A stretch of 64,000 nt of DNA from Saprospiraceae bacterium. GTDB taxonomy: Bacteria > Bacteroidota > Bacteroidia > Chitinophagales > Saprospiraceae. The stretch lies in contig JABAQQ010000013.1 of NCBI GenBank assembly GCA_019187225.1, forward strand, positions 310,001 through 374,000, in the 5' to 3' direction. The position numbers and the translations under genes are program-made. The first letter of the stretch is position 1. Each line of letters begins with the position of its first letter. Under the pieces are notes generated by a model. That model had not been told where the DNA came from, searched no databases, and was given only the letters and a program-made list of their open reading frames with translations. This document shows positions 1-64,000 of this stretch, piece after piece.

Positions 1-901
1 GCACGCCATTTGGGGCAGGAATACTTCCGGCTGTGGCCAGCAGATACGACATCCCGCAAACGGTATAGTTTCCGGCAGGGTATCCGCTCAGGTCGGCTTC
101 GGGGTCGTAACCCTGGATGACACCGCCTGCGCCGCCGATCACATACGTGTAGCCGTATTCGGAAACGGGAGGCGCCATATTGGGCGGCACATAGGTCGGC
201 GGCAGGTCCAGATCGAGCGAGGGGTCGCCCTGGCAGGCGATCACATCAGCCTGGAGCAGGTTGCCGGCGTTGGGAGCGCAGGAGTAACAATTGATACCGG
301 TAGGGTCGCAAAAAATGATTTCATAGTCAATCAGGTTGCCCACGTCGTTGGCTTGGCCATCCACGACGGTAAGCGTCCAGGTGCCGTTGACAGGGCCTGT
401 GAAGTTTTGCAGGCAACCGACATACGGAAAATAACTTCCGGAGTAAGCGTTATTGGCGCCCCAGGGCTGGTTGTTGTTCCAGGTGGCCGAAAAACCGGGG
501 TCCGGATTCACTGCAGGGTCATTGCAGGGCAAAAACGTCACATCCCAGGTAGTACCGTTGTTGCTGTTGGTCGAGCAGAACTGCCCGATCGGCCCGATCA
601 GCGTGACCGTCTGGCCCGATGGCGACGTCAGGGTCATGGAAAGGTCGCAAAGGGCGGTATGGTCGAAATGGATCACTACCCCGCACACCCCCTGGCCGTT
701 CTGGCCCAGGGTGGGGTTGGCCGCGTTTTGTACGTTGATATAAAAAGGCCCTGTGAAAAGATCGGGCATATACTGCGGGCAGTTGGTGCACTCACAACCG
801 CCACCCTGTGCCCGGAGCGTGCCCGCAGCGGCAAAAAACAAACAGATGATGAGACCAGCAGCCGCGTTTTTAAGGGAGGGGACGGGTAGAAAAACTGTCA
901 T
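1..901 (-). CDS. Secreted surface protein with P-domain-like N-terminal region (3' end outside window)
   Basis: The frame is open from the ATG at 901 to the window edge, giving about 300 residues with no stop, so only the N-terminal part is present. A signal peptide is visible (hydrophobic stretch LIICLFFAAAGTLRAQ). Next comes a beta-rich Cys-containing segment with NGTWTLTVVDGQANDVGNL, the signature of the proprotein-convertase P domain often found in exported Bacteroidota proteins, then CDPTGINCYSCAP leading into repeat-like beta domains. Such proteins are usually very long and sorted by the type IX system through a C-terminal domain, which cannot be seen here. The role is probably surface adhesion or structure; no catalytic domain is visible. 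Confidence 0.75.
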   Translation of the reverse strand, partial: MTVFLPVPSLKNAAAGLIICLFFAAAGTLRAQGGGCECTNCPQYMPDLFTGPFYINVQNAANPTLGQNGQGVCGVVIHFDHTALCDLSMTLTSPSGQTVTLIGPIGQFCSTNSNNGTTWDVTFLPCNDPAVNPDPGFSATWNNNQPWGANNAYSGSYFPYVGCLQNFTGPVNGTWTLTVVDGQANDVGNLIDYEIIFCDPTGINCYSCAPNAGNLLQADVIACQGDPSLDLDLPPTYVPPNMAPPVSEYGYTYVIGGAGGVIQGYDPEADLSGYPAGNYTVCGMSYLLATAGSIPAPNGV

Positions 902-1359
902 TTTAATAGTGTTATTTGAATGGCTCAAAGGCGGATTGGGCATATTCGGGGTTGAAGGAAAGGATTTTCCGGAAAAAATCCCGGAATTTTGTCGTTATGT
1001 GGGTTAGCTTCCTTCGGCTTGGGCCAGGCCCTCTCAAATTTTAGTCGGTGTTACTAAATTTCCGCCACGCCAGATGTTTTCTATACGAGATGTGACCTCA
1101 CATCGGTAGCACGGCCTTCAGGCTGTTGTGGCCGAGGCCATTTATGGCCGAAAACACGCGACGGTCGCCATAAATGGCTCTATTTCGGACGGCCTGAAGG
1201 CCGTGCTACCGACATTCCGTACAGATATTTTGAAGCGGCGGGAAAACACCGGGCGGAGCGAAAGAATGCGGGAGGGAATCCCCTTTGACCGTGGGGATTT
1301 TGTCATATTTTGCATTGTTTCAACTTATGTTTGCGTCTTCATATCCAACCCTCCGCCAC
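902..1359. other. Intergenic region with a long nested inverted repeat
   Basis: This 458-base gap separates the divergently oriented surface protein and the uxaA-like gene. Its only clear structure is the inverted repeat at 1104-1211. The open frames crossing it have no recognisable product. Confidence 0.6.
1104..1211. repeat. Nested inverted repeat (REP/MITE-like hairpin)
   Basis: Two perfect 20-base arms (1104-1123, cggtagcacggccttcaggc, and its reverse complement at 1192-1211) enclose a second perfect 12-base pair, gccatttatggc at 1137-1148 and gccataaatggc at 1167-1178. The whole can fold into one long hairpin. No T-run follows either arm, so a simple terminator is unlikely; a dispersed REP-like element is the better guess. 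Confidence 0.7.
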
Positions 1360-3027
1360 ATGCCCACCCCCACCCGCTTCCTCCACATCCACCCCGCCGA
1401 CAACGTCCTCGTCGCCCTCGCCGATTTAGCCGCCGGCGAAAGCATAGGATTCAACGGCCGTGCCTTTGCGCTGCCCCAACCCGTGGCGGCCAAACACAAA
1501 TTCACCCTCGGCGCGCTGGCGCCCGGCGATCCGGTGACGATGTACGGGGTGCTGGTGGGCCGCGCCACCCAGCCCGTCCCGCAGGGCGGCTGGTTGCATA
1601 CGGACAACCTGCGCAACGACAATACCGCACCGGCCCTCTCCGGCAAACGCCCCCAATGGACACCGCCCGACATCAGCCGATGGAAAGAGCGGATGTTCAG
1701 GGGTTATCATCGCTCCGACGGCAGCGTGGGTACGGCGAATTACTGGCTGGTTGTACCGCTCGTTTTTTGCGAAAACCGCAACCTCGAACTCATGCGCGAG
1801 GCGCTGCTCGGCGAACTCGGCTACGCCGCACCGCAGCCTTATACCGCACTGGTGCAGCGGTTGAAAAATGCCTGGCGCGACGGCGCCTCGCCCGAAGCGT
1901 TGCGGGCGATGGAGTTCTCGGCAGAACTGAAAACTGGCCTTCCGGCAGCCGCCAGCCGCCAGTTCCCCAACGTGGACGGCGTCAAATTCCTCGCCCACGA
2001 CGGCGGCTGCGGCTGTAACCGGCAGGATTCCGACGCCCTTTGCGGCTTGCTCGCCGGCTATATCACGCATCCCAACGTGGCGGGCGCGACGATCCTGAGC
2101 CTCGGTTGCCAGCACGCGCAGTTCGATGTGTTGCAGCGGGAAATCGAACGGCGTAGCCCCGGATTCGACCGCCCCTTGTATTTTTTCGAGCAACAAAAAC
2201 TTGGCCTGGGTGAGAACCTGCTGACGGAGGCGATCAAGGCGACGTTTGCCGGACTGGCCGAAGCCGACCGCTGCCGCCGTGAGCCGGCGCCGCTCAGCAA
2301 ATTGTGCCTCGGCCTGGAATGCGGCGGCTCCGACGGCTTTTCGGGCATCAGCGCCAATCCCGCCCTCGGTCACGCCTCCGACCTCGTGGCAGCGCTCGGC
2401 GGCTCGGTCATCCTGTCCGAATTCCCCGAACTGCTCGGCGTGGAACAGGAACTCTGCGACCGCTGTGTGGACGACGATACCGCTGCGCGTTTTCTCCAGC
2501 TCATGCGCGACTACAACGCCCGCGCCCATGCGGCGGGGTCGGGTTTCGACATGAACCCCTCGCCGGGCAACATCCGCGACGGCCTCATCACCGATGCCAT
2601 CAAAAGCGCCGGCGCCGCCAAAAAAGGCGGGACCTCGCCCGTCACCGGCGTGCTCGACTATCCCGAAAAAGTCACGCGGCCCGGCCTCAACCTGCTCTGC
2701 ACCCCCGGCAACGACGTGGAAAGCACCACCGCCGAAGTGGCTGCCGGCGCCAACGTCGTGCTGTTCACCACCGGACTGGGCACTCCGACGGGTAATCCCA
2801 TCGCGCCGGTTATCAAAATCGCCACCAATACGCCGCTGTTCCAAAAGATGCCCGACATTCTCGACCTCGATACCGGCGGTATTATTGCCGGGGAAGAAAG
2901 CATCGAACAGGCCGGAGAACGCATCCTCGATTTCACGGTACGGGTAGCATCGGGAGAGGTGTTGCCCAAGGCCGTGTTGCTGGGGCAGGATGATTTTATT
3001 GTCTGGAAGCGGGGGGTGAGTCTTTGA
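1360..3027 (+). CDS. uxaA: UxaA-family altronate/L-fuconate-type dehydratase
   Basis: A 555-residue protein with an N-terminal SAF domain (about residues 1-100) followed by the UxaA dehydratase domain, with conserved Cys-rich segments HDGGCGCNRQDSD and LGLECGGSDGFSGISANPA. Family members dehydrate aldonic acids (D-altronate, galactarate) to 2-keto-3-deoxy acids. In the Campylobacter jejuni L-fucose locus a UxaA homologue serves that pathway. With SDR, FAH hydrolase and fuconolactonase-like genes nearby, L-fuconate is the inferred substrate. The frame is open from 1285, but the ATG at 1360 puts the SAF domain at the N terminus and was preferred. Confidence 0.8.
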   Translation: MPTPTRFLHIHPADNVLVALADLAAGESIGFNGRAFALPQPVAAKHKFTLGALAPGDPVTMYGVLVGRATQPVPQGGWLHTDNLRNDNTAPALSGKRPQWTPPDISRWKERMFRGYHRSDGSVGTANYWLVVPLVFCENRNLELMREALLGELGYAAPQPYTALVQRLKNAWRDGASPEALRAMEFSAELKTGLPAAASRQFPNVDGVKFLAHDGGCGCNRQDSDALCGLLAGYITHPNVAGATILSLGCQHAQFDVLQREIERRSPGFDRPLYFFEQQKLGLGENLLTEAIKATFAGLAEADRCRREPAPLSKLCLGLECGGSDGFSGISANPALGHASDLVAALGGSVILSEFPELLGVEQELCDRCVDDDTAARFLQLMRDYNARAHAAGSGFDMNPSPGNIRDGLITDAIKSAGAAKKGGTSPVTGVLDYPEKVTRPGLNLLCTPGNDVESTTAEVAAGANVVLFTTGLGTPTGNPIAPVIKIATNTPLFQKMPDILDLDTGGIIAGEESIEQAGERILDFTVRVASGEVLPKAVLLGQDDFIVWKRGVSL

Positions 3028-3032
3028 ATCCC

Positions 3033-3422
3033 TCAGATGCCCAAAACAATTTTGGCAAAGTTTCTAAAAAACTCAGCAGCTGCAAGAGCATGCAGGACAT
3101 CTGCTTCGGTCGGATCGCCGGCAGGGTCTGGATAACGGATCCCGATTGCGTAGATTTTTACTTTTATGGCCTCATGAAAATGCGAATCATCAATAGTTGG
3201 TTCGACGGGCAGTAACAGATCAAGCAATTCTTCCAGGTCATGTGTTTTGCGAAGTGGAAGTTTGTAGTGAACAACCAAGGCTTTCAAATATTTCTCTGCC
3301 GCCTGCTGGCAGTGATAGCAAATCAGGTCGGAAGATTCCGGTGCATGGATTTGCGCAATTTGCGCCAGATTGAGATCGCGTTCTGCTTTAAGAAGCCAGT
3401 CGTTCGGGTCGTTTGGATTCAT
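3033..3422 (-). CDS. HEPN-domain toxin of a MNT/HEPN pair
   Basis: A 129-residue HEPN (PF05168-like) protein with WLLKAERDLNLA at the N terminus, the helix YHCQQAAEKYLKALV, then KTHDLEELL and a C-terminal RYPDP motif. HEPN partners of minimal nucleotidyltransferases are typically RNases held inactive by the NTase, which can AMP-modify them. The start overlaps the end of the upstream nucleotidyltransferase gene by 35 bases, so the two are translationally coupled. Its 3' end lies only 5 bases from the end of the convergent uxaA gene. Confidence 0.85.
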   Translation of the reverse strand: MNPNDPNDWLLKAERDLNLAQIAQIHAPESSDLICYHCQQAAEKYLKALVVHYKLPLRKTHDLEELLDLLLPVEPTIDDSHFHEAIKVKIYAIGIRYPDPAGDPTEADVLHALAAAEFFRNFAKIVLGI

Positions 3423-3738
3423 ACAGTACCTTCCCGGTCAAAACAATTTCATGGATAAGAGAATATTGGTTGTCACGATACATTTCGATTTCTTCCGGGG
3501 TGTACACTATGATGTCCATAGGAAAAAGCCAGCGCCGCCGACCTTCTCGAAGTGCTTTCAGAAATTCAATAGAACGTTGATATTTGGGCAAATCTGTTTT
3601 TTTCACAATCGCCAAATCCAAGTCGCTTTCCTCATTGGCAGTACCCTGCGCATAGGAACCGAACAGGATGATTTTTTCCGGATTGCAGCGAGTGGAAAGG
3701 ATGTGAACAATTTCAGCAATTTGTTCAGGCGTGACCAT
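3388..3738 (-). CDS. Minimal nucleotidyltransferase (MNT) antitoxin
   Basis: A 116-residue nucleotidyltransferase of the MNT class. The catalytic signature is complete: GSYAQGTANEESDLDLAIV carries the GS and the DxD pair, and a third acidic residue is plausible at FPMDIIVY. It overlaps the HEPN gene and forms a two-gene toxin-antitoxin operon with the nucleotidyltransferase first. By analogy with characterised MNT/HEPN pairs it would neutralise the HEPN partner by nucleotidylation; this is family knowledge and cannot be read from the sequence. Confidence 0.85.
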   Translation of the reverse strand: MVTPEQIAEIVHILSTRCNPEKIILFGSYAQGTANEESDLDLAIVKKTDLPKYQRSIEFLKALREGRRRWLFPMDIIVYTPEEIEMYRDNQYSLIHEIVLTGKVLYESKRPERLAS

Positions 3739-3894
3739 TTTGAGTAATGTCTTTGAAACCCTGAAAATTTAAACAGGGCCTTGTTGTCTGCAAAATTATA
3801 TTCTTTATGGAAATAAAAATCAGCTTTTTCAATATTTGCGAGTCACGTAATAGGTTTGACCTCTCAAAGAACTGACAAATCATTTACATCCAGT

Positions 3895-4659
3895 ATGTTC
3901 CACCTGCACAACAAAACCGCCGCCATCACCGGCGCCGCCAGCGGCATCGGCAAAGCCATCGCCGAATTGTTCGCCCGCCGGGGCGCCGCCGTTCACCTGC
4001 TCGACCGCGACGCGGAGACGGCTGAAAAAATCGCCGCCGCGCTCCGGACGGAAGGGTTATCCGCACAGGCCCATGCCTGCGACGTGTCCGATTTTTCGGA
4101 CGTGCAGACCGTTTTTGAAAAAATCGGCCCGCTCCACATCCTCGTCAACAACGCCGGCGTGGCGCACATCGGCACCGCCGAAAACACCGCTCCCGAAGAT
4201 TTCGAGCGCGTGTTTTCGGTCAACGTACGCGGCGTGTACCATTGCCTGCACGCTGCCATTCCGAAGCTGCGCGCAGCGGGCGGCGGCGTCATTCTCAACC
4301 TGGCTTCCATCGTGGCGTGGGTAGGCATCCCCGACCGCTTCGCCTACACCATGAGCAAAGGCGCGGTGGCGGCCATGACCCTCTCGGTGGCCAAAGATTT
4401 TTTGAAAGACAACATCCGCTGCAACAGTATATCGCCGGCGCGGGTGCACACGCCTTTTGTAGACGGCTATCTGGCCAAAAACTACCCCGGTCATGAAGCC
4501 GAAATGTTCGAAAAACTCTCCAAAACCCAGCCCATCGGCCGCATGGGCACGGTGGACGAAGTGGCGGCCCTGGCGTTGTACCTTTGCTCCGATGAAGCCT
4601 CCTTCATTACGGGTTGCGACTATCCGCTCGACGGCGGGTTTATTAAGTTGAACAATTGA
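3895..4659 (+). CDS. SDR oxidoreductase, probable 2-keto-3-deoxy-L-fuconate dehydrogenase
   Basis: A classical 254-residue short-chain dehydrogenase. It has the NAD-binding motif TGAASGIG near residue 13, NNAG, catalytic Ser in the ILNLASIVAW segment, and YxxxK in AYTMSKGA. Asp in LLDRD after beta-2 favours NAD over NADP. In the oxidative L-fucose and L-rhamnose routes, an SDR oxidises the 2-keto-3-deoxy acid to the 2,4-diketo acid, which an FAH-family enzyme then cleaves; that hydrolase is the next gene on this strand. The ATG at 3895 was chosen over the upstream open frame from 3856 because the Rossmann fold begins directly after it. Confidence 0.75.
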   Translation: MFHLHNKTAAITGAASGIGKAIAELFARRGAAVHLLDRDAETAEKIAAALRTEGLSAQAHACDVSDFSDVQTVFEKIGPLHILVNNAGVAHIGTAENTAPEDFERVFSVNVRGVYHCLHAAIPKLRAAGGGVILNLASIVAWVGIPDRFAYTMSKGAVAAMTLSVAKDFLKDNIRCNSISPARVHTPFVDGYLAKNYPGHEAEMFEKLSKTQPIGRMGTVDEVAALALYLCSDEASFITGCDYPLDGGFIKLNN

Positions 4660-4670
4660 ATTCAGGGGAT

Positions 4671-4750
4671 ATTGGATTTTTTGACATTGGACATTGGACG
4701 TTAGACATTGGACGCTGGACGTTGGATATTAGACGTTTGACGTTTGACAT
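4671..4750. repeat. TTGGAC word array
   Basis: Irregular reiteration of ttggac/ttagac/tttgac spaced by two to three bases, starting about 12 bases after the SDR stop codon. It is the same word family as the arrays at 7342, 7622, 47160, 49316, 55756 and 56521. Confidence 0.8.
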
Positions 4751-4764
4751 AATGCCGCTGTTGA

Positions 4765-4858
4765 GCGTCCTCGCCAACAGCAGATTTCCACCACCGCCAG
4801 GAGAAAAAGAGCGGAATATCGCCTGGCTGATGTGGTGAATTGTCGTTGGCGGGGACGC
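4765..4858. repeat. Imperfect inverted repeat
   Basis: Arms gcgtcctcgccaac (4765-4778) and gttggcggggacgc (4845-4858) pair over 14 positions with one G-T wobble. The loop is 66 bases. It directly follows the TTGGAC array. Confidence 0.5.
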
Positions 4859-5009
4859 ACAACGACGGCACAGAGTACCTTTTCAAGGCAACATCGTGAA
4901 AAACGGATTGTAGTTGTATTGTTATAAAATTCGGGTGACTCATGTAACGGTCAAAAAATAAGTTCTCAATTTCTTAACCACCGTGTCATTTCATCCAAAT
5001 GCTGATTTT

Positions 5010-5858
5010 ATGAAACTAATACGTTTTGGCGAGTTGGGAAAGGAACGCCCCGGCATCCTCGATGCCGCGGGCGAGCGCCGCAGTATCGCCCGTTTTTTCA
5101 AGGATTTTGATGAATCGTTTTTTGAAAACGACGGCATCGCGCGATTGCGCGAAGTGCTGGAGAAAAACCCCGATCTGCCGAAAGTGCCGAAAAAGGCGCG
5201 CTGGGCATCGCCCGTCGCCCGCCCCTCCAAAATCGTCTGCGCGGGGCTGAATTACGCCGATCACGCCCGCGAAACGGGCGCTCCCATTCCGGCAGAACCG
5301 GTTTTATTTTTGAAAAGCACCACCGCCCTTTGCGGACCGTTCGACCCGGTGATCATCCCGCCCGGAAGTGTCAAAACCGATTGGGAAGTGGAAATCGCCG
5401 TCGTAATCGGAAGTGTCATGCGCCATGTGCCGGAGGAAAAGGCGGCAGCCTGCATTGCGGGCTATTGCCTCCACAACGACCTCAGCGAGCGCGAATACCA
5501 GCTCGAACGCGGCGGCCAATGGGACAAAGGCAAGGGCTGCGATACCTTCGCGCCGCTCGGCCCCTGGCTCTCCACGCCCGGCGAGATCGCCGATCCCGAC
5601 AACATCCGTCTCTGGCTTTCGGTCAACGGCCAGATGCGGCAGGACAGCAACACGCGACAGTTCGTGTTCAAAATTCCTTTTCTACTCAGCTACATCAGCC
5701 GTTTTATGACCCTCTTGCCGGGTGATGTGGTTTCCACCGGCACGCCGCCGGGCGTGGGATTGGGCATGAATCCACCCGTTTATCTGCGGCCGGGCGACGT
5801 GATGGAACTGGGAGCCGATGGTCTGGGAGTGTCGAGGCAGGTGTGCGTGGCAGCATAG
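5010..5858 (+). CDS. FAH-family hydrolase, probable 2,4-diketo-3-deoxy-L-fuconate hydrolase
   Basis: A 282-residue fumarylacetoacetate-hydrolase-family enzyme. The metal site is visible as the acidic residues of DWEVEIAVVIG and the Asp of HNDLSERE, and the family core KIVCAGLNYADHARE and GDVVSTGTPPGVG is present. Homologues in oxidative L-fucose and L-rhamnose degradation split the 2,4-diketo-3-deoxy acid into pyruvate and L-lactate. The gene follows the SDR on the same strand, which fits the last two steps of that route. A GTG at 4983 would add nine residues; the ATG at 5010 gives the usual N terminus MKLIRFGE. Confidence 0.8.
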   Translation: MKLIRFGELGKERPGILDAAGERRSIARFFKDFDESFFENDGIARLREVLEKNPDLPKVPKKARWASPVARPSKIVCAGLNYADHARETGAPIPAEPVLFLKSTTALCGPFDPVIIPPGSVKTDWEVEIAVVIGSVMRHVPEEKAAACIAGYCLHNDLSEREYQLERGGQWDKGKGCDTFAPLGPWLSTPGEIADPDNIRLWLSVNGQMRQDSNTRQFVFKIPFLLSYISRFMTLLPGDVVSTGTPPGVGLGMNPPVYLRPGDVMELGADGLGVSRQVCVAA

Positions 5859-5877
5859 TTTGCGGGGAACCGATTCA

Positions 5878-6010
5878 AGAATTTCCCGCAGATGTCCGCA
5901 GATTTATCCCGCAGATTACCGCAGAAAAACGCCGTAGATTTCGCAGAATGAAATCAAAATCTGCGCTTATCTGCGTGCTTTTTCTGCGAAAATCTGCGGG
6001 AGATGATTCT
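5878..6010. repeat. CGCAGATT palindromic repeat element, copy 1
   Basis: The word cgcagat(t) recurs on one side and atctgcg on the other, making an imperfect long palindrome with flanks like gaatttcccgcagat and atctgcgggagatgattc. A closely related element lies at 62787-62901, so this is a dispersed repeat family. Confidence 0.75.
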
Positions 6011-6077
6011 AAATCACGTATTATGATACGACCGCAGCAGAAAAGAAAACAAGCTCGAAAAATATCTCGTTGTTAAA

Positions 6078-7316
6078 ATGGAAAACAAAGTCTTGCTTCT
6101 TGGAGCAGTTCTCCTGGTAATTATTTCCTGCAAAAACACCCCCACACCGAAGGAAAGCCCCGCTCCTGCCCTACCCACCAAAGGCACGTTCGCCTACGAC
6201 CTCGACTTTCTGAAAAAACACACCGAAACGCTGTTGCTGCAATCGCCCGACACGGAAGGGGCGCAAATCGCCGTCGCGCCCGCCTACCAGGGGCGCGTGA
6301 TGACCAGCACGGCCGGCGGTGGGGCTGGCAACAGTTACGGTTGGCTCAATTATGCGCTCATCAGCGGCGAAAAAGGCTATCAATCCCATATCAACGCCTG
6401 GGGAGGCGAGGACCGTTTCTGGATAGCACCGGAGGGCGGGCAGTTTTCCGTGTTTTTCCCGAAAGGTGCGGCTTTCGACTTCGGGCACTGGCAAACGCCG
6501 GGGTTGATTGATACGGCGCGCTTTGAAGTGGTAGACGACGATGCAACGCACGTTATTTTCAACAAAAAAGCATCCATAGAGAATTATTCCGGGACGAAGT
6601 TCGATCTCGACATCACGCGGAAAGTGTCGGTGTTGGGGAGAAACGATATCACCAAATTTTTGAATGTCAGCGATTTAACTGGACTGAAATACGTCGCCTT
6701 TGAGACTTTTAATATGCTGATCAACGTCGGATCTGACTGGGATAAAAAGCGGGGCACACTCGGCATCTGGATCCTCGGCATGTTCAATCCTTCGGATAAA
6801 ACGACTGTGGTGGCGCCGTTTTCCTTTGCCCGGTCGCCCCAACTGCTGCTCACCAACGACTATTTTGGCGAGGTGCCTCAAGATCGCTGGGCCGTCCGCG
6901 ACTCGACGGTATTTTTCCGGGGCGACGGCAAATGGCGGAGCAAGATCGGCATTGCGCCGGCCTCGGCCAAACCTGTTGCGGGTAGTTACGACGCCGAAAA
7001 AGGCATCCTGACCATCATCCAGTTCGACCTCGACCCCGTGGGCGATTACCTGAAATCTACCTGGCAACACCACGCCGATCCCTACGGCGGCGACGCTTTC
7101 AACTCGTACAACGACGGGCCGGTAGCAGGCAGCGGGCAACTGGGACCCTTCTACGAACTGGAATCCACCTCGCCGGCTCCTGCGTTGAAACAGGGAGAAA
7201 AATTGGTGCACCACCACCGGACGTTCCATTTCGAGGGCGACCGGGAAGCATTGGACAGGCTGGCGAAGGCCGTTTTGGGAGTGGGTTTGGTAGAAATTGA
7301 ACAAGCGCTGAAATAA
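6078..7316 (+). CDS. Lipoprotein of unknown function (possibly DUF6786-like)
   Basis: A 412-residue protein with a short hydrophobic leader ending in the lipobox VIISCKN, so it is probably anchored to a membrane by lipid. The rest is beta-rich and resembles the galactose-mutarotase-like fold of DUF6786 lipoproteins (TRKVSVLGRNDI, KYVAFETFN, LVHHHRTFHFEGD). That assignment comes from recall and is moderate at best. Its place beside glycoside hydrolases and the fucose genes suggests a carbohydrate-related role in the envelope. It is separated from the FAH gene by a repeat element. Confidence 0.6.
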   Translation: MENKVLLLGAVLLVIISCKNTPTPKESPAPALPTKGTFAYDLDFLKKHTETLLLQSPDTEGAQIAVAPAYQGRVMTSTAGGGAGNSYGWLNYALISGEKGYQSHINAWGGEDRFWIAPEGGQFSVFFPKGAAFDFGHWQTPGLIDTARFEVVDDDATHVIFNKKASIENYSGTKFDLDITRKVSVLGRNDITKFLNVSDLTGLKYVAFETFNMLINVGSDWDKKRGTLGIWILGMFNPSDKTTVVAPFSFARSPQLLLTNDYFGEVPQDRWAVRDSTVFFRGDGKWRSKIGIAPASAKPVAGSYDAEKGILTIIQFDLDPVGDYLKSTWQHHADPYGGDAFNSYNDGPVAGSGQLGPFYELESTSPAPALKQGEKLVHHHRTFHFEGDREALDRLAKAVLGVGLVEIEQALK

Positions 7317-7341
7317 ATTTATTTTCCCATTGCCGGATATT

Positions 7342-7401
7342 TTGACATTGGACATTGGACTGTTGGACGTTGGACTATTGGACTATTGGATGTTGGACTA
7401 T
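7342..7401. repeat. TTGGAC word array (left shell)
   Basis: About eight ttggac/ttggat words in irregular 7-9-base spacing. It is the reverse-complement counterpart of the 26-unit GTCCAA array at 7622-7821, so the two arrays can pair around the element between them. Confidence 0.8.
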
Positions 7402-7426
7402 CAAACCTGGCCATGTATAAAATAAC

Positions 7427-7599
7427 GTAAAAACTTAGGCAGGGGCAGCGCCCCGAAAGATTTGTAGTGATTGATAAACAAAATCCACTGTGGAGGGGCA
7501 GCGCCCCGAAACATATTCCGGGGCGCTGCCCCTCCACGAAATAATATCGGTCTTTCTGCTACAAATTTTTCGGGGCGCTGCCCCTGCCTAAGTTTTTAC
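7427..7599. repeat. Doubly nested GC-rich inverted repeat
   Basis: Outer arms 7427-7458 and 7568-7599 are perfect 32-base reverse complements. Inner arms 7490-7508 and 7519-7537 are perfect 19-base reverse complements. All four arms contain the core ggggcagcgcccc or its complement, so alternative foldings are possible. Confidence 0.85.
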
Positions 7600-7621
7600 A
7601 AAATAACAAAGTACCTAATAA

Positions 7622-7821
7622 AGTCCAACGTCCAACAGTCCAACGTCCAATAGTCCAACGTCCAATGTCCAACAGTCCAATAGTCCAACGTCCAACGTCC
7701 AACAGTCCAACGTCCAACAGTCCAACGTCCAACAGTCCAACGTCCAATAGTCCAACAGTCCAACGTCCAACAGTCCAACGTCCAATAGTCCAATAGTCCA
7801 ACGTCCAACAGTCCAACGTCC
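7622..7821. repeat. GTCCAA array, 26 units
   Basis: Twenty-six copies of gtccaa, mostly as alternating agtccaac, gtccaac, gtccaat and agtccaat words of 7 or 8 bases, ending 6 bases before the GH2 stop codon. No unique spacers separate the units. Confidence 0.9.
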
Positions 7822-7826
7822 GGTTT

Positions 7827-9656
7827 TTACCTCACCCACAATCTCTCATTCAACACTTTCAACTTTTCCGCGGGCATTTTGATCACCTTGCGGTCGTAGG
7901 TCATCAGGCCGTTGACCTCGATCTCTACGTCCGACACCTGGGTGTAAATTGCGCCGGAAAGCCCTTTCGGGATAAATCCTTCGATCGTGTTCACGAATTT
8001 GCTGTACTCCTCCAGCAATGCCCCGGCATTTTCAAAACTCTGGTAGCCCCAGTTGGCTTTTGCTTGCCAGGTATGGCCATCGAGCGGCAACCCCAGTCCG
8101 CCGAATTCGCCCAGCACCACAGCCCTCTTTTGCCCGAAAATATCTGTCCGGTGCAGGATGGGCGGCGGGTAATTGTGGTAGTCGTGGATGTGACCCGCCA
8201 GAAAAAAATTGCCGCCGCTGGCACAGTTGACTAAGCGGCTTTTGTCTTCATTCATAAGCCAGCCGGTGATCTCTTCCGTTTTGAACTGTCCCCACGCCTC
8301 GTTGAAAGGCACCCAGGCTACAATGCAGGGAAAAAACCGGCAGGCGCCCACCATTTCCTTTAATTCGCTTTTGAAAATCGCTTCGGATTCGGGCGTGCGG
8401 ATTTTATCCACGGGCTCCAATGCCGGATTGGTCACCCAGCGGTCGCCCTCCGCCATGTCGCCGCTGGGCATGTCCTGCCATACGAGCATCCCGATACGGT
8501 CGCAATGGTAATACCAGCGCGCAGGCTCCACTTTGACGTGTTTGCGCAACAGATTGAAACCCATTTGTTTGCATTGCGCGATATCGAAGCGGAGCGCTTC
8601 GTCGGTGGGGGCGGTGTACAAACCATCGGGCCACCAGCCCTGGTCGAGCAGGCCGTACTGGAACAAAAATTCGTTGTTGAGCATGAGGCGCTGCACGCCG
8701 TTCTTGTCGGGCGTCAGGGAGATTTTGCGCATGGCGGCATAGCTGTTCACCTCGTCGAGCACCTTGCCTTTGCGCAGGAGTTGGATGTTCAGATCGTACA
8801 AAAACGGCTGCGCAGGCGACCAGTATTTTGGATTGCCGATGGTCAAAACGGCATTGGAACCGGCGGGCGTGGTTTGTTCCGCCACCGTTTTGCCGGCGTC
8901 GCTGAGCCTGATTATCAGAACATCGTCTTTTGCAAAATCCTTCACTCCGATTTCGACGGTGAGGGTATTGTTGTCGATGTTTGCCGTGGGGAGCACATCC
9001 CGGATATACGTCGCCGGGACACTTTCGAGCCAGACGGTCTGCCAGATGCCGGTCACCGCTGTGTACCAGATACCGCCGGGTTTTTTCACTTGTTTGCCGC
9101 GCGGCTGGGGACCGTCGTCGGTAGGGTCCCAAACGCGTACAACCAATTCCTGCGCACCTTTTTTTAAAAATGGCGTGATATCGAGAGAAAAAGGTGTGTA
9201 CCCGCCCTGATGGCCCCCCGCTTCCCGCCCGTTGAGCCAGACGGTGCAACGCCAGTCCACTGCTCCAAAATGCAGCAACAATCGGTTGTCTTTCAGGTCT
9301 TTGGGCGCCTCAAATGTTCTTTTATACCACAAGTGATGTTCTTTTCCGACCGCTCTGCCCACGCCGGACAGCGCGGACTCGACAGCGAAAGGCACCAGTA
9401 TTTTCCCGTCAAAAACAGCCGGTTCAGCATCGCTGACCGGTCGAATGGCATAATCCCACAAGCCGTTCAGGTTGATCCAGTGGCCGCGTTGCATTTGCGG
9501 TCGCGGGTATTCGGGCAAGGGTTGAGCGGGATTGACGGCAGAAGCCCAGGGGGTGAGTATTTTGTCGCCGGCGGGTTTCCAGGGGGATTGGGTGAAAACC
9601 TGTTGACGGCAAGTGAATAAGAGAAGTAATAAGGCGAAGGATGTTTGTATTTTCAT
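7827..9656 (-). CDS. Exported glycoside hydrolase family 2 enzyme
   Basis: A 609-residue protein with a signal peptide (FALLLLLFTCRQQVFTQ). It shows the GH2 order: sugar-binding jelly-roll (RGHWINLNGLWDYAI, LLLHFGAVDW), immunoglobulin-like middle domain, and TIM-barrel. The acid/base Glu is in WVPFNEAWGQF and the probable nucleophile Glu in VVLGEFGGLG. GH2 includes beta-galactosidases and beta-glucuronidases; the exact specificity cannot be read here. It is the last of four co-oriented genes on the minus strand with GH127, GH29 and a membrane protein, suggesting joint attack on a fucosylated, arabinose-containing glycan. Confidence 0.85.
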   Translation of the reverse strand: MKIQTSFALLLLLFTCRQQVFTQSPWKPAGDKILTPWASAVNPAQPLPEYPRPQMQRGHWINLNGLWDYAIRPVSDAEPAVFDGKILVPFAVESALSGVGRAVGKEHHLWYKRTFEAPKDLKDNRLLLHFGAVDWRCTVWLNGREAGGHQGGYTPFSLDITPFLKKGAQELVVRVWDPTDDGPQPRGKQVKKPGGIWYTAVTGIWQTVWLESVPATYIRDVLPTANIDNNTLTVEIGVKDFAKDDVLIIRLSDAGKTVAEQTTPAGSNAVLTIGNPKYWSPAQPFLYDLNIQLLRKGKVLDEVNSYAAMRKISLTPDKNGVQRLMLNNEFLFQYGLLDQGWWPDGLYTAPTDEALRFDIAQCKQMGFNLLRKHVKVEPARWYYHCDRIGMLVWQDMPSGDMAEGDRWVTNPALEPVDKIRTPESEAIFKSELKEMVGACRFFPCIVAWVPFNEAWGQFKTEEITGWLMNEDKSRLVNCASGGNFFLAGHIHDYHNYPPPILHRTDIFGQKRAVVLGEFGGLGLPLDGHTWQAKANWGYQSFENAGALLEEYSKFVNTIEGFIPKGLSGAIYTQVSDVEIEVNGLMTYDRKVIKMPAEKLKVLNERLWVR

Positions 9657-9678
9657 CTTTCTTCAGACTTGATATTTT

Positions 9679-10167
9679 TCACAGTACAATCAAAAGAATG
9701 ATTCCCAATCGCACCAGCACATTCCAGTAATATCCGGTTTTTTCCCCTCTTCTTCTGGCCCTGATCAAAAAGATCAGCGTGGTGATCGCAGCAATTATGC
9801 TTAATAAATAGCCTGTGATCAGCATCTCCCGGCCACCGGCCCATGATTCAATGGTGAATATGGAGCCCAAAAACAACAATGAAAGTGAAAAACCTACGCC
9901 GACGGCGCCTAAAATCTGTTTCCAACCCCTGGCGCCGGTTATTAAGAAAGCAAGCAGGAGGTAGAATGCTGCCAGCATGGTAAAGGACAAAATGAGCATT
10001 TCGCTGCCACCTTCCCAGGATTCGAATTTGAAAAGTAGTGCGATGCCGCCGATCAGCCATAGACCAATTTCAAGCGCGATGGCGATGCGGCGAAGCCATT
10101 TGTAAACGGATTTGTCTTCGGACTGCCTTTGTGCCGGTGCGTCGAGAATGTTGTCAGACTGTGCCAT
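9679..10167 (-). CDS. Small membrane protein with internally repeated GldL-like motif
   Basis: A 162-residue protein with about four transmembrane helices. The motif FKFESWEGGSEMLIL recurs about 60 residues later as FTIESWAGGREMLIT, each following a hydrophobic helix. This F-x-x-x-x-W-x-G-x-x-x-ML pattern resembles the N-terminal hairpin of GldL and many small Bacteroidota membrane proteins. The function is unknown. The ATG at 10167 was preferred to the frame start at 10239, which would overlap the GH29 coding end. It sits between GH29 and GH2 on the same strand. Confidence 0.65.
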   Translation of the reverse strand: MAQSDNILDAPAQRQSEDKSVYKWLRRIAIALEIGLWLIGGIALLFKFESWEGGSEMLILSFTMLAAFYLLLAFLITGARGWKQILGAVGVGFSLSLLFLGSIFTIESWAGGREMLITGYLLSIIAAITTLIFLIRARRRGEKTGYYWNVLVRLGIILLIVL

Positions 10168-10219
10168 TGCGTCAAAAAATATGGATAAAGAAAGTCCGCT
10201 AAAGATAGAGTTTTTGATG

Positions 10220-12247
10220 TTATTCGACCCACACCTCATCTACAAACACCCACGATTTCCCGCCGGCGCCCGGGTGCCAGGCTGGGCAAACGCCCTGATT
10301 TCTTGCTGTGATGCGAACATAGCGGCATGTCACTTTGGTCGTAAACCGGAACTCCTTTATCTCGTTTTGATCCCTCTCCGTGGCCGGGGGCACGGGGTTT
10401 TCAATGATCCTGAGAAAACGCTTGCCGTCATCGGATATCGAAACTTCGACGCTGTCCGGCAAAAATATCCAGGATGGGATCACCCTCAGGAAGGAAGCGC
10501 CTACCGAATGTATGCGCTTCACTTTACCCAGATCGAACGTTGCCACGAAGTCATTGCCTTCAAAGCCGAGCCATTGTCCGTCGGTGAATTGCAGGCTGCC
10601 GCGTTGGCCGTCGATCAAGGTCCTCGCGCCGGAGGCGCCGTATTTTTCAGAAAAAGCCGTTTCCACCTGTACGCCGTATTTCGCGCGGACAAATTCCATA
10701 GTGGCGGTTTCGCTGCTCATTTTTCCCGGCGCCCGGGCGATCGCTTTGACGGTAGCGGATGCGGACAGCGGGAATGGTTGAGTATATGTTTTGGATTCCG
10801 CGTTCGGCTCGCTGCCATCGGTGGTGTAATAAATCGTTGCGCCGGGTTCGGCGTTCAGGTGTATTTCTGTTTTTCCGGTGAAGACAAACGCTTTTTTCCG
10901 GGTGTTTTCCGGGGCTCCGGAAGGTGCGTTGGCGGCAGTAATCACCGGCGGTTCCGATACATTGGCCGGTACGCCCCGGAGTTTAAATACCCAAATCGGC
11001 TGAACATCGGTTTTCAATTTTCCGGGAATGTCGATGACCACGCCGTCGAGCGTTTGCATCCACGAAAAGGGTTGGTTTTCACCCAAAATCTGGATAACCG
11101 AGCGGGGTTGTGGGGTAATTTTTCTTAGCACTAATTTGCCGGCGGTCAGCCCGCGTACGAACGCATACACCTCCCCCTTTTTGCCGGCAACATAACGGAC
11201 ATTATCCCCCTCCTGCCAATGCTTCCAGGCTTTCGTACCGTAAATCGCTTCGGCATTCCGGCGGGTCCATTCGCCTATAGTCCGCAGGCGCTCAATACAT
11301 TCCGGCGGAAATGTGCCTTCGGCGGTGGGACCGATGTTGAGCAGATAGTTGCCGCCTTTGGCCGTAATATCAGCGAGGTTCCAGATGAGGTCGGCGGCGG
11401 ATTTGAAATTTTTGTCGTGGCGGTTGTAGCCCCAGTGATCGTTCATGGTCATGCAACTTTCCCAGGGAAGGCCACTTTTTTCCCCCAGTATTTCCTGTTC
11501 CGGCGTGCCGAAATCACCGGCGGCATCGTCGTTGGTGTTCATGCCCTGCATCCCGTTGCGTCCCTTGCCGACGCGGTTGTTGACGATGATATCGGGCTGA
11601 AGGCTGCGAACGAACCGGTAGAGGTCTTTGCCCTGCGGTTCCGTCCATTCATCGATCCATTCGCCGTCGAACCACAGTACGCCGATGTCGCCGTACTGGG
11701 TGAGCAATTCGCGGAGCTGGGGTTTCAGGTATTCCTCACGGTATTTCGGGAAGTTGGCGCCGGCAGCATCGGGGTGGTGCCAGTCCATGATAGAATGGTA
11801 AAAGCAGAGTTTCAGGCCTGCTTTTTTGCAGGCGTCGGCGAGTTCGCGCATGGGATCGCGGCGGAAAAGTGTGCGGTCAACGATGTCGTAATCGCTCACC
11901 TTCGAATCGAACATGGAAAAGCCGTCGTGGTGTTTGGAAGTGATGACGATGTACTTCATACCCGCGTCTTTGGCCATGCGCACCCAGGCTTCGGCGTCAA
12001 ATTGCACGGGATTGAACTGCGGCGCAAATTTTTCGTACTCCGGCTTCGGGATTTTCGCTTCGTACATGATCCATTCGCCGTAGTTCTTTTGTCCCCCGTA
12101 TTCGCCGGCAGGCACGGCATAAAGCCCCCAATGGATAAAGAGACCGAAACGGGCATCGAGCCACCAGTCCATGCGGGTGTCGGGTTGAGCCGGAAGGTGT
12201 AAGCCTGAAAGCAGCAAGAGTAAAACGAGGGTTGAAAGTTGTCGCAT
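10220..12247 (-). CDS. Exported GH29 alpha-L-fucosidase
   Basis: A 675-residue enzyme with a signal peptide (TLVLLLLLSGLHLPAQ). The GH29 catalytic barrel is clear: RFGLFIHWGLYAVPAGE near the N terminus, VITSKHHDGFSMF, and the probable nucleophile Asp in VLWFDGEW. It is followed by NDHWGYN and GNYLLNIGP. The C-terminal part has a chitobiase-type domain (YYTTDGSEPN) and a discoidin/CBM32-like jelly-roll ending CRYVRITARN, likely for sugar binding. Hydrolysis would liberate L-fucose for the neighbouring catabolic genes. The ATG at 12247 gives the best signal peptide. Confidence 0.9.
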   Translation of the reverse strand: MRQLSTLVLLLLLSGLHLPAQPDTRMDWWLDARFGLFIHWGLYAVPAGEYGGQKNYGEWIMYEAKIPKPEYEKFAPQFNPVQFDAEAWVRMAKDAGMKYIVITSKHHDGFSMFDSKVSDYDIVDRTLFRRDPMRELADACKKAGLKLCFYHSIMDWHHPDAAGANFPKYREEYLKPQLRELLTQYGDIGVLWFDGEWIDEWTEPQGKDLYRFVRSLQPDIIVNNRVGKGRNGMQGMNTNDDAAGDFGTPEQEILGEKSGLPWESCMTMNDHWGYNRHDKNFKSAADLIWNLADITAKGGNYLLNIGPTAEGTFPPECIERLRTIGEWTRRNAEAIYGTKAWKHWQEGDNVRYVAGKKGEVYAFVRGLTAGKLVLRKITPQPRSVIQILGENQPFSWMQTLDGVVIDIPGKLKTDVQPIWVFKLRGVPANVSEPPVITAANAPSGAPENTRKKAFVFTGKTEIHLNAEPGATIYYTTDGSEPNAESKTYTQPFPLSASATVKAIARAPGKMSSETATMEFVRAKYGVQVETAFSEKYGASGARTLIDGQRGSLQFTDGQWLGFEGNDFVATFDLGKVKRIHSVGASFLRVIPSWIFLPDSVEVSISDDGKRFLRIIENPVPPATERDQNEIKEFRFTTKVTCRYVRITARNQGVCPAWHPGAGGKSWVFVDEVWVE

Positions 12248-12277
12248 CGTAGAATCGTACAATAGATTTTTGATCAT

Positions 12278-14422
12278 TCACCATTCCTGCGCATCCGCGC
12301 CCTCCCCGATCACCGGAAATGCGCTCACCCGCAGCCGGGCCGCGCCCATGGGGATCAGTTCGACCGACTCGACGGGCGCGTCCGAACGCACAGGACTGTC
12401 TTTCAGCGGGCTGCACAAGCCGTGTTCGTCCAGTTTCCAGGCGGCGATCTTTCTGGCCCTGGCTTTCAACACCACTGGCGCTGCCGATTGTGTGAAAGGG
12501 AAACTGTCTGCCGGCCAGGGTCGTTTTTCGACCGTAAAACCTTTTTCCGGGGCGTTTTTATCCAAAATCAAACCGTAGTTCCAGGCCGTCGTCGGGTGAA
12601 TTTCATAAGCGGGCCAAGCCGCCATGTCCGCGCCTTTTTGCCATTTGGAGTCCCAGATCGCCGCTTTGTCGGGCGCTTTCCGGCGGTATTCCTCACCGAT
12701 TTTGAGCGAAAAAGTCAAAGGCCCGTAGTTCACACTCGCGCTGTGATGGTTGCGCTCCCAAATTTTGACAGATACCTGCATCGGCAGGCGGAGCGTCACG
12801 CGGTCACCGTCGGACCACTTGCGGGTGAGTTTCAGGTATTTCCCGGCAATAGGCTTTACGGAAACGGGCTTGCCGTTGATCAGCACCTGCGCCGCTTCGC
12901 ACCAACCCGGGATGCGCAGATAAAACGGGAAACGGCTGTCAGACCGCCGCCCGGTATCGCCCACGTGAAAAACGAAATGGATTTCTTCGTCGAAGGGGTA
13001 GTTGGTGACTTCCTCGATGCGGATGCGTTCGCCTTTGCCCACTTTCATCGTCACTTCGCTGGCCGCAAAAAGCACCGCCGCTGTGCCGTTGTCGGGCGTG
13101 GCCATCCACAGGTTTTCGGAAAAATACGGCCAGCCCTGAGTGTGGTTGTGCTGACAGCAGCGCGAACTGAAGGGGTTCATCATCAGGAACGGCCCTTTGT
13201 TCTGGATGCCCGGCGCGTGGTTTTGGTCGTCGCACAAAACCATGTTCGGGCTGGTCAGGTAGCGCAGGGCTCTGAAATCGGGCATGACAGCGGCGGGGTA
13301 CGAATTGAACGCCACCTCTTCCGCGTGATCGGCCCAGAACAGGTCACCGGTGATGCGCAGGAGGTATTCGTCGGAATTCATTTGTTCGACCATGCCACAG
13401 GTTTCCACGGCCTGGCGGGGGTCGTCGTAGCCGGGGCGGGCGTCCTCGTCGGCGCCGAACATGCCGCCCGGCACCTGTCCGAAAAAGTCGCGGATGCTGC
13501 GAAACGCCCGGTAAGTGCCTTCTAAATGGCGTTTCTCCCGGCTCAATTGGTAAAAGGTCGCCGGCTCCCGGAAGGACTGGGCGATGTTCACGTTGTGCCA
13601 GTCGGGCAGCGTATCCCACCAAAGGGGACGGTTTTTGGCGATCAGAGCGGATTTATCCCTGGGGCGTTCGCCACTCCAGTCGGCTGTTTTGCGGTGGATC
13701 TTCCGGGCCAGGTCGAGCAGCCAGGCCTCGCCGGTGAGGTTGTAGAGCCAGAGCACGCTGTGAAGGTTGTCGCCGCCGCGTTTGTTTTGCCAGTACTGGT
13801 CGAGGAATTTTTCCTCCGGATAGGCCATTTGATAGCGAAAAAAGCGGGTCATCAGGTCGGGCACACGTTGGTCGCCCGTGTGTTCGTACCACGATTGCAG
13901 GCAATACAGCATGATCATTTTCGGCCAAAAGTCCTCCACCCCCCGGTCGTCGGTGAATACCGGCCCGAAATTACCATCGGCGCGCTGGCTTTTAAAAACG
14001 GCTTCTATCCAGACGCGGGTTTCGGCTTCCATGGCGGTGTCTTTCAGGATATAACCCAGATTGCCGTAGCCTTTCAGCCAATAGGGCACTTCCTCCCAAC
14101 CCCAGTCGCCCTTGCCCTCCGCTGAAAGCCAGGCGTTGTTCTCTTTTTGCAGCCAGGCGGAAATACGACCAAGTTGACCGGTGAGGCCGGCGCGCTGCCG
14201 GCGCAGGTATTCGTTCAGCCAGCCCCGGGGTTCGATGCTGCCGACGGGCAATTTGAGCAGAGGCGCAGGCAGCAGGGGCGCCCGGTTGCCGGTATAAAAA
14301 TCATTTTTCCGGGACATGTCGGGCAACGCGACCACTTCGGCGACCGGCGGAGTGTTTTCAATATGGAAAGCCATGATAAACAGTGCAATTACCAGAGTAC
14401 CGAAAAAGAGAATGCGGGACAT
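12278..14422 (-). CDS. Exported GH127-type beta-L-arabinofuranosidase
   Basis: A 714-residue protein of the GH127 (DUF1680) family. An N-terminal hydrophobic segment (ILFFGTLVIALFIMAF) acts as signal or anchor. The metal-site residues known from GH127 are present: E-x-C in VETCGMVEQM and the adjacent cysteines in SSRCCQHNHTQGWPYF, where one Cys serves as nucleophile. The family removes L-arabinofuranose, though GH127 members also have other specificities. It is followed after 30 bases by the GH29 gene, so both are probably one transcript. The ATG at 14422 was preferred to the frame start at 14470. Confidence 0.85.
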   Translation of the reverse strand: MSRILFFGTLVIALFIMAFHIENTPPVAEVVALPDMSRKNDFYTGNRAPLLPAPLLKLPVGSIEPRGWLNEYLRRQRAGLTGQLGRISAWLQKENNAWLSAEGKGDWGWEEVPYWLKGYGNLGYILKDTAMEAETRVWIEAVFKSQRADGNFGPVFTDDRGVEDFWPKMIMLYCLQSWYEHTGDQRVPDLMTRFFRYQMAYPEEKFLDQYWQNKRGGDNLHSVLWLYNLTGEAWLLDLARKIHRKTADWSGERPRDKSALIAKNRPLWWDTLPDWHNVNIAQSFREPATFYQLSREKRHLEGTYRAFRSIRDFFGQVPGGMFGADEDARPGYDDPRQAVETCGMVEQMNSDEYLLRITGDLFWADHAEEVAFNSYPAAVMPDFRALRYLTSPNMVLCDDQNHAPGIQNKGPFLMMNPFSSRCCQHNHTQGWPYFSENLWMATPDNGTAAVLFAASEVTMKVGKGERIRIEEVTNYPFDEEIHFVFHVGDTGRRSDSRFPFYLRIPGWCEAAQVLINGKPVSVKPIAGKYLKLTRKWSDGDRVTLRLPMQVSVKIWERNHHSASVNYGPLTFSLKIGEEYRRKAPDKAAIWDSKWQKGADMAAWPAYEIHPTTAWNYGLILDKNAPEKGFTVEKRPWPADSFPFTQSAAPVVLKARARKIAAWKLDEHGLCSPLKDSPVRSDAPVESVELIPMGAARLRVSAFPVIGEGADAQEW

Positions 14423-14516
14423 ATGCCGGGTATTTTTGGGTGTAAACTTACGCAGAAACGCATCCGGCAAACAGCGGGATGGCGTAATTATGCGGCGACA
14501 AATAAATATTTCGACG

Positions 14517-15344
14517 ATGACACTCGACGCCCATCAACACTTCTGGAAATTCGACCCTGTACGAGACGCCTGGATATCCGAAAATATGTCCGTTCTCCGC
14601 CGCGATTTTTTGCCTGCCGATCTTGCGCCTATGTTGCGCCAAAACGGCATGGATGGCTGTGTGGCCGTCCAGGCCGATCAGTCGGAAACCGAAACGCGGT
14701 TTTTACTCGACCTCGCCGCCCAAAACGACTTCGTCCGGGCGGTCGTCGGCTGGACCGAGCTCCGGGCCGGTGATGTGGAAACCCGGCTGGAATATTGGTC
14801 GCAATTCCCGCAACTCCGCGGGTTCAGGCATATTTTGCAGGGAGAAAAACCGGAATTTATGCTCGATCCGGCTTTTTTACGCGGCGTCGGCGCTTTGGGC
14901 AAAAAGGGGTTTACTTACGATATCCTCGTTTTCCCCCGGCACCTGCGCGCCGTGCGTATATTTTTACAAAAATTTGAGAACCAGAAGTTTATCCTCGATC
15001 ACATCGCCAAACCCTACATTCGCCGGGGTTTGATCGCACAATGGAAAAAAGACGTCGGAGCACTGGCCCGGCACCCGAATCTTTGGTGCAAAGTTTCCGG
15101 CCTGGTTACTGAAGCCGACTGGAAGGGATGGAGGCAGCGTGATTTCAAACCCTATCTCGACGCAGTTTTTGAAGCCTTCGGGAGCGAACGCGTGGTGTAC
15201 GGTTCCGACTGGCCGGTGTGTCTGCTGGCGGCGAGTTATGCGGAGCAAAAATCAATTCTGGATGCGTACCTGAATACATATTCACCGGCAGAGAAAGCCG
15301 GTTTTTGGGGAAACAACGGAGCGGCATTTTACCGGACGGAATGA
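14517..15344 (+). CDS. Amidohydrolase-2 family, probable L-fucono-lactonase
   Basis: A 275-residue COG3618 amidohydrolase. Metal ligands are visible in the N-terminal DAHQHFWKF, in ILDHIAKP and in the C-terminal YGSDWPV. The family hydrolyses sugar lactones and is the lactonase of L-fucose and L-rhamnose oxidation routes. It is divergent from the GH127/GH29 genes and is followed after 62 bases by an L-fucose-dehydrogenase-like SDR, so steps one and two are neighbours. The ATG at 14517 starts right at the barrel; the longer frame from 14316 overlaps the divergent gene. Confidence 0.8.
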   Translation: MTLDAHQHFWKFDPVRDAWISENMSVLRRDFLPADLAPMLRQNGMDGCVAVQADQSETETRFLLDLAAQNDFVRAVVGWTELRAGDVETRLEYWSQFPQLRGFRHILQGEKPEFMLDPAFLRGVGALGKKGFTYDILVFPRHLRAVRIFLQKFENQKFILDHIAKPYIRRGLIAQWKKDVGALARHPNLWCKVSGLVTEADWKGWRQRDFKPYLDAVFEAFGSERVVYGSDWPVCLLAASYAEQKSILDAYLNTYSPAEKAGFWGNNGAAFYRTE

Positions 15345-15406
15345 TCCGGACAGAATTCAATATGACCCTTCAAATAAACGGATAACCAAATCAACAGATC
15401 AACAAC

Positions 15407-16186
15407 ATGAATTTACAACTCCACGACAAGATCATCCTCGTGTCAGGCGGCGCCAAAGGCATCGGCCTGGGTATTTGCCGGGCTTTGGCAGCCGAAGGCG
15501 CCATACCGGTGATCGTCGGCCGCAGGGAATCCGACAACCTGACGGCTGTCGAATCCATCCGGCGCGATGGCGGGCAGGCGCACGCTTTTGCGGCGGAATT
15601 GTCCGATCCGGAGGCTTGCCGCCGCGTCGTTGCGGAAATACTGGCGCAATTCGGCAGGCTCGACGGATTGGTCAACAATGCCGGCGCCAACGACGGCGTA
15701 GGCCTGGAAAACGGCAGTTACGATCGCTTCGTAGCCTCCCTGCATCAGAATCTCATCCATTATTATCTGCTGGCGCATTATGCCTTGCCGGCCCTGAAGC
15801 AGAGCCGCGGAGCGATCGTCAACATCGGTTCAAAGACTGCGGAAACCGGCCAGGGCGGCACCTCGGCCTACGCCGCCGCGAACGGCGGGCGCAATGCGCT
15901 CACCCGCGAATGGGCAGTGGAGTTGTTGTCCAGCGGCATCCGCGTCAATGCCGTCATTGTAGCCGAATGCTGGACGCCGTTGTACGAGCGCTGGGTACAA
16001 ACCCTGCCCAACCCTGAGGAAAAACGCAGACAGATAGAAAGCCGCATCCCGCTGGGCCAGCGCATGACGACCCCGGAAGAGATCGGCGCAGCAGTGGCAT
16101 TTTTACTGTCGGAAAGATCGAGCCACACCACCGGCCAGCTGATCCATGTGGACGGCGGCTATGTTCACCTCGACCGGGCGATCTGA
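15407..16186 (+). CDS. SDR oxidoreductase, probable L-fucose dehydrogenase
   Basis: A 259-residue short-chain dehydrogenase with SGGAKGIG, NNAGAN, catalytic Ser in NIGSKTAE and YAAAN in place of the usual YxxxK. Here the fourth residue after Tyr is Asn, so the catalytic Lys is not at its normal place. The C terminus VDGGYVHLDRAI matches L-fucose dehydrogenases such as Campylobacter FucX. It would oxidise L-fucose to the lactone used by the preceding amidohydrolase. The leader repeats the words atcaacagatcaacaac just before the ATG. The assignment rests on context plus family resemblance. Confidence 0.75.
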   Translation: MNLQLHDKIILVSGGAKGIGLGICRALAAEGAIPVIVGRRESDNLTAVESIRRDGGQAHAFAAELSDPEACRRVVAEILAQFGRLDGLVNNAGANDGVGLENGSYDRFVASLHQNLIHYYLLAHYALPALKQSRGAIVNIGSKTAETGQGGTSAYAAANGGRNALTREWAVELLSSGIRVNAVIVAECWTPLYERWVQTLPNPEEKRRQIESRIPLGQRMTTPEEIGAAVAFLLSERSSHTTGQLIHVDGGYVHLDRAI

Positions 16187-16301
16187 GGCGAAACGATCGG
16201 CTCTTCGGCCCGGCAAGAGAAAATCGAATCCCCCGACTCTGATTTTACGCATACATTAGCCGCCCGTTTTCCAACCTAATCAAGGCTAAAAACAATTTTT
16301 C

Positions 16302-17483
16302 ATGTCTGTAAAAGATTTCTCAAACGACTCGCTCGAACTACACCGCAAGCACAAGGGCAAAATCAGCGTACGCTCCAAAATCCCCGTAAACACCAAAGAT
16401 GACCTTTCCACAGTTTATTCGCCCGGCGTGGCGGCTCCATGTGAAGCCATCGCCGCGAATCCCGAAGACGTTTATACTTATACCATTAAAGGCAACACAG
16501 TGGCAGTGGTGAGCGATGGTTCAGCCGTACTGGGATTGGGCAATATCGGAGCGCTGGCGGCCATTCCCGTGATGGAAGGCAAAGCCATGTTGTTCAAAAA
16601 ATTCGCCGGCATTGACGCCTTCCCGATTTGCCTTGTTTCGCAGGAGGCGGAGGAGATCATCCGCACCGTTCGCAATATCGCTCCCGTGTTTGGCGGCATC
16701 AACCTGGAGGACATTGCAGCGCCGCATTGCTTTATCGTGGAAGAGCAACTCCAGGACCTGGGCATTCCGGTTTTTCACGACGACCAGCACGGAACGGCGG
16801 TCGTGGTATTGGCTGCTCTTATCAACGCTGCCAGGGTGCTGAACAAAAATCTGAATGATATGAAAGTGGTCATCAACGGCGCCGGTGCAGCAGGCATATC
16901 CATCGCCCGGCTTCTGAAAGGTGACGGTCTTAAACGAGCCAGGATCAAAATCCGCAACGTCGTCCTGTGCGACCGGCACGGCATCGTTTCTTCCCGGCGC
17001 GACGACCTGAATGAATTCAAACGCGCCGCCCTCCGATATACCAACAACGACAATCAGAGTGGAACGGTGTTCGACGCTTTGCGCGGCGCCGATGTATTCG
17101 TAGGCGTGAGTCAGGCCGACCTGCTGAAAGCCGCCGACATCCGTACCATGGCAAAAGACGCCATTGTACTCGCTTTGGCCAACCCCAACCCGGAGATCAT
17201 GCCCGAAGAAGCTTATAAAGGCGGTGCAGCGATCGTTGGCACCGGGCGAAGCGACCTACCCAACCAGGTGAACAATGTACTCGGTTTTCCCGGTATATTT
17301 CGCGGCGCCCTGGATGCCCGCGCCCCGCGCATCACCATGGAAATGCAACTGGCCGCGGCCATTGCCATTGCCTCCTGTGTGAAACAGCCCCACCGGGAAT
17401 ACGTCATCCCGTCGGCGTTCGATAAATCGGTGGCCAGAAAAGTGGCGAAAGCCGTCTTCAAAGCCGCGAAAAAGAGGCACTGA
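16302..17483 (+). CDS. NAD(P)-dependent malic enzyme
   Basis: A 393-residue short malic enzyme that decarboxylates malate to pyruvate. The signature YSPGVAAPCEAIA, the substrate region SDGSAVLGLGNIGALAA with FAGIDAFPI, the NAD-binding GAGAAGISIARLL and the C-terminal GRSDLPNQVNNVLGFPG are all present. It lacks the phosphotransacetylase-like extension of MaeB, so it is the short form. It may adjust pyruvate/malate flow in the fucose region, but malic enzyme is a general housekeeping gene and the link is only positional. Confidence 0.93.
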   Translation: MSVKDFSNDSLELHRKHKGKISVRSKIPVNTKDDLSTVYSPGVAAPCEAIAANPEDVYTYTIKGNTVAVVSDGSAVLGLGNIGALAAIPVMEGKAMLFKKFAGIDAFPICLVSQEAEEIIRTVRNIAPVFGGINLEDIAAPHCFIVEEQLQDLGIPVFHDDQHGTAVVVLAALINAARVLNKNLNDMKVVINGAGAAGISIARLLKGDGLKRARIKIRNVVLCDRHGIVSSRRDDLNEFKRAALRYTNNDNQSGTVFDALRGADVFVGVSQADLLKAADIRTMAKDAIVLALANPNPEIMPEEAYKGGAAIVGTGRSDLPNQVNNVLGFPGIFRGALDARAPRITMEMQLAAAIAIASCVKQPHREYVIPSAFDKSVARKVAKAVFKAAKKRH

Positions 17484-17582
17484 CCGGCGACGTGCGACCT
17501 GCCACCTGCGATTTCCGTCTAAGGATATCGCAAGTCGGCATTACATTTACCCGCCTATTTTCATTTCAAAAAACACTTCCTC

Positions 17583-18494
17583 ATGCAAGTAGAATGGACC
17601 GGCGTATATCCTGCCGTCACTACCAAATTCACTACCGACGACGCACTCGACCTTCAAACGTTTGGCCTGAACCTCGACGCCCAACTGGTTGCCGGCGTGA
17701 CCGGTATCATACTGGGCGGCACATTAGGCGAAGCCAGCACGCTGACGGACAACGAAAAAGACCGGTTGCTGGAATTTGCGCTGGAAAAATCAGCCGGACG
17801 CGTTCCGGTAATTCTCAACATCGCGGAAGGATCCACCCGTGCAGCCGTTGCCGCCGCCCAACGCGCCGCAGCCCTTGGCGCCAATGGCCTGATGGTACTC
17901 CCACCCATGCGCTACAAAACCGACCACCGCGAAACGGTCGCCTGGTTCCGCGCCATCGCCGATGCCTCGCCGCTGCCCATCATGGTGTACAACAACCCGG
18001 TGGATTATAAGACCGAAGTGACATTGCCGATGTTCGAAGCATTGCTCGAACATCCGCATATTCAGGCAGTAAAAGAATCTACCCGCGACATATCCAATGT
18101 GACGCGGCTGCGCAATGCTTTCGGTGAACGCCTGAAAATCCTTTGCGGCGTGGATACCCTGGCTATGGAGGCATTGCTTATGGGTGCCGACGGCTGGGTG
18201 GCCGGCCTGGTCTGCGCCTTTCCGGCAGAGACCGTGGCTATTTACAACCTTGTAAAAGCGGATTGGATGGAAGAGGCGCTGGCGATTTACCGCTGGTTTT
18301 TACCTCTTTTAGAATTGGACATCCACCCGAAACTCGTGCAATACATCAAACTGGCAGAACAAATGACGGGCATCGGAACCGAACACGTACGGGCGCCGCG
18401 CCTGCCTTTGGCCGGAGAAGAACGCGAACATATTTTCCGCATCATTGAAGAGGGCATTCGCACAAAACCAGATTTGCCAACTTTGGTTATTTGA
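17583..18494 (+). CDS. DapA-family lyase/aldolase
   Basis: A 303-residue class I aldolase of the dihydrodipicolinate synthase family, with GGTLGEASTLT, Tyr in MVYNNPVDYK and the Schiff-base Lys in AVKESTRD. True DapA has GTTGES at the first motif, so this is a relative that acts on another 2-keto acid. Two readings fit: a 2-keto-3-deoxy acid aldolase, as in the Campylobacter L-fucose locus, or the hydroxyproline-route pyrroline deaminase that commonly sits beside an AraC gene in Bacteroidota. The other hydroxyproline genes are not in the window. An AraC-family gene follows after 35 bases. Confidence 0.8.
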   Translation: MQVEWTGVYPAVTTKFTTDDALDLQTFGLNLDAQLVAGVTGIILGGTLGEASTLTDNEKDRLLEFALEKSAGRVPVILNIAEGSTRAAVAAAQRAAALGANGLMVLPPMRYKTDHRETVAWFRAIADASPLPIMVYNNPVDYKTEVTLPMFEALLEHPHIQAVKESTRDISNVTRLRNAFGERLKILCGVDTLAMEALLMGADGWVAGLVCAFPAETVAIYNLVKADWMEEALAIYRWFLPLLELDIHPKLVQYIKLAEQMTGIGTEHVRAPRLPLAGEEREHIFRIIEEGIRTKPDLPTLVI

Positions 18495-18529
18495 TTTCAA
18501 CTATCCTCCCACCTCCAAACCGATTGACA

Positions 18530-19438
18530 ATGGGATCACCGACGCAAGATTTCTTTCAATATCCGATCTACAACTTGTACGAATTGGTCCGCAACGATCC
18601 GCGCTATTTCCGGCAACTGGCGTATGACGATCTGCTGATGACCGAATTCACCTGTCCGCTCGAAAACCGGATACAGGCCCTGTGGGCGCAGCACAATTAT
18701 TTCGTGTACGTAATGGATGGCAAAAAAGTGTGGCACACACAGGATGGGGCATTCGAATTGACGCAAGGTTCGTGTGTCTTCGTCCGAAAAGGAGCCAATT
18801 TGGTGGAGCAGTTTTTCGATCCGCAATTCTGTGTCCTGATGTTTTTCATGCCGGATGAATTTATTGGCGAAACCCTCCGTCCCCGCACTTTCAGCACAGT
18901 AAGATCCGGTGATCAACACCCGCCCGTGATCCGGGTACAAACCGACCAGGCACTTGCTGCTTATATGCAGTCCATGATTCCCTATTTTTCCCGCAATCCG
19001 AAACCGGACAAAGCCTTGCTGGAACTGAAATTCCGCGAATTATTGCTGAATATTGCCGACAATCCCAAAAATCAGGAAGCCCTGGCCTATTTTAATTCGC
19101 TGCTGCACGAACCCGCTGCAGTATCCCTGCGGAAGATCATGGAAGACAATTTTAGTTATAACCTGAAACTGGAAGAATACGCCCAGCTCTGCAACCGCAG
19201 CCTATCCGCATTCAAACGCGATTTTCAAAAAATATACGGCACTACACCCGGCAAATGGCTGCTCGAACGCCGCCTGGCCCACGCCAAACTATTGCTGATG
19301 AATCCCAATATGGCCGTCAGCGAAGTCGCCTATGACAGCGGCTTCGAAAACCTTTCTCATTTCAGCCGGGCATTCCGCGGACAGTACGGAGCGCCTCCGG
19401 CAGCTTTCCGCCAAAGGACGGTGGACGGTGGACGGTAG
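18530..19438 (+). CDS. AraC-family transcriptional regulator
   Basis: A 302-residue protein with an N-terminal cupin-like effector domain (FVYVMDGKKVWHTQDG) and a C-terminal pair of helix-turn-helices (LEEYAQLCNRSLSAFKRDF, VSEVAYDSGFENLSHFSRAF). It likely controls the preceding DapA-family gene and perhaps other sugar genes. The last six residues, TVDGGR, are encoded by the GACGGTG repeat array that runs past the stop codon. An upstream ATG at 18491 overlaps the dapA-like stop; 18530 is the more natural start. Confidence 0.88.
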   Translation: MGSPTQDFFQYPIYNLYELVRNDPRYFRQLAYDDLLMTEFTCPLENRIQALWAQHNYFVYVMDGKKVWHTQDGAFELTQGSCVFVRKGANLVEQFFDPQFCVLMFFMPDEFIGETLRPRTFSTVRSGDQHPPVIRVQTDQALAAYMQSMIPYFSRNPKPDKALLELKFRELLLNIADNPKNQEALAYFNSLLHEPAAVSLRKIMEDNFSYNLKLEEYAQLCNRSLSAFKRDFQKIYGTTPGKWLLERRLAHAKLLLMNPNMAVSEVAYDSGFENLSHFSRAFRGQYGAPPAAFRQRTVDGGR

Positions 19439-19519
19439 ACGGAGAGTGTTCAAAAAAGTATGTCATTTTGTTTTTTAACCGCCGTAAATCCGACCTTACC
19501 ACCGTCTACCGTCCACCGT
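19425..19519. repeat. GACGGTG word hairpin overlapping the AraC stop
   Basis: Perfect 18-base arms, acggtggacggtagacgg (19425-19442) and its complement (19502-19519), built from repeated gacggtg words. The left arm encodes the C-terminal residues and stop of the AraC gene. Confidence 0.8.
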
Positions 19520-19618
19520 TTTTGACCTTCACAGCAAAAAACCTGGCCTTTTAAGAAAAACGGCTGCCATTGCAGTATCTGCACCTTTGCGTCATCATTC
19601 AAAAAAAATTTAAACCAT

Positions 19619-20440
19619 ATGACGACGCAACCAGTAGTCCCGATCGCCTTCTCCGGAAGCATTCCTCCGAATTACGACAGCTATCTCGGCCCATTATTTT
19701 TCGAACCTTTTGCGCTTGATATCGCCCAGCGCCTTCGTTATCTCCAGCCGAAGGCACTGCTCGAAGTCGCGGCGGGTACCGGTCGCGTGACCAGGCACCT
19801 GCCCGGGGCGTTACCCGACGGCGCACTTATCGTGGCAACCGATGTAAATCCCGCTATGGTGGATTTTTCCAGGGTTCATCTCAAAGAACACGCTTCCATC
19901 CAATGGGAGGTGGCCGACGCTGTCTCCCTTTCTTATCCAAATGAACAATTCGATTGCGTGGTGAGCCAATTCGGCGTGATGTTCTACAGCGATCGCCGCA
20001 AGGCCTACGCAGAAGCATATCGCGTGCTGCGCTCCGGTGGCGTGTTCCTGTTCAACGCCTGGGATCACCTCAACCGCAACCCTGCTGCCCGGCTGGCCGA
20101 CGATATTCTCGCTCACTTTTTCCCGACGGATACGCCGGCTTTTTACAAGGTTCCCTTTTCATACCACGATGCCAATGAAATCCGGGAAGACGTCGAATCG
20201 GCAGGCTTCGAGATCGCTTCGATGCAGATCCTTCACCTGGCCGGTTACGCTGCCACTGCGGAAGATGCAGCCCGCGGCTTGCTCGAAGGCACACCCGCCT
20301 ACACAGCCATTACAGAGCGCGATGCAACACTGTTGCCTGCCATGAAAAAAGCCCTGGCGGAAGATATGGCGACTATGTTCGGCGAAGAGGATCTGCAGGT
20401 TCCGCTGCAGGCGCGGGTGGTCATGGCCGTGAAAAAATGA
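19619..20440 (+). CDS. Class I SAM-dependent methyltransferase
   Basis: A 273-residue methyltransferase. The SAM-binding motif I is LLEVAAGTGRVTRHL, followed by acidic ATDVNPAMVDF, then FDCVVSQFGVMFYSDR and a YRVLRSGGVFLFNAWDH segment typical of the UbiE/Methyltransf_11 group. The substrate is unknown. It stands alone between repeat DNA and the cold-shock gene. Confidence 0.88.
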   Translation: MTTQPVVPIAFSGSIPPNYDSYLGPLFFEPFALDIAQRLRYLQPKALLEVAAGTGRVTRHLPGALPDGALIVATDVNPAMVDFSRVHLKEHASIQWEVADAVSLSYPNEQFDCVVSQFGVMFYSDRRKAYAEAYRVLRSGGVFLFNAWDHLNRNPAARLADDILAHFFPTDTPAFYKVPFSYHDANEIREDVESAGFEIASMQILHLAGYAATAEDAARGLLEGTPAYTAITERDATLLPAMKKALAEDMATMFGEEDLQVPLQARVVMAVKK

Positions 20441-20513
20441 TGCGCAAGAAGCCGGGTAAAAGTTAAATTTTAGCAAAATTTGCTGGAAATCAAATTTTTG
20501 TAAAAACACACCA

Positions 20514-20521
20514 TATCTTTG
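20514..20521 (+). promoter_or_regulatory. Bacteroidota -7 element (TATCTTTG) for the cold-shock gene
   Basis: TATCTTTG fits the TAnnTTTG consensus and lies 47 bases before the csp ATG. A -33 TTTG at normal spacing is not visible. Confidence 0.5.
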
Positions 20522-20567
20522 CGCCGGCGCATTGCCACATCACCATTTTTTTTTCAATTTTTTTTCA

Positions 20568-20759
20568 ATGAATACTGGAACAGTAAAGTTCTTCAATGAG
20601 TCCAAAGGTTTTGGCTTCATCGTTGACAACTCCTCTAAAGAGGAAATTTTCGTGCACGCAACTGGTTTGATCGACAACATCCGCGAAGGAGACGTTGTCA
20701 ACTACAACACCGCGCGCGGCAAAAAAGGCATGAACGCAGTAGACGTCAAGATCGCTTAA
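20568..20759 (+). CDS. Cold-shock domain protein (CspA family)
   Basis: A 63-residue single cold-shock domain with RNP1 KGFGFIV and RNP2 EIFVHAT. It binds single-stranded RNA/DNA and acts as an RNA chaperone. The frame opens at 20532, but the ATG at 20568 gives the standard MNTGTVKFFNE start. The gene has its own -7 element and a strong terminator at 20796-20822, so it is monocistronic. Confidence 0.96.
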   Translation: MNTGTVKFFNESKGFGFIVDNSSKEEIFVHATGLIDNIREGDVVNYNTARGKKGMNAVDVKIA

Positions 20760-20795
20760 TCGCGTCCGACGCTAAGATTCATACTATGCAAACCT

Positions 20796-20822
20796 CCGGC
20801 AGACGGCTGCCGGGGGTTTTTT
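20796..20822 (+). terminator. Rho-independent terminator of the cold-shock gene
   Basis: Stem ccggcag/ctgccgg with a 4-base loop (acgg), followed by ggg and a T-run. Confidence 0.9.
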
Positions 20823-20838
20823 ATTGCCGCCGGCTTGC

Positions 20839-20846
20839 TACCTTTG
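20839..20846 (+). promoter_or_regulatory. -7 element (TACCTTTG) upstream of purL
   Basis: TACCTTTG fits TAnnTTTG and is followed by gcgcc, as at other promoters in this window. It is 53 bases before the purL ATG, so the CTCTCAC array would lie in the 5' leader. The -33 element is not clear. Confidence 0.5.
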
Positions 20847-20861
20847 CGCCTTCATAACAAC

Positions 20862-20899
20862 CTCTCACATCTCTCACACCTCTCACGTCTCTCTCACAC
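20862..20899 (+). repeat. CTCTCAC leader array ending at the purL start codon
   Basis: Four to five ctctcac words (ctctcacat, ctctcacac, ctctcacgt, ctctcacac) run up to the base before ATG. A matching array precedes rocD at 55605-55639. Confidence 0.8.
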
Positions 20900-23122
20900 A
20901 TGGACGTCACCGTCGAAACCGCCAAAAGCCTCGGCCTCACCCCGGAAGAATTTGAAAATATCAAAGCAATATTGGGGCGGATGCCCAATTTCACCGAACT
21001 CAGCGTCTATTCGGTGATGTGGAGCGAGCATTGCTCCTACAAAAATTCCATCCTCCAACTCAAAACCCTGCCCCGCAGCGGCAAGCGCCTGCTGGTGGGT
21101 GCGGGCGAAGAGAATGCAGGTCTTGTGGACATCGGCGATGGCCTTGGTTGCGCCTTCAAGATCGAAAGCCACAACCACCCCTCCGCCATCGAGCCATACC
21201 AGGGCGCCGCGACCGGTGTCGGTGGCATTCACCGAGATATTTTTACCATGGGCGCCAGGCCAATTGCTTCGCTGAACAGCCTGCGCTTCGGCCCTCCCGA
21301 CAATCCACGCATGCGCCGTCTCATCGCCGGAGTAGTGAAAGGCATCGGCGACTACGGCAACTGCTTCGGCGTACCGACGGTGGGCGGAGAAGTATATTTT
21401 ATGCCCTGTTACCACCACGATATCCTGGTGAATGCCATGTCGGCCGGTATCGTCAAGGCAGGCGAAACCGTGAGCGCCACAGCAGGAGGCCCCGGCAACC
21501 CGGTGTTCATCGTGGGCTCGGCAACGGGCAAGGACGGCATTCACGGCGCTACATTTGCCAGCGCCGATCTGTCGGAAGATTCCCATGAAGACCTGCCCGC
21601 CGTGCAAGTGGGCGACCCGTTCCAGGAAAAACTCCTGCTCGAAGCCTCGCTCGAAGCCATCCAAACCGGCGCCATCGTCGGTATGCAGGACATGGGCGCG
21701 GCAGGCATCACGTGTTCCACTTCCGAAATGAGCGCCAAAGCCGGCTGTGGCATGCGCATTGACCTCTCCAAAGTCCCCACCCGCCAGGCAAATATGAAAG
21801 ATTGGGAAATCCTGCTTTCCGAAAGTCAGGAACGGATGCTCATTGTGTGCAAACCGGGTCAGGAAGACAAAATCAAAGCAGTGTTCGACAAATGGGACTT
21901 GCCCTGCGAGCGGATCGGCGAAACCACTGCCGGGGGTCGCCTTGAATATTTTTACCACGGGGAAAAAGTGGCCGACGTGCCTGCAGAATCGCTGGTACTG
22001 GGCGGCGGGGCCCCGGTATACGTCCGGGAGCAAAAAGCGCCGGCTTATCTGAAGAAAATCGCGTCTTTTCAGGAAGACAATATAAAACAACCTGCCGATT
22101 ACAAAGCAGCTGCCAAAAAACTCTGGAATTCGCCCAACCTGGCTTCCAAAAACTGGATCACGCAGCAGTACGACAGCATGGTGCGAACCGGCACCATGAC
22201 TACCAACCGCCCTTCCGATGCAGCCATTGTTTACGTGAAAGGCACCCGCAAAGCCCTCGCGCTTACCACCGACTGCAACCCGGCCTACGTTTTTGCCGAT
22301 CCGTACAAAGGCGGCATGATCGCCGTCGCCGAAGCGGCGCGCAACATCGTTTGCGCGGGCGGTGAGCCGGTGGCCATCACCAACTGCCTGAATTTCGGCA
22401 ACCCCTACAACCCTGAAGTGTACTACCAGTTTGCACAAGCCATCCGGGGCATGGGCGACGCCTGCCGGAGGTTTGAAACGCCGGTCACGGGCGGCAACGT
22501 GAGTTTTTACAACCAATACTCCCACAAAGGCAAAACCATTCCGGTATACCCCACCCCGACCATCGGAATGCTGGGCATCCTCGACGACTACGACCGGGTA
22601 ATGACCCTGGATTTTAAAAACGAAGGCGACAAGATTTATCTCGTCGGCACCAGCCGCAGCGACCTCGGCAGCAGCGAATACCTGCGTGGGGTGCTGAAAA
22701 AGGAATTCAGCCCCTGCCCCTATTTCGACCTGGAAGAAGAACACAGCATTCAGGAGGTCGTCAAAAAGGTCATAAAAAATCGCCTGGTGGAATCTGCGCA
22801 CGACGTGTCGGACGGCGGCCTCATCACGGCATTGCTGGAAAGCGCCATGCCGCGCGGACTGGGATTTGAAGTCCGCTCGAATCCGAAAGTCCGCAAGGAT
22901 GCCTGGTTGTTCGGCGAAGCGCAAAGTCGCGTAATTGTCACGGTGCGGACAGAACAAGTCGCCGCATTCGAGCGTTTTTTAGAGTCTGGAAAAACGCCGT
23001 TCGAAGCGCTGGGCACAGTCGCCGGTCGAAAAGTGTCGGTAGACGGCGAAGACTGGGGCAACGTTTCGGCGTGGAAACGTACCTATGACACGGTTTTGGA
23101 GAAAATGATGGCTCACGATTGA
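20900..23122 (+). CDS. purL: Phosphoribosylformylglycinamidine synthase subunit PurL
   Basis: A 740-residue small-type PurL that converts FGAR to FGAM with ATP and ammonia from PurQ in purine synthesis. Family motifs are [45 protein letters not shown] and [11 protein letters not shown]. The length matches the two-subunit (PurS/PurL/PurQ) form. No other pur gene is adjacent. The start codon follows directly on the CTCTCAC array. Confidence 0.97.
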
Positions 23123-23151
23123 ATCTGCCGTCCTCAAACACCTTATTTTTG
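23119..23151 (+). promoter_or_regulatory. Promoter of the DUF433/DUF5615 pair
   Basis: TTG at 23119-23121, a 22-base spacer, and TATTTTTG at 23144-23151; the ATG is 16 bases downstream. The -33 overlaps the purL stop region. Confidence 0.55.
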
Positions 23152-23166
23152 TCCAAATTTTGAACT

Positions 23167-23394
23167 ATGGATTATTTGGAGCGCATTACCATAGACCCGG
23201 AAATCTGTCACGGCAAGCCTTGTATTCGGGGCATGCGTTGGCCAGTGGAAGTTATTCTGGACATGGTTGGTTCAGAAATGACGTTTGAAGAAATTTTGGA
23301 AGATCACCCGGAACTGGAGCGGGAAGACATAATTGCATCCTTGAATTATGCCAAATTGCTCGTTTCAGGCAAATCCTTTAAGCAAGCCGCCTGA
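23167..23394 (+). CDS. DUF433 antitoxin (VapB-like)
   Basis: A 75-residue DUF433 protein with the characteristic ITIDPEICHGKPCIRGMRWPV start and a short helix-turn-helix region (FEEILEDHPELEREDI). DUF433 proteins pair with DUF5615 PIN-like toxins. Its stop TGA overlaps the toxin ATG by one base, so translation is coupled. Confidence 0.88.
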   Translation: MDYLERITIDPEICHGKPCIRGMRWPVEVILDMVGSEMTFEEILEDHPELEREDIIASLNYAKLLVSGKSFKQAA

Positions 23395-23750
23395 TGCAAG
23401 TTCTTTGCGATGTCCACACCTCTTATAAAATCGTCCGATTTTTTGAACAGAATGGCATCAAGGCCGTCCACATCAATAATATTTTACAAAGCTGGCATAC
23501 CGCAGATAAAGACATCTGTACTTATGCTGATCACAATGATTATGTTGTCGTCACAAAGGATACTGATTTTCAAGCCAGCCATTTTTTAAAAAAAACACCT
23601 CAGAAGTTGTTAAAAATGGCGCTTGGTAATTTATCTACACAAAAGACCATTTCAATTCTTGCTGCACATCTTCCTTTACTTCAATCTGCTTTTGTAAAAA
23701 AAATCTGTTACGCTGAGATCGGACAGAACTATATCCACATTATTGACTGA
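23394..23750 (+). CDS. DUF5615 PIN-like toxin
   Basis: A 118-residue PIN-like protein of the DUF5615 (Mut7-C/VapC45-like) type. The acidic metal residues appear as LCDVHTS at the N terminus, DKDICTYA and VVTKDTDF. It is probably an RNase counteracted by the upstream DUF433 protein. The DNA is visibly more AT-rich than the flanking purL and tlpA-like genes, consistent with horizontal arrival of the pair. Confidence 0.85.
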   Translation: MQVLCDVHTSYKIVRFFEQNGIKAVHINNILQSWHTADKDICTYADHNDYVVVTKDTDFQASHFLKKTPQKLLKMALGNLSTQKTISILAAHLPLLQSAFVKKICYAEIGQNYIHIID

Positions 23751-23761
23751 CTTTTTTTAAA

Positions 23762-24823
23762 ATGAAAAAAATAAAATCTCTGCTGCTCTTCGTGCTTCCT
23801 GCTCTTGCTGTCTTCTACGCTTGCAACGGCCAGGGCGGCCACGCCATCAAAGGCACCATTACCGGCTCCGGCAATCTCCAGGTTTTGCTCGAGCAGGCGC
23901 ACTTCGACCGTTCCAACATCGCTTTGGGTAAAGCCACTTGCGACGCCAGCGGCAATTTTGAGATCAAATCTGAAAAGCCTTGGGAACAGGGCCTGTACCG
24001 CATGACCATCGGGGCCAAACGCCTGTTTTTCGTACTCGATGGCAAGGAAAAAACGGTGGAGATCAAAGGCGACCTCAACACACTCGACCGGATGGAGGTG
24101 GAAGTGAAAGGTTCCGAAGCTTTCGCCTGCTACGCCAATGTGGTGAAAGATGCGTTCAAAAACCAGTTCAAAACCCCCGACGACGCCAAAGCCGCCATCA
24201 ACAAAGGCTGCAACCCCTTCATCAAGGCCATTCTCACTTCTTCTTTCCTCGGCAACAGTGCAGCGGCTTACGTAGATGATTTCAAATCCGCTTCAGCAGT
24301 TTTGAACGAATACATGCCGGGATCGAAATATGCCACCGATTACGCCAACATGGTCAACTCCCTGCAAACGCAAATGGCCCAGCAGCAAGCCGGCGAACTC
24401 ATTAAGGTAGGCCAACCGGCTCCCGAGATCAGCCTTCCCGGCCCCGACGGCAAAGTCCGATCGCTTTCCTCCATGAAAGGCAAGATCGTACTGCTCGACT
24501 TTTGGGCTTCCTGGTGCGGTCCGTGCCGCCGCGCCAATCCGCACGTGGTGGAAGTGTATAAAAAATACAAAGACAAAGGGTTCGACGTGTTCAGTGTATC
24601 GCTCGACAAGCAGGATGGAAAAGAAAAGTGGATCCAGGCCATAAAACAGGATGGCCTGGTTTGGGACAATCACGTGAGCGACCTGCAATACTGGAACAGC
24701 GCTCCTGCGGCAACTTACGGCGTACGGGGCATCCCCAAAACGTTTCTCATCGGGCGCGATGGAAAAATTGTGGCCATCAACCCCAGAGATAATCTCGAAC
24801 AGGAGTTGTTGAAAGTTCTGTAA
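23762..24823 (+). CDS. TlpA-like thioredoxin-fold lipoprotein
   Basis: A 353-residue protein with a lipobox (VFYACNGQ), an N-terminal beta domain of the DUF4369 type (about residues 25-120), a helical middle, and a C-terminal thioredoxin fold with active site FWASWCGPCRRANP. The cis-Pro follows in RGIPKTFLIG. Such envelope proteins reduce or isomerise disulfides, for example in cytochrome c maturation, and are numerous in Bacteroidota. It is preceded by the toxin gene after 11 bases, but the leader looks ordinary. Confidence 0.92.
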   Translation: MKKIKSLLLFVLPALAVFYACNGQGGHAIKGTITGSGNLQVLLEQAHFDRSNIALGKATCDASGNFEIKSEKPWEQGLYRMTIGAKRLFFVLDGKEKTVEIKGDLNTLDRMEVEVKGSEAFACYANVVKDAFKNQFKTPDDAKAAINKGCNPFIKAILTSSFLGNSAAAYVDDFKSASAVLNEYMPGSKYATDYANMVNSLQTQMAQQQAGELIKVGQPAPEISLPGPDGKVRSLSSMKGKIVLLDFWASWCGPCRRANPHVVEVYKKYKDKGFDVFSVSLDKQDGKEKWIQAIKQDGLVWDNHVSDLQYWNSAPAATYGVRGIPKTFLIGRDGKIVAINPRDNLEQELLKVL

Positions 24824-24832
24824 GCCACCGAC

Positions 24833-24864
24833 TTGCGCCAACCAACAAAAATCCTTTATTTTTG
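24833..24864 (+). promoter_or_regulatory. Promoter of the PspC-like gene
   Basis: TTG at 24833-24835, a 21-base spacer, then TATTTTTG at 24857-24864, 28 bases before the ATG. Both elements and spacing match the Bacteroidota consensus. Confidence 0.7.
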
Positions 24865-24891
24865 CCCGGCTTTTATTAAACTTTCTGATTC

Positions 24892-25113
24892 ATGCTCCAA
24901 CATTGGTTGAAAGACCTGGTCGAGCGACATGCTTTTGGCGTATGTCAGTATCTGGGTGAAAAAATGCGCGTCGCGCCGGGCGAAGTGCGCAAATACTTCA
25001 TTTATACTTCCTTTATCGGAATGGGTTCGCCGCTCATCATCTACCTGTTCATCGCCTTTTGGGTCAATTTGCGGCGCTATATCAGAAGAGGGAAGAGTGT
25101 GATCTGGGAATGA
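24892..25113 (+). CDS. PspC-domain small membrane protein
   Basis: A 73-residue protein with one hydrophobic helix (GSPLIIYLFIAFWVNL) after a short basic region (CQYLGEKMRVAPGEVRKYF), matching the PspC domain of stress-related membrane proteins. It has its own promoter and a strong terminator at 25135-25173. The function in Bacteroidota is unclear. Confidence 0.75.
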   Translation: MLQHWLKDLVERHAFGVCQYLGEKMRVAPGEVRKYFIYTSFIGMGSPLIIYLFIAFWVNLRRYIRRGKSVIWE

Positions 25114-25134
25114 GGACATACGACTTACGACCTG

Positions 25135-25173
25135 AACTCCCCGTTGCATTTGATGGCAACGGGGAGTTTTTTT
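25135..25173 (+). terminator. Rho-independent terminator
   Basis: Perfect 13-base stem aactccccgttgc/gcaacggggagtt followed by a run of T. Confidence 0.93.
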
Positions 25174-25264
25174 AGGCGCCACCCTTTCTATTTGTATCCA
25201 TTCCAAAACTCCCGCTATGCGGGATATTGACTACTTTGGCGCGGTGAACTTTCTTCAGCACCCG

Positions 25265-27250
25265 ATGCGACGCTTCCTTCCCGATCTGACCTTATTGGCA
25301 CTCCTGACGGTGCTCAGCATTTTCTTTTACCACAAAACCATCGTTTTCTGGCCTTCGCACATCCACGCCTGGACGCAGGGCGACCGCTACGCGCTGGCCA
25401 TCCAATTTGCCGACGCGGGGCTGAATTTGTTCAAACCTCGTACGTTCAACCTCCAGACGAAAGACGGTATCACGGCTGTAGACCTGCCCGTACACGATTA
25501 CGCAGTGGGTGTGGCAATGAAATTGACCGGAAGCAGGGAGCCTGTGATCTTTCGTTTGTACACATTGATCTTCAGTATATTGGGCTGTTGGTTCCTGTTC
25601 AGGTTGGCAAGAGATGCAAGCGGCTCGGCCACAAAGGGAATAGCCGTCGCCGTTTTCGTTTTTACCTGCCCTGTCATTGTTTATTACCAGGACGGTTTTA
25701 TCCCATCGGCGACCAGTTTTTCGGCAGCGCTGATGGGATATTTTTTTTACTTCAGGTATAAAAACAGCCTGAAGACCGGTGATTTTTATTGGGCTGTCGT
25801 ATTGTTAGCCCTGGCGGCATTGTCCCGTTCACCTTTCAATATTTTCCTTTTTGCCACTCTGTTACAGCAAGGGTTAGCGTGGTTTCAAAAACGAAATATT
25901 GTCAGGAAAGAGATTATCGCCTATGCCATCGCCTATTCGGTTATTATTGCAGCCAACCTGTACAAGATCTGGCTGGCGCAGGTGTACGGGTCGCAGTTTC
26001 TGGGCAAATTGCTACCAGCTCCTAATCTGGAAGTCTTCGGACAAATCCTGCAGTCGGTGGCGGAAAGATGGACTTTCCAGTTGTTCGGAATCGGTCATTA
26101 CGCATTGCTGGCATTTGCGGTTTTCTTTCTGGGTTACAGGCTGATACAGGGAAAAACAACCGATTCTGTCTGCCCGCTCGTGTTGCAAAGCGGTCTGGCT
26201 CTTGCAGGCGGCGCCTTCTACTTCGTGTTGATGGCCCGGCAATTCGTGGACCACGAGTATTATTTCATGGACAGCCTGTATCCTGGAGCGATGCTTTTGC
26301 TGACAGCAGGTTTAGCTTGTATTCCTTTCGATACGGTGGGCCAACGGCGTTTTGGGAGCATCGTTATGGCGGTTTGCCTTGCAGCAGGCATCGTGGAATC
26401 AAAAAAAGTGCAGGAAACAAAGTATTCGGACGCCCTGTCGAAAGCGAGCGAAACGACGCGGAAAAACTTCATCGGTTCCGGGGCACTCCTCGATTCGCTC
26501 GGTGTGGCCCGCGAAGCCAGCATGCTGGTGATTGACGCCTGGTCGTCCAACATCCCGCTGATCATGATGAACCGGATAGGGTATACCCTGCTTTCCACCA
26601 CCCGCCCGAATCTGATAAGTGCCCTGGACCTGGATTGCGACTATGTGGTCGTTCAAAATCTGTATTTCCCCTCTGACGTCGTGTCCAATTATCCGGAGAT
26701 ACTCGCGCGTCTTCAGCGCGTCGGCGGCAACGGACGGATCACTGTTTTCAGAAAAATCCCTTCACAGGGGACATTGACCCTGACGGAGGCGCTCGGCATA
26801 GAAAAAATATGGCGCGTGGATTCGCTCGATTTCGACGACTCGACGGCTACTTCCCCCTGGAGCAATACCCACCGGAGCGCAGAACGGTTCATTTCTCCAT
26901 CGCATGCAGGACTTATCAAAAAAGGCGCGGAATTCGGGCCAACGCTGGTCTTGACGGCAGGCAAAAACGCAGGGCGGCGCGATTTCGGCAAAGTTCTGTT
27001 CGAAGGCAGGTATTTCGCATCTGAATCCGGCGGCAAGATCCATGCGATCACCGCGCTGGAAAGCAACGGCCATACCGATTTCTACGAAGGGCACGCGTTC
27101 CGTATAGATTCGGCGGGGCAATGGCGCTCCTTCCACGCCTTATTTTTCCTGCCGGATACCAGCCGGAACGATCAGCAATTGAAGTGCTACCTTTGGAATC
27201 CCGAAGGGTTGGAGTTGTATTTGGACGACTTCAAAGTAACTTTGTACTGA
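25265..27250 (+). CDS. GT-C-fold membrane glycosyltransferase (ArnT/PMT-like)
   Basis: A 661-residue multi-spanning protein. After the first helix there is a loop with HAWTQGDRYALA, where GT-C enzymes place the catalytic acidic residue, then about ten hydrophobic helices and a soluble C-terminal beta domain (residues about 520-660). It probably moves a lipid-linked sugar onto an envelope acceptor. The frame opens at an ATG at 25217; the start at 25265 places the first helix right after MRRFLPD and avoids a palindrome (cccgctatgcggg), so it was preferred, without certainty. Confidence 0.65.
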   Translation: MRRFLPDLTLLALLTVLSIFFYHKTIVFWPSHIHAWTQGDRYALAIQFADAGLNLFKPRTFNLQTKDGITAVDLPVHDYAVGVAMKLTGSREPVIFRLYTLIFSILGCWFLFRLARDASGSATKGIAVAVFVFTCPVIVYYQDGFIPSATSFSAALMGYFFYFRYKNSLKTGDFYWAVVLLALAALSRSPFNIFLFATLLQQGLAWFQKRNIVRKEIIAYAIAYSVIIAANLYKIWLAQVYGSQFLGKLLPAPNLEVFGQILQSVAERWTFQLFGIGHYALLAFAVFFLGYRLIQGKTTDSVCPLVLQSGLALAGGAFYFVLMARQFVDHEYYFMDSLYPGAMLLLTAGLACIPFDTVGQRRFGSIVMAVCLAAGIVESKKVQETKYSDALSKASETTRKNFIGSGALLDSLGVAREASMLVIDAWSSNIPLIMMNRIGYTLLSTTRPNLISALDLDCDYVVVQNLYFPSDVVSNYPEILARLQRVGGNGRITVFRKIPSQGTLTLTEALGIEKIWRVDSLDFDDSTATSPWSNTHRSAERFISPSHAGLIKKGAEFGPTLVLTAGKNAGRRDFGKVLFEGRYFASESGGKIHAITALESNGHTDFYEGHAFRIDSAGQWRSFHALFFLPDTSRNDQQLKCYLWNPEGLELYLDDFKVTLY

Positions 27251-27280
27251 GTAATGCAGCGGGGGTTCGCCTGCCGTTTA

Positions 27281-27631
27281 TTACTGTCGCCGTTCATATT
27301 GGCAGCATCCGTGCAGTTTGGCATACACTGCGTCGTCGGCCCGTTCTTTGTCGGTATCATGCCCTACTGCTGCCACCGCTTTGTGCACCTGTCCGGGTTT
27401 CACTTTTGCCGGGTCGAAAGTCACCGTCAGTATTTTGGTATCTACATCCCAGTCGGCAAGGGTCACCCCTTCGAGCCTGGCCGCCGTTTCGATGCGGTTT
27501 TCGCACATGCCGCAATTGCCGTACACTTTGAACTTGGTGGTCATGCTGTTCGACGCGCTATCGGTCGTTTGTGCCTGACCGGCACCGGCATTCAGGAGAA
27601 AGAATAAGATGAAAAGAAATCCGTATTTCAT
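27281..27631 (-). CDS. Periplasmic heavy-metal-associated (HMA) domain protein
   Basis: A 116-residue protein with a signal peptide (FLFILFFLLNAGAGQAQ) and one HMA fold carrying the metal motif GNCGMCENRIE. CxxC motifs of this type bind Cu(I) and related metals. The C terminus adds HGCCQYERRQ. It is downstream of a TonB-dependent receptor and an HYC_CC_PP protein on the same strand, suggesting copper handling after outer-membrane passage. Confidence 0.85.
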   Translation of the reverse strand: MKYGFLFILFFLLNAGAGQAQTTDSASNSMTTKFKVYGNCGMCENRIETAARLEGVTLADWDVDTKILTVTFDPAKVKPGQVHKAVAAVGHDTDKERADDAVYAKLHGCCQYERRQ

Positions 27632-27665
27632 GTTGTTAAGCTGTTGAAAGTGAATCGAAAATGAG

Positions 27666-27804
27666 GTTGAGAAGGGTCTTGGTAATGGTTGGAACGGGAA
27701 TGTTCAGCAAAGTGTGGCATCCAACCTTATCCAAACGCTGCGTGACCGACCGCGAAGCGGTCAAATTTAAGTAAGCGCCGTGTGGATTCTCAACCCTTCT
27801 CAAC
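27666..27804. repeat. Inverted repeat between HMA and receptor genes
   Basis: Arms gttgagaaggg (27666-27676) and cccttctcaac (27794-27804) are perfect 11-base complements. It is another word-type repeat (ctcaaccctt) filling the gap. Confidence 0.6.
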
Positions 27805-27807
27805 TAA

Positions 27808-30072
27808 TTACAGTCCTGCCGGCGCGAAGCGCAATCCCAGGTAAGCCACTTGCCCCATCAATGGCGCCCATATCTGGGAGCCATTGAAATAAGGGCTGTC
27901 GGGTTTGTCGGCTGCAATGATGGCTTCGTGTTGCTGGTAACCGTTGAGATTTTCCCCACCTAAATATAGTTCGAATTTTTTCCCGAAACGCCGCGTGACC
28001 TGGGCGTTCCAGACGGCAAATGTCGGGCTGGTTTCGGGGAAATCATGGATATACTCGTGCGGCACCTGCGAATTGTCGGGCAGGCGCTGCGGGCCGATGA
28101 TCTGGACGCGGGTATTGAACATCCAGTTTTTGTCGGGTGTGGTATAGTCCAGCGTCACAAGGCCCCGGTGTTTGGCAACAAGCGGCAAAGTGCGCAACAC
28201 CCCGTCGGCATACGTTGCCCGCACGTCGTTCCATTTGTAGGCCAGTTTGACATCGAAACCGGGGAACGGATTATACTGAAAGGTGGTCAGGAGGCTATTG
28301 CTGAAGGATTTCCCGTCCACTGTGTAAAAGAACACTTCCGTCGGCGACTGGTCCACATCCACCAAAACCTGTTGTATGAAATCGGTGCGATACAGGTCAA
28401 TGCTAAAACTGGAGGTACGGCGGGCGATTTTGAAGTTTTGGGTAAAGTTCAGGCCATAATTCCATGCTTCTTCCAGGCCCGGGTTGCTTCCTGCCCCCCC
28501 AACCGGAGGGGAGAAAACGAGGCTGCGGTTGCTGGCCAGGAGGCTGATGTTTTCAGCCATGAGGTGCGGAGAGCGAAAGCCGCGTCCTGCAGAAAGACGC
28601 GCTACGGCGTCGGCGGTGAAATTGTATTTGGCGCTCACCCGCGGTGCGAACAACAATTGGTCGAAGCGGCTGTTCCAGTCGGCCCGCGCACCGACCACCA
28701 CGACGAGGTCCGGAATTTCCATCTTCAGATTGGGGCGGCTGTAGGTATACTCCAGCATAGCGCCCGGTACGGCTTCGCGGCGGTCGAGTTTGCCTTCATT
28801 CACACTTTCCTGAATATCATCGTATTGGAACGAAGGCGCCGCCACGATTTTATGGTCGGTGGTTCCAATGATGGTTTGGTACAGCGACTGCCAGTAGAAC
28901 GACCGCTGCTCGGCGGCGTAGATGTTGGGCCCGAACAGCGAATTGGTACGGTGCCAGGAAGTGGACACCATATTGCCCACCTGGTTATACGGTTTACCGC
29001 CCACGCCTTCGTAACCTATCTTGCCCCATACTTCCACGCGGTCGTTGTTCTGGTCAATGGCGAACAAACCCGGCACGCCCTCGATGGGGTTGATCTGGCC
29101 GCCTTGCCGCCGGTCGGTAAGCGCCTGCACATTGAACTGGGCGCACATTTTCGGGCTTTCGTAAAACAAGCGGTACAAACCGTTCAATTGCTGGCGGCTG
29201 GGAGAATCGTAAAAATTGTCGTCGTTCATGTCCCAGCGGTTCTCCACAAAACTGCCGTGCAACAACACTCCGTTCGACACGCGGCCTTTGCCTTTATTAT
29301 TAAGATGTACGTTCAACTCGCCGCGCCCCTCCGTCGAGGTAAAAGCGTTGACAAAAAGGGGCTTGTCCAGATGCGGTTTTACCAGTTCGGCATTGATCTG
29401 ACCTGCAATGCCTGCGTTGCCATTTTTCACCGTGCTGGCGCCTTTTGCCAACTGAATGCCATCGAGCCAGGTACCGGGTAAGTACTCGAATGCGAACGGC
29501 GTGGCGATACCGCCGAGGGACGGGCGGTTTTCCACCATAAACTGACTGTAGACCCCGCGCAGGCCAAGCATTTGTATTTCTTTTACGCCGGTGAGCGCAT
29601 TCGCATAAGCGACATCCACGGCGCCATTGGTCTCGAAACTTTCGGACAGGTTGCAACAAGGCGCTTTCCGCAGCTCTTTGCTGCTGATACTTTCTATGTT
29701 GCGGGTTTCGAGGGTGGATACCTTGTTGTCGAAACCGTGCTCCGTTACCGTCACTTCCTGCAACTGCGCGATACCGCTTATTTCGATCCAAAGATTGTTT
29801 TCAGTAGGCAGTACCCGTATTTCGGCAGGTGAATGCCCTGTGTACTGGACGGCCAGGGTAGCTTCGACTTCGCGGGCGGGCAGGCTGAAACGCCCTGCGG
29901 TGTCGGTCACCGTACCCACTTTTGTATCCTTCCAAAAAACGGTAGCGCCGGCGAGCAGTTCTTCGTGTTCATTGGTGACGATGCCGGTCAGGCGCGGAAC
30001 GTTTTTTTGTTGGGAAAATAATGCCTGAACGAACAGGAAAAGTCCTGCGAGGAGGACGTATATCTTTTTCAT
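27808..30072 (-). CDS. TonB-dependent outer-membrane receptor, probably copper-related
   Basis: A 754-residue receptor with signal peptide, a carboxypeptidase-regulatory-like N-terminal domain (GIVTNEHEELLAGATVFWKD), a plug (LQEVTVTEHGFDNKVSTLE, IQMLGLRGVYSQFMVENRP) and a beta-barrel. The plug contains KAPCCNLSESFETN, and vicinal cysteines here recur in receptors neighbouring HMA proteins. This, and the HMA and HYC_CC_PP neighbours, suggest a copper or similar metal as cargo. Energy would come from the exbB-exbD-tonB cluster that starts 1.2 kb away. SusD is absent. Confidence 0.85.
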   Translation of the reverse strand: MKKIYVLLAGLFLFVQALFSQQKNVPRLTGIVTNEHEELLAGATVFWKDTKVGTVTDTAGRFSLPAREVEATLAVQYTGHSPAEIRVLPTENNLWIEISGIAQLQEVTVTEHGFDNKVSTLETRNIESISSKELRKAPCCNLSESFETNGAVDVAYANALTGVKEIQMLGLRGVYSQFMVENRPSLGGIATPFAFEYLPGTWLDGIQLAKGASTVKNGNAGIAGQINAELVKPHLDKPLFVNAFTSTEGRGELNVHLNNKGKGRVSNGVLLHGSFVENRWDMNDDNFYDSPSRQQLNGLYRLFYESPKMCAQFNVQALTDRRQGGQINPIEGVPGLFAIDQNNDRVEVWGKIGYEGVGGKPYNQVGNMVSTSWHRTNSLFGPNIYAAEQRSFYWQSLYQTIIGTTDHKIVAAPSFQYDDIQESVNEGKLDRREAVPGAMLEYTYSRPNLKMEIPDLVVVVGARADWNSRFDQLLFAPRVSAKYNFTADAVARLSAGRGFRSPHLMAENISLLASNRSLVFSPPVGGAGSNPGLEEAWNYGLNFTQNFKIARRTSSFSIDLYRTDFIQQVLVDVDQSPTEVFFYTVDGKSFSNSLLTTFQYNPFPGFDVKLAYKWNDVRATYADGVLRTLPLVAKHRGLVTLDYTTPDKNWMFNTRVQIIGPQRLPDNSQVPHEYIHDFPETSPTFAVWNAQVTRRFGKKFELYLGGENLNGYQQHEAIIAADKPDSPYFNGSQIWAPLMGQVAYLGLRFAPAGL

Positions 30073-30081
30073 TGCTGAACG

Positions 30082-30185
30082 ATTGTAGCGCGGACCCGAT
30101 GGTCCGCAAATGAAAAAATGAAACCTCGAAATGATCTGAAATCAAAACGGCATTCATTCGCGGGCCAGGAGTCCCGCGCTACAAT
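30082..30185. repeat. Double-hairpin element with 12-base inverted ends
   Basis: Ends attgtagcgcgg (30082-30093) and ccgcgctacaat (30174-30185) are perfect complements. Inside each end is a small GC hairpin (ggacc/ggtcc and gcggg/cccgc). It fills the gap between the HYC_CC_PP stop and the receptor start and resembles a REP or small MITE. Confidence 0.65.
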
Positions 30186-30186
30186 A

Positions 30187-30663
30187 CTAACAACGAAAAG
30201 TCTGGTGGCGCAGACAGATGTCGCGCCCTGAAAGGGGAGGCGGCAGTGATGTGCCGGAAATATTTGCCTCGCAGACGACGGGGCGGAAATAGCGCCGGAA
30301 GATCGGCATTTTTTCGATCCAAAGCGGGCAATCGAACGTCTTTTCAAACGGCTTGTCCACCAAAAATTCGGTTTTCATCTGGAAAACCCTGGTGGATTTT
30401 TCCATACAACCGTCGTGTTCGCCGGAGCAGCTTTCGTCTTCCTTTCCGCAGCAGGATTGGGCTTCCGGAGCGGGCGTCGGTTGGCAGCATTCGGGCGCAC
30501 CTGACCGTTCTTCGGCGACGCAGGCGTCATGGGCCCCGAAAATGGAGACAGTGGCTTCACCCATGCAGTAGCAGTAGATTTGCTGCACGCTCACCCCGAC
30601 CGTCGCTGTCAGCAGGGCAGTCATCCAAATCCAGGCAAACGATTTTTTTGTGCGGGACGACAT
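30187..30663 (-). CDS. HYC_CC_PP-type Cys-rich exported protein
   Basis: A 158-residue protein with an N-terminal hydrophobic segment followed by QIYCYCMG, then several CC and C-rich stretches (PECCQPTP, QSCCGKEDESC) and a late PPPLSGRD. This order of motifs is that of the HYC_CC_PP family found beside copper receptors in Bacteroidota. The many Cys residues suggest metal binding in the periplasm. It heads the putative copper operon; a good promoter lies 121 bases upstream. Confidence 0.75.
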   Translation of the reverse strand: MSSRTKKSFAWIWMTALLTATVGVSVQQIYCYCMGEATVSIFGAHDACVAEERSGAPECCQPTPAPEAQSCCGKEDESCSGEHDGCMEKSTRVFQMKTEFLVDKPFEKTFDCPLWIEKMPIFRRYFRPVVCEANISGTSLPPPLSGRDICLRHQTFRC

Positions 30664-30677
30664 GGGTAAAATTAATT

Positions 30678-30717
30678 CGGGTAATGAGGGGTAATTGAAG
30701 TAATTGGGAGTAATTGA
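30678..30717. repeat. GTAATTG word array in the HYC_CC_PP leader
   Basis: The words ggtaatg, ggtaattg, gtaattg and gtaattg are repeated in tandem. The same word forms the outer shell of the hairpin at 56481-56635. Confidence 0.7.
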
Positions 30718-30783
30718 GTTTTATTGACAGGTATTTGTCAGGAAACCACCTTGTGCAAGATATTCCGGACAAAAAACGTGCTG

Positions 30784-30815
30784 CAAAAATAAAGTCGAAT
30801 TTTTAAAAAGACAAA
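30784..30815 (-). promoter_or_regulatory. Promoter of the copper module
   Basis: On the minus strand TTTG (30815-30812), a 20-base spacer and TATTTTTG (30791-30784) match the Bacteroidota consensus; the HYC_CC_PP ATG is about 120 bases downstream. Confidence 0.65.
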
Positions 30816-31286
30816 GCGGGTGCAACGGTTTAAAAGACATTTGCAAATAATCGGGAAAATATAGGGAGGGCAATGCTAAAAACAGCACATTATTAAAAAG
30901 TGGTTTGACTTGTCATCAAGGCGCGTCATTACGCTGTTTGGCGTTAAATTTACTTCAATATTTGCATCAAAATGGCAATTTCAAAGCAAAAATTGCCCCA
31001 AAACGAACAAAACAAAATGAATTTCTAAAAGCATTTGTTGGAAATTGTAAACCTCACACTATTTTTACCGCCACGAAAAAACCTCCTTTGAGCAGGAAAA
31101 CGATTTTTCCACCTCCGGCAATATTTTTTTGTTGGCCGCACACCATTTTTTCCGGTGTTTGCATCTATGCAGACGAACGGGTTCAAAACAAGACGATGAA
31201 GTTCGGCGCCGGGTGGAAAAATGCGTTGTTCTGCGAGGAGTTACAGTCAAACTAAATTCATTCATTAATTTAAACTTAAACGCAGC

Positions 31287-32114
31287 ATGACAGCAGCAAA
31301 ACCCACTCAAGCGAAACAACAGCAAGGCGGCGGCTTCTCGGCCATTTTTCCGTTTATCATTATCCCGCTATTGTACGTGGTTGCCTTTCTTATCTGGAAG
31401 TATGTATTCGGTGCATCGGGCAACTTCGTGGATGGCGACAACACAAAAGACCCGCTTCCGGGCAACTACGCGGGTACGATTTACAAAGGCGGATTCGTGG
31501 TACCCATGCTTTTGACCCTGTTCTTTACGGTGATCGTGTTCGTGATCGAGCGTTTCATCACACTCCGCCAGGCACGGGGCGCCGGCAACATTGACGCATT
31601 CGTGCGTAGCATCAAAGGTTTCCTCGATCGGGGCGACATCAACGGCGCGATGGCCGCTTGCGACAAACAAAAAGGAGCAGTAGCCAACGTGGTGCGCGCA
31701 GGCCTTGCCAAGTACGATGAAATGACAAAAATGACAGGTATGGAAAAAGACGAAAAAGTGATCGCCATTCAAAAAGAGGTGGAAGAAGCGACAACGCTCG
31801 AATTGCCGATGCTGGAAAAAAACCTCAACATTCTGGCAACGATCGCATCTATCGCCACGCTGTTGGGTCTGTTCGGTACGGTATTGGGGATGATCCGTTC
31901 CTTCGCCGCTCTGGCTACTGCCGGCGCGCCGGACTCCACCGCGCTCGCAACCGGTATCTCTGAGGCTCTTATCAATACCGCTCTCGGTATCGGTACATCT
32001 GCGCTGGCTATCATTTTTTACAACTACTTCACAAGCCGTATCGACGCCATGACGTACCGGATTGACGAAGCGGGGTACAGCCTCACGCAAACGTTCGCGG
32101 CAAAAGGACACTGA
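31287..32114 (+). CDS. exbB: ExbB/TolQ-family proton channel
   Basis: A 275-residue MotA/TolQ/ExbB protein with three hydrophobic segments (near residues 20-40, 75-95, and the pair after LEKNLNILATIASIATLLGL). It forms the stator pore that lets protons energise TonB. An extra N-terminal helix with a low-complexity QAKQQQGGGF lead is typical of Bacteroidota ExbB. First gene of an exbB-exbD-exbD-tonB-tonB set on the plus strand. Confidence 0.93.
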   Translation: MTAAKPTQAKQQQGGGFSAIFPFIIIPLLYVVAFLIWKYVFGASGNFVDGDNTKDPLPGNYAGTIYKGGFVVPMLLTLFFTVIVFVIERFITLRQARGAGNIDAFVRSIKGFLDRGDINGAMAACDKQKGAVANVVRAGLAKYDEMTKMTGMEKDEKVIAIQKEVEEATTLELPMLEKNLNILATIASIATLLGLFGTVLGMIRSFAALATAGAPDSTALATGISEALINTALGIGTSALAIIFYNYFTSRIDAMTYRIDEAGYSLTQTFAAKGH

Positions 32115-32120
32115 TTTTGA

Positions 32121-32206
32121 AATGATGAACGAAGAATGATGAACGGTGTGAATCCTCTGTGATTCATCACTCCAAAAGCATTCGTAATTCATAATTCATC
32201 ACGCAT
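32121..32206. repeat. GATGAAC/ATTCATCA word hairpin
   Basis: Repeated gatgaac words (32123-32145) face repeated attcatca words (32160-32201), giving an imperfect hairpin between exbB and exbD. Confidence 0.7.
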
Positions 32207-32218
32207 AATTGAAAAGAT

Positions 32219-32893
32219 ATGCCAAAGCATAAACCCAAACGGGGCTCTCCGTTGATTGACATGACCGCCATGACCGACGTGGCGTTCCTGCTGCTCACCT
32301 TCTTCATGCTTACCGCAAAAATGAAGCCGCAGGAAAATCTTGTCATAGACACGCCCTCGTCCATCTCCGAGACAAAGCTGCCGGAATCGGGCACTTTGTC
32401 CATCCTGATAGGTAAAGACGGCAGGATATTTCTCGACATGACCGGTCAACACACCCGCATGGATTTGATCAACAGCATGAACGAGCAATACCAGATGGGC
32501 TTGACCGAGCAGGAAAAAATCCTGTTTACCAACGTCGGCAGTTTCGGGGTGCCGCGCAGCCAACTCAAAAAGTATCTGAACACGATACCGACGGAGCGCA
32601 CCAAGTTTCCTGCCCCCGGCATACCCGTCGATACCGCTGACGTCAACAAGAGCGAACTCGCCAACTGGATCCACAACGCCCGCCTCGCCCAATTCAGAAT
32701 GAAGCAGGAAGGCAAAGTGAAGGAGGAGTACGTCATGGTGGTGAAGGCCGACAAAGACACGCCTTACCCGGCTGTCCAGAAGGTCATCAACACACTCGTG
32801 GACATCAACGTCAACAAATTCAACCTCATCACCGGCCTGGAAGCCGATCCGAATAAATTGGAAGCGGTGAATAAACAGGAAGGGGGGAAATGA
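32219..32893 (+). CDS. exbD: ExbD-family biopolymer transport protein (first copy)
   Basis: A 224-residue ExbD. Its single transmembrane helix includes the proton-accepting Asp in IDMTAMTDVAFLLLTFFML, followed by a periplasmic domain. It is longer than enteric ExbD, with an insertion typical of the phylum. It sits between exbB and a second exbD. Confidence 0.92.
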   Translation: MPKHKPKRGSPLIDMTAMTDVAFLLLTFFMLTAKMKPQENLVIDTPSSISETKLPESGTLSILIGKDGRIFLDMTGQHTRMDLINSMNEQYQMGLTEQEKILFTNVGSFGVPRSQLKKYLNTIPTERTKFPAPGIPVDTADVNKSELANWIHNARLAQFRMKQEGKVKEEYVMVVKADKDTPYPAVQKVINTLVDINVNKFNLITGLEADPNKLEAVNKQEGGK

Positions 32894-32919
32894 TTGCGGA
32901 TTGCGGATTGCGGATTGAA
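32892..32919. repeat. ATTGCGG tandem repeat
   Basis: Four head-to-tail copies of the 7-base word attgcgg begin within the exbD stop codon. Confidence 0.85.
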
Positions 32920-32988
32920 GGCATTTCGAGATTAGTTATCTGGCAATCAACAACAATTTTATTTCATCACTAAAAAAGCAACAGCGAT

Positions 32989-33609
32989 ATGGCTGAAATA
33001 GCACAAGAAGGTGGTGGTGGTCATAAGAAAGGTGGCAAGGTTCGCTCGAAAAAAATGTCCACGCGCATCGACTTCACGCCGATGGTGGACCTGGGCTTCC
33101 TGCTCATTACGTTCTTTATGCTCACAACGACCCTGGCCAAACCGCAGGTGATGGCCCTGGTGATGCCTGAAAAAGATATCAAAAAAGAAGATATCGAGCC
33201 GGTCAAAGAATCGAAAGTGCTCACGCTCCTGCTGGGCGCCAACGACAAGGTTTACTGGTACGAAGGCATTACGGATGCAAAACTTGATTCGACGGACTAC
33301 TCCGCCGAGGGCTTGCGCAAAGTCATTTTGAACAAAATGGAAAAAGTGAAAGGCCAGTTCGGTTTGGAGGATTATGAAGACTTTAAGACGAAAGAACCCC
33401 GGAAAGGCTCTTTTATCAACGTCATCATAAAACCTACTGCAGAGTCGCGGTACAAAAATCTCGTGGACGCACTTGACGAAATGGCCATATGCAAAGTGCG
33501 CTACTACGTGATCCTCGACGTGTCGGATCTCGAAAAAGAATTCATCAAGAATCCTGCTGGCGGTCTGAAATTCAACGTGGAAGAGCAAATTCAGGCTGCT
33601 ACACAATAA
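32989..33609 (+). CDS. exbD: ExbD-family biopolymer transport protein (second copy)
   Basis: A 206-residue ExbD paralogue. The conserved Asp lies in IDFTPMVDLGFLLITFFML. The N terminus is extended by a Gly/His/Lys-rich cytosolic stretch (AQEGGGGHKKGGKVRSKK). Two different ExbD proteins with one ExbB are common in Bacteroidota and may form a mixed stator. Confidence 0.92.
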   Translation: MAEIAQEGGGGHKKGGKVRSKKMSTRIDFTPMVDLGFLLITFFMLTTTLAKPQVMALVMPEKDIKKEDIEPVKESKVLTLLLGANDKVYWYEGITDAKLDSTDYSAEGLRKVILNKMEKVKGQFGLEDYEDFKTKEPRKGSFINVIIKPTAESRYKNLVDALDEMAICKVRYYVILDVSDLEKEFIKNPAGGLKFNVEEQIQAATQ

Positions 33610-33725
33610 TTCGGACCTTTGATTGCCTGACGTTAGACGGGGATGCCGCCAAAACATCAAATGTCGAATGTCAAAAAATCGAACGTCCAGAAAAACACCA
33701 TTCAAGAACTTAAATTCATCAACAA

Positions 33726-34562
33726 ATGGCAGAAGAAAAAGGCTCAGTCGTGTATCGGGATATGCTGGATATCATCTTCTCCAACCGCAACAAAAGTTAT
33801 GGGGCCTATCAGCTCCGCCGCGATTATACCAAGTATTTAATGCGCGCTTTTGTCATCGGTCTGGCGTTGATAGCTCTCGCTTTTGCGCTACCATCTATCC
33901 TGAGTGCCGTCAAGGGTTTGGTTCCCGAAGAAAGGCCCATTGATGTTGTGGCCGAACTCGGCCCGCCACCGGATATTGACCCGAACCAACCACCGCCACC
34001 TCCACCGCCGCCGCCGCCCACTCCTCCGCCGCCGACCCGCTCGACGGTGAAGTTTGTGCCGCCGGTAGTCAAAAAGGACGAAGAGGTACAGGAGGAAAAA
34101 CCGCCGGCCGTGGAAGAACTCATCGAGAAAAAGGAGGACATCGGTACCGAAACAAAAAAGGGTACGGATGAAGCCCCACCTGCGATTGATGAAAATCCGT
34201 CGGAACTTCAGATCGTGGAGGAGCCGAAGGTCGTAGAGGAGAAAACGTATGAGATGTTCGATATTCAGAAACCGCCCAGCTTTCCGGGCGGTGAGAAGGA
34301 ATTGCTCAAGTTCCTGAGCGAGAACATCAAATACCCACCCTTGGCGCGCGAAAACAACATCCAGGGCACGGTTGCGCTCACTTTCGTAGTCGGCAAAAAC
34401 GGCTCGGTAACAGATGTGCAGATCGTAAAAGACATCGGCGGCGGTTGCGGCAAGGAAGCCGTACGCGTGGTGCAGTCTATGCCGAAATGGAATCCCGGCG
34501 AGGCCAATGGCAACCCGGTGAAGGTGCGTTTCACCTTGCCGGTGCGTTTCCGTCTGGAATAG
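33726..34562 (+). CDS. tonB: TonB energy transducer (first copy)
   Basis: A 278-residue TonB. The cytosolic start contains FSNRNKSYGAYQLRRDY, then one transmembrane helix (AFVIGLALIALAFALPSIL), a periplasmic proline-rich linker (residues about 83-110) followed by an acidic stretch, and a C-terminal TonB domain (NIKYPPLARENNIQGTV). It transmits proton-motive energy to outer-membrane receptors such as the one at 27808-30072. A terminator follows the gene at 34594-34632. Confidence 0.93.
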   Translation: MAEEKGSVVYRDMLDIIFSNRNKSYGAYQLRRDYTKYLMRAFVIGLALIALAFALPSILSAVKGLVPEERPIDVVAELGPPPDIDPNQPPPPPPPPPPTPPPPTRSTVKFVPPVVKKDEEVQEEKPPAVEELIEKKEDIGTETKKGTDEAPPAIDENPSELQIVEEPKVVEEKTYEMFDIQKPPSFPGGEKELLKFLSENIKYPPLARENNIQGTVALTFVVGKNGSVTDVQIVKDIGGGCGKEAVRVVQSMPKWNPGEANGNPVKVRFTLPVRFRLE

Positions 34563-34593
34563 CAGTTCACCGAACAATATTTCGCATATAAGG

Positions 34594-34632
34594 AAGCGGC
34601 ATCGCCTTTCAGGGCGGCGCCGCTTTTCTTTT
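34594..34632 (+). terminator. Terminator after first tonB
   Basis: Stem aagcggc/gccgctt with an inner gcc/ggc pair, followed by ttttctttt. Confidence 0.75.
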
Positions 34633-34787
34633 GCTCCCCCACGGTATTCTCAGCAAAGGGGTAAAAAAATCAAAAAAACACACTTACACACCCACCAAAA
34701 TCCTCACAGCCAGCATCTTACATCCAAAGGGCTCTTCGAAGGCTTTTGCTCCTCAAATACATTTTTTCACACTTAAACTTTTTCGTC

Positions 34788-35624
34788 ATGGCCACCTACG
34801 AATTCGTGTCCCCCCGGGACGCGCTGGACATCGTATTCGCGCACCGCAACCGCGCTTACGGCGCCTACCAACTGCGCCGGGCATATCCCCGTTACCTAAG
34901 CCGGGCATTCGCTATCGGTTTGCTGCTCATCTGTTTCGGCTTCGCCTTGCCGCAGATCCTGCACGCACTGGACGGCGATTTGGCCGAATCCGTTTACGTT
35001 GATATGGAGCGGGAACTCGGCCCTCCGCCCGATATTGATCCGGACCTTCCACCACCACCGCCGCCGCCGCCATCCACTCCGCCGCCGCCTGTACGCGCTA
35101 CTGTGCGCTTTGTACCGCCCACTCCCACACCGGACGAACTGGTACAGGAAGAACAACCGCCATCCCAGGAGGAAATACTGAACACAGATGCAGAGGTGGA
35201 CACAAAAGACCGCGCCTCCGAAGATGACGCTCCGCCTGCCCTCGATGAAGTTTCAGATTTTCCGCGGGCGGTGGAAACAGCGGCACACGCATCCGATGAA
35301 GGCGAATACGATATGGTGACGGTACAAAAGCCACCGACGTTCCCCGGTGGAGAGCACGCCTTGCTGAAATTCCTGGCCGACAACATACAATACCCACCCC
35401 TTGCCCGGGAAAACAACATTCAGGGCATCGTAGCGCTCTCCTTTGTCGTCAGCAAAGACGGCCGGGTCACGGATGTGAGCGTTCTGAAAGACATTGGGGG
35501 AGGATGCGGCAAGGAGGCTGTGCGGGTGGTGCAATCCATGCCGAAGTGGAGCCCGGGAGAAGCCAACGGTCATGCCGTCAAGGTGCGGTTCACGCTGCCG
35601 GTAAAGTTTCAGCTGCTGAACTGA
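34788..35624 (+). CDS. tonB: TonB energy transducer (second copy)
   Basis: A 278-residue paralogue with the same layout as the preceding tonB (FAHRNRAYGAYQLRRAYP, single helix, proline-rich linker, LARENNIQGIV domain). The identical length and closely matching C-terminal domain indicate a local duplication; the linker between the proline stretch and the C-terminal domain has diverged. The frame is open from 34746, but the ATG at 34788 aligns with the first copy. A terminator upstream suggests separate control. Confidence 0.92.
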   Translation: MATYEFVSPRDALDIVFAHRNRAYGAYQLRRAYPRYLSRAFAIGLLLICFGFALPQILHALDGDLAESVYVDMERELGPPPDIDPDLPPPPPPPPSTPPPPVRATVRFVPPTPTPDELVQEEQPPSQEEILNTDAEVDTKDRASEDDAPPALDEVSDFPRAVETAAHASDEGEYDMVTVQKPPTFPGGEHALLKFLADNIQYPPLARENNIQGIVALSFVVSKDGRVTDVSVLKDIGGGCGKEAVRVVQSMPKWSPGEANGHAVKVRFTLPVKFQLLN

Positions 35625-35674
35625 CAAGCTAAAAAAGGATCGAAGAGCAGTTTCGGGTCTTCTTGAGTAAGAAT

Positions 35675-35712
35675 ATGAGTCATGCGAACCGGGGCAAGAA
35701 CGCATGACTCAT
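35675..35712. repeat. Short perfect inverted repeat
   Basis: Arms atgagtcatgcg (35675-35686) and cgcatgactcat (35701-35712) lie between convergent tonB and the next minus-strand gene. No T-run follows on either side; a weak bidirectional terminator is possible. Confidence 0.45.
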
Positions 35713-35746
35713 GTGAGTTTTGAAATTGCGTTGGAAAAAATGAAAA

Positions 35747-36139
35747 CTATACCGATCCGCGTTTCACGATCCAGATGACCAGGCAAACGATCGCCAGAAA
35801 GGCTATGAGACCACCCAGGCCGACATTAAAAAAGGACAAGACGATGGCGATGCCCAAACCGAAAAGGCCGAACCAAAGCCACTGGTCCACCGGGTCGCTG
35901 AAATCCACCTGCATGCCGGATTTTTCTGCTTTGCGTTCCAAACGTTTGGCGAGGCGGTTCAGGCGTTTTTCCGTTTTTTTATTGGTTATTTTAGAAAAGT
36001 CTTCCGGGGTGATCCGCATTTTTTCCGCCACACCCGCGCGCATTTGTTCTTTGGAAACGGCAACGGAGGCGATGACACGCGTGGGAGTTGTGCTGGCAAG
36101 CAGCAGGCAGGCGAAAATAAAGATTACATGTTTTTTCAT
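35747..36139 (-). CDS. Small membrane protein of unknown function
   Basis: A 130-residue protein with a signal peptide (FIFACLLLASTTPTRVIA), a basic helical middle rich in Lys/Arg (KTEKRLNRLAKRLERK) and two C-terminal hydrophobic helices (WFGLFGLGIAIVLSFF and LIAFLAIVCLVIWIV). No family was recognised. It lies past the end of the respiratory cluster, separated by a stem-loop. Confidence 0.7.
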   Translation of the reverse strand: MKKHVIFIFACLLLASTTPTRVIASVAVSKEQMRAGVAEKMRITPEDFSKITNKKTEKRLNRLAKRLERKAEKSGMQVDFSDPVDQWLWFGLFGLGIAIVLSFFNVGLGGLIAFLAIVCLVIWIVKRGSV

Positions 36140-36201
36140 ACGAAATGAGGAGGTATCGGTGAATGTTGAAAAGGCAAAAATAGGTGCATGGCCAACAAAC
36201 G

Positions 36202-36237
36202 GCGACGCCCGGCAGAAAATTTTCTACCGGGCGTCGC
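36202..36237 (-). terminator. Stem-loop at the end of the respiratory cluster
   Basis: Perfect 11-base arms gcgacgcccgg/ccgggcgtcgc with a 14-base loop, 19 bases after the last cluster gene stops. The T-run on the minus strand is weak (cgtttgttgg). Confidence 0.6.
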
Positions 36238-36255
36238 TACTGTAAATTGTTTGGG

Positions 36256-36537
36256 TCAGGCAAAATCTTCTTCGGAGAGTTCGGACACCTCCTGGTGTTC
36301 CTTTTTCCGGTTGCTCCACCACCAGTAACCTATGCCCGCCACGAGGAGGTAAGGCATGACCAGCATGTATAAAATGCCCGCATTCAGCCCGCGCGGGTCA
36401 CCACCGCCCGTTTTAAGGTTGGCTTCCGAAGAAGCTTTGCACATGGCGCATTGTGCGGCTGCAGGTTCGGCGATCAAGGCCGTAATTACCATTACAACCA
36501 ACGCCAGGACTACGGATCTTACTACAAAATTTTTCAT
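36256..36537 (-). CDS. Small membrane protein with CAMC motif
   Basis: A 93-residue protein with a signal peptide (VLALVVMVITALIAEPAAA), then QCAMCKASSEAN at the mature N terminus and one transmembrane helix (ILYMLVMPYLLVAGIGYWWW) with an acidic tail. The CxxC right after the processing site could bind a metal or be redox active. It is the last gene of the ACIII-oxidase cluster, 16 bases after DUF420, which suggests a part in oxidase assembly. Confidence 0.75.
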   Translation of the reverse strand: MKNFVVRSVVLALVVMVITALIAEPAAAQCAMCKASSEANLKTGGGDPRGLNAGILYMLVMPYLLVAGIGYWWWSNRKKEHQEVSELSEEDFA

Positions 36538-36553
36538 AGCCGTTTGTTTTATA

Positions 36554-37096
36554 TCATTGATAATAAGGCCGCAGCATAAGATAGCAAATCGGCCCGCTCA
36601 CAGCAACATACAACCAAAGCGGAAACACCCAGCGCGCCATTTTTTTATGGCGCTCGAACTGGTGGGTGTAAGCCCGTGTAAAGGTAAGGAGAATAAACGG
36701 AAGAATGACGGCAGCCAACACAACGTGTGTGATGAGGAAAAAGAAATAAACCGCCCTCATCGCGCCCTCACCCCCATAACGCGTTTCCGGTGTGGTGAAA
36801 TGGTACAACACATAAGAAACGAGGAACAAAGCCGAGCACGCCATCGCCGCATAAATTGCCCGGCGGTGGTTTTCCACTTGTTTGTTTTTGATAAAATAAA
36901 ATGCGAAAAGCAAAATAACCGCACACAAGGCGTTCAGCGAGGCATGAATGGGCGGTAAAAAACTGAAATCTATGCCGAGATCAATCTTGACCCTGCGCAT
37001 CAGTCCAACGAGCAACAGCACGACGACCGATACGATATATGCGACCACGTTCAGTCGTTTCTCCAGGGCGATGTTCGGTTGAAGCGTTGACGACAT
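36554..37096 (-). CDS. DUF420 membrane protein
   Basis: A 180-residue protein with five hydrophobic segments and the DUF420 pattern (PPIHASLNALCAVILL, YVLYHFTTPETRYG, FLITHVVLAAVILP, RARWVFP-like RWVFPLWLY). DUF420 (CtaM-like) proteins are tied to assembly of haem-copper oxidases. It is 14 bases after the SCO-like gene. The ATG at 37096 is used; the upstream TTG would add three residues. Confidence 0.88.
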   Translation of the reverse strand: MSSTLQPNIALEKRLNVVAYIVSVVVLLLVGLMRRVKIDLGIDFSFLPPIHASLNALCAVILLFAFYFIKNKQVENHRRAIYAAMACSALFLVSYVLYHFTTPETRYGGEGAMRAVYFFFLITHVVLAAVILPFILLTFTRAYTHQFERHKKMARWVFPLWLYVAVSGPICYLMLRPYYQ

Positions 37097-37110
37097 ATTT
37101 ATCAAAAGAT

Positions 37111-37737
37111 TTATTGTGCCGGAGGAAGTAAGATGGCGATGTGCTGAACCATGCGATCCACCTGATCCTGGTCCAAAGCGTTGTAGAAACGGCGGATCGT
37201 TCCGGAAGTATCAGCCAGGGCAAAATACTCCGGGTCCGGTTTCACATTTTCTGCCAGACAAAAGGACTCGTAACCATTATGAAGGATGGCCCGCCAATTG
37301 CCGACGCCGCCCGACCATACCCAGGTGGCGTAATCCACGCTGGGCATTTTTTGAAAATACGACTTGAAATCCGCCGTTCCGCCGGAGGCGATCATCGCCA
37401 ACCTGAAATCGTGGTTTTGCCCGAATTGGTTGAACAATTTTTCAGCGGTATCGAGAATCTGACGGTTCCCGTCAGTAAGGTCCGGGTTTTCACCGAAGAG
37501 ATGCACCACCACGACTTTTCCTTTGAGTTGATCCTCCCATGTTCCGTCGGGCCAGATAATGGTCGCCTTACCGATCTTTCCGTAGTCGGCCAGTTCGGCA
37601 ACCGCTTCTTTGCGCCAGTTAAGACCATTGCGCAGGTAAATCCACGAAATGGCCGGCAAGCCGACGAGAATGAGGAACAGGGCCGCCGCAATGTAGATCT
37701 TACGCCCTAATGAGGATTTTTTTTCAACGTTTTCCAT
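37111..37737 (-). CDS. SCO1/SenC-like thioredoxin-fold protein without copper cysteines
   Basis: A 208-residue membrane-anchored protein (helix IYIAAALFLILVGLPAISWIYL) with a thioredoxin-like domain: KGKVVVVHLFGENPDLTDGN, then LAMIASGG and YFALADTSGTIRRFY, as in SCO proteins. The CxxxC normally found after the first beta strand is absent; the region reads LFGENPDLTDG. It therefore cannot bind copper as a canonical SCO would. Its place between cox4 and DUF420 is the usual SCO position. Confidence 0.75.
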   Translation of the reverse strand: MENVEKKSSLGRKIYIAAALFLILVGLPAISWIYLRNGLNWRKEAVAELADYGKIGKATIIWPDGTWEDQLKGKVVVVHLFGENPDLTDGNRQILDTAEKLFNQFGQNHDFRLAMIASGGTADFKSYFQKMPSVDYATWVWSGGVGNWRAILHNGYESFCLAENVKPDPEYFALADTSGTIRRFYNALDQDQVDRMVQHIAILLPPAQ

Positions 37738-37760
37738 ATGCTAATACTCTGACCATCAAC

Positions 37761-37792
37761 AAAAAAGGCGAGGTTTTGTTCCCCGCCGTTTT
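37761..37792 (-). terminator. Terminator after cox4
   Basis: On the minus strand the stem ggcgggg/cctcgcc (one mismatch-free core of six) is followed by tttttt (37766-37761). It separates cox4 from the SCO-like gene. On the plus strand the hairpin is followed by gttttt as well. Confidence 0.6.
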
Positions 37793-37872
37793 TGGTCGAA
37801 TTGGTTGAAATCAGGTAGATTTGATCAGAATTGGTCTCCGCCTTCTTCCGGCAATTCAACCCCATAACAATA

Positions 37873-38301
37873 TTATCCTTTCATTGTGCCGGGCAGTATA
37901 TAACCTTGCGGCTTGCCGGCAGGTGCAGGATTGACGACTTCTTCGTTTTTCTCCTGAATTTGTTCCCGGCGGGCGCCCCAGGAACTGCCTTCCTGGAAGA
38001 AAGCGATGATCGCCCAGATCAGGAGCGCAGTGGGCAGCAGTACGCTCAATACCAGGCTGCGCACTTCGTATGCCATGTGCATGAAGTAAAAAATGATGAA
38101 ATAGGCTTTGAAAAGCGAAAAGCCAATCATCAGCAGCATATACAAATAGTGCCCGAATCCTTCCGTGAACTTAATACTGGGCACGATGTGGCCTTTTGCA
38201 AAAAGCGCGATGATGACTTCCACGATGGTCACGACGCCAAGAATCATCAGCCCGCGAAATACGAGGGCTTTTTGTTCTTCATATGTTTGATGTCCAGCCA
38301 T
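37873..38301 (-). CDS. Cytochrome c oxidase subunit IV (caa3 type)
   Basis: A 142-residue protein with three hydrophobic helices (LMILGVVTIVEVIIALF, YLYMLLMIGFSLFKAYFIIFYFMHM, LVLSVLLPTALLIWAIIAFF), matching the small prokaryotic COX4 family; FYFMHMAYE is typical. The ATG at 38301 was chosen because the longer frame from 38451 runs through the upstream cox3 gene. The leader contains gtgagag words like those of the CTCTCAC arrays. Confidence 0.85.
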   Translation of the reverse strand: MAGHQTYEEQKALVFRGLMILGVVTIVEVIIALFAKGHIVPSIKFTEGFGHYLYMLLMIGFSLFKAYFIIFYFMHMAYEVRSLVLSVLLPTALLIWAIIAFFQEGSSWGARREQIQEKNEEVVNPAPAGKPQGYILPGTMKG

Positions 38302-38340
38302 GAGCGAGAGTATGTGAATGGTGAAAATGTGAGAGAATGA
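38302..38340. repeat. GTGAGAG-type leader array before cox4
   Basis: On the minus strand the leader reads ctctcacat..ttcac..attcacat..ctctcgctc up to the ATG. It is a degenerate relative of the purL and rocD leader arrays. Confidence 0.45.
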
Positions 38341-38344
38341 GGGG

Positions 38345-39247
38345 TTACAGCAGGTAGAACACAAGGAACACAAATACCCAAACCAAGTCAACGAAGTGCC
38401 AGTACAGGCCGATCTTCTCCACCATTTCATAACCGTTACGGCGCGCGGCATACAGACCGCTCATCGCATTGATCATGATAATGGTGAGGAACACCACGCC
38501 TGAAAACACGTGAAAACCGTGAAAACCTGTAATGAAGAAGAACAAGGCTCCGAATGCCTTCGGCCCCAACTCCTGGATGCCGGTCTGGCCGGCATAGGCG
38601 CCGGTCGTATATTTGAGTTTGCGCTGGATGAATTCATCTTTCGTCGAACCGTCTTCCTGAGTCACCGGGTGCATGTGCAGCAGGTAAGATTGACCTTTGT
38701 GGAAAGTGTCGGGCGTGCCGTCGGGTTTTTTCGCCTCCGTGCCGTCGTCGTTCAGATAAACGCCGTCGGCAATATGACGTCCGAATGGGTTTTGCTGAAC
38801 CGTCATGTTTTCCTTGACAATCAGGGTTGTCCATTCATAAGCCTGGCTACCCAAGAAGGTGGCCCCGCCCAAAATGGTGAGGAACATCCAAAACACAACG
38901 CCGCGCTGGTTTTCGCGATGCCCTTCCTGTACCGCACGCACCATGGTAACGGAACTGAAAATAAGAACGAACGTCATGAACGTTACGAAAACCAGAGGCC
39001 AGTGCGCCTTCACAAAGGGAAATGACGCGAACACAAAATCAGGTTCCGGCCAGGTGGGCATGCTGAAGCGCAATGCGCCGTAAGCGATGAGGAATCCGGC
39101 AAAGGTGAATGCGTCGGACACCAGAAAATACCACATCATCAGCTTGCCATAACTGGCTTTCATCGGCTCCCTGCCGCCTTCCCAAAGTTCGGGGCCCTCG
39201 CCGTGTCCGTGCGTTTCGTGTGCGTGTGAAACAGATGTTTCTGCCAT
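38345..39247 (-). CDS. Cytochrome c oxidase subunit III with long periplasmic insert
   Basis: A 300-residue COX3 protein with a His-rich start (SHAHETHGHGEG). The family helices SDAFTFAGFLIAYGALRF, FMTFVLIFSSVTMV, FFFITGFHGFHVFSGVVF and YWHFVDLVWVFVFLVFYLL are present. Between the third and fourth helices is an insert of about 85 residues (NPFGRHIADGVYLNDDG ... HMHPVTQEDGS) absent from ordinary subunit III. It follows a second, shorter cox3-like gene. Confidence 0.9.
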   Translation of the reverse strand: MAETSVSHAHETHGHGEGPELWEGGREPMKASYGKLMMWYFLVSDAFTFAGFLIAYGALRFSMPTWPEPDFVFASFPFVKAHWPLVFVTFMTFVLIFSSVTMVRAVQEGHRENQRGVVFWMFLTILGGATFLGSQAYEWTTLIVKENMTVQQNPFGRHIADGVYLNDDGTEAKKPDGTPDTFHKGQSYLLHMHPVTQEDGSTKDEFIQRKLKYTTGAYAGQTGIQELGPKAFGALFFFITGFHGFHVFSGVVFLTIIMINAMSGLYAARRNGYEMVEKIGLYWHFVDLVWVFVFLVFYLL

Positions 39248-39275
39248 GATAATCAGTCAGTTATTATAGATCTTA

Positions 39276-39362
39276 GTTGGTTGATGAAGGTTGATGAGGG
39301 TTGATGAAGGTTGATATGGGTTGATAAGATAAACTTTCAGAAACCTTTATCAACCTTATCAA
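39276..39362. repeat. GGTTGATGA word hairpin
   Basis: Five ggttgat words (39278-39326) face cctttatcaaccttatcaa (39344-39362). It fills the gap between the two cox3 genes. Confidence 0.8.
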
Positions 39363-39367
39363 TATAT

Positions 39368-39946
39368 TCAGGATTGAGTCAAAAAGAATCCGATCAGGTA
39401 TATCCACAGCACATCCACAAAATGCCAGTATTGGCACACGAGTTCGAAGCGCTGTCTGCGGCGCGCAGTGGGCCTGAACGGCAACACAAAAGCGTGCACC
39501 ATCGCCACGATCAGGGCGGCAATTCCGCCCAGAACATGCGCGGCGTGTATGCCGGAGATCACGTAAATGAACGAACTGGAAGGATTGACCGTAAAAGTCG
39601 CTCCGATATCCGTCATCGCCTGCCACCCTTTATACTGCAACACCACGAACAGAATCCCCAATAAAAACGTCGCGATCAACAAACCTTTGTACCATTTCTC
39701 CTTTCCTTTTTTGAAGGAAGTGTAGGCATAATGAAGCGTCACGCTGCTCATCACGATCACCACGGTATTCAAAAAGAAGATGTCGGGCAATTTGAACTCC
39801 AGCCAGTTGCCCGCCGACCTCCGCACCACATACGCGCTCGTGAAGGCGGCAAACATCATCACCATGCTGCCGATGCCCACCCACAGCGCTAACTTCTGGG
39901 GGAGTATTTTACTTTGGTTGTATTCAGGAGATGGAATAGCTCCCAT
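39368..39946 (-). CDS. Cytochrome c oxidase subunit III (short form)
   Basis: A 192-residue COX3-like protein with five helices (LALWVGIGSMVMMFAAFTSAY, FLNTVVIVMSSVTLHYAY, GLLIATFLLGILFVVLQY, FIYVISGIHAAHVLGGIAALIV, YWHFVDVLWIYLIGFFL). HAAHVLGG and YWHFVDVLW are family hallmarks. It is 31 bases after ctaB. Paired cox3 genes of different length are frequent in ACIII-caa3 clusters. Confidence 0.9.
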   Translation of the reverse strand: MGAIPSPEYNQSKILPQKLALWVGIGSMVMMFAAFTSAYVVRRSAGNWLEFKLPDIFFLNTVVIVMSSVTLHYAYTSFKKGKEKWYKGLLIATFLLGILFVVLQYKGWQAMTDIGATFTVNPSSSFIYVISGIHAAHVLGGIAALIVAMVHAFVLPFRPTARRRQRFELVCQYWHFVDVLWIYLIGFFLTQS

Positions 39947-39977
39947 ATTTAATATAGTTTGAGGCAGTTTGAGGTCT

Positions 39978-40877
39978 TTACAATTTATCTATCAAAAGCA
40001 CGATCAGCGATACCGGCAAATGCAGGAACGACATGAACATCTGTTTGCGGGCGGCTTCGCGCGAACAATCTTTATACAATCGCCAGCAAAGCCAGGCCCA
40101 ATACGCATTCAATGCCACCAATATTCCCGTCGCCCATATTCCGACGTAACCCAGCACCCAGGCCAGAACGGCATTGCCTATCATCAACAGGCAAAAAATG
40201 AAAGACAAATAACCGGTCGCCGCGTCTTTTTGCCCGTTTTTTGAAGGCAAAAGATAAAATCCGGCTTTTTTATAGTCTTCGTCTGCCAGCCAGGCCACCG
40301 CCCAGAAGTGTGGGAACTGCCACAAAAACTGGAGCGAAAACAACATCATCGCCACCGGCGAAATAGTGCCTTCCTGTACCACACAGCCTATGACCAGCGG
40401 CAAAGCTCCCGGTATCGCTCCCACTACTACGGACAAAGGCGTCGTGCGTTTGAGCGGGGTGTACACAAAGGCGTAACTGATCAGCGACAACATTCCCAAA
40501 AATCCGGCAATCGGATGAAGAAACGACAAAACCGTGATACCTCCCATCGCTAAAAGCCCTGCCCACAACACCGCCGTCGAAACGCTCATGCGCCCGGTAG
40601 CAACGGGCCGATTGGCTGTACGCGTCATCAGCTTGTCATAATCGCGTTCGAGCACCTGGTTCAGCGCATTGGCGGCCCCGGTCACCATAAACCCACCAAA
40701 TGCCAATAGTGCCATTGTTCCCCAGTCTACCTTTCCGTCGCTTACAATCGCGTAAGACATTACTGCTGAAAAAAGTACCAATAAAGTCAACTTGAACTTG
40801 ACCAATAGTCCCAAATCGGTCACTGCTTGTATCAGGCCGTCCCAAACTAATATCCGGTTTGCCGCGTTGCGCTCCAT
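39978..40877 (-). CDS. ctaB: Protohaem IX farnesyltransferase
   Basis: A 299-residue UbiA-family prenyltransferase that makes haem O from haem B for the oxidase. The polyprenyl-diphosphate site NQVLERDYDKLMTRTANRP is present, followed by about eight more helices. It lies between cox1 and cox3 in the operon; a haem A synthase (ctaA) is not in the window. Confidence 0.94.
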   Translation of the reverse strand: MERNAANRILVWDGLIQAVTDLGLLVKFKLTLLVLFSAVMSYAIVSDGKVDWGTMALLAFGGFMVTGAANALNQVLERDYDKLMTRTANRPVATGRMSVSTAVLWAGLLAMGGITVLSFLHPIAGFLGMLSLISYAFVYTPLKRTTPLSVVVGAIPGALPLVIGCVVQEGTISPVAMMLFSLQFLWQFPHFWAVAWLADEDYKKAGFYLLPSKNGQKDAATGYLSFIFCLLMIGNAVLAWVLGYVGIWATGILVALNAYWAWLCWRLYKDCSREAARKQMFMSFLHLPVSLIVLLIDKL

Positions 40878-40891
40878 TTTATTTGTTTATG

Positions 40892-40966
40892 AAGGTTGAT
40901 AAGGGTTTATAAAAGTTGATTATTCGATGTCCATCATTAAAACTTTTATAAACACTTATCAACCTT
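40892..40966. repeat. GGTTGATAAGG word hairpin
   Basis: Two 26-base arms (40892-40917, 40941-40966) are reverse complements with a single mismatch, between cox1 and ctaB. Confidence 0.85.
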
Positions 40967-40977
40967 TATCTACCTGA

Positions 40978-42831
40978 TTAATGCCCGTGATCGTGTTCCC
41001 CTTCTTTCAGCGGAACAAACTGTGGGATAAACTCTTCTCCGCCTTTTCCATAGTCATAAGACCAGCGTTGTACCGTCGGAATATTGCCCGGCCAGTTGCC
41101 GTGACCCGGCTGGATGGGAGTGGTCCATTCCAGCGTATTCGAGCCCCATGGATTCTTAACGGTCAGTTTGCGGCCGCTGAAAATGGAGTAAAAGAAGTTG
41201 ATAATGAACAAAATCTGCAGGAAAAATACGACGATGGCCGCCACCGTGATGAACTTGTTCAAGTCCACAAAGTGTTTGAACGAGTCAAAGTTTTCGATGC
41301 TGTAATAACGACGCGGCACACCGGCCATGCCTGTGTAGTGCATGGGCCAGAAAATGGCGTAAGCGCCGATCAGCGTACCCCAGAAGTGAATTTTGCCGAG
41401 CGTTTCGTTCATAAACCGGCTGAACATCTTGGGGAACCAGTGGTATATACCGGCAAACATCCCGAAGAAGGCCGCAATACCCATCACAATGTGGAAGTGC
41501 GCCACTACGAAGTAGGTATCGTGCATCTGAATATCAATCGCAGAGTTGCCGAGGAAGATACCCGTCAGACCACCGGAAATAAACATGGACACAAAACCGA
41601 CCGCAAACAAACTGGCGGCATTGAACCGGAAGTTGGATCCGTATATCGTTGAAATCCAGTTAAACACCTTAATCGCTGAAGGCACTGCTATGATCAGCGT
41701 GAATACGACGAAGAAATTGCTGATGAATGGATTGACTCCCGCCATGAACATATGGTGCGCCCACACGATAAACGAGAGGAAACCGATGGCCAGGATCGAA
41801 TAGATCATCGCGCGATAGCCGAAGATCGGCTTGCGGGCATGTACCGACAGCACTTCGGACACAATACCCATCGAAGGCAGGATGATGATGTACACTTCGG
41901 GGTGACCGAGGAACCAGAACAGGTGTTGGAAAAGAACCGGGCTACCGCCGATACGGTCAAGTATCTGGCCACCTACCACGATTTCACTCAGGTAGAACGA
42001 AGTGCCCATACTGCGGTCAAACATGAGCAGCAATACACCCGAGAGCAGTACCGGGAACGACAACACGCCGAGTATGGCCGTAACGAGGATGGCCCAAATC
42101 GTGAGCGGCATGCGCCACATATTCATACCTTTCGTGCGCAGGTTCAGAATGGTCGTAATGTAGTTGATACCGCCCAACAATGACGACACTATGAACAACG
42201 CCATACCTACAATCCACATGGTCATGCCCGCTTTAGACCCATCGGAGGCCTGAGGCAGCGCGCTCAAGGGCGGATAGGCCGTCCATCCACCCGAAAATGG
42301 CCCGGTGCTGAGGAACAGCGACAAAAACATCACCACACCGGCCAGGAAGAAGAACCAGTAGGAGAAGGCATTGAGCAGAGGCGAGGCCATATCGCGGGCA
42401 CCGATCTGCAACGGAATGAGCAAGTTGGCAAAAGTGCCGCTCAGGCCCGCCGTCAGCACGAAGAACACGAGGATGGTACCGTGCATGGTCACCAGCGAGT
42501 AGTAAAATTCCGGATCGAGTTTGCCGATACCCGCATCATTTACTGTGATCCATTTGCCTAAAATTGGTTTCAGCCAAGCCATGTCCGCCTCCGGGAAACC
42601 GAGTTGCAGGCGGAAAACAATGGACATCGCGGCACCGACGAATGCCCAGAATATCCCTGTGATCAGGAACTGGCGCGCGATTATTTTGTGGTCGGTGCTG
42701 AAAATATAGGTCGTCAGGAAGTTCGACTGAAACTTATCGCCGTGATGATGCTCATGAAAATGGTCATCATACCCCAATTCCTGGGTGAGTTTTTCTTCCA
42801 ACGTATCTGCGGCGGTAACTGCGTGAGCCAT
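40978..42831 (-). CDS. Cytochrome c oxidase subunit I
   Basis: A 617-residue haem-copper oxidase subunit I. The Cu-B and cross-linked His-Tyr site is in FWFLGHPEVYIIILPSMG, WAHHMFMAG follows, and the haem ligands are in VVAHFHIVMG. Low-spin haem His is in LVTMHGTILVFF. The N terminus carries His-rich HFHEHHHGDKF and the C terminus HDHGH. The in-frame TTG upstream was rejected in favour of the ATG at 42831. Confidence 0.96.
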   Translation of the reverse strand: MAHAVTAADTLEEKLTQELGYDDHFHEHHHGDKFQSNFLTTYIFSTDHKIIARQFLITGIFWAFVGAAMSIVFRLQLGFPEADMAWLKPILGKWITVNDAGIGKLDPEFYYSLVTMHGTILVFFVLTAGLSGTFANLLIPLQIGARDMASPLLNAFSYWFFFLAGVVMFLSLFLSTGPFSGGWTAYPPLSALPQASDGSKAGMTMWIVGMALFIVSSLLGGINYITTILNLRTKGMNMWRMPLTIWAILVTAILGVLSFPVLLSGVLLLMFDRSMGTSFYLSEIVVGGQILDRIGGSPVLFQHLFWFLGHPEVYIIILPSMGIVSEVLSVHARKPIFGYRAMIYSILAIGFLSFIVWAHHMFMAGVNPFISNFFVVFTLIIAVPSAIKVFNWISTIYGSNFRFNAASLFAVGFVSMFISGGLTGIFLGNSAIDIQMHDTYFVVAHFHIVMGIAAFFGMFAGIYHWFPKMFSRFMNETLGKIHFWGTLIGAYAIFWPMHYTGMAGVPRRYYSIENFDSFKHFVDLNKFITVAAIVVFFLQILFIINFFYSIFSGRKLTVKNPWGSNTLEWTTPIQPGHGNWPGNIPTVQRWSYDYGKGGEEFIPQFVPLKEGEHDHGH

Positions 42832-42880
42832 AGCCAATGAATTTTTTTTTTGTGAGACCTTTTGTCGGGTTCGGTGTCGG

Positions 42881-43068
42881 TTTTTAGTTATTGGTTCCTG
42901 GTTGTTGGTTATTGGTTGTTGGTTCCTGGTTGTTGGTTATTGGTTGTTGGTTGTTGGTTGTGGTAATATGATTTGGGATCAACTATTCCTAACGCTTGAA
43001 ACCAAGAACTAAGAACTAATAACCAGGAACCAAGAACTAATAACCAGGAACCAGGAACTAAAAACCAA
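42881..43068. repeat. TTGGTTCC word hairpin touching the cox2 stop
   Basis: About ten words of the type ttggtt, ttcctgg and ttgttgg (42889-42962) face aaccaagaacta, aaccaggaacc words (43000-43068). The right arm ends two bases before the cox2 stop codon. Confidence 0.9.
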
Positions 43069-43069
43069 C

Positions 43070-44575
43070 TCAAATATTCGGGGTCAGTATGGTAAATTCT
43101 GTCCGGCGATTCTTCGCGCGGTTTTCATCCGAGTCATTGGGAGCGAGCGGTTTGGTATCGCCGTAACCCCGCGCCTGCAACCGGCTCTCGGATATACCGC
43201 GATCGGTGAGGTATTTCACTACCGAAGCCGCTCGAGCCTGCGAAAGGGTCATATTCGACGCCGGGTCGCCAACATTGTCCGTATGGCCTGCCACTTCGAT
43301 CATCATATTCGGATAAGCATTCATTCCGGTCACGAGGTTGTCCAGTTCATAGCGGCTGTCTGCCGTAAGGTTGGCCGAACCCGTTTCAAAATTGACATAT
43401 TTGAGGGCCAATGTTTTGTCCGAAGCATGTGCCGACTCGAGCGCTCTTTTCACACTTTCACTGAATTCTTTGGCGCGTTGGCGCACTTCGACGTCAAGCA
43501 CTTTGCCTTTGTTCGGATCGTCGTCTTTATTGCGGATTTGCGTCATATAGAACGACTCCTGTTTTCTGTACCACGCGTCATACTCTTCCTGCGTCACCAC
43601 TTTGAAAATCCGTTTCATCGAATAGTGGCCTTTACCGCAGAGTTCGGCGCACGCCAGCTCATATTCGAACTTTTCCCAGCGCTTGGGTCCCGTCGGGTCG
43701 GCGGGGTCGGCAGGCACATTGAAATCATCGTATTTGCGCAGTTCGTTGCGGTATTCAGCCGTCGTTTTAATGGGTGTAAACACAAAGTAAGTAGGCATAC
43801 CCGGCACCGCATCCATTTTAACACGGAAATGAGGCAGGTAGAAATTATGCAATACGTCTTTTGCAATGATGCGCACGCGTACTTTTTTACCTACCGGCAG
43901 ATAAAGTTCCTGACCCGGCAATACGTCGTCCCATGTTTTGGGATCGGTGAAATCCATGCCCAACTGGTTGTTGGCGGTCGTCAGTTTGAAGTTGCGCGTG
44001 CCAAGTTTGCCGTCAGGGCCGGGATAACGAATGATCCAGTTGAACTGCTGGCCTGTCGCTTCGATTTCCATATAATCTTCATCGGGCTTCACATCGGCCA
44101 TCACCGTATTCCAGGCATTGAGGCCGCGTACCACGAGGATGGTCATCACCACTGCCGGTACGGCAGTCCAGATCAACTCGAGTCGGTTGTCATGGGCAAT
44201 GAATTGAGCTTTACGGCCTTCCTGCCAGCGATATTTGTAGGCGAACCAAAAAAGCGCGATGTGGGTGATCACAAACACAATTCCCGTCAGCACAAGGGTG
44301 ATGTTGAACATGTCGTCCAACATACTGCCATGCGCCGACGCTGATTCGTGCGGACCGTAACCCATCATTTCATTTTTGTATCCCCACGCGGAAACAAACA
44401 CACCGACGAGGAAGAAAACTAAAAAGCCAACGGACAGCCAGCCATTCCATTTGCTGTTGTCACGAAACACTTCGCGCTCACCCTTGATTTGCGCGGTGAG
44501 TTCAGTGACTTTCCCGATTTGTACCAATACGATGGAGATCAGAAAGACGCAGAGTAATATGATTAGCGCAGTCAT
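43070..44575 (-). CDS. Cytochrome c oxidase subunit II fused to an OmpA-type peptidoglycan-binding domain
   Basis: A 501-residue protein. Residues 1-20 form one helix, followed by two further helices (about 45-65, 90-115) and a cupredoxin domain with the binuclear CuA site CAELCGKGHYSM (about 310-320). A helical linker leads to a complete OmpA C-terminal domain (about 385-501): VNFETGSANLTADSRYELD, EVAGHTDNVGD, SQARAASVVKYL, RLQARGYGDTKP, NRRTEFTI. The Asp of HTD and the Arg of QAR, 15 residues apart, match the diaminopimelate-binding pair of OmpA. Both domains face the periplasm, so the fusion could tie the oxidase to the cell wall. Confidence 0.93.
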   Translation of the reverse strand: MTALIILLCVFLISIVLVQIGKVTELTAQIKGEREVFRDNSKWNGWLSVGFLVFFLVGVFVSAWGYKNEMMGYGPHESASAHGSMLDDMFNITLVLTGIVFVITHIALFWFAYKYRWQEGRKAQFIAHDNRLELIWTAVPAVVMTILVVRGLNAWNTVMADVKPDEDYMEIEATGQQFNWIIRYPGPDGKLGTRNFKLTTANNQLGMDFTDPKTWDDVLPGQELYLPVGKKVRVRIIAKDVLHNFYLPHFRVKMDAVPGMPTYFVFTPIKTTAEYRNELRKYDDFNVPADPADPTGPKRWEKFEYELACAELCGKGHYSMKRIFKVVTQEEYDAWYRKQESFYMTQIRNKDDDPNKGKVLDVEVRQRAKEFSESVKRALESAHASDKTLALKYVNFETGSANLTADSRYELDNLVTGMNAYPNMMIEVAGHTDNVGDPASNMTLSQARAASVVKYLTDRGISESRLQARGYGDTKPLAPNDSDENRAKNRRTEFTILTPNI

Positions 44576-44666
44576 TGAAAATTTTTTTTGCTTTAACCCA
44601 AAGGTAGAAAAGGTTGTTCGGTGTCTGGTCGAATGCCGCTTTTAATTAGAACGGATTTAAATTTTA

Positions 44667-46259
44667 TCAATGGTGGCCGCCGCCTTCCACTTGTTCGCTT
44701 TCGATGAGGGCCCCCGTTTCGTGGTGCAGGCTTTCTTCGAGGAACGGGTCTTTCCACGGAATGAGCGACACGCGTTCGAGTTGGCCGAAGAGGAAGAAAA
44801 GGAACAGACTGAGGAAGCCGATCATTACGCCAATCTCCTCCAATCCCGGAACGGTGAAGCCCAGGCGGAAACTGTTGGGTTCCGCCGCTTCAGCATGGCT
44901 GCCACCGTGTGCATCGCCGCCATGTCCGCCCTCGTCGCCATGACCGGCGGCTGCAGTTGCTGCTTCTGCTGCCGGTGTGCCATGATCGGCAGCGGATTCC
45001 GTTTGTGCTGCGGCTTCTTCGCTGTGAGCGGTATCCGCATCGCTGTGGGCTGCGGCGGGGTCTTCTGAATGCGTCTCAGCGGGCTGTTCGGCGGTTGTTG
45101 CAGTTTCTTCGTGTTGGGCACCCGAAATGGGCGCTGCGCTGTGCGAGGTTTCGTGACCTCCTTCCGCCAATTCTTTCGCTTCAAAAGCTGCGATGCGTGC
45201 ACCCGGTTTGATCATATAGAAAAAGTCCCACCAGTGGCCGAAGAAAACGATGAGCGCCACGAAAAACATCGTCCCGAATTTGCGTTTGGTATCGTTGCGC
45301 ATGAGGATCAGGAAAGGCGCCACGAAGTTCATCAGGAGATTGCCCCAGAAGAGCACCGGGTAATGGTTCATCCGCTCTTTGAAGTAAATCGTCTCTTCGC
45401 CGTTGTTGGCATACCAGATGAGCATGAACTGGTCGAACCAAAGGTAAGTCCAGAAAACGCTGATGCCGAACAAATATTTACCCACGTCGTGCAGGTGATC
45501 GTGCGTAACATATTCGAGGTAACCCTTCGATTTCAGATAGATGATGATCAAAACGGTAAATGAAATGGAACCCAGCCACATGGATGCGGTGGAATACCAG
45601 GCAAACATGGTGCTGTACCAATGGGGGTCGAGCGACATTACGGCCTGCCACAACAACACCGGGCTGAGGAATCCTGCAATCGGAAGGAAAGAGGCCGACC
45701 ACCTGCGGATCTTTTTGTAGTAGTCGAAGGAGGCGGTTTCTTCGGTATCCTGCGCAATGGAGAGTTTGCGGACATTGCGGGCCCAGAAATACCACAGGGC
45801 CAGAAAGCCTACCGTTGCGATGGTGAAAAAGACCGGGTTCAAAAAACCTTTCTTGCCGGCAATGATGCGGTCGTAATGCGGCGCAGCCGGATCGGTGACA
45901 TTGACGTTCGGGTCGTTCCAGTGATACAAATGGTGAAAATGCAACCACACTCCCGCCGCAATGATACCCATGAGGATAATACCGACCCACATAAATTGGC
46001 TGGTCCCCTCCAAAATGCGGCGGATAACTGTATTCCAGCCGGCAAACGCAGTGATCTGCGCCGCCATAAAGAACATCGCCATCAACGCAATGCCGGTGAA
46101 ATACACCGAGTTGTGCAGGAAATTGGTCCAGAAACGGGTGTGGTATTCGTCGTCGTTGAGGAACGACAGGACGAGGCACAACACACCCAGCGCCATGCCG
46201 CCGTAGAGGATGCGCTTGGTTTTGCCTTCAAATACAAATTGCGTATTGGTCAGATTCAT
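44667..46259 (-). CDS. actF: Alternative complex III subunit ActF
   Basis: A 530-residue membrane protein with about ten helices, related to ActC/NrfD, e.g. NSVYFTGIALMAMFFMAAQITAFAGW and FLSPVLLWQAVMSLDPHWYS. Between the last two helices lies a hydrophilic insert of roughly 95 residues (about 365-460) rich in Ala, His, Glu and Gly (AHSDADTAHSEEAA, AAAGHGDEGGHGGDAHGG). It is the last act gene and precedes cox2 directly. Confidence 0.9.
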   Translation of the reverse strand: MNLTNTQFVFEGKTKRILYGGMALGVLCLVLSFLNDDEYHTRFWTNFLHNSVYFTGIALMAMFFMAAQITAFAGWNTVIRRILEGTSQFMWVGIILMGIIAAGVWLHFHHLYHWNDPNVNVTDPAAPHYDRIIAGKKGFLNPVFFTIATVGFLALWYFWARNVRKLSIAQDTEETASFDYYKKIRRWSASFLPIAGFLSPVLLWQAVMSLDPHWYSTMFAWYSTASMWLGSISFTVLIIIYLKSKGYLEYVTHDHLHDVGKYLFGISVFWTYLWFDQFMLIWYANNGEETIYFKERMNHYPVLFWGNLLMNFVAPFLILMRNDTKRKFGTMFFVALIVFFGHWWDFFYMIKPGARIAAFEAKELAEGGHETSHSAAPISGAQHEETATTAEQPAETHSEDPAAAHSDADTAHSEEAAAQTESAADHGTPAAEAATAAAGHGDEGGHGGDAHGGSHAEAAEPNSFRLGFTVPGLEEIGVMIGFLSLFLFFLFGQLERVSLIPWKDPFLEESLHHETGALIESEQVEGGGHH

Positions 46260-46322
46260 ATCGCAAAATCGGGTCGCCCCGACGATTTGATGTTTAGTTA
46301 TGCAGGTTTCAGCGTATTAAGG

Positions 46323-47138
46323 TTATTGCACAGGCGGTGGAGCCGGAGCGACACGCGCCGGGCCGGTGGCCTCGCCTTTTGCCGGTTTTTCAATATTGCT
46401 CAGCGTATTGGCCGTTTCGTTGTATTCGAGGTTTTTCGCTTTCGCTTGCAGGGAGCGGATGTAATGGATCACCTGCCAACGCTCTTCAAACGAAAGTTTG
46501 TCAGAGTAACCGCCCATCACGTTTCTGCCGTACATAATGCCAAAGTAGAAACGGCCATTGCCGGCAGCGATCATGTCGTCGCCGATCAGGTTTTTCGGCT
46601 GCGCCGGGTATTTACTGTCAGGCATCGCCACGAGCCAGCCCTGTCCGTCGCCTTTTTCACCGTGGCAGATGCCGCAGTTGACGTTGTACAGCAGCTTGGC
46701 TTGTTCAAGACCGGCTTTGGTAATCGGAAAGGGATTATTCACCATCTCTTGTTCGCAACGGAGACGCTCTTCTTCCGTGTTTTGATAATAAAAAGGCGCC
46801 TGCCCGTTCACCGGAGCCGCAATGGCATTGGAAGCGTTTTTGCCGCGTACCACGTCCAGCGCGGAAGCGTCGCCATAATAGACCGCCGTATAACCGCGGG
46901 GAATGGTGCCTTCCACCTTGCCATGCGGTTGGGAAAGCTGCGCCTTGGAGAAGGTATTTTTGTCGTCGTCCCAGTGGTTCCAATAATAATCATTGAAATG
47001 ATTGGCTTCGTAGCCGACTGAGTGGAACATATCGGGCATGTATTCATGACCGGGTTTGTTGATGCCCGCCGGCGAACAGAGCGAAAAGAACCAGGCAAAT
47101 AATGCAACTCCGAGAATCGCGCCAATTGCGTATTTCAT
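46323..47138 (-). CDS. actE: Alternative complex III monohaem cytochrome ActE
   Basis: A 271-residue c-type cytochrome and probable lipoprotein (lipobox FSLC at residue 21). The single haem site is CGICH at 155-159, and YGRNVMGGY probably supplies the distal Met. It is thought to pass electrons from ActA haems towards the oxidase. The C terminus is Pro/Ala rich. It lies between actD and actF. Confidence 0.93.
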   Translation of the reverse strand: MKYAIGAILGVALFAWFFSLCSPAGINKPGHEYMPDMFHSVGYEANHFNDYYWNHWDDDKNTFSKAQLSQPHGKVEGTIPRGYTAVYYGDASALDVVRGKNASNAIAAPVNGQAPFYYQNTEEERLRCEQEMVNNPFPITKAGLEQAKLLYNVNCGICHGEKGDGQGWLVAMPDSKYPAQPKNLIGDDMIAAGNGRFYFGIMYGRNVMGGYSDKLSFEERWQVIHYIRSLQAKAKNLEYNETANTLSNIEKPAKGEATGPARVAPAPPPVQ

Positions 47139-47159
47139 AATTTTTTAGACTTTTGATTT

Positions 47160-47226
47160 TTGGACGTTGGACGTTGGACTTGCACGCGCGGATTTCCAAC
47201 GTCGAGTTGTCCAGTGTCCAATGTCA
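47160..47226. repeat. TTGGAC word hairpin
   Basis: ttggacgttggacgttggac faces ccaacg, gtccag, gtccaatgtc. It occupies the actD-actE gap. Confidence 0.8.
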
Positions 47227-47230
47227 AATT

Positions 47231-47761
47231 TTACATCATTTTCACATTCACCTCCGCTGCGCCGGTTTTGGTAAAAAATCCCTGGAGGTTTTTCACATCA
47301 CCTTCCGGCGCATCGCTTACGTCGAAGGCGATGCAGAATTTGTCGTCTGTGATGCGGTTGTCCAACGTCTTGGCTTTCACACCCGGCCACATGCCGCAGA
47401 CGGTGTAAAAAGTAATGGTCATGCCCCAGGCGGAATACAACACAGTGTTTTCGAAAACGATGGGAATAAACGCCGGCACCGACCAATAGGGTTTGCCCCC
47501 GAATACGATCGGCCAGTCGCTGGTAAATATCCAGGTCATCGCCAGGAATGCGAACAAAGCGCCAATTGCGCCGTAAACGAAGCCCATGATGTGCAGGCGG
47601 CTTTCTTTTAAACCCAGGATCGGGTCCAGACCGTGCACCGGAAACGGCGTGAACACATCCATGATGTCCAGATGTTGCGCATTGGCCGTTTTGATGGCGC
47701 TTTTCAATTCTTCTTCGTCGTTGTACAGTCCGTAGAGGACTTTTTTGCTTTGAGCAGCCAT
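47231..47761 (-). CDS. actD: Alternative complex III subunit ActD
   Basis: A 176-residue DUF3341 protein with two transmembrane helices (GFVYGAIGALFAFLAMTWIF and VLYSAWGMTITFYTVCGMW) and soluble ends. The motif DVFTPFPVHGLDPILGLKESR is diagnostic of ActD. It lies in its usual place between actC and actE. Confidence 0.93.
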   Translation of the reverse strand: MAAQSKKVLYGLYNDEEELKSAIKTANAQHLDIMDVFTPFPVHGLDPILGLKESRLHIMGFVYGAIGALFAFLAMTWIFTSDWPIVFGGKPYWSVPAFIPIVFENTVLYSAWGMTITFYTVCGMWPGVKAKTLDNRITDDKFCIAFDVSDAPEGDVKNLQGFFTKTGAAEVNVKMM

Positions 47762-47770
47762 TTATCGTAG

Positions 47771-47870
47771 AATGATGAATGTTGAATGATCAATGATGAA
47801 TGGGGTTTAGAGGGTTTAGAGAGGGTTGATGAGGGTGGTTTATCAACTTTTATAAACCTTCATCAACCTT
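47771..47870. repeat. GATGAATG / GGTTGATGA mixed word hairpin
   Basis: gatgaatg words, then ggtttaga words, then gggttgatgagggt facing aaccttcatcaacc. It occupies the actC-actD gap and combines words used separately elsewhere. Confidence 0.75.
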
Positions 47871-47873
47871 GCT

Positions 47874-49307
<1,434 letters not shown>

Positions 49308-49315
49308 AATTTATT

Positions 49316-49398
49316 TGACGTTGGACTTTTGGACTTCGGACATTAGACATCCGACGCAGTTCTGTCGAATGTCCAATGTCTATTGATCCAATGTCTAT
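49316..49398. repeat. TTGGAC word hairpin
   Basis: gacgttggacttttggac words face gtccaatgtctattgatccaatgtc. It fills the actB-actC gap and ends at the actB stop codon. Confidence 0.85.
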
Positions 49399-52300
49399 TT
49401 AAGAATAAAGTTCTTCGTTGCTGTTATTGACTTTCGCCGAGTAGCTGACTCCCGGACGAACGTTGATTTCTTCCAATACTTTGTATGCGATAGGCGCATT
49501 TGCCTTCGTCAGTTTGCTCACTTCGCTGTCGGGGTTGTTGAGGTTGCCGAACACGATGGCGCCGGTGGGGCAAGCCGTCTGACAAGCCGTGCGCACGTCA
49601 TTGTCCATGATGGCGCGCCCTTCGCGTTTGGCCGTGAGTTTGCCCTCCTGGATGCGCTGAATGCAGAATGTGCATTTTTCGATGACACCGCGCGTACGAA
49701 CAGTGACATCGGGATTGAGCACCATACGAACGAGATTGTCGGCGAGGAAGGGTTTGTCGTCGCCTTCGAGGCGGAACACTTTCTCTTCGTTGGCGGGCCA
49801 GACGTCGGCAGTCGTATAATCGAGCCAGTTGAAACGGCGCACTTTGTAGGGGCAGTTATTGGCGCAGTAACGCGTACCGATACAGCGGTTGTATGCCATT
49901 TGATTGATGCCTTCCATCGAGTGGTTGGTGGCATTCACCGGGCACACATTTTCGCACGGAGCGTTGTCGCAGTGCTGGCACATCATCGGCTGATACACCA
50001 CTTTCGGGTTTTCAAAATCGCCGTAGAAATAGCGGTCAATGCGAAGCCACGTCATTTCATGGTGGCGGTGTACTTCTTTCTTACCTACGACCGGCACGTT
50101 GTTTTCGCTCACGCAGGCTACCTGGCAGGCGCCGCATCCGACGCACGCATTCATGTCCACATACATCCCCCATTTCACCCCCGTCCCGAAAAAGTCGGTG
50201 CGGTCGGGGTACAGTGTCTGGACGTTGAGGTGTTCGGCTTCTTCGTGGAAAGCCTCCATTTTTTCCGCGAACTTGGGCAGTTCGTTGACATGCGTATGGA
50301 AAATGATGGAGCGGTCGGTCAAAGCGCCCTGGAAACCTTTCCAGCCGAGGGTTTTTTCGTCCACATTGATGACTTTGCCCTCGTCCTTGCCCATCGCCTG
50401 GACGCCCATGGTGTGGTGGAACTGGACGCTGGGGAAGTGTTTGTCGGCGCCCACTTTGTCCGACACTTTTACATTGCCGGCAAAATACTGGATCAGACCG
50501 CCTTCCACCGGCAGCACAGGATTCACATACACGCCGTAACCGACACCGCAGCCGCCGGATTCGCGGCCTCCGCCGAGGGCGATGGCCACCGTGCCGGCAG
50601 GCTGACCGAAAGTGCGGACGACCGTGCAGGCCAGCTTTTGGCCGTTGATCTCTACTTCCACGTTGTCGCCGTCGTTGAGACCTTTCCAGCCATTGATCTC
50701 GTTCACGCCATCCCATTCAACCGGAATGCTGAGATAGTTGCCCCATACGGTACGGGTCACCGGGTCGGGCATTTCCTGCAGCCAGGGATTGTGGGCGTAC
50801 TGACCGCCGCCGATGTTGACGGTTTCGTAGAAAGAAATTTCGAGTTCGCTGCCGGAGGGTTTCGTTACGGCATCGGGATTGAGCGACACCTCATTCATCA
50901 CGGCGCCGACTTCGGTAGCGGGGAACTCCAGCACACCATCGTGAAGGCTCATGTCCCAAAACGCGGCAGCTGTGCTGTACTTCGTCTGGCGGCTGAACAG
51001 GTCACTTGTCCAATGCGATTTAAGATATTGATAATAAGGCTGTTCGTCCTGGCGGTTGAGGTTGGGGCTGTCGGCCCATTCGAGCAGCGTGTGCTCGGCC
51101 TGGCGGGTTTTGAACAACGGCGCGATGGTCGGTTGGATGAGGCTGAGGTGACCGGCTTTCGGCTCGGCATCGCCCCATGACTCGAGGATATGGTGCGCCG
51201 GAGCGGAATGGGTGCATTCGGCGGTCGTTTCATCTATGATGCCGTTGAATGAGATGCGCGTACCGACTTTGGCGAATGCTTCTTTGAATTTGGCGGCATT
51301 GGGCAGATCCCAAGCGGGATTGGCACCCCATACAATGGCGACCGAAACCTGTCCGGCGTTCATTTCATCTATCAGGCGCATCATTTCGCGTTCGTCGCCC
51401 TGGCGCTGATACGAAACGGCGTTGAAATCAATCGTCGTGTTCAGGTTGCCGAGCATACGGTTGATCTCATTGACATAGAGTTGCTCCATGACGTTGTTGG
51501 AGCCGCTCACCACCAGCGATTTGCCTTTGTGGTTGGCGAGGTCCTGCGCCATTTTTTTGATGGCGGCAGCGGATTTTTCATTGCTGAGTTTGGGCCCGCC
51601 GCTGTTGCCGGTCAGTTCGTTGTACAGCGCAACGATGGCTGCGCCTGTTTCGCTCGGCTTGATGAGAATGCGATTGTCGGCATTCGAGCCGGTGAGCGAC
51701 ATGTGGCTTTCCACCTGGTAATGGCGCGACATTTTAGCGCCTTTTGCGCCGCGGATCTTGCGATTTTTCGCGTATTCACGGGCGTATTCCACCGGGCTGA
51801 TCCAGGTGCCGAGGAAATCGGCGCCAAAAGAAACGATGACATCCGCTTCGCCGAATTTGAAATTCGGGATCACCCGTGCGCCGAACGATTGTTCGTTGGC
51901 AGCGAGCAGGGCCGCACTGGAAACGGGGTCGTATGTGACCACGCGAGCGGTCGGGTATTTGGTCGTAAATTCCGCAAGCGCTTTTTTCGCCGTCGGGCTG
52001 ATGATGGTCTGCGTGATCAGGCGGATGTTGCCCCCCGCAGATAGTTTCGATTTTACCTCGCGGTCGAGTGCATTCCACTCCATTTTGTTCACATTGCCCT
52101 CCTTCACGGCCCCCGGATGCTGGATGCGGCGCGTATCGTACAGGCTCAAAACGGAAGCCTGGGCGCGGGCGCTGGTACCGCCTTTAGTGACGCTGCTCAG
52201 GGTGTTGCCTTCGATCTTGATAGGGCGGCCTTCGCGCGTTTTTACCAGAACGGCGCAATAATCGCCGCCATTGACAAAAGACGATGCGAAATAATTGGCC

Positions 52301-52554
52301 ACGCCCGGCACGATTTCGTCGGGCTTGGAGACATAAGGAATGGCTTTTTTGACCGGGATTTCGCAGGAAGCGGCAACCGTCGCCGCACCGAGACCGAAAC
52401 CGAGCAGTTTCAAAAAATCGCGACGGTTGGTTTCCCATTTACCGTCGGTTTGGTCCAAGTTCTCGACCGAAAATTCCTTTTCGGCCGCCTGCAGGAACGA
52501 CTCGTCCCGCATCAAATCTTCGGTGCTGACCCAAATACCGTTATCGTGGTGCAT
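49399..52554 (-). CDS. actB: Alternative complex III subunit ActB (Tat-exported, molybdopterin-like plus Fe-S)
   Basis: A 1051-residue protein with a Tat signal (RRDFLKLLGFGLGAATVAA, followed by SC as a possible lipid site). The large N-terminal half is a molybdopterin-oxidoreductase-like domain that in ActB binds no cofactor. The C-terminal part holds four ferredoxin-like Cys groups: CVGCGACQVAC near residue 800, CQHCDNAPCENVCP, CIGTRYCANNCPY and CTFCIQRI...CQTACP. Electrons from the quinol site in ActC pass through these clusters to the ActA haems. The Tat pathway gene tatA lies at 63065. Confidence 0.96.
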   Translation of the reverse strand: MHHDNGIWVSTEDLMRDESFLQAAEKEFSVENLDQTDGKWETNRRDFLKLLGFGLGAATVAASCEIPVKKAIPYVSKPDEIVPGVANYFASSFVNGGDYCAVLVKTREGRPIKIEGNTLSSVTKGGTSARAQASVLSLYDTRRIQHPGAVKEGNVNKMEWNALDREVKSKLSAGGNIRLITQTIISPTAKKALAEFTTKYPTARVVTYDPVSSAALLAANEQSFGARVIPNFKFGEADVIVSFGADFLGTWISPVEYAREYAKNRKIRGAKGAKMSRHYQVESHMSLTGSNADNRILIKPSETGAAIVALYNELTGNSGGPKLSNEKSAAAIKKMAQDLANHKGKSLVVSGSNNVMEQLYVNEINRMLGNLNTTIDFNAVSYQRQGDEREMMRLIDEMNAGQVSVAIVWGANPAWDLPNAAKFKEAFAKVGTRISFNGIIDETTAECTHSAPAHHILESWGDAEPKAGHLSLIQPTIAPLFKTRQAEHTLLEWADSPNLNRQDEQPYYQYLKSHWTSDLFSRQTKYSTAAAFWDMSLHDGVLEFPATEVGAVMNEVSLNPDAVTKPSGSELEISFYETVNIGGGQYAHNPWLQEMPDPVTRTVWGNYLSIPVEWDGVNEINGWKGLNDGDNVEVEINGQKLACTVVRTFGQPAGTVAIALGGGRESGGCGVGYGVYVNPVLPVEGGLIQYFAGNVKVSDKVGADKHFPSVQFHHTMGVQAMGKDEGKVINVDEKTLGWKGFQGALTDRSIIFHTHVNELPKFAEKMEAFHEEAEHLNVQTLYPDRTDFFGTGVKWGMYVDMNACVGCGACQVACVSENNVPVVGKKEVHRHHEMTWLRIDRYFYGDFENPKVVYQPMMCQHCDNAPCENVCPVNATNHSMEGINQMAYNRCIGTRYCANNCPYKVRRFNWLDYTTADVWPANEEKVFRLEGDDKPFLADNLVRMVLNPDVTVRTRGVIEKCTFCIQRIQEGKLTAKREGRAIMDNDVRTACQTACPTGAIVFGNLNNPDSEVSKLTKANAPIAYKVLEEINVRPGVSYSAKVNNSNEELYS

Positions 52555-52558
52555 ATAA

Positions 52559-52595
<37 letters not shown>

Positions 52596-52692
52596 AATGC
52601 GACACGACTCACCCCTTCACCTTTCTAATTGGATTCCTTTTTTGCAAATGATGACTACGAATGACAATGATGCTCCAGAGTTATTCATCATA

Positions 52693-54093
52693 CTAATAAT
52701 GGCATTTTTGGCATTCCAGTCCGCCGATATCTTCGACGGTGACCTTTTCACGGGTGCCGTCTTTGAGTTCATTGTGATAGCGCTCGTACTGGTCGTAGTA
52801 AGGGTTGTCTTTGAATTTCACTTCGGTCTCCCGGTGACAATTGATGCACCAGCCCATACCGAGTGTGGAATATTGGTATACCACCTCCATTTGTTCGACC
52901 GGGCCGTGGCATTTCTGGCAAGCCACCTGACCGACGGCAACGTGCTGGGAATGGTTGAAGTAGGCGTGGTCGGGCAGGTTATGGATACGTACCCATTCGA
53001 TGGGTCCCTGTATCTTGCCGTTGGAGTCGTTTTTCAAAGCCTTTACGATGCCTTCCCATTGATTGGCAACGGTCATGCGGCCGTTTTCATCCATCGAAGT
53101 CAGGTTATTGGCCGCCATGTATTCCTGGCCGATCCATTTTTTATAAAGGTCTTCGATTTGTTTTTCGCTCCAGTATTCGTAGTCAGCAATGTATTTGCTC
53201 TGAATAGGGTCGAAACCGATGGACGCAAATATTTTAGTGATCTCGGAGGTGCCGGTGATCGTCCCTTTTTTCACTGCCGCGTGGCAATTCATACAGGTAT
53301 TCGTGCCGGGAATGGACGAGTGTTTGGAGCGGCGGGCCGAGTCGTGACAATACTGGCAATCAATTTTATTGACCCCCGCGTGGATTTTATGGCTGAACGC
53401 TATGGGTTGGTCAGGTTGATAGTTCTGCTGACGTCCCATATTGGTGGCGTTGTCCACCGTTTTGTATCCAAAGATCAGCGTAAGGGCAAAAACAAGAAAA
53501 GCGATGGCGCCTTTGCTGGTGAGTGTTTGCACCAGTGTTTTCTGTACGGGCGCCTGCCCTGCCTGCACGCGGGTGATGTTAGCCAGGTTGTTGATGATGC
53601 GCATCAGAGCGAATGCGAGGAGCCCCAGAATGACGGCGAGACCGACAAAAAGCCAGGGGGTTCCTGATTTTTTTTCGGTCGTTGCAACATCGGTCGGAGT
53701 TGTGCCGCCAGCGCCTCCGGGTTTCTTATTGTATTCCTGGTTGACATACAATATGATCCCTTCGATCTGATCGTCGGTCAGGCCCGTGAAGTTGTTCATC
53801 AGCACCGGTTTCCACTTGCCCCACAATTCATTGGCGTAGGGATGGCCGGTAGCGATGAGCGCCTGCGAATTGCGGATCCATGCATAAAGGTCTTTGCGCG
53901 GATAGGCCGACCAGCGTTCCTCCATGCCTCCGAGTGCGGGGCCGGTGAGGTTGTCCTTCATGTTTTTGTTGTGGCAGGCGGCGCAGTTGGCGATAAAAAG
54001 GTTTTTACCTTCCTCGACGTTGGGCGCTGCAGTGAGCGAGATCGTGGCAGTGATGGCGAGCACGATGACCCAACAAATGCGTTTCAGCAACAT
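52693..54093 (-). CDS. actA: Alternative complex III multihaem cytochrome ActA with N-terminal monohaem domain
   Basis: A 466-residue c-type cytochrome. After a signal/anchor helix comes a class I cytochrome domain with CAACH at residues 37-41, a transmembrane helix (WLFVGLAVILGLLAFALM) and another helix, then five haem sites CQYCH, CMNCH, CQKCH, CINCH and CQKCH in a periplasmic domain. That makes six haems; the N-terminal domain is fused to the standard pentahaem ActA. The codon track from a TTG at 54117 adds eight residues; the ATG at 54093 was chosen. It opens the operon. Confidence 0.94.
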   Translation of the reverse strand: MLLKRICWVIVLAITATISLTAAPNVEEGKNLFIANCAACHNKNMKDNLTGPALGGMEERWSAYPRKDLYAWIRNSQALIATGHPYANELWGKWKPVLMNNFTGLTDDQIEGIILYVNQEYNKKPGGAGGTTPTDVATTEKKSGTPWLFVGLAVILGLLAFALMRIINNLANITRVQAGQAPVQKTLVQTLTSKGAIAFLVFALTLIFGYKTVDNATNMGRQQNYQPDQPIAFSHKIHAGVNKIDCQYCHDSARRSKHSSIPGTNTCMNCHAAVKKGTITGTSEITKIFASIGFDPIQSKYIADYEYWSEKQIEDLYKKWIGQEYMAANNLTSMDENGRMTVANQWEGIVKALKNDSNGKIQGPIEWVRIHNLPDHAYFNHSQHVAVGQVACQKCHGPVEQMEVVYQYSTLGMGWCINCHRETEVKFKDNPYYDQYERYHNELKDGTREKVTVEDIGGLECQKCHY

Positions 54094-54183
54094 ATCGTGT
54101 GTAGTTGTTTTTCTCAAATCAGGGCAAAAAGTTTGTTTTTCGTTGTTTTTCGGAGTAAGACCAATGTCAGCGTTTTGTCAGCG

Positions 54184-54214
54184 CAAAGGTAAAAACGCTC
54201 TTTTTTCCACCAAA
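54184..54214 (-). promoter_or_regulatory. Proximal promoter of the ACIII-oxidase cluster
   Basis: On the minus strand TTTG (54214-54211), a 19-base spacer and TACCTTTG (54191-54184) fit the consensus exactly. The actA ATG is about 90 bases downstream. Confidence 0.75.
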
Positions 54215-54301
54215 CGAAGTGTTAAGAAACACGCCTATTTAGATGCGCTATAAATCGCGGTATTCGCCGGGCGGTTAACAAAGCGTTAAAACAAAGTGGC
54301 G

Positions 54302-54331
54302 CAAAGGTAGAAAAGGTGCGCTCGTTTGCAA
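54302..54331 (-). promoter_or_regulatory. Distal promoter of the ACIII-oxidase cluster
   Basis: On the minus strand TTG (54331-54329), a 19-base spacer and TACCTTTG (54309-54302). The -7 context gcgcaaaggta is repeated from the proximal promoter. Confidence 0.6.
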
Positions 54332-54353
54332 GCGAAGGGAAAATAATTTGCTT

Positions 54354-55604
54354 TTATTCCCAATCTGCCATCACCCGTTCGATAATTCCGCAGCAGTCTT
54401 CCATCTGTTCCCGTGTCATGACAAGCGGCGGCGCGAAGCGAATGATGTTGCCATGCGTCGGTTTGGCGAGCAATCCGTTGTCGGCAAGGGCTAAACAAAT
54501 GTTCCAGGCGGTTTTGCTTTCTTCCGAGTCATTGATAACAATGGCATTCAGCAGGCCTTTGCCGCGTACCAATTGAATAAGATCAGGGCGCCGGTTTTTC
54601 AGAGCTTCCATCCGGGTGCGAAAAATTTTACCCAGAACCTCGGCGTTTTCGGCCAGTTTTTCTTCCTCCACCACCTTGAGCGCCTCCATGGCCACGGCGC
54701 AGGCAAGCGGGTTGCCGCCAAAGGTGGAGCCGTGTTCGCCGGGTTTGATGGTGAGCATGACTTCGTCGCTGCTGAGCACTGCGCTGACGGGCAATACACC
54801 GCCTGAAAGGGCTTTTCCGAGGATCAGAATGTCGGGTTTGAATCCATAATGATCGCAGCAAAGGCGTTTGCCCGTTCTGGCAATACCGGTCTGTACTTCA
54901 TCGGCAATAAAAAGCACATGGCGCTGCCGGCACATTTCAAATGCTTTTGGCAAATAGTCTTCGTCCGGTACGTTCACGCCGGCTTCACCCTGGATCGGCT
55001 CGACGAGAAAACCAGCCACTGAAGGGTCTTTCAGGGCTGTCTCCAGCGCCGTAAGGTCGTTGTAAGGGATGACTACATAACCCGGCATATAGGGACCAAA
55101 TCCCTTACGGCTGTCCGGATCGGTACTGGCCGAAATCGCCCCCAATGTCCGCCCATGAAAATTGCCTTCAACAAAAATGATCTTCGCCTGATCATCGGCC
55201 ACGCCTTTAATATTATATGCCCAGCGGCGTGCAAGTTTGATGGCAGTCTCCACGCCTTCCACTCCCGTATTCATCGGCAGGACGCGGTCATGGTCGAAGT
55301 AATGCGTAATGAACTCGGCATACTCACCCAACAGGTTGTTGTAGAAAGCCCTCGATGTAAGGGTTAATTTTTGCGCCTGCTCTGTCAGCGCCCCGATGAT
55401 TCGCGGATGGCAATGGCCCTGATTCACAGCGCTGTAAGCCGAGAGAAAATCATAATAGCGCTTACCTTCCACGTCCCAGACATGGACGCCGCGACCGCGT
55501 TCCAATACCACCGGGATGGGGTGGTAGTTGTGCGCATTGTAACGGTCTTCGAGTTCCATCAGTTCGGCGGAGGACAAGGTGGTGGTGTTGGTCAGGACTT
55601 CCAT
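54354..55604 (-). CDS. rocD: Ornithine--oxo-acid aminotransferase
   Basis: A 416-residue PLP-dependent class III aminotransferase. The cofactor Lys is in [29 protein letters not shown] gives the Asp that binds the pyridine ring, and [17 protein letters not shown] is typical of ornithine aminotransferase. It converts ornithine and 2-oxoglutarate to glutamate semialdehyde and glutamate. The frame is open from 55673, but the upstream codons only translate the CTCTCAC array; the ATG at 55604 gives MEVLTN. Confidence 0.93.
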
Positions 55605-55639
55605 GTGTGAGAGACGTGAGTGACGTGAGAGACGTGAGA
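55605..55639 (-). repeat. CTCTCAC leader array ending at the rocD start codon
   Basis: On the minus strand ttctcacgt, ctctcacgt, cactcacgt and ctctcacac words run directly into ATG. It mirrors the purL leader at 20862-20899. A TAGTTTTG -7 element (55678-55671) lies just upstream, so the array is in the transcript. Confidence 0.8.
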
Positions 55640-55708
55640 AAACGAGAGGGAGAATCTTGGATTTCCGGAGCAAAACTAACAGTTTTCAGCGGAACAACTG
55701 AAAGATAA

Positions 55709-55749
55709 AACAAAACCGGCGGCTCCGGGACAAACCCGAAACCGCCGGT
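55709..55749 (-). terminator. Terminator of the outer-membrane protein gene
   Basis: On the minus strand the stem accggcgg/ccgccggt is followed by ttttgtttt. It separates the 55802 gene from rocD. Confidence 0.75.
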
Positions 55750-55755
55750 GGGAAC

Positions 55756-55801
55756 GTTGAATTGTCAAACGTCCAATATCCAACAGTCCAATATCCAAAG
55801 T
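55756..55801. repeat. GTCCAA word array
   Basis: gtccaat, cagtccaat and atccaa words reach the stop codon of the gene at 55802. No opposite arm is adjacent. Confidence 0.75.
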
Positions 55802-56419
55802 CTATCGCTCATAATTCTCCCTGTAATCCCGTTTCTTGTGATAGCGCCCCCAGGAAAAGCCGAATTTGAGGGTGGCCCTGCCAAATGCGCCGGAAAGGTC
55901 TCCGTCGCTCAGACTTACGTAGTCCACATCGCGAACAAAACGGTAGCCGCCTTCCAGCCCGAGGCGGAACCAACGGAATACGTTGATCTCCACACCCGCT
56001 GATGGCTGTATCGTAAGTGTTTTGTCTCTTCCTTCCTGGCTGTGCTGCGCTCTGCCCTGCCCTATTTCAAGATTAAGGGTGGGATGGATCGCTTTATAAG
56101 GCATAAAAGCATAGCCGATGAAACCACCGTTGTAATTGAAGTCAAATCGCTGCGGTTCGCCGGGGACCAGGGCGATATCGTCGATCAGGCGGAAGTGCGA
56201 CCAGCCGACATGGAGCGACCTGCCGAATTCGAAGCCGAAGAATCCCCTGCGGTTGAAGGCTTCGACACTGTTGTATGGTGTATAGTCCCATGAAACGCCG
56301 CCCCAGAGACCGGAAAATCCCCAGCCCCGTTCACCAAGCACGGTTTCTTCCCGTTGGCTGAAAACGGACAGTGAAGTCAGCAGAAATGCAATGGCCAGTA
56401 AGCAAGATTTGGTACGCAT
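55802..56419 (-). CDS. Predicted outer-membrane beta-barrel protein
   Basis: A 205-residue protein with a signal peptide (LLAIAFLLTSLSVFSQ) and alternating amphipathic strands rich in Gly and aromatic residues (GFIGYAFMPYKAIHPTLNLE, FRLGLEGGYRFVRDVDYV, ATLKFGFSWG). This fits an 8-strand outer-membrane barrel; no family was recognised. It ends with a basic tail (YHKKRDYRENYER). Confidence 0.65.
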   Translation of the reverse strand: MRTKSCLLAIAFLLTSLSVFSQREETVLGERGWGFSGLWGGVSWDYTPYNSVEAFNRRGFFGFEFGRSLHVGWSHFRLIDDIALVPGEPQRFDFNYNGGFIGYAFMPYKAIHPTLNLEIGQGRAQHSQEGRDKTLTIQPSAGVEINVFRWFRLGLEGGYRFVRDVDYVSLSDGDLSGAFGRATLKFGFSWGRYHKKRDYRENYER

Positions 56420-56822
56420 GACATAATGGTTGATTCGATGAATGGTTGATTTGTTGATGATCGGTCTCAGGGGGGAATTCGGGTAATTGGGTAATTGGGG
56501 TAATTTTTAATTAAGTAGCCGGACATTGGATTTTAGACATTGGACATCAGACTAAATGATTGGTTTCCAAGGTCTAATAGTCCAACGTCCAATGTCAAAC
56601 TATTTTGTCCGCATACTTACATTTAATTACCCCAACTCTTCCTCGACGCACGAACTGACAGCAAGGTTACAGGCCGGGTTGCAGCATGGCAAATAAAAAA
56701 GGCAAATGCGGGCGACATTCACCTTTTTCTAACGGGTTTTAACCGGTTTTAACTAAAAATAATGTTCTTCAGAACGGCAACCGGAACACACAGGTAGTAT
56801 CCCGGAACGGCGTTCGGGGACG
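56420..56822. other. Intergenic region with a two-shell word hairpin
   Basis: The gap between the outer-membrane protein gene and the DUF4199 gene holds the nested repeat at 56481-56635 and otherwise nothing recognisable. Confidence 0.6.
56481..56635. repeat. Two-shell hairpin: GGTAATTG outside, TTGGAC inside
   Basis: Outer ttggggtaat (56495-56504) pairs with attaccccaa (56626-56635). Inner ttggac/ttagac words (56521-56552) face gtccaacgtccaatgtc (56580-56597). Two word families are combined in one palindrome. Confidence 0.8.
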
Positions 56823-57335
56823 CTATTTCCGCCGCAACACAAGCGACGACACGAGCGATACCAGCAATCCCATGGGGAAAGGCTCCAGGAATGTGATGGC
56901 CACGCGGAACAACGGATTTTGATACATCGTTTTGTATTGCTCCATTTGAGCGGCTTGCTGTTGTATCTGTTCCTCCGTAGCACCCGAAGATTTCATTTGC
57001 GCCAGCGAATTCTCGATAAATTTATCCATAAAATCGGGCATCAAAGTGTGGTAAATGATGAGCCAGGCGACCACATAAAAAACGCAGGAGATCACCGTTA
57101 TCAAAATAGCCACTTTGAACGCTTCTCCAAAACTCAGGGTTCCGGAAGCGGTGTTGTCGCGGTAAGCCTTCGTGCCGAAATAGACAAGCAGCATACTCAG
57201 CAATATACCCGCATAGCCGATGATCTCGCCGTTGTCGAACTCCATCGAGTTTTTATAGTACAGGGCGGTGCCGAGCATGAGAAGGGATGAGATCGCGCCG
57301 GAGATAAGGCCGTAGGTAAGAATGGTCTTTTTCAT
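56823..57335 (-). CDS. DUF4199 membrane protein
   Basis: A 170-residue protein with four hydrophobic helices. The start MKKTILTYGLISGAISSLLM, the central GTLSFGEAFKVAILIT and a Gln-rich loop (EEQIQQQAAQMEQ) are typical of DUF4199, a family confined to Bacteroidota with no known function. The longer frame from 57425 lacks any such feature. Confidence 0.85.
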   Translation of the reverse strand: MKKTILTYGLISGAISSLLMLGTALYYKNSMEFDNGEIIGYAGILLSMLLVYFGTKAYRDNTASGTLSFGEAFKVAILITVISCVFYVVAWLIIYHTLMPDFMDKFIENSLAQMKSSGATEEQIQQQAAQMEQYKTMYQNPLFRVAITFLEPFPMGLLVSLVSSLVLRRK

Positions 57336-57464
57336 ATTGCAAAAATATTGGTGAAAACTGCTGCAAATGAATAGACTCAGCCGTCGGATATGCATCATCC
57401 GTTCGGGTGATTCGGCAAAAATCACACTTTCGGGTGAACAAAGAAAAAGGGGCGCGCTGCTACC

Positions 57465-58634
<1,170 letters not shown>

Positions 58635-58811
58635 AAAAAAGAAGAGTCATTAAAGATATTAAAGGTCATTGCATCGTCAGTCATTGCGCCTTCGGATGTC
58701 GCACCTTACCGGAATACGACTGTGCGCATCGTGTTTCGCATTCAGGGGGAGAAAGGGCACAAAGAAAAATTCTTTCGCCCACTTCGCCTGCATAATGAAC
58801 TGTTATTTTTC

Positions 58812-58843
58812 TCTGTTTTTTTTACTTTTGAAATTTACCTTTG
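58812..58843 (+). promoter_or_regulatory. Promoter of the coiled-coil protein gene
   Basis: TCTG at 58812-58815 (near -33 consensus), a 20-base spacer and TACCTTTG at 58836-58843; ATG 42 bases downstream. Confidence 0.55.
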
Positions 58844-58884
58844 TTATGATAACTATTTCCCACATCACTACAAATCTTATACTT

Positions 58885-59565
58885 ATGCAATTCAAAACGA
58901 TTCTCCCACTCCTGATACTGTTGACCAGCGCCTTTATTTCAGAGGCGCAGCGCAACGTCAGAGAAACTGAAAGAATGATGTCTTTCGGAAGCCGCCCGGG
59001 GTTCAGGCTCGAATTTCCAGGCGCTACCACGTCCGTGGTGGAAGATCAATGGAAAGACTGGACAAAAAAACATTACAGCGCCAAACTCAAAAAGAAAAAG
59101 AACGAATGGTCGGCCAGCGAGCTGAAATCGAGCATGCTTGGGCCCGATCCGTTCTCGCTCTACTCTGTCATTGAAAAAACTGCCGACGGCGCTGCGTTGA
59201 CCGTATGGTATGACATGGGATCCTCCTTTCTCAACAGCCGCGACAATCCACTGAGCGCCAGAGAGACCTCCAGCGCACTGCAACAGTTTTACTACGATGT
59301 CCGCCGTGCCACCTATGATATGCAGGCAAAAAACGAAGAGAAAAAACTGAAGGATCTGGAGGACAACAACAAAGCGATGGAGAAAAAATCGAAGGAATTG
59401 CAAAAAAGCATTGAGGATTACAGAAACAAGATCAAAAAAGCCGAAGAAGAAATCCTCCAACTGGCAAAAAACCAGGAAGTGGGTCTGATCAACATCGAAA
59501 ATCAGAAAAAAGTGATCGAAGACGTCAAACAACGAAAATTAAACGTTGAAAGCGAAGGAAATTAA
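58885..59565 (+). CDS. Exported coiled-coil protein
   Basis: A 226-residue protein with a signal peptide (ILPLLILLTSAFISEAQ), a globular part (residues about 35-130) containing PGFRLEFPGATTSVVEDQW and a long C-terminal coiled coil (about 145-226, KKLKDLEDNNKAMEKKSKEL). No family was recognised. The ATG at 58885 was preferred; the upstream frame from 58669 has no matching signal peptide. A terminator follows. Confidence 0.75.
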   Translation: MQFKTILPLLILLTSAFISEAQRNVRETERMMSFGSRPGFRLEFPGATTSVVEDQWKDWTKKHYSAKLKKKKNEWSASELKSSMLGPDPFSLYSVIEKTADGAALTVWYDMGSSFLNSRDNPLSARETSSALQQFYYDVRRATYDMQAKNEEKKLKDLEDNNKAMEKKSKELQKSIEDYRNKIKKAEEEILQLAKNQEVGLINIENQKKVIEDVKQRKLNVESEGN

Positions 59566-59591
59566 GAGCCTGTAACCAATTTTTTGTTTTG

Positions 59592-59629
59592 AAAAGCCTG
59601 CTCCCCCGATTGGGAGCAGGCTTTTTTTG
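59592..59629 (+). terminator. Rho-independent terminator
   Basis: Stem aagcctgctccc/gggagcaggctt followed by a T-run, just past the coiled-coil gene. Confidence 0.92.
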
Positions 59630-59639
59630 TGCGTCTTTG

Positions 59640-60140
59640 TATGCCCTACAAAAAGAAACGGCAGATTACATGAGAAAACGGCAATATATTATTATAATTT
59701 AAAAACTCAAATAGTTTTATATCGCCGAAAGGGCGTTTTTGTTTTTTAAAACAGAAATTTTTAATTTTGTCGGCGAAAACCGCACAAAAAAAATTTTTGC
59801 ACTGTGGATAATTTACATTCTCTTAACCAAAAGTACATCCGGGGAAAAAACCGGAATACGTTCGTTTGTCCGGCGGCGAAATTCTAATCCGCTGCTTTTT
59901 ATAGTGTTAAGACATTTGCGTTTCCATCAACCGAAGAGCATAATACCGTGCCGGAAAATGTGAAAAACCCCAAACCAATGTGGATAACTCAGCGAATATG
60001 GGCTGTTATCCACACTCTCCGGCGGGGTTTTCCACAGATTCACAGCGATACGGATTGTTTGGAAATCGCAATGGCCCGAATTTCAAAGTACGTTTGTCAC
60101 CCGGCTTTACGGCTCAAAGCACGGGCAAAAAGCAACCATT
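59640..60140. other. oriC: Candidate chromosomal replication origin (oriC)
   Basis: Within this gene-free 520-base gap there are three perfect DnaA boxes: TGTGGATAA at 59803-59811 and 59979-59987 (minus sense) and TTATCCACA at 60006-60014 (plus), plus TTTTCCACA at 60028-60036 with one mismatch. An AT-rich tract (59682-59730, with aatatattattataattt) could be the unwinding element. dnaB begins directly downstream. The boxes are seen; origin function is inference. Confidence 0.6.
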
Positions 60141-60160
60141 AAATAAATGCAGGCCCATCC

Positions 60161-62716
60161 ATGAACGACGCGAACAAAGACGAGCAAGGCAAGCAATCCC
60201 AACGCCGCGCGCACCAGCGCCAGGCGAATAACCAGGACGGCCTTTCCAATTATGTGTTCGGCAAGATACAGCCTCAGGCGATCCCCCTGGAAGAAGCGGT
60301 GCTCGGCGCGCTCATGCTCGACCGCGAAGCGCTGCCGATGGTCATGGACATCCTGCGGCCGGAGAGTTTTTATCTCGAAGCGCACCAGCTCATTTACCGG
60401 GCCATTATCCGGCTGTTCGAGCGCTCCAACCCCGTTGACCTGCTGACAGTGACGGAAGAGATGCGTAAAAGCGGCGACCTCGACAAAGTAGGCGGCGGCT
60501 ACTACCTCGTGGAACTCAGCCATCGCGTCGCCTCGGCAGCCAACATCGAATACCACGCCCGCATCATCGCCCAAAAACACATCCAGCGCGAACTCATCAG
60601 CGTCAGCACCCGCACCATCCGCGACGCCTATGAAGACACAACCGACGTGTTCACCCTGCTCGACGAGGCGGAAAAAGGACTGTTTGGCATCACCCAAAAC
60701 AACCTCAGCCGCAGCTACGAAAGCATGGGCACGCTCAGCAGCCGCGTGCTGAAACAGATCGAAGAACTCGCAGGAAAAACCGACGGGCTTACCGGAGTGC
60801 CGACGGGATTTACCGACCTCGACAGGATCACGTCGGGGTGGCAACCGTCTGATTTGGTCATCATAGCGGCGCGGCCGGGCATGGGGAAGTGCCTGGGTAG
60901 AGGTACCCGCGTCCTGATGTTCGACGGCTCGCTGAAAAACGTGGAAGAAATCACACCTGGCGATGCGCTTATGGGCGACGATTCTACGCCGCGCAATGTA
61001 TTGTCCGTCACTTCCGGGCGCGAAAAAATGTATTGGATCAGGCAGAACAAAGGAATTGACTACCGGGTGAACGAAAGCCACATCCTTTCCCTCAAACGCA
61101 GCCGAACGGAATGGCAGCACCACAACAGAGACGTGCTCAACATCAGCGTCAGGGAATACCTCTCTAGATCGCCTAAATTCAAAAGCAATTATAAAGGCTA
61201 CAAAGTAGCGGTGGAATTTCCCGAACGGCCGCTTCCGCTTCACCCCTACTTTCTCGGACTCTGGCTTGGCGACGGCACTTCTACGAACAGCAACATCGCT
61301 GCAACAGACGCCGAAATCGTCGGTTTTCTGGAAACTTATGCCTCCGGGCTGGGATTGAAATTGAAAAAACAGAACAATGACCCAAAAAAATGTCCGGTTT
61401 ACCGCTTGTCCAATGACCGGCATGAAGCCCTGGGGTTTTCTATGCAGGGAATTCTGCGGCAAATAAACCTGCTCGGCAATAAACACATCCCCCGCGATTT
61501 TTTGATCAATTCAACGCAAAAGCGTCTCGAACTGCTCGCCGGATTGATCGACAGCGATGGACACTACCTTGTTGAGTCCAACGGTCTCGAAATCACGCAG
61601 AAAAATGAAACGCTGGCCCGGCAAATCAAATTCTTGTGCGACACCCTGGGGTTCCGCACCTCGTTTACGGCCAAAAAAGCACCCATCAAAAAAATCAATT
61701 TTGAGACAACTGTCTGGCGAATAAGAGTTTATGGAGATATTCACCGGATACCATTGAAAGTAAAACGAAAAATACCGAAACCCTGGAACAGCCCCGTCAA
61801 CTGGCAGGTCACAGGTATAAGCGTTGAGGAGGATATTATAGACGATTATTATGGATTTGAATTGGACGGGAACGGACTTTTCCTGCTCGAAGACATGACC
61901 GTGACGCACAACACCTCCCTCGTGCTCGCCATTATGCTCAATGCTGCCAAAGACTTCGGCAAACCCGTCGCCATGTTTTCCCTCGAAATGGCCAGCACCC
62001 AACTCGTGCAGCGCCTCATCTCGATGGAAGCCGAAATCCCCGGCTCCAAAATGCGCAGCGGCAAACTCGAAGACTACGAATGGCAGCAACTCCAGACCAC
62101 CGTCGAACGACTCAACACCGTGCCGATCTTTATTGACGACACACCGGCCATCAACATCTTCGAACTGCGCGCCAAATGCCGCCGCCTGAAAATGCAGCAC
62201 GATATTCAGTTGGTTATCATTGACTATCTGCAATTGATGACCGGCGCTTCGGAAAACAACCGCAACGCCAACCGGGAACAGGAGATCGCAGGCATTTCGC
62301 GGGCACTGAAATCATTGGCCAAGGAACTGAGCATCCCGGTTATAGCCCTGGCGCAGCTCAGCCGGGCGGTGGAAGTGCGGGGAGGAAGCAAAAGGCCGCA
62401 GCTGAGCGACTTGCGTGAAAGTGGCAGTATCGAGCAAGATGCTGATATTGTGTCATTTATATATAGGCCGGAATACTATCAGATTCTCGAAGACGAGAAT
62501 GGCCAAAGCCTCAAAGGCATCGCGGAGATCATCATCGCCAAACACCGCCACGGTGCATTGGACACCGTGCGGCTCAAATTCACCGATACCTTCGCGAAAT
62601 TCGGCAACCTCGATGATCCGGCGTTCGCGGGACTCAGCGACCCGCTTTCCGGGCCATTCTCACCCAGCGGCATCACCATGCCTTCGCGCATGAACGAAGA
62701 GGATATACCTTTCTGA
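60161..62716 (+). CDS. dnaB: Replicative DNA helicase DnaB with intein in the P-loop
   Basis: An 851-residue precursor. Residues 1-243 are the N-terminal DnaB domain (VPLEEAVLGALMLDREAL-like start, EERKSGDLDKVGG linker region) up to the Walker A sequence ARPGMGK. A 341-residue intein (244-584) follows, then helicase motifs TSLVLAIML, EMASTQLVQRL, IIDYLQLMTG, LAQLSRAVEVRGGSKRPQ and LRESGSIEQDAD. After splicing the extein is 510 residues, a normal DnaB length, and the P-loop reads GMGKTS. DnaB loads onto and unwinds DNA at the fork. The gene lies beside a candidate oriC. Confidence 0.96.
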   Translation: MNDANKDEQGKQSQRRAHQRQANNQDGLSNYVFGKIQPQAIPLEEAVLGALMLDREALPMVMDILRPESFYLEAHQLIYRAIIRLFERSNPVDLLTVTEEMRKSGDLDKVGGGYYLVELSHRVASAANIEYHARIIAQKHIQRELISVSTRTIRDAYEDTTDVFTLLDEAEKGLFGITQNNLSRSYESMGTLSSRVLKQIEELAGKTDGLTGVPTGFTDLDRITSGWQPSDLVIIAARPGMGKCLGRGTRVLMFDGSLKNVEEITPGDALMGDDSTPRNVLSVTSGREKMYWIRQNKGIDYRVNESHILSLKRSRTEWQHHNRDVLNISVREYLSRSPKFKSNYKGYKVAVEFPERPLPLHPYFLGLWLGDGTSTNSNIAATDAEIVGFLETYASGLGLKLKKQNNDPKKCPVYRLSNDRHEALGFSMQGILRQINLLGNKHIPRDFLINSTQKRLELLAGLIDSDGHYLVESNGLEITQKNETLARQIKFLCDTLGFRTSFTAKKAPIKKINFETTVWRIRVYGDIHRIPLKVKRKIPKPWNSPVNWQVTGISVEEDIIDDYYGFELDGNGLFLLEDMTVTHNTSLVLAIMLNAAKDFGKPVAMFSLEMASTQLVQRLISMEAEIPGSKMRSGKLEDYEWQQLQTTVERLNTVPIFIDDTPAINIFELRAKCRRLKMQHDIQLVIIDYLQLMTGASENNRNANREQEIAGISRALKSLAKELSIPVIALAQLSRAVEVRGGSKRPQLSDLRESGSIEQDADIVSFIYRPEYYQILEDENGQSLKGIAEIIIAKHRHGALDTVRLKFTDTFAKFGNLDDPAFAGLSDPLSGPFSPSGITMPSRMNEEDIPF
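60890..61912 (+). mobile_element. DnaB intein with LAGLIDADG homing endonuclease
   Basis: The 341-residue intein begins with Cys (CLGRGTRVLMFDG, block A) and ends with the C-terminal TVTHN, followed by Thr as +1 residue. Two LAGLIDADG motifs are seen, LGLWLGDGTS and LAGLIDSDGHY, so a homing endonuclease is encoded and looks intact. It splits the Walker A motif between K and T, so helicase activity requires splicing. Confidence 0.95.
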
Positions 62717-62786
62717 CTGTTCTGCACAGGTACATAATCCATGCGAATCAGTGGTGAAGGACACTCAACCTGGCGTTTGCAACGTG

Positions 62787-62901
62787 GAGTCATTTCCCGC
62801 AGATTTTCGCAGAAAAAAAATGACGCGGATTTCCGCAGATTGAGGTCAAAATCTGCGGAAATCTGCGTATTTTTTCTGCGAAAATCTGCGGGAAATGACT
62901 C
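62787..62901. repeat. CGCAGATT palindromic repeat element, copy 2
   Basis: Perfect 32-base arms at 62787-62818 and 62870-62901, beginning gagtcatttcccgcagat, with an inner near-perfect pair (62825-62841/62851-62867). Same family as 5878-6010. Confidence 0.9.
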
Positions 62902-62969
62902 TACGCCATCTACAACGGGTTTTCGTGATCCTGTGTAAATCTGCGGGAAACCCGCAAACTCGTATAAAC

Positions 62970-63015
62970 GAAAAAAAGCGAACCCTGTCCCGCAAAATAA
63001 CAGGACAGGGTTCGC
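62970..63015 (-). terminator. Rho-independent terminator of tatA
   Basis: On the minus strand the 13-base stem gcgaaccctgtcc/ggacagggttcgc is followed by ttttttt (62977-62971). Confidence 0.9.
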
Positions 63016-63064
63016 CGGACGGTAAACCTGAAATCTTTAAATCGCGAAACCGGAGACTACAAAA

Positions 63065-63280
63065 TTATTTCTCTATGTTTTTTTTCTCCGCCTCGCGCAT
63101 GCCCTGGCGGATTTCGTCTTCCACCGAATTTTTAGCGCTGTTGAATTCGCGGATGCCGCGCCCCAGACCGCGCATGAGTTCGGGTATTTTTTGACCGCCG
63201 AACAGCAGCAATACCACGAGGAAAATGAGTACAAATTCCGTAGCGCCGAGGTTGCCGAGGAATAAAAGCGTCGAAGTCAT
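63065..63280 (-). CDS. tatA: Twin-arginine translocase subunit TatA/E
   Basis: A 71-residue protein with one N-terminal helix ([20 protein letters not shown]), the hinge [20 protein letters not shown] and a polar tail. TatA forms the pore for folded exported proteins; ActB in this window has a Tat signal and would be a client. The frame is open from 63388, but MTSTLLFLG at 63280 is the family's normal start. Confidence 0.95.
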
Positions 63281-63500
63281 AATCGTAGAATGTTGAAAAG
63301 TGTAGGTAAATACGGCTTTTGGGCGCCGATTATTGTCCTGTCCCTTTGAACGGAAGCGACGGACAAAGTTACATCGCCCACCGGTCAAATATTTACCGTT
63401 TGATGTAAATTAACCTTATGCAGGCAATTCTGACTTTAAAACGACAAAACTCCGGCGTTTCCCGGTTGTTTAGAAATTTGCCGTTTTAAAAAGTGCAGAT

Positions 63501-64000
63501 ATGACGAAAATCAAAGAGATCCTTACCGCGCTCGAATCGGTCGCCCCCCCATTTTTGCAGGAATCCTACGACAATGCCGGCCTTATTGTCGGCGATCCGG
63601 AAGCGACGGTGACCGGAGTGCTGTTCTGCCTCGACTCTACTGAAGCCGTCGTGGAGGAAGCCGTTGCAAAAGGTTGTAACCTCGTTGTGGCGCACCATCC
63701 CATCGTGTTCCGGGGGCTGAAACGCTTCAACGGCTCGACTTATGTGGAGCGCACGGTCATGCAGGCCATCCGCCAACGTGTGGCGATTTATGCCATTCAT
63801 ACCAACCTCGACAATGTTTACCATCAGGGGGTAAATGCCAAAATTGCCGAAAAGATCGGACTTGTCAACACCCGCATCCTGGCGCCTAAAGCCGGCATAG
63901 ATACCAACACCGGCGCAGGAATGCTGGGAGAGTTAACCTCCCCCATGTCCGAAACAGACTTTTTACAGCATGTGAAAAAATCACTGCACGCCGGGTGTGT
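63501..64000 (+). CDS. Nif3-family dinuclear metal protein (3' end outside window)
   Basis: The open frame from the ATG at 63501 continues to the window end (166 residues, no stop). It matches the Nif3/YbgI family: ESYDNAGLIVGDPE, GVLFCLDSTEAVVEEA, and the metal ligands in VVAHHPIVFRGLK, then IYAIHTNLDN. The family forms hexamers with a dimetal site; its exact substrate is unsettled (older name GTP cyclohydrolase 1 type 2). Divergent from tatA. Confidence 0.92.
   Translation, partial: MTKIKEILTALESVAPPFLQESYDNAGLIVGDPEATVTGVLFCLDSTEAVVEEAVAKGCNLVVAHHPIVFRGLKRFNGSTYVERTVMQAIRQRVAIYAIHTNLDNVYHQGVNAKIAEKIGLVNTRILAPKAGIDTNTGAGMLGELTSPMSETDFLQHVKKSLHAGC

Follow-up and report, generated by a model that had tools for sequence, protein, structure and literature searches.

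An OmpA-type domain on cytochrome oxidase subunit II of Saprospiraceae, a putative peptidoglycan tether for the ACIII-oxidase supercomplex

In the window, which is the whole 64,000-nucleotide stretch of Saprospiraceae DNA analysed, cytochrome oxidase subunit II (Cox2) was fused at its C terminus to an OmpA-type domain, which would quite probably tether the ACIII-oxidase supercomplex to peptidoglycan by non-covalent binding. In the loci examined, the OmpA domain was carried by Cox2, by the adjoining ActE or by neither, and never by both; the two subunits are neighbours on the periplasmic face. With an extra domain of the wall-gripping type, the respiratory complexes of these cells may be fastened to the wall.

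The fused gene and its operon

One open reading frame occupied exactly 43070-44575 of the minus strand and encoded 501 amino acids with no internal stop (Table 1). Three Pfam domains were identified in it, all above their gathering scores: COX2_TM (6.2e-8, residues 76-149), COX2 (2.4e-9, residues 171-260, profile positions 3-84 of 120) and OmpA (2.1e-22, residues 396-490, profile positions 2-98 of 98, thus complete). A continuous frame from the CuA site into a full OmpA C-terminal domain, as given in the preliminary description, was thereby confirmed, and the domain search with the COX2 and OmpA models proposed there gave the expected result. The COX2 match stopped at profile position 84 of 120, short of the CuA motif CAELCGKGHYSM, which was identified by visual inspection. 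Together with His243 it completed the pattern H...CxExCxxxHxxM, the residues of which we take to be the CuA ligands, and Cys309, Glu311, Cys313, His317 and Met320 were invariant in 66 sequences. The NCBIfam CoxB equivalog cut-off was failed (125.4 bits against 147.7) while the Pfam domains and the ligands passed, indicating a divergent subunit II.

The AlphaFold2 model, built from an alignment of 66 sequences, had a mean pLDDT of 87.5 and a pTM of 0.69. Averaged in blocks of ten residues, pLDDT was 84-95 in the OmpA domain and dropped to 60 at the CuA motif block 311-320. Helices were predicted at residues 2-31, 33-65, 83-114 and 130-158 of the membrane part, and the borders of the cupredoxin domain (residues 161-337) were picked from this model. 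In Foldseek searches the oxidase half matched solved COX2 chains, and the OmpA half resembled 5wtl (0.9 Å over 107 columns, 38% identity). In 90 distinct fusions the CuA Met was separated from the start of the OmpA domain by 60-93 residues, with a median of 71.

The act operon was located directly upstream of the cox operon, with actF assigned by position only. This is the order actABCDEF followed by cox genes known for the ACIII-aa3/caa3 supercomplexes of Rhodothermus marinus and Flavobacterium johnsoniae. With six CxxCH motifs, ActA exceeds by one the five haems of its Rhodothermus counterpart, in keeping with the additional cytochrome c domain reported for F. johnsoniae ActA (PMC5928083). 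A long His/Glu/Ala-rich low-complexity insertion was present in ActF. The gap between cox2 and cox1 (42880-43065) was full of simple repeats (ttggttattggttgttggtt and similar), and at 33726-35624 there was a tandem pair of TonB-like proteins that contain proline-rich linkers and, on visual inspection, resemble one another.

Table 1. Coordinates of the fused gene, its parts and the surrounding operon in the window
Feature	Position	Strand	Basis
actA, multihaem, six CxxCH motifs	52693..54117	-	
actB, 4Fe-4S	49399..52554	-	Pfam
actC, NrfD type	47874..49307	-	PF03916, 4.7e-21
actD	47231..47761	-	PF11821, 1.8e-55
actE, monohaem cytochrome c of ACIII, 271 aa, without OmpA here	46323..47138	-	
actF	44667..46259	-	Position and length; 0 Pfam families
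Cox2-OmpA fusion gene, 501 aa	43070..44575	-	ORF, Pfam
N-terminal membrane part, aa 1-160	44096..44575	-	Pfam COX2_TM, AlphaFold2 secondary structure
Periplasmic CuA cupredoxin domain, aa 161-337	43565..44095	-	Pfam COX2, Foldseek to solved COX2 chains
CuA motif, aa 309-320	43616..43651	-	Read by eye
Linker, aa 338-387, predicted helix 361-380	43415..43564	-	AlphaFold2
OmpA C-terminal domain (peptidoglycan-binding type), aa 388-498	43082..43414	-	Pfam, AlphaFold2, Foldseek, PDB sequence match
Ligand motif HTDNVGD...LSQARA, aa 431-448, with Asp433 and Arg448	43232..43285	-	
cox1	40978..42837	-	PF00115, 3.3e-144
Two cox3-type genes, 39368-39946 and 38345-39247	38345..39946	-	PF00510
cox4-type gene, start codon uncertain	37873..38451	-	PF03626

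Conservation of the fusion and of the ligand pair

The order survey covered 198 genomes, 37 of the window's family (f1) and 161 of other families. In 34 of the 37 genomes the protein was fused in frame, the alignment running from residue 1-6 to at least residue 496, and in the other three (G186, G190 and G192) it ended at residues 356-366. OmpA-fused Cox2 was also present in at least seven of the 161 genomes outside f1. A survey of fused cox2 in relatives had been called for in the preliminary description, which also named a frameshift or assembly error between the domains as the finding that would overturn the fusion. Such an error was excluded by the single frame in these genomes, and with the same frame found in Portibacter marinus and Neolewinella persica DSM 23188 the probability of an artefact is practically nil.

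When 398 genomes of the family were drawn, 348 were matched at E 1e-60, and among the matches listed unfused Cox2 was found in five species of the window's own genus (G229, G312, G450, G530 and G539). Four of these five genomes are small (3.4-3.9 Mb), and in L424-L427 (from G312, G530, G229 and G539) ActE was without OmpA as well. The named records gave 69 fusions in the best 80 loci, obtained with fused proteins as query and titled mostly Saprospiraceae or Bacteroidetes; Portibacter, Membranihabitans, Lewinella and Neolewinella are among the fused named strains. One contig titled as a Thermoanaerobaculia MAG (L143) encoded a Cox2-OmpA 82% identical to that of the window, and this MAG is probably misnamed or mixed.

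In the phylum survey 84 of 395 genomes were matched at E 1e-50, and none of the listed matches outside the order aligned past query residue 393. Fusions to a different OmpA type would escape such an alignment; that of G118 in the order survey was detected solely through its long frame. Fifty plasmid records matched at E 1e-20 and none of them spanned 80% of the query. Ten of their organism names were listed, all of them proteobacterial. No stretch fitting the peptide patterns was observed in viral contigs.

Codon comparisons were run six times, and since two pairs were identical, four distinct relatives remained. Nonsynonymous p-distances of the OmpA part were 0.127-0.188, against synonymous values of 0.677-0.863, and those of the COX2 part were 0.052-0.153, so the OmpA part evolves faster. 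The OmpA part is evidently under purifying selection, looser than that on the COX2 part, with dS mostly saturated.

Asp433 and Arg448 are 15 residues apart, which bears out the spacing that had been compared with OmpA. PMC6572160 identifies D271 and R286 of Acinetobacter OmpA as diaminopimelate-binding residues. Among distinct domains of at least 85 residues, those too decayed for the model being left out, the Asp/Arg pair was complete in 113 of the 116 Cox2 fusions from the family, in all 18 ActE fusions, all seven Cox2 fusions outside the family and all four HppA fusions, and in 51 of 52 free OmpA domains. The Asp was absent in the three family exceptions (L463, L087 and L091). In L094/L217 a decayed domain could be aligned to OmpA by hhalign (probability 94.6, E 6.7e-8), with no Asp/Arg motif in it. 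The expectation that homologues keep the pair thus held for 113 of the 116 and failed for the other three and for this decayed domain.

Carriers and descent of the OmpA domain

A scan of all frames with our own OmpA model revealed three loci (L216, L219 and L221) in which Cox2 was without OmpA and the domain was fused to ActE instead. Further ActE fusions were found when the family was searched with the ActE-OmpA protein, and one ActE that was run against Pfam (L387) gave cytochrome c and OmpA (2.4e-21). Altogether 181 loci were collected, consisting of the window, the 80 named-record loci and 100 further stretches; OmpA was on Cox2 in 96, on ActE in 19 and on both in none. Frames of both Cox2 and ActE were present in 167 loci, reduced to 155 by duplicate removal (138 of the family or the named records and 17 outside). 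Within the 138 distinct operons the domain was on Cox2 only in 79, on ActE only in 17, on neither in 42 (one of them with a decayed Cox2 domain) and on both in none, proportions that are not frequencies because unfused genomes were sought on purpose. Six of the 17 operons outside the family had it on Cox2 and 11 on neither.

For the 138 operons, exclusivity between Cox2 and ActE gave a Fisher p of 1.2e-7, a value that ignores kinship. Few independent events underlie the either/or pattern, and a test on independent pairs was without power. Because the two states occur in different clades, the lack of operons with both may be due to descent alone.

According to the scan, two OmpA frames belonged to neither Cox2 nor ActE. 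L423 (168 aa) groups with the ActE domains of its genus and is a putative cut ActE. The other, an OmpA frame of the f8 type (L464:18908-19399, minus strand, G151), 164 aa and cut at the edge of the stretch, adjoins an act operon of the family whose Cox2 has its own OmpA.

The domain was also fused to membrane pyrophosphatases (HppA), whose C terminus is also extracytoplasmic. The pyrophosphatases of G053 and G024, in which Pfam showed H_PPase and OmpA, as it did in G058, end in a domain that shares 67% and 60% identity, respectively, with that of the f8 type. HppA-OmpA fusions were found in at least four of the 198 order genomes (G053, L268; G024, L257; G058, L333; and, by search and domain scan, G052, L319), 177 of which gave a match in the search. 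Two further proteins, L258 and L269, were DUF937-OmpA by Pfam. In the tree the domain of L269 clusters with those of HppA and f8-type Cox2. L258 is encoded in the same genome as the window and matches the f8 type better than any other protein of that genome (46%), yet it lies outside that set of the tree.

The OmpA tree contained 111 domains, including a sample of 34 Cox2 domains of the family, after six of 117 rows were removed (five long branches, one of which was the family Cox2 of L463, and L302). Cox2 of f8, f18 and f19, the four HppA, L269, three other proteins and L464 formed one set (100/99), and the f8/f18/f19 Cox2 set stood apart from the Cox2 domains of the window's family. One clade of f1 and f8-type Cox2 domains was rejected (AU p 0.0014). 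On this tree the two Cox2 types carry OmpA domains of apparently separate descent, and the rejection of a joint clade implies either two fusions or one fusion with the OmpA part later replaced. A single origin was not rejected for ActE (AU p 0.59), Cox2 of f1 (0.54), Cox2 of f1 and f4 (0.54), or Cox2 of f1 and ActE (0.42); in three of these tests the constrained tree scored higher than the unconstrained one, which is thus not the best tree.

Along a core tree built with FastTree from the Cox1, ActC and ActB of 83 operons, the OmpA state changed 21 times, 15 of them within the family, and gain and loss could not be told apart by count. In L435 (E 0.007) and L434 (E 0.068), the tail of the unfused Cox2 gave weak matches to the last part of an OmpA domain, which look like relics. 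By eye, the Cox2 tails of other family genera (L077-L079, L088, L094, L103-L114, L211 and L217) were unlike one another, being decayed OmpA, Gly/Thr-rich, His-rich, charged, or Lys/Ala repeats. The tail of L077-L079/L211 reached an hhalign probability of 35 with OmpA, which was not counted as a match, and the fold predicted for the L211 tail (mean pLDDT 51) was left out. Judging from these sequences, the Cox2 C terminus appears to be especially prone to change in the family.

Proposed tethering to the wall, its alternatives and its precedents

In many Saprospiraceae, subunit II of the aa3-type oxidase has a C-terminal, periplasmic OmpA domain on a linker of about 50-70 residues, and the Asp/Arg pair of this domain would probably grip the diaminopimelate of peptidoglycan non-covalently and reversibly. 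The inner-membrane ACIII-oxidase supercomplex could in this way be tied to the wall, as MotB ties the flagellar stator. Peptidoglycan binding by the domain is predicted from its sequence, and the supercomplex itself is presumed from the Rhodothermus and Flavobacterium homologues. Because other lineages hang OmpA on ActE, the tether would serve the assembly and not subunit II as such, and placement on either Cox2 or ActE supports an anchor for the ACIII-oxidase assembly. Its purpose could be to hold the complex in place, or to keep membrane and wall together. The earlier proposal that the fusion fixes the supercomplex to the wall is favoured by the architecture, the conserved Asp/Arg pair and the either/or placement. 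On the other side, 42 of the 138 operons do without the domain, including L424-L427 of the same genus, so the putative anchor is dispensable; three of the 116 family domains lack the Asp, and in one lineage (L094/L217) the decayed domain is without the pair.

The main rival is a clamp, in which the OmpA fold stays off the wall and strengthens the contact between ActE and Cox2, or steadies some other periplasmic subunit of the supercomplex. In the Rhodothermus supercomplex, of which a 20 Å map of ACIII-caa3 exists, ActE is the direct donor and is placed beside subunit II (PMC5928083); the domain on two subunits that are neighbours in this model, on both in 0 of 181 loci, would suit a clamp, as would the lineages that hold the domain with no Asp/Arg pair. 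A clamp needs no ligand pair, however, and the pair is present in 113 of 116 Cox2 and 18 of 18 ActE domains; moreover, the recruited OmpA domains have two separate ancestries, and one type also occurs on HppA, a pump without ActE, so that a clamp is judged unlikely. Still less credit is given to a neutral passenger, a fusion by chance read-through with no function, which is very improbable. Frequent gain or loss, with the 15 family state changes on the core tree, and decay of the domain in some lineages would be in its favour, but nonsynonymous divergence is low, the ligand pair is retained, and domains of two descents on Cox2 are joined by fusions on ActE and HppA.

A role in envelope integrity shares the chemistry of the tether and differs from it in purpose, being a variant whose probability overlaps with that of the tether reading. 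The complex would serve as an inner-membrane rivet linking membrane and wall, to the benefit of the envelope and not of respiration. Similar domains on HppA (at least 4 of 198 genomes) and on the two DUF937-OmpA proteins point this way, but envelope integrity alone leaves the recurrence on subunits of the ACIII-oxidase operon unexplained, and it is put forward tentatively, as a somewhat doubtful purpose.

Returning to the tether, the chances seem about even that, in this order of Bacteroidota, selection has repeatedly favoured the attachment of energy-converting complexes to the wall. If so, anchors would have been gained on separate occasions by Cox2 (two types), ActE and membrane pyrophosphatase, and respiratory and ion-pumping units would be fixed relative to peptidoglycan instead of diffusing freely in the membrane. 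The importance of respiratory supercomplex placement is under debate, according to PMC5928083. Related species differ in whether the putative anchor is found on the oxidase, on the electron donor, on neither, or in decayed form, and so provide a natural experiment, through which the effect of fixing a respiratory supercomplex to the wall is directly testable, the oxidase-anchored ones including named strains.

The claim that no described oxidase is anchored in this way was upheld in the open-access literature searched, where none was found, and domain-architecture databases may list the architecture. The words OmpA, peptidoglycan and cell wall were absent from the main text of PMC5928083. The nearest precedents of an anchored oxidase are MotB and a PsaB with an OmpA-like end.

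The MotB/PomB stator likewise consists of a transmembrane protein, a linker and a periplasmic C-terminal OmpA domain, and the window's OmpA domain matched PomB and MotB chains in the PDB. MotB is part of an ion-driven motor, whereas the carrier in the window is a redox enzyme, and in place of the stator membrane part Pfam gave COX2. The Cox2-OmpA protein is thus not a MotB, but its anchor role may be MotB-like. In photosystem I, PsaB (7f4v_aB, presumably of Gloeobacter violaceus) is a bioenergetic core subunit with an OmpA end (residues 759-866, E 8e-16). No text on wall binding of this end was found in the literature searched. The chain belongs to a photosystem and the window's carrier is an oxidase; it provides one precedent for a wall-type domain on a bioenergetic complex. 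OmpA of Capnocytophaga gingivalis (5wtl, 5wtp) was among the closest solved domains, 5wtp being the best by sequence; it is labelled outer membrane protein A, whereas the carrier in the window is an inner-membrane enzyme.
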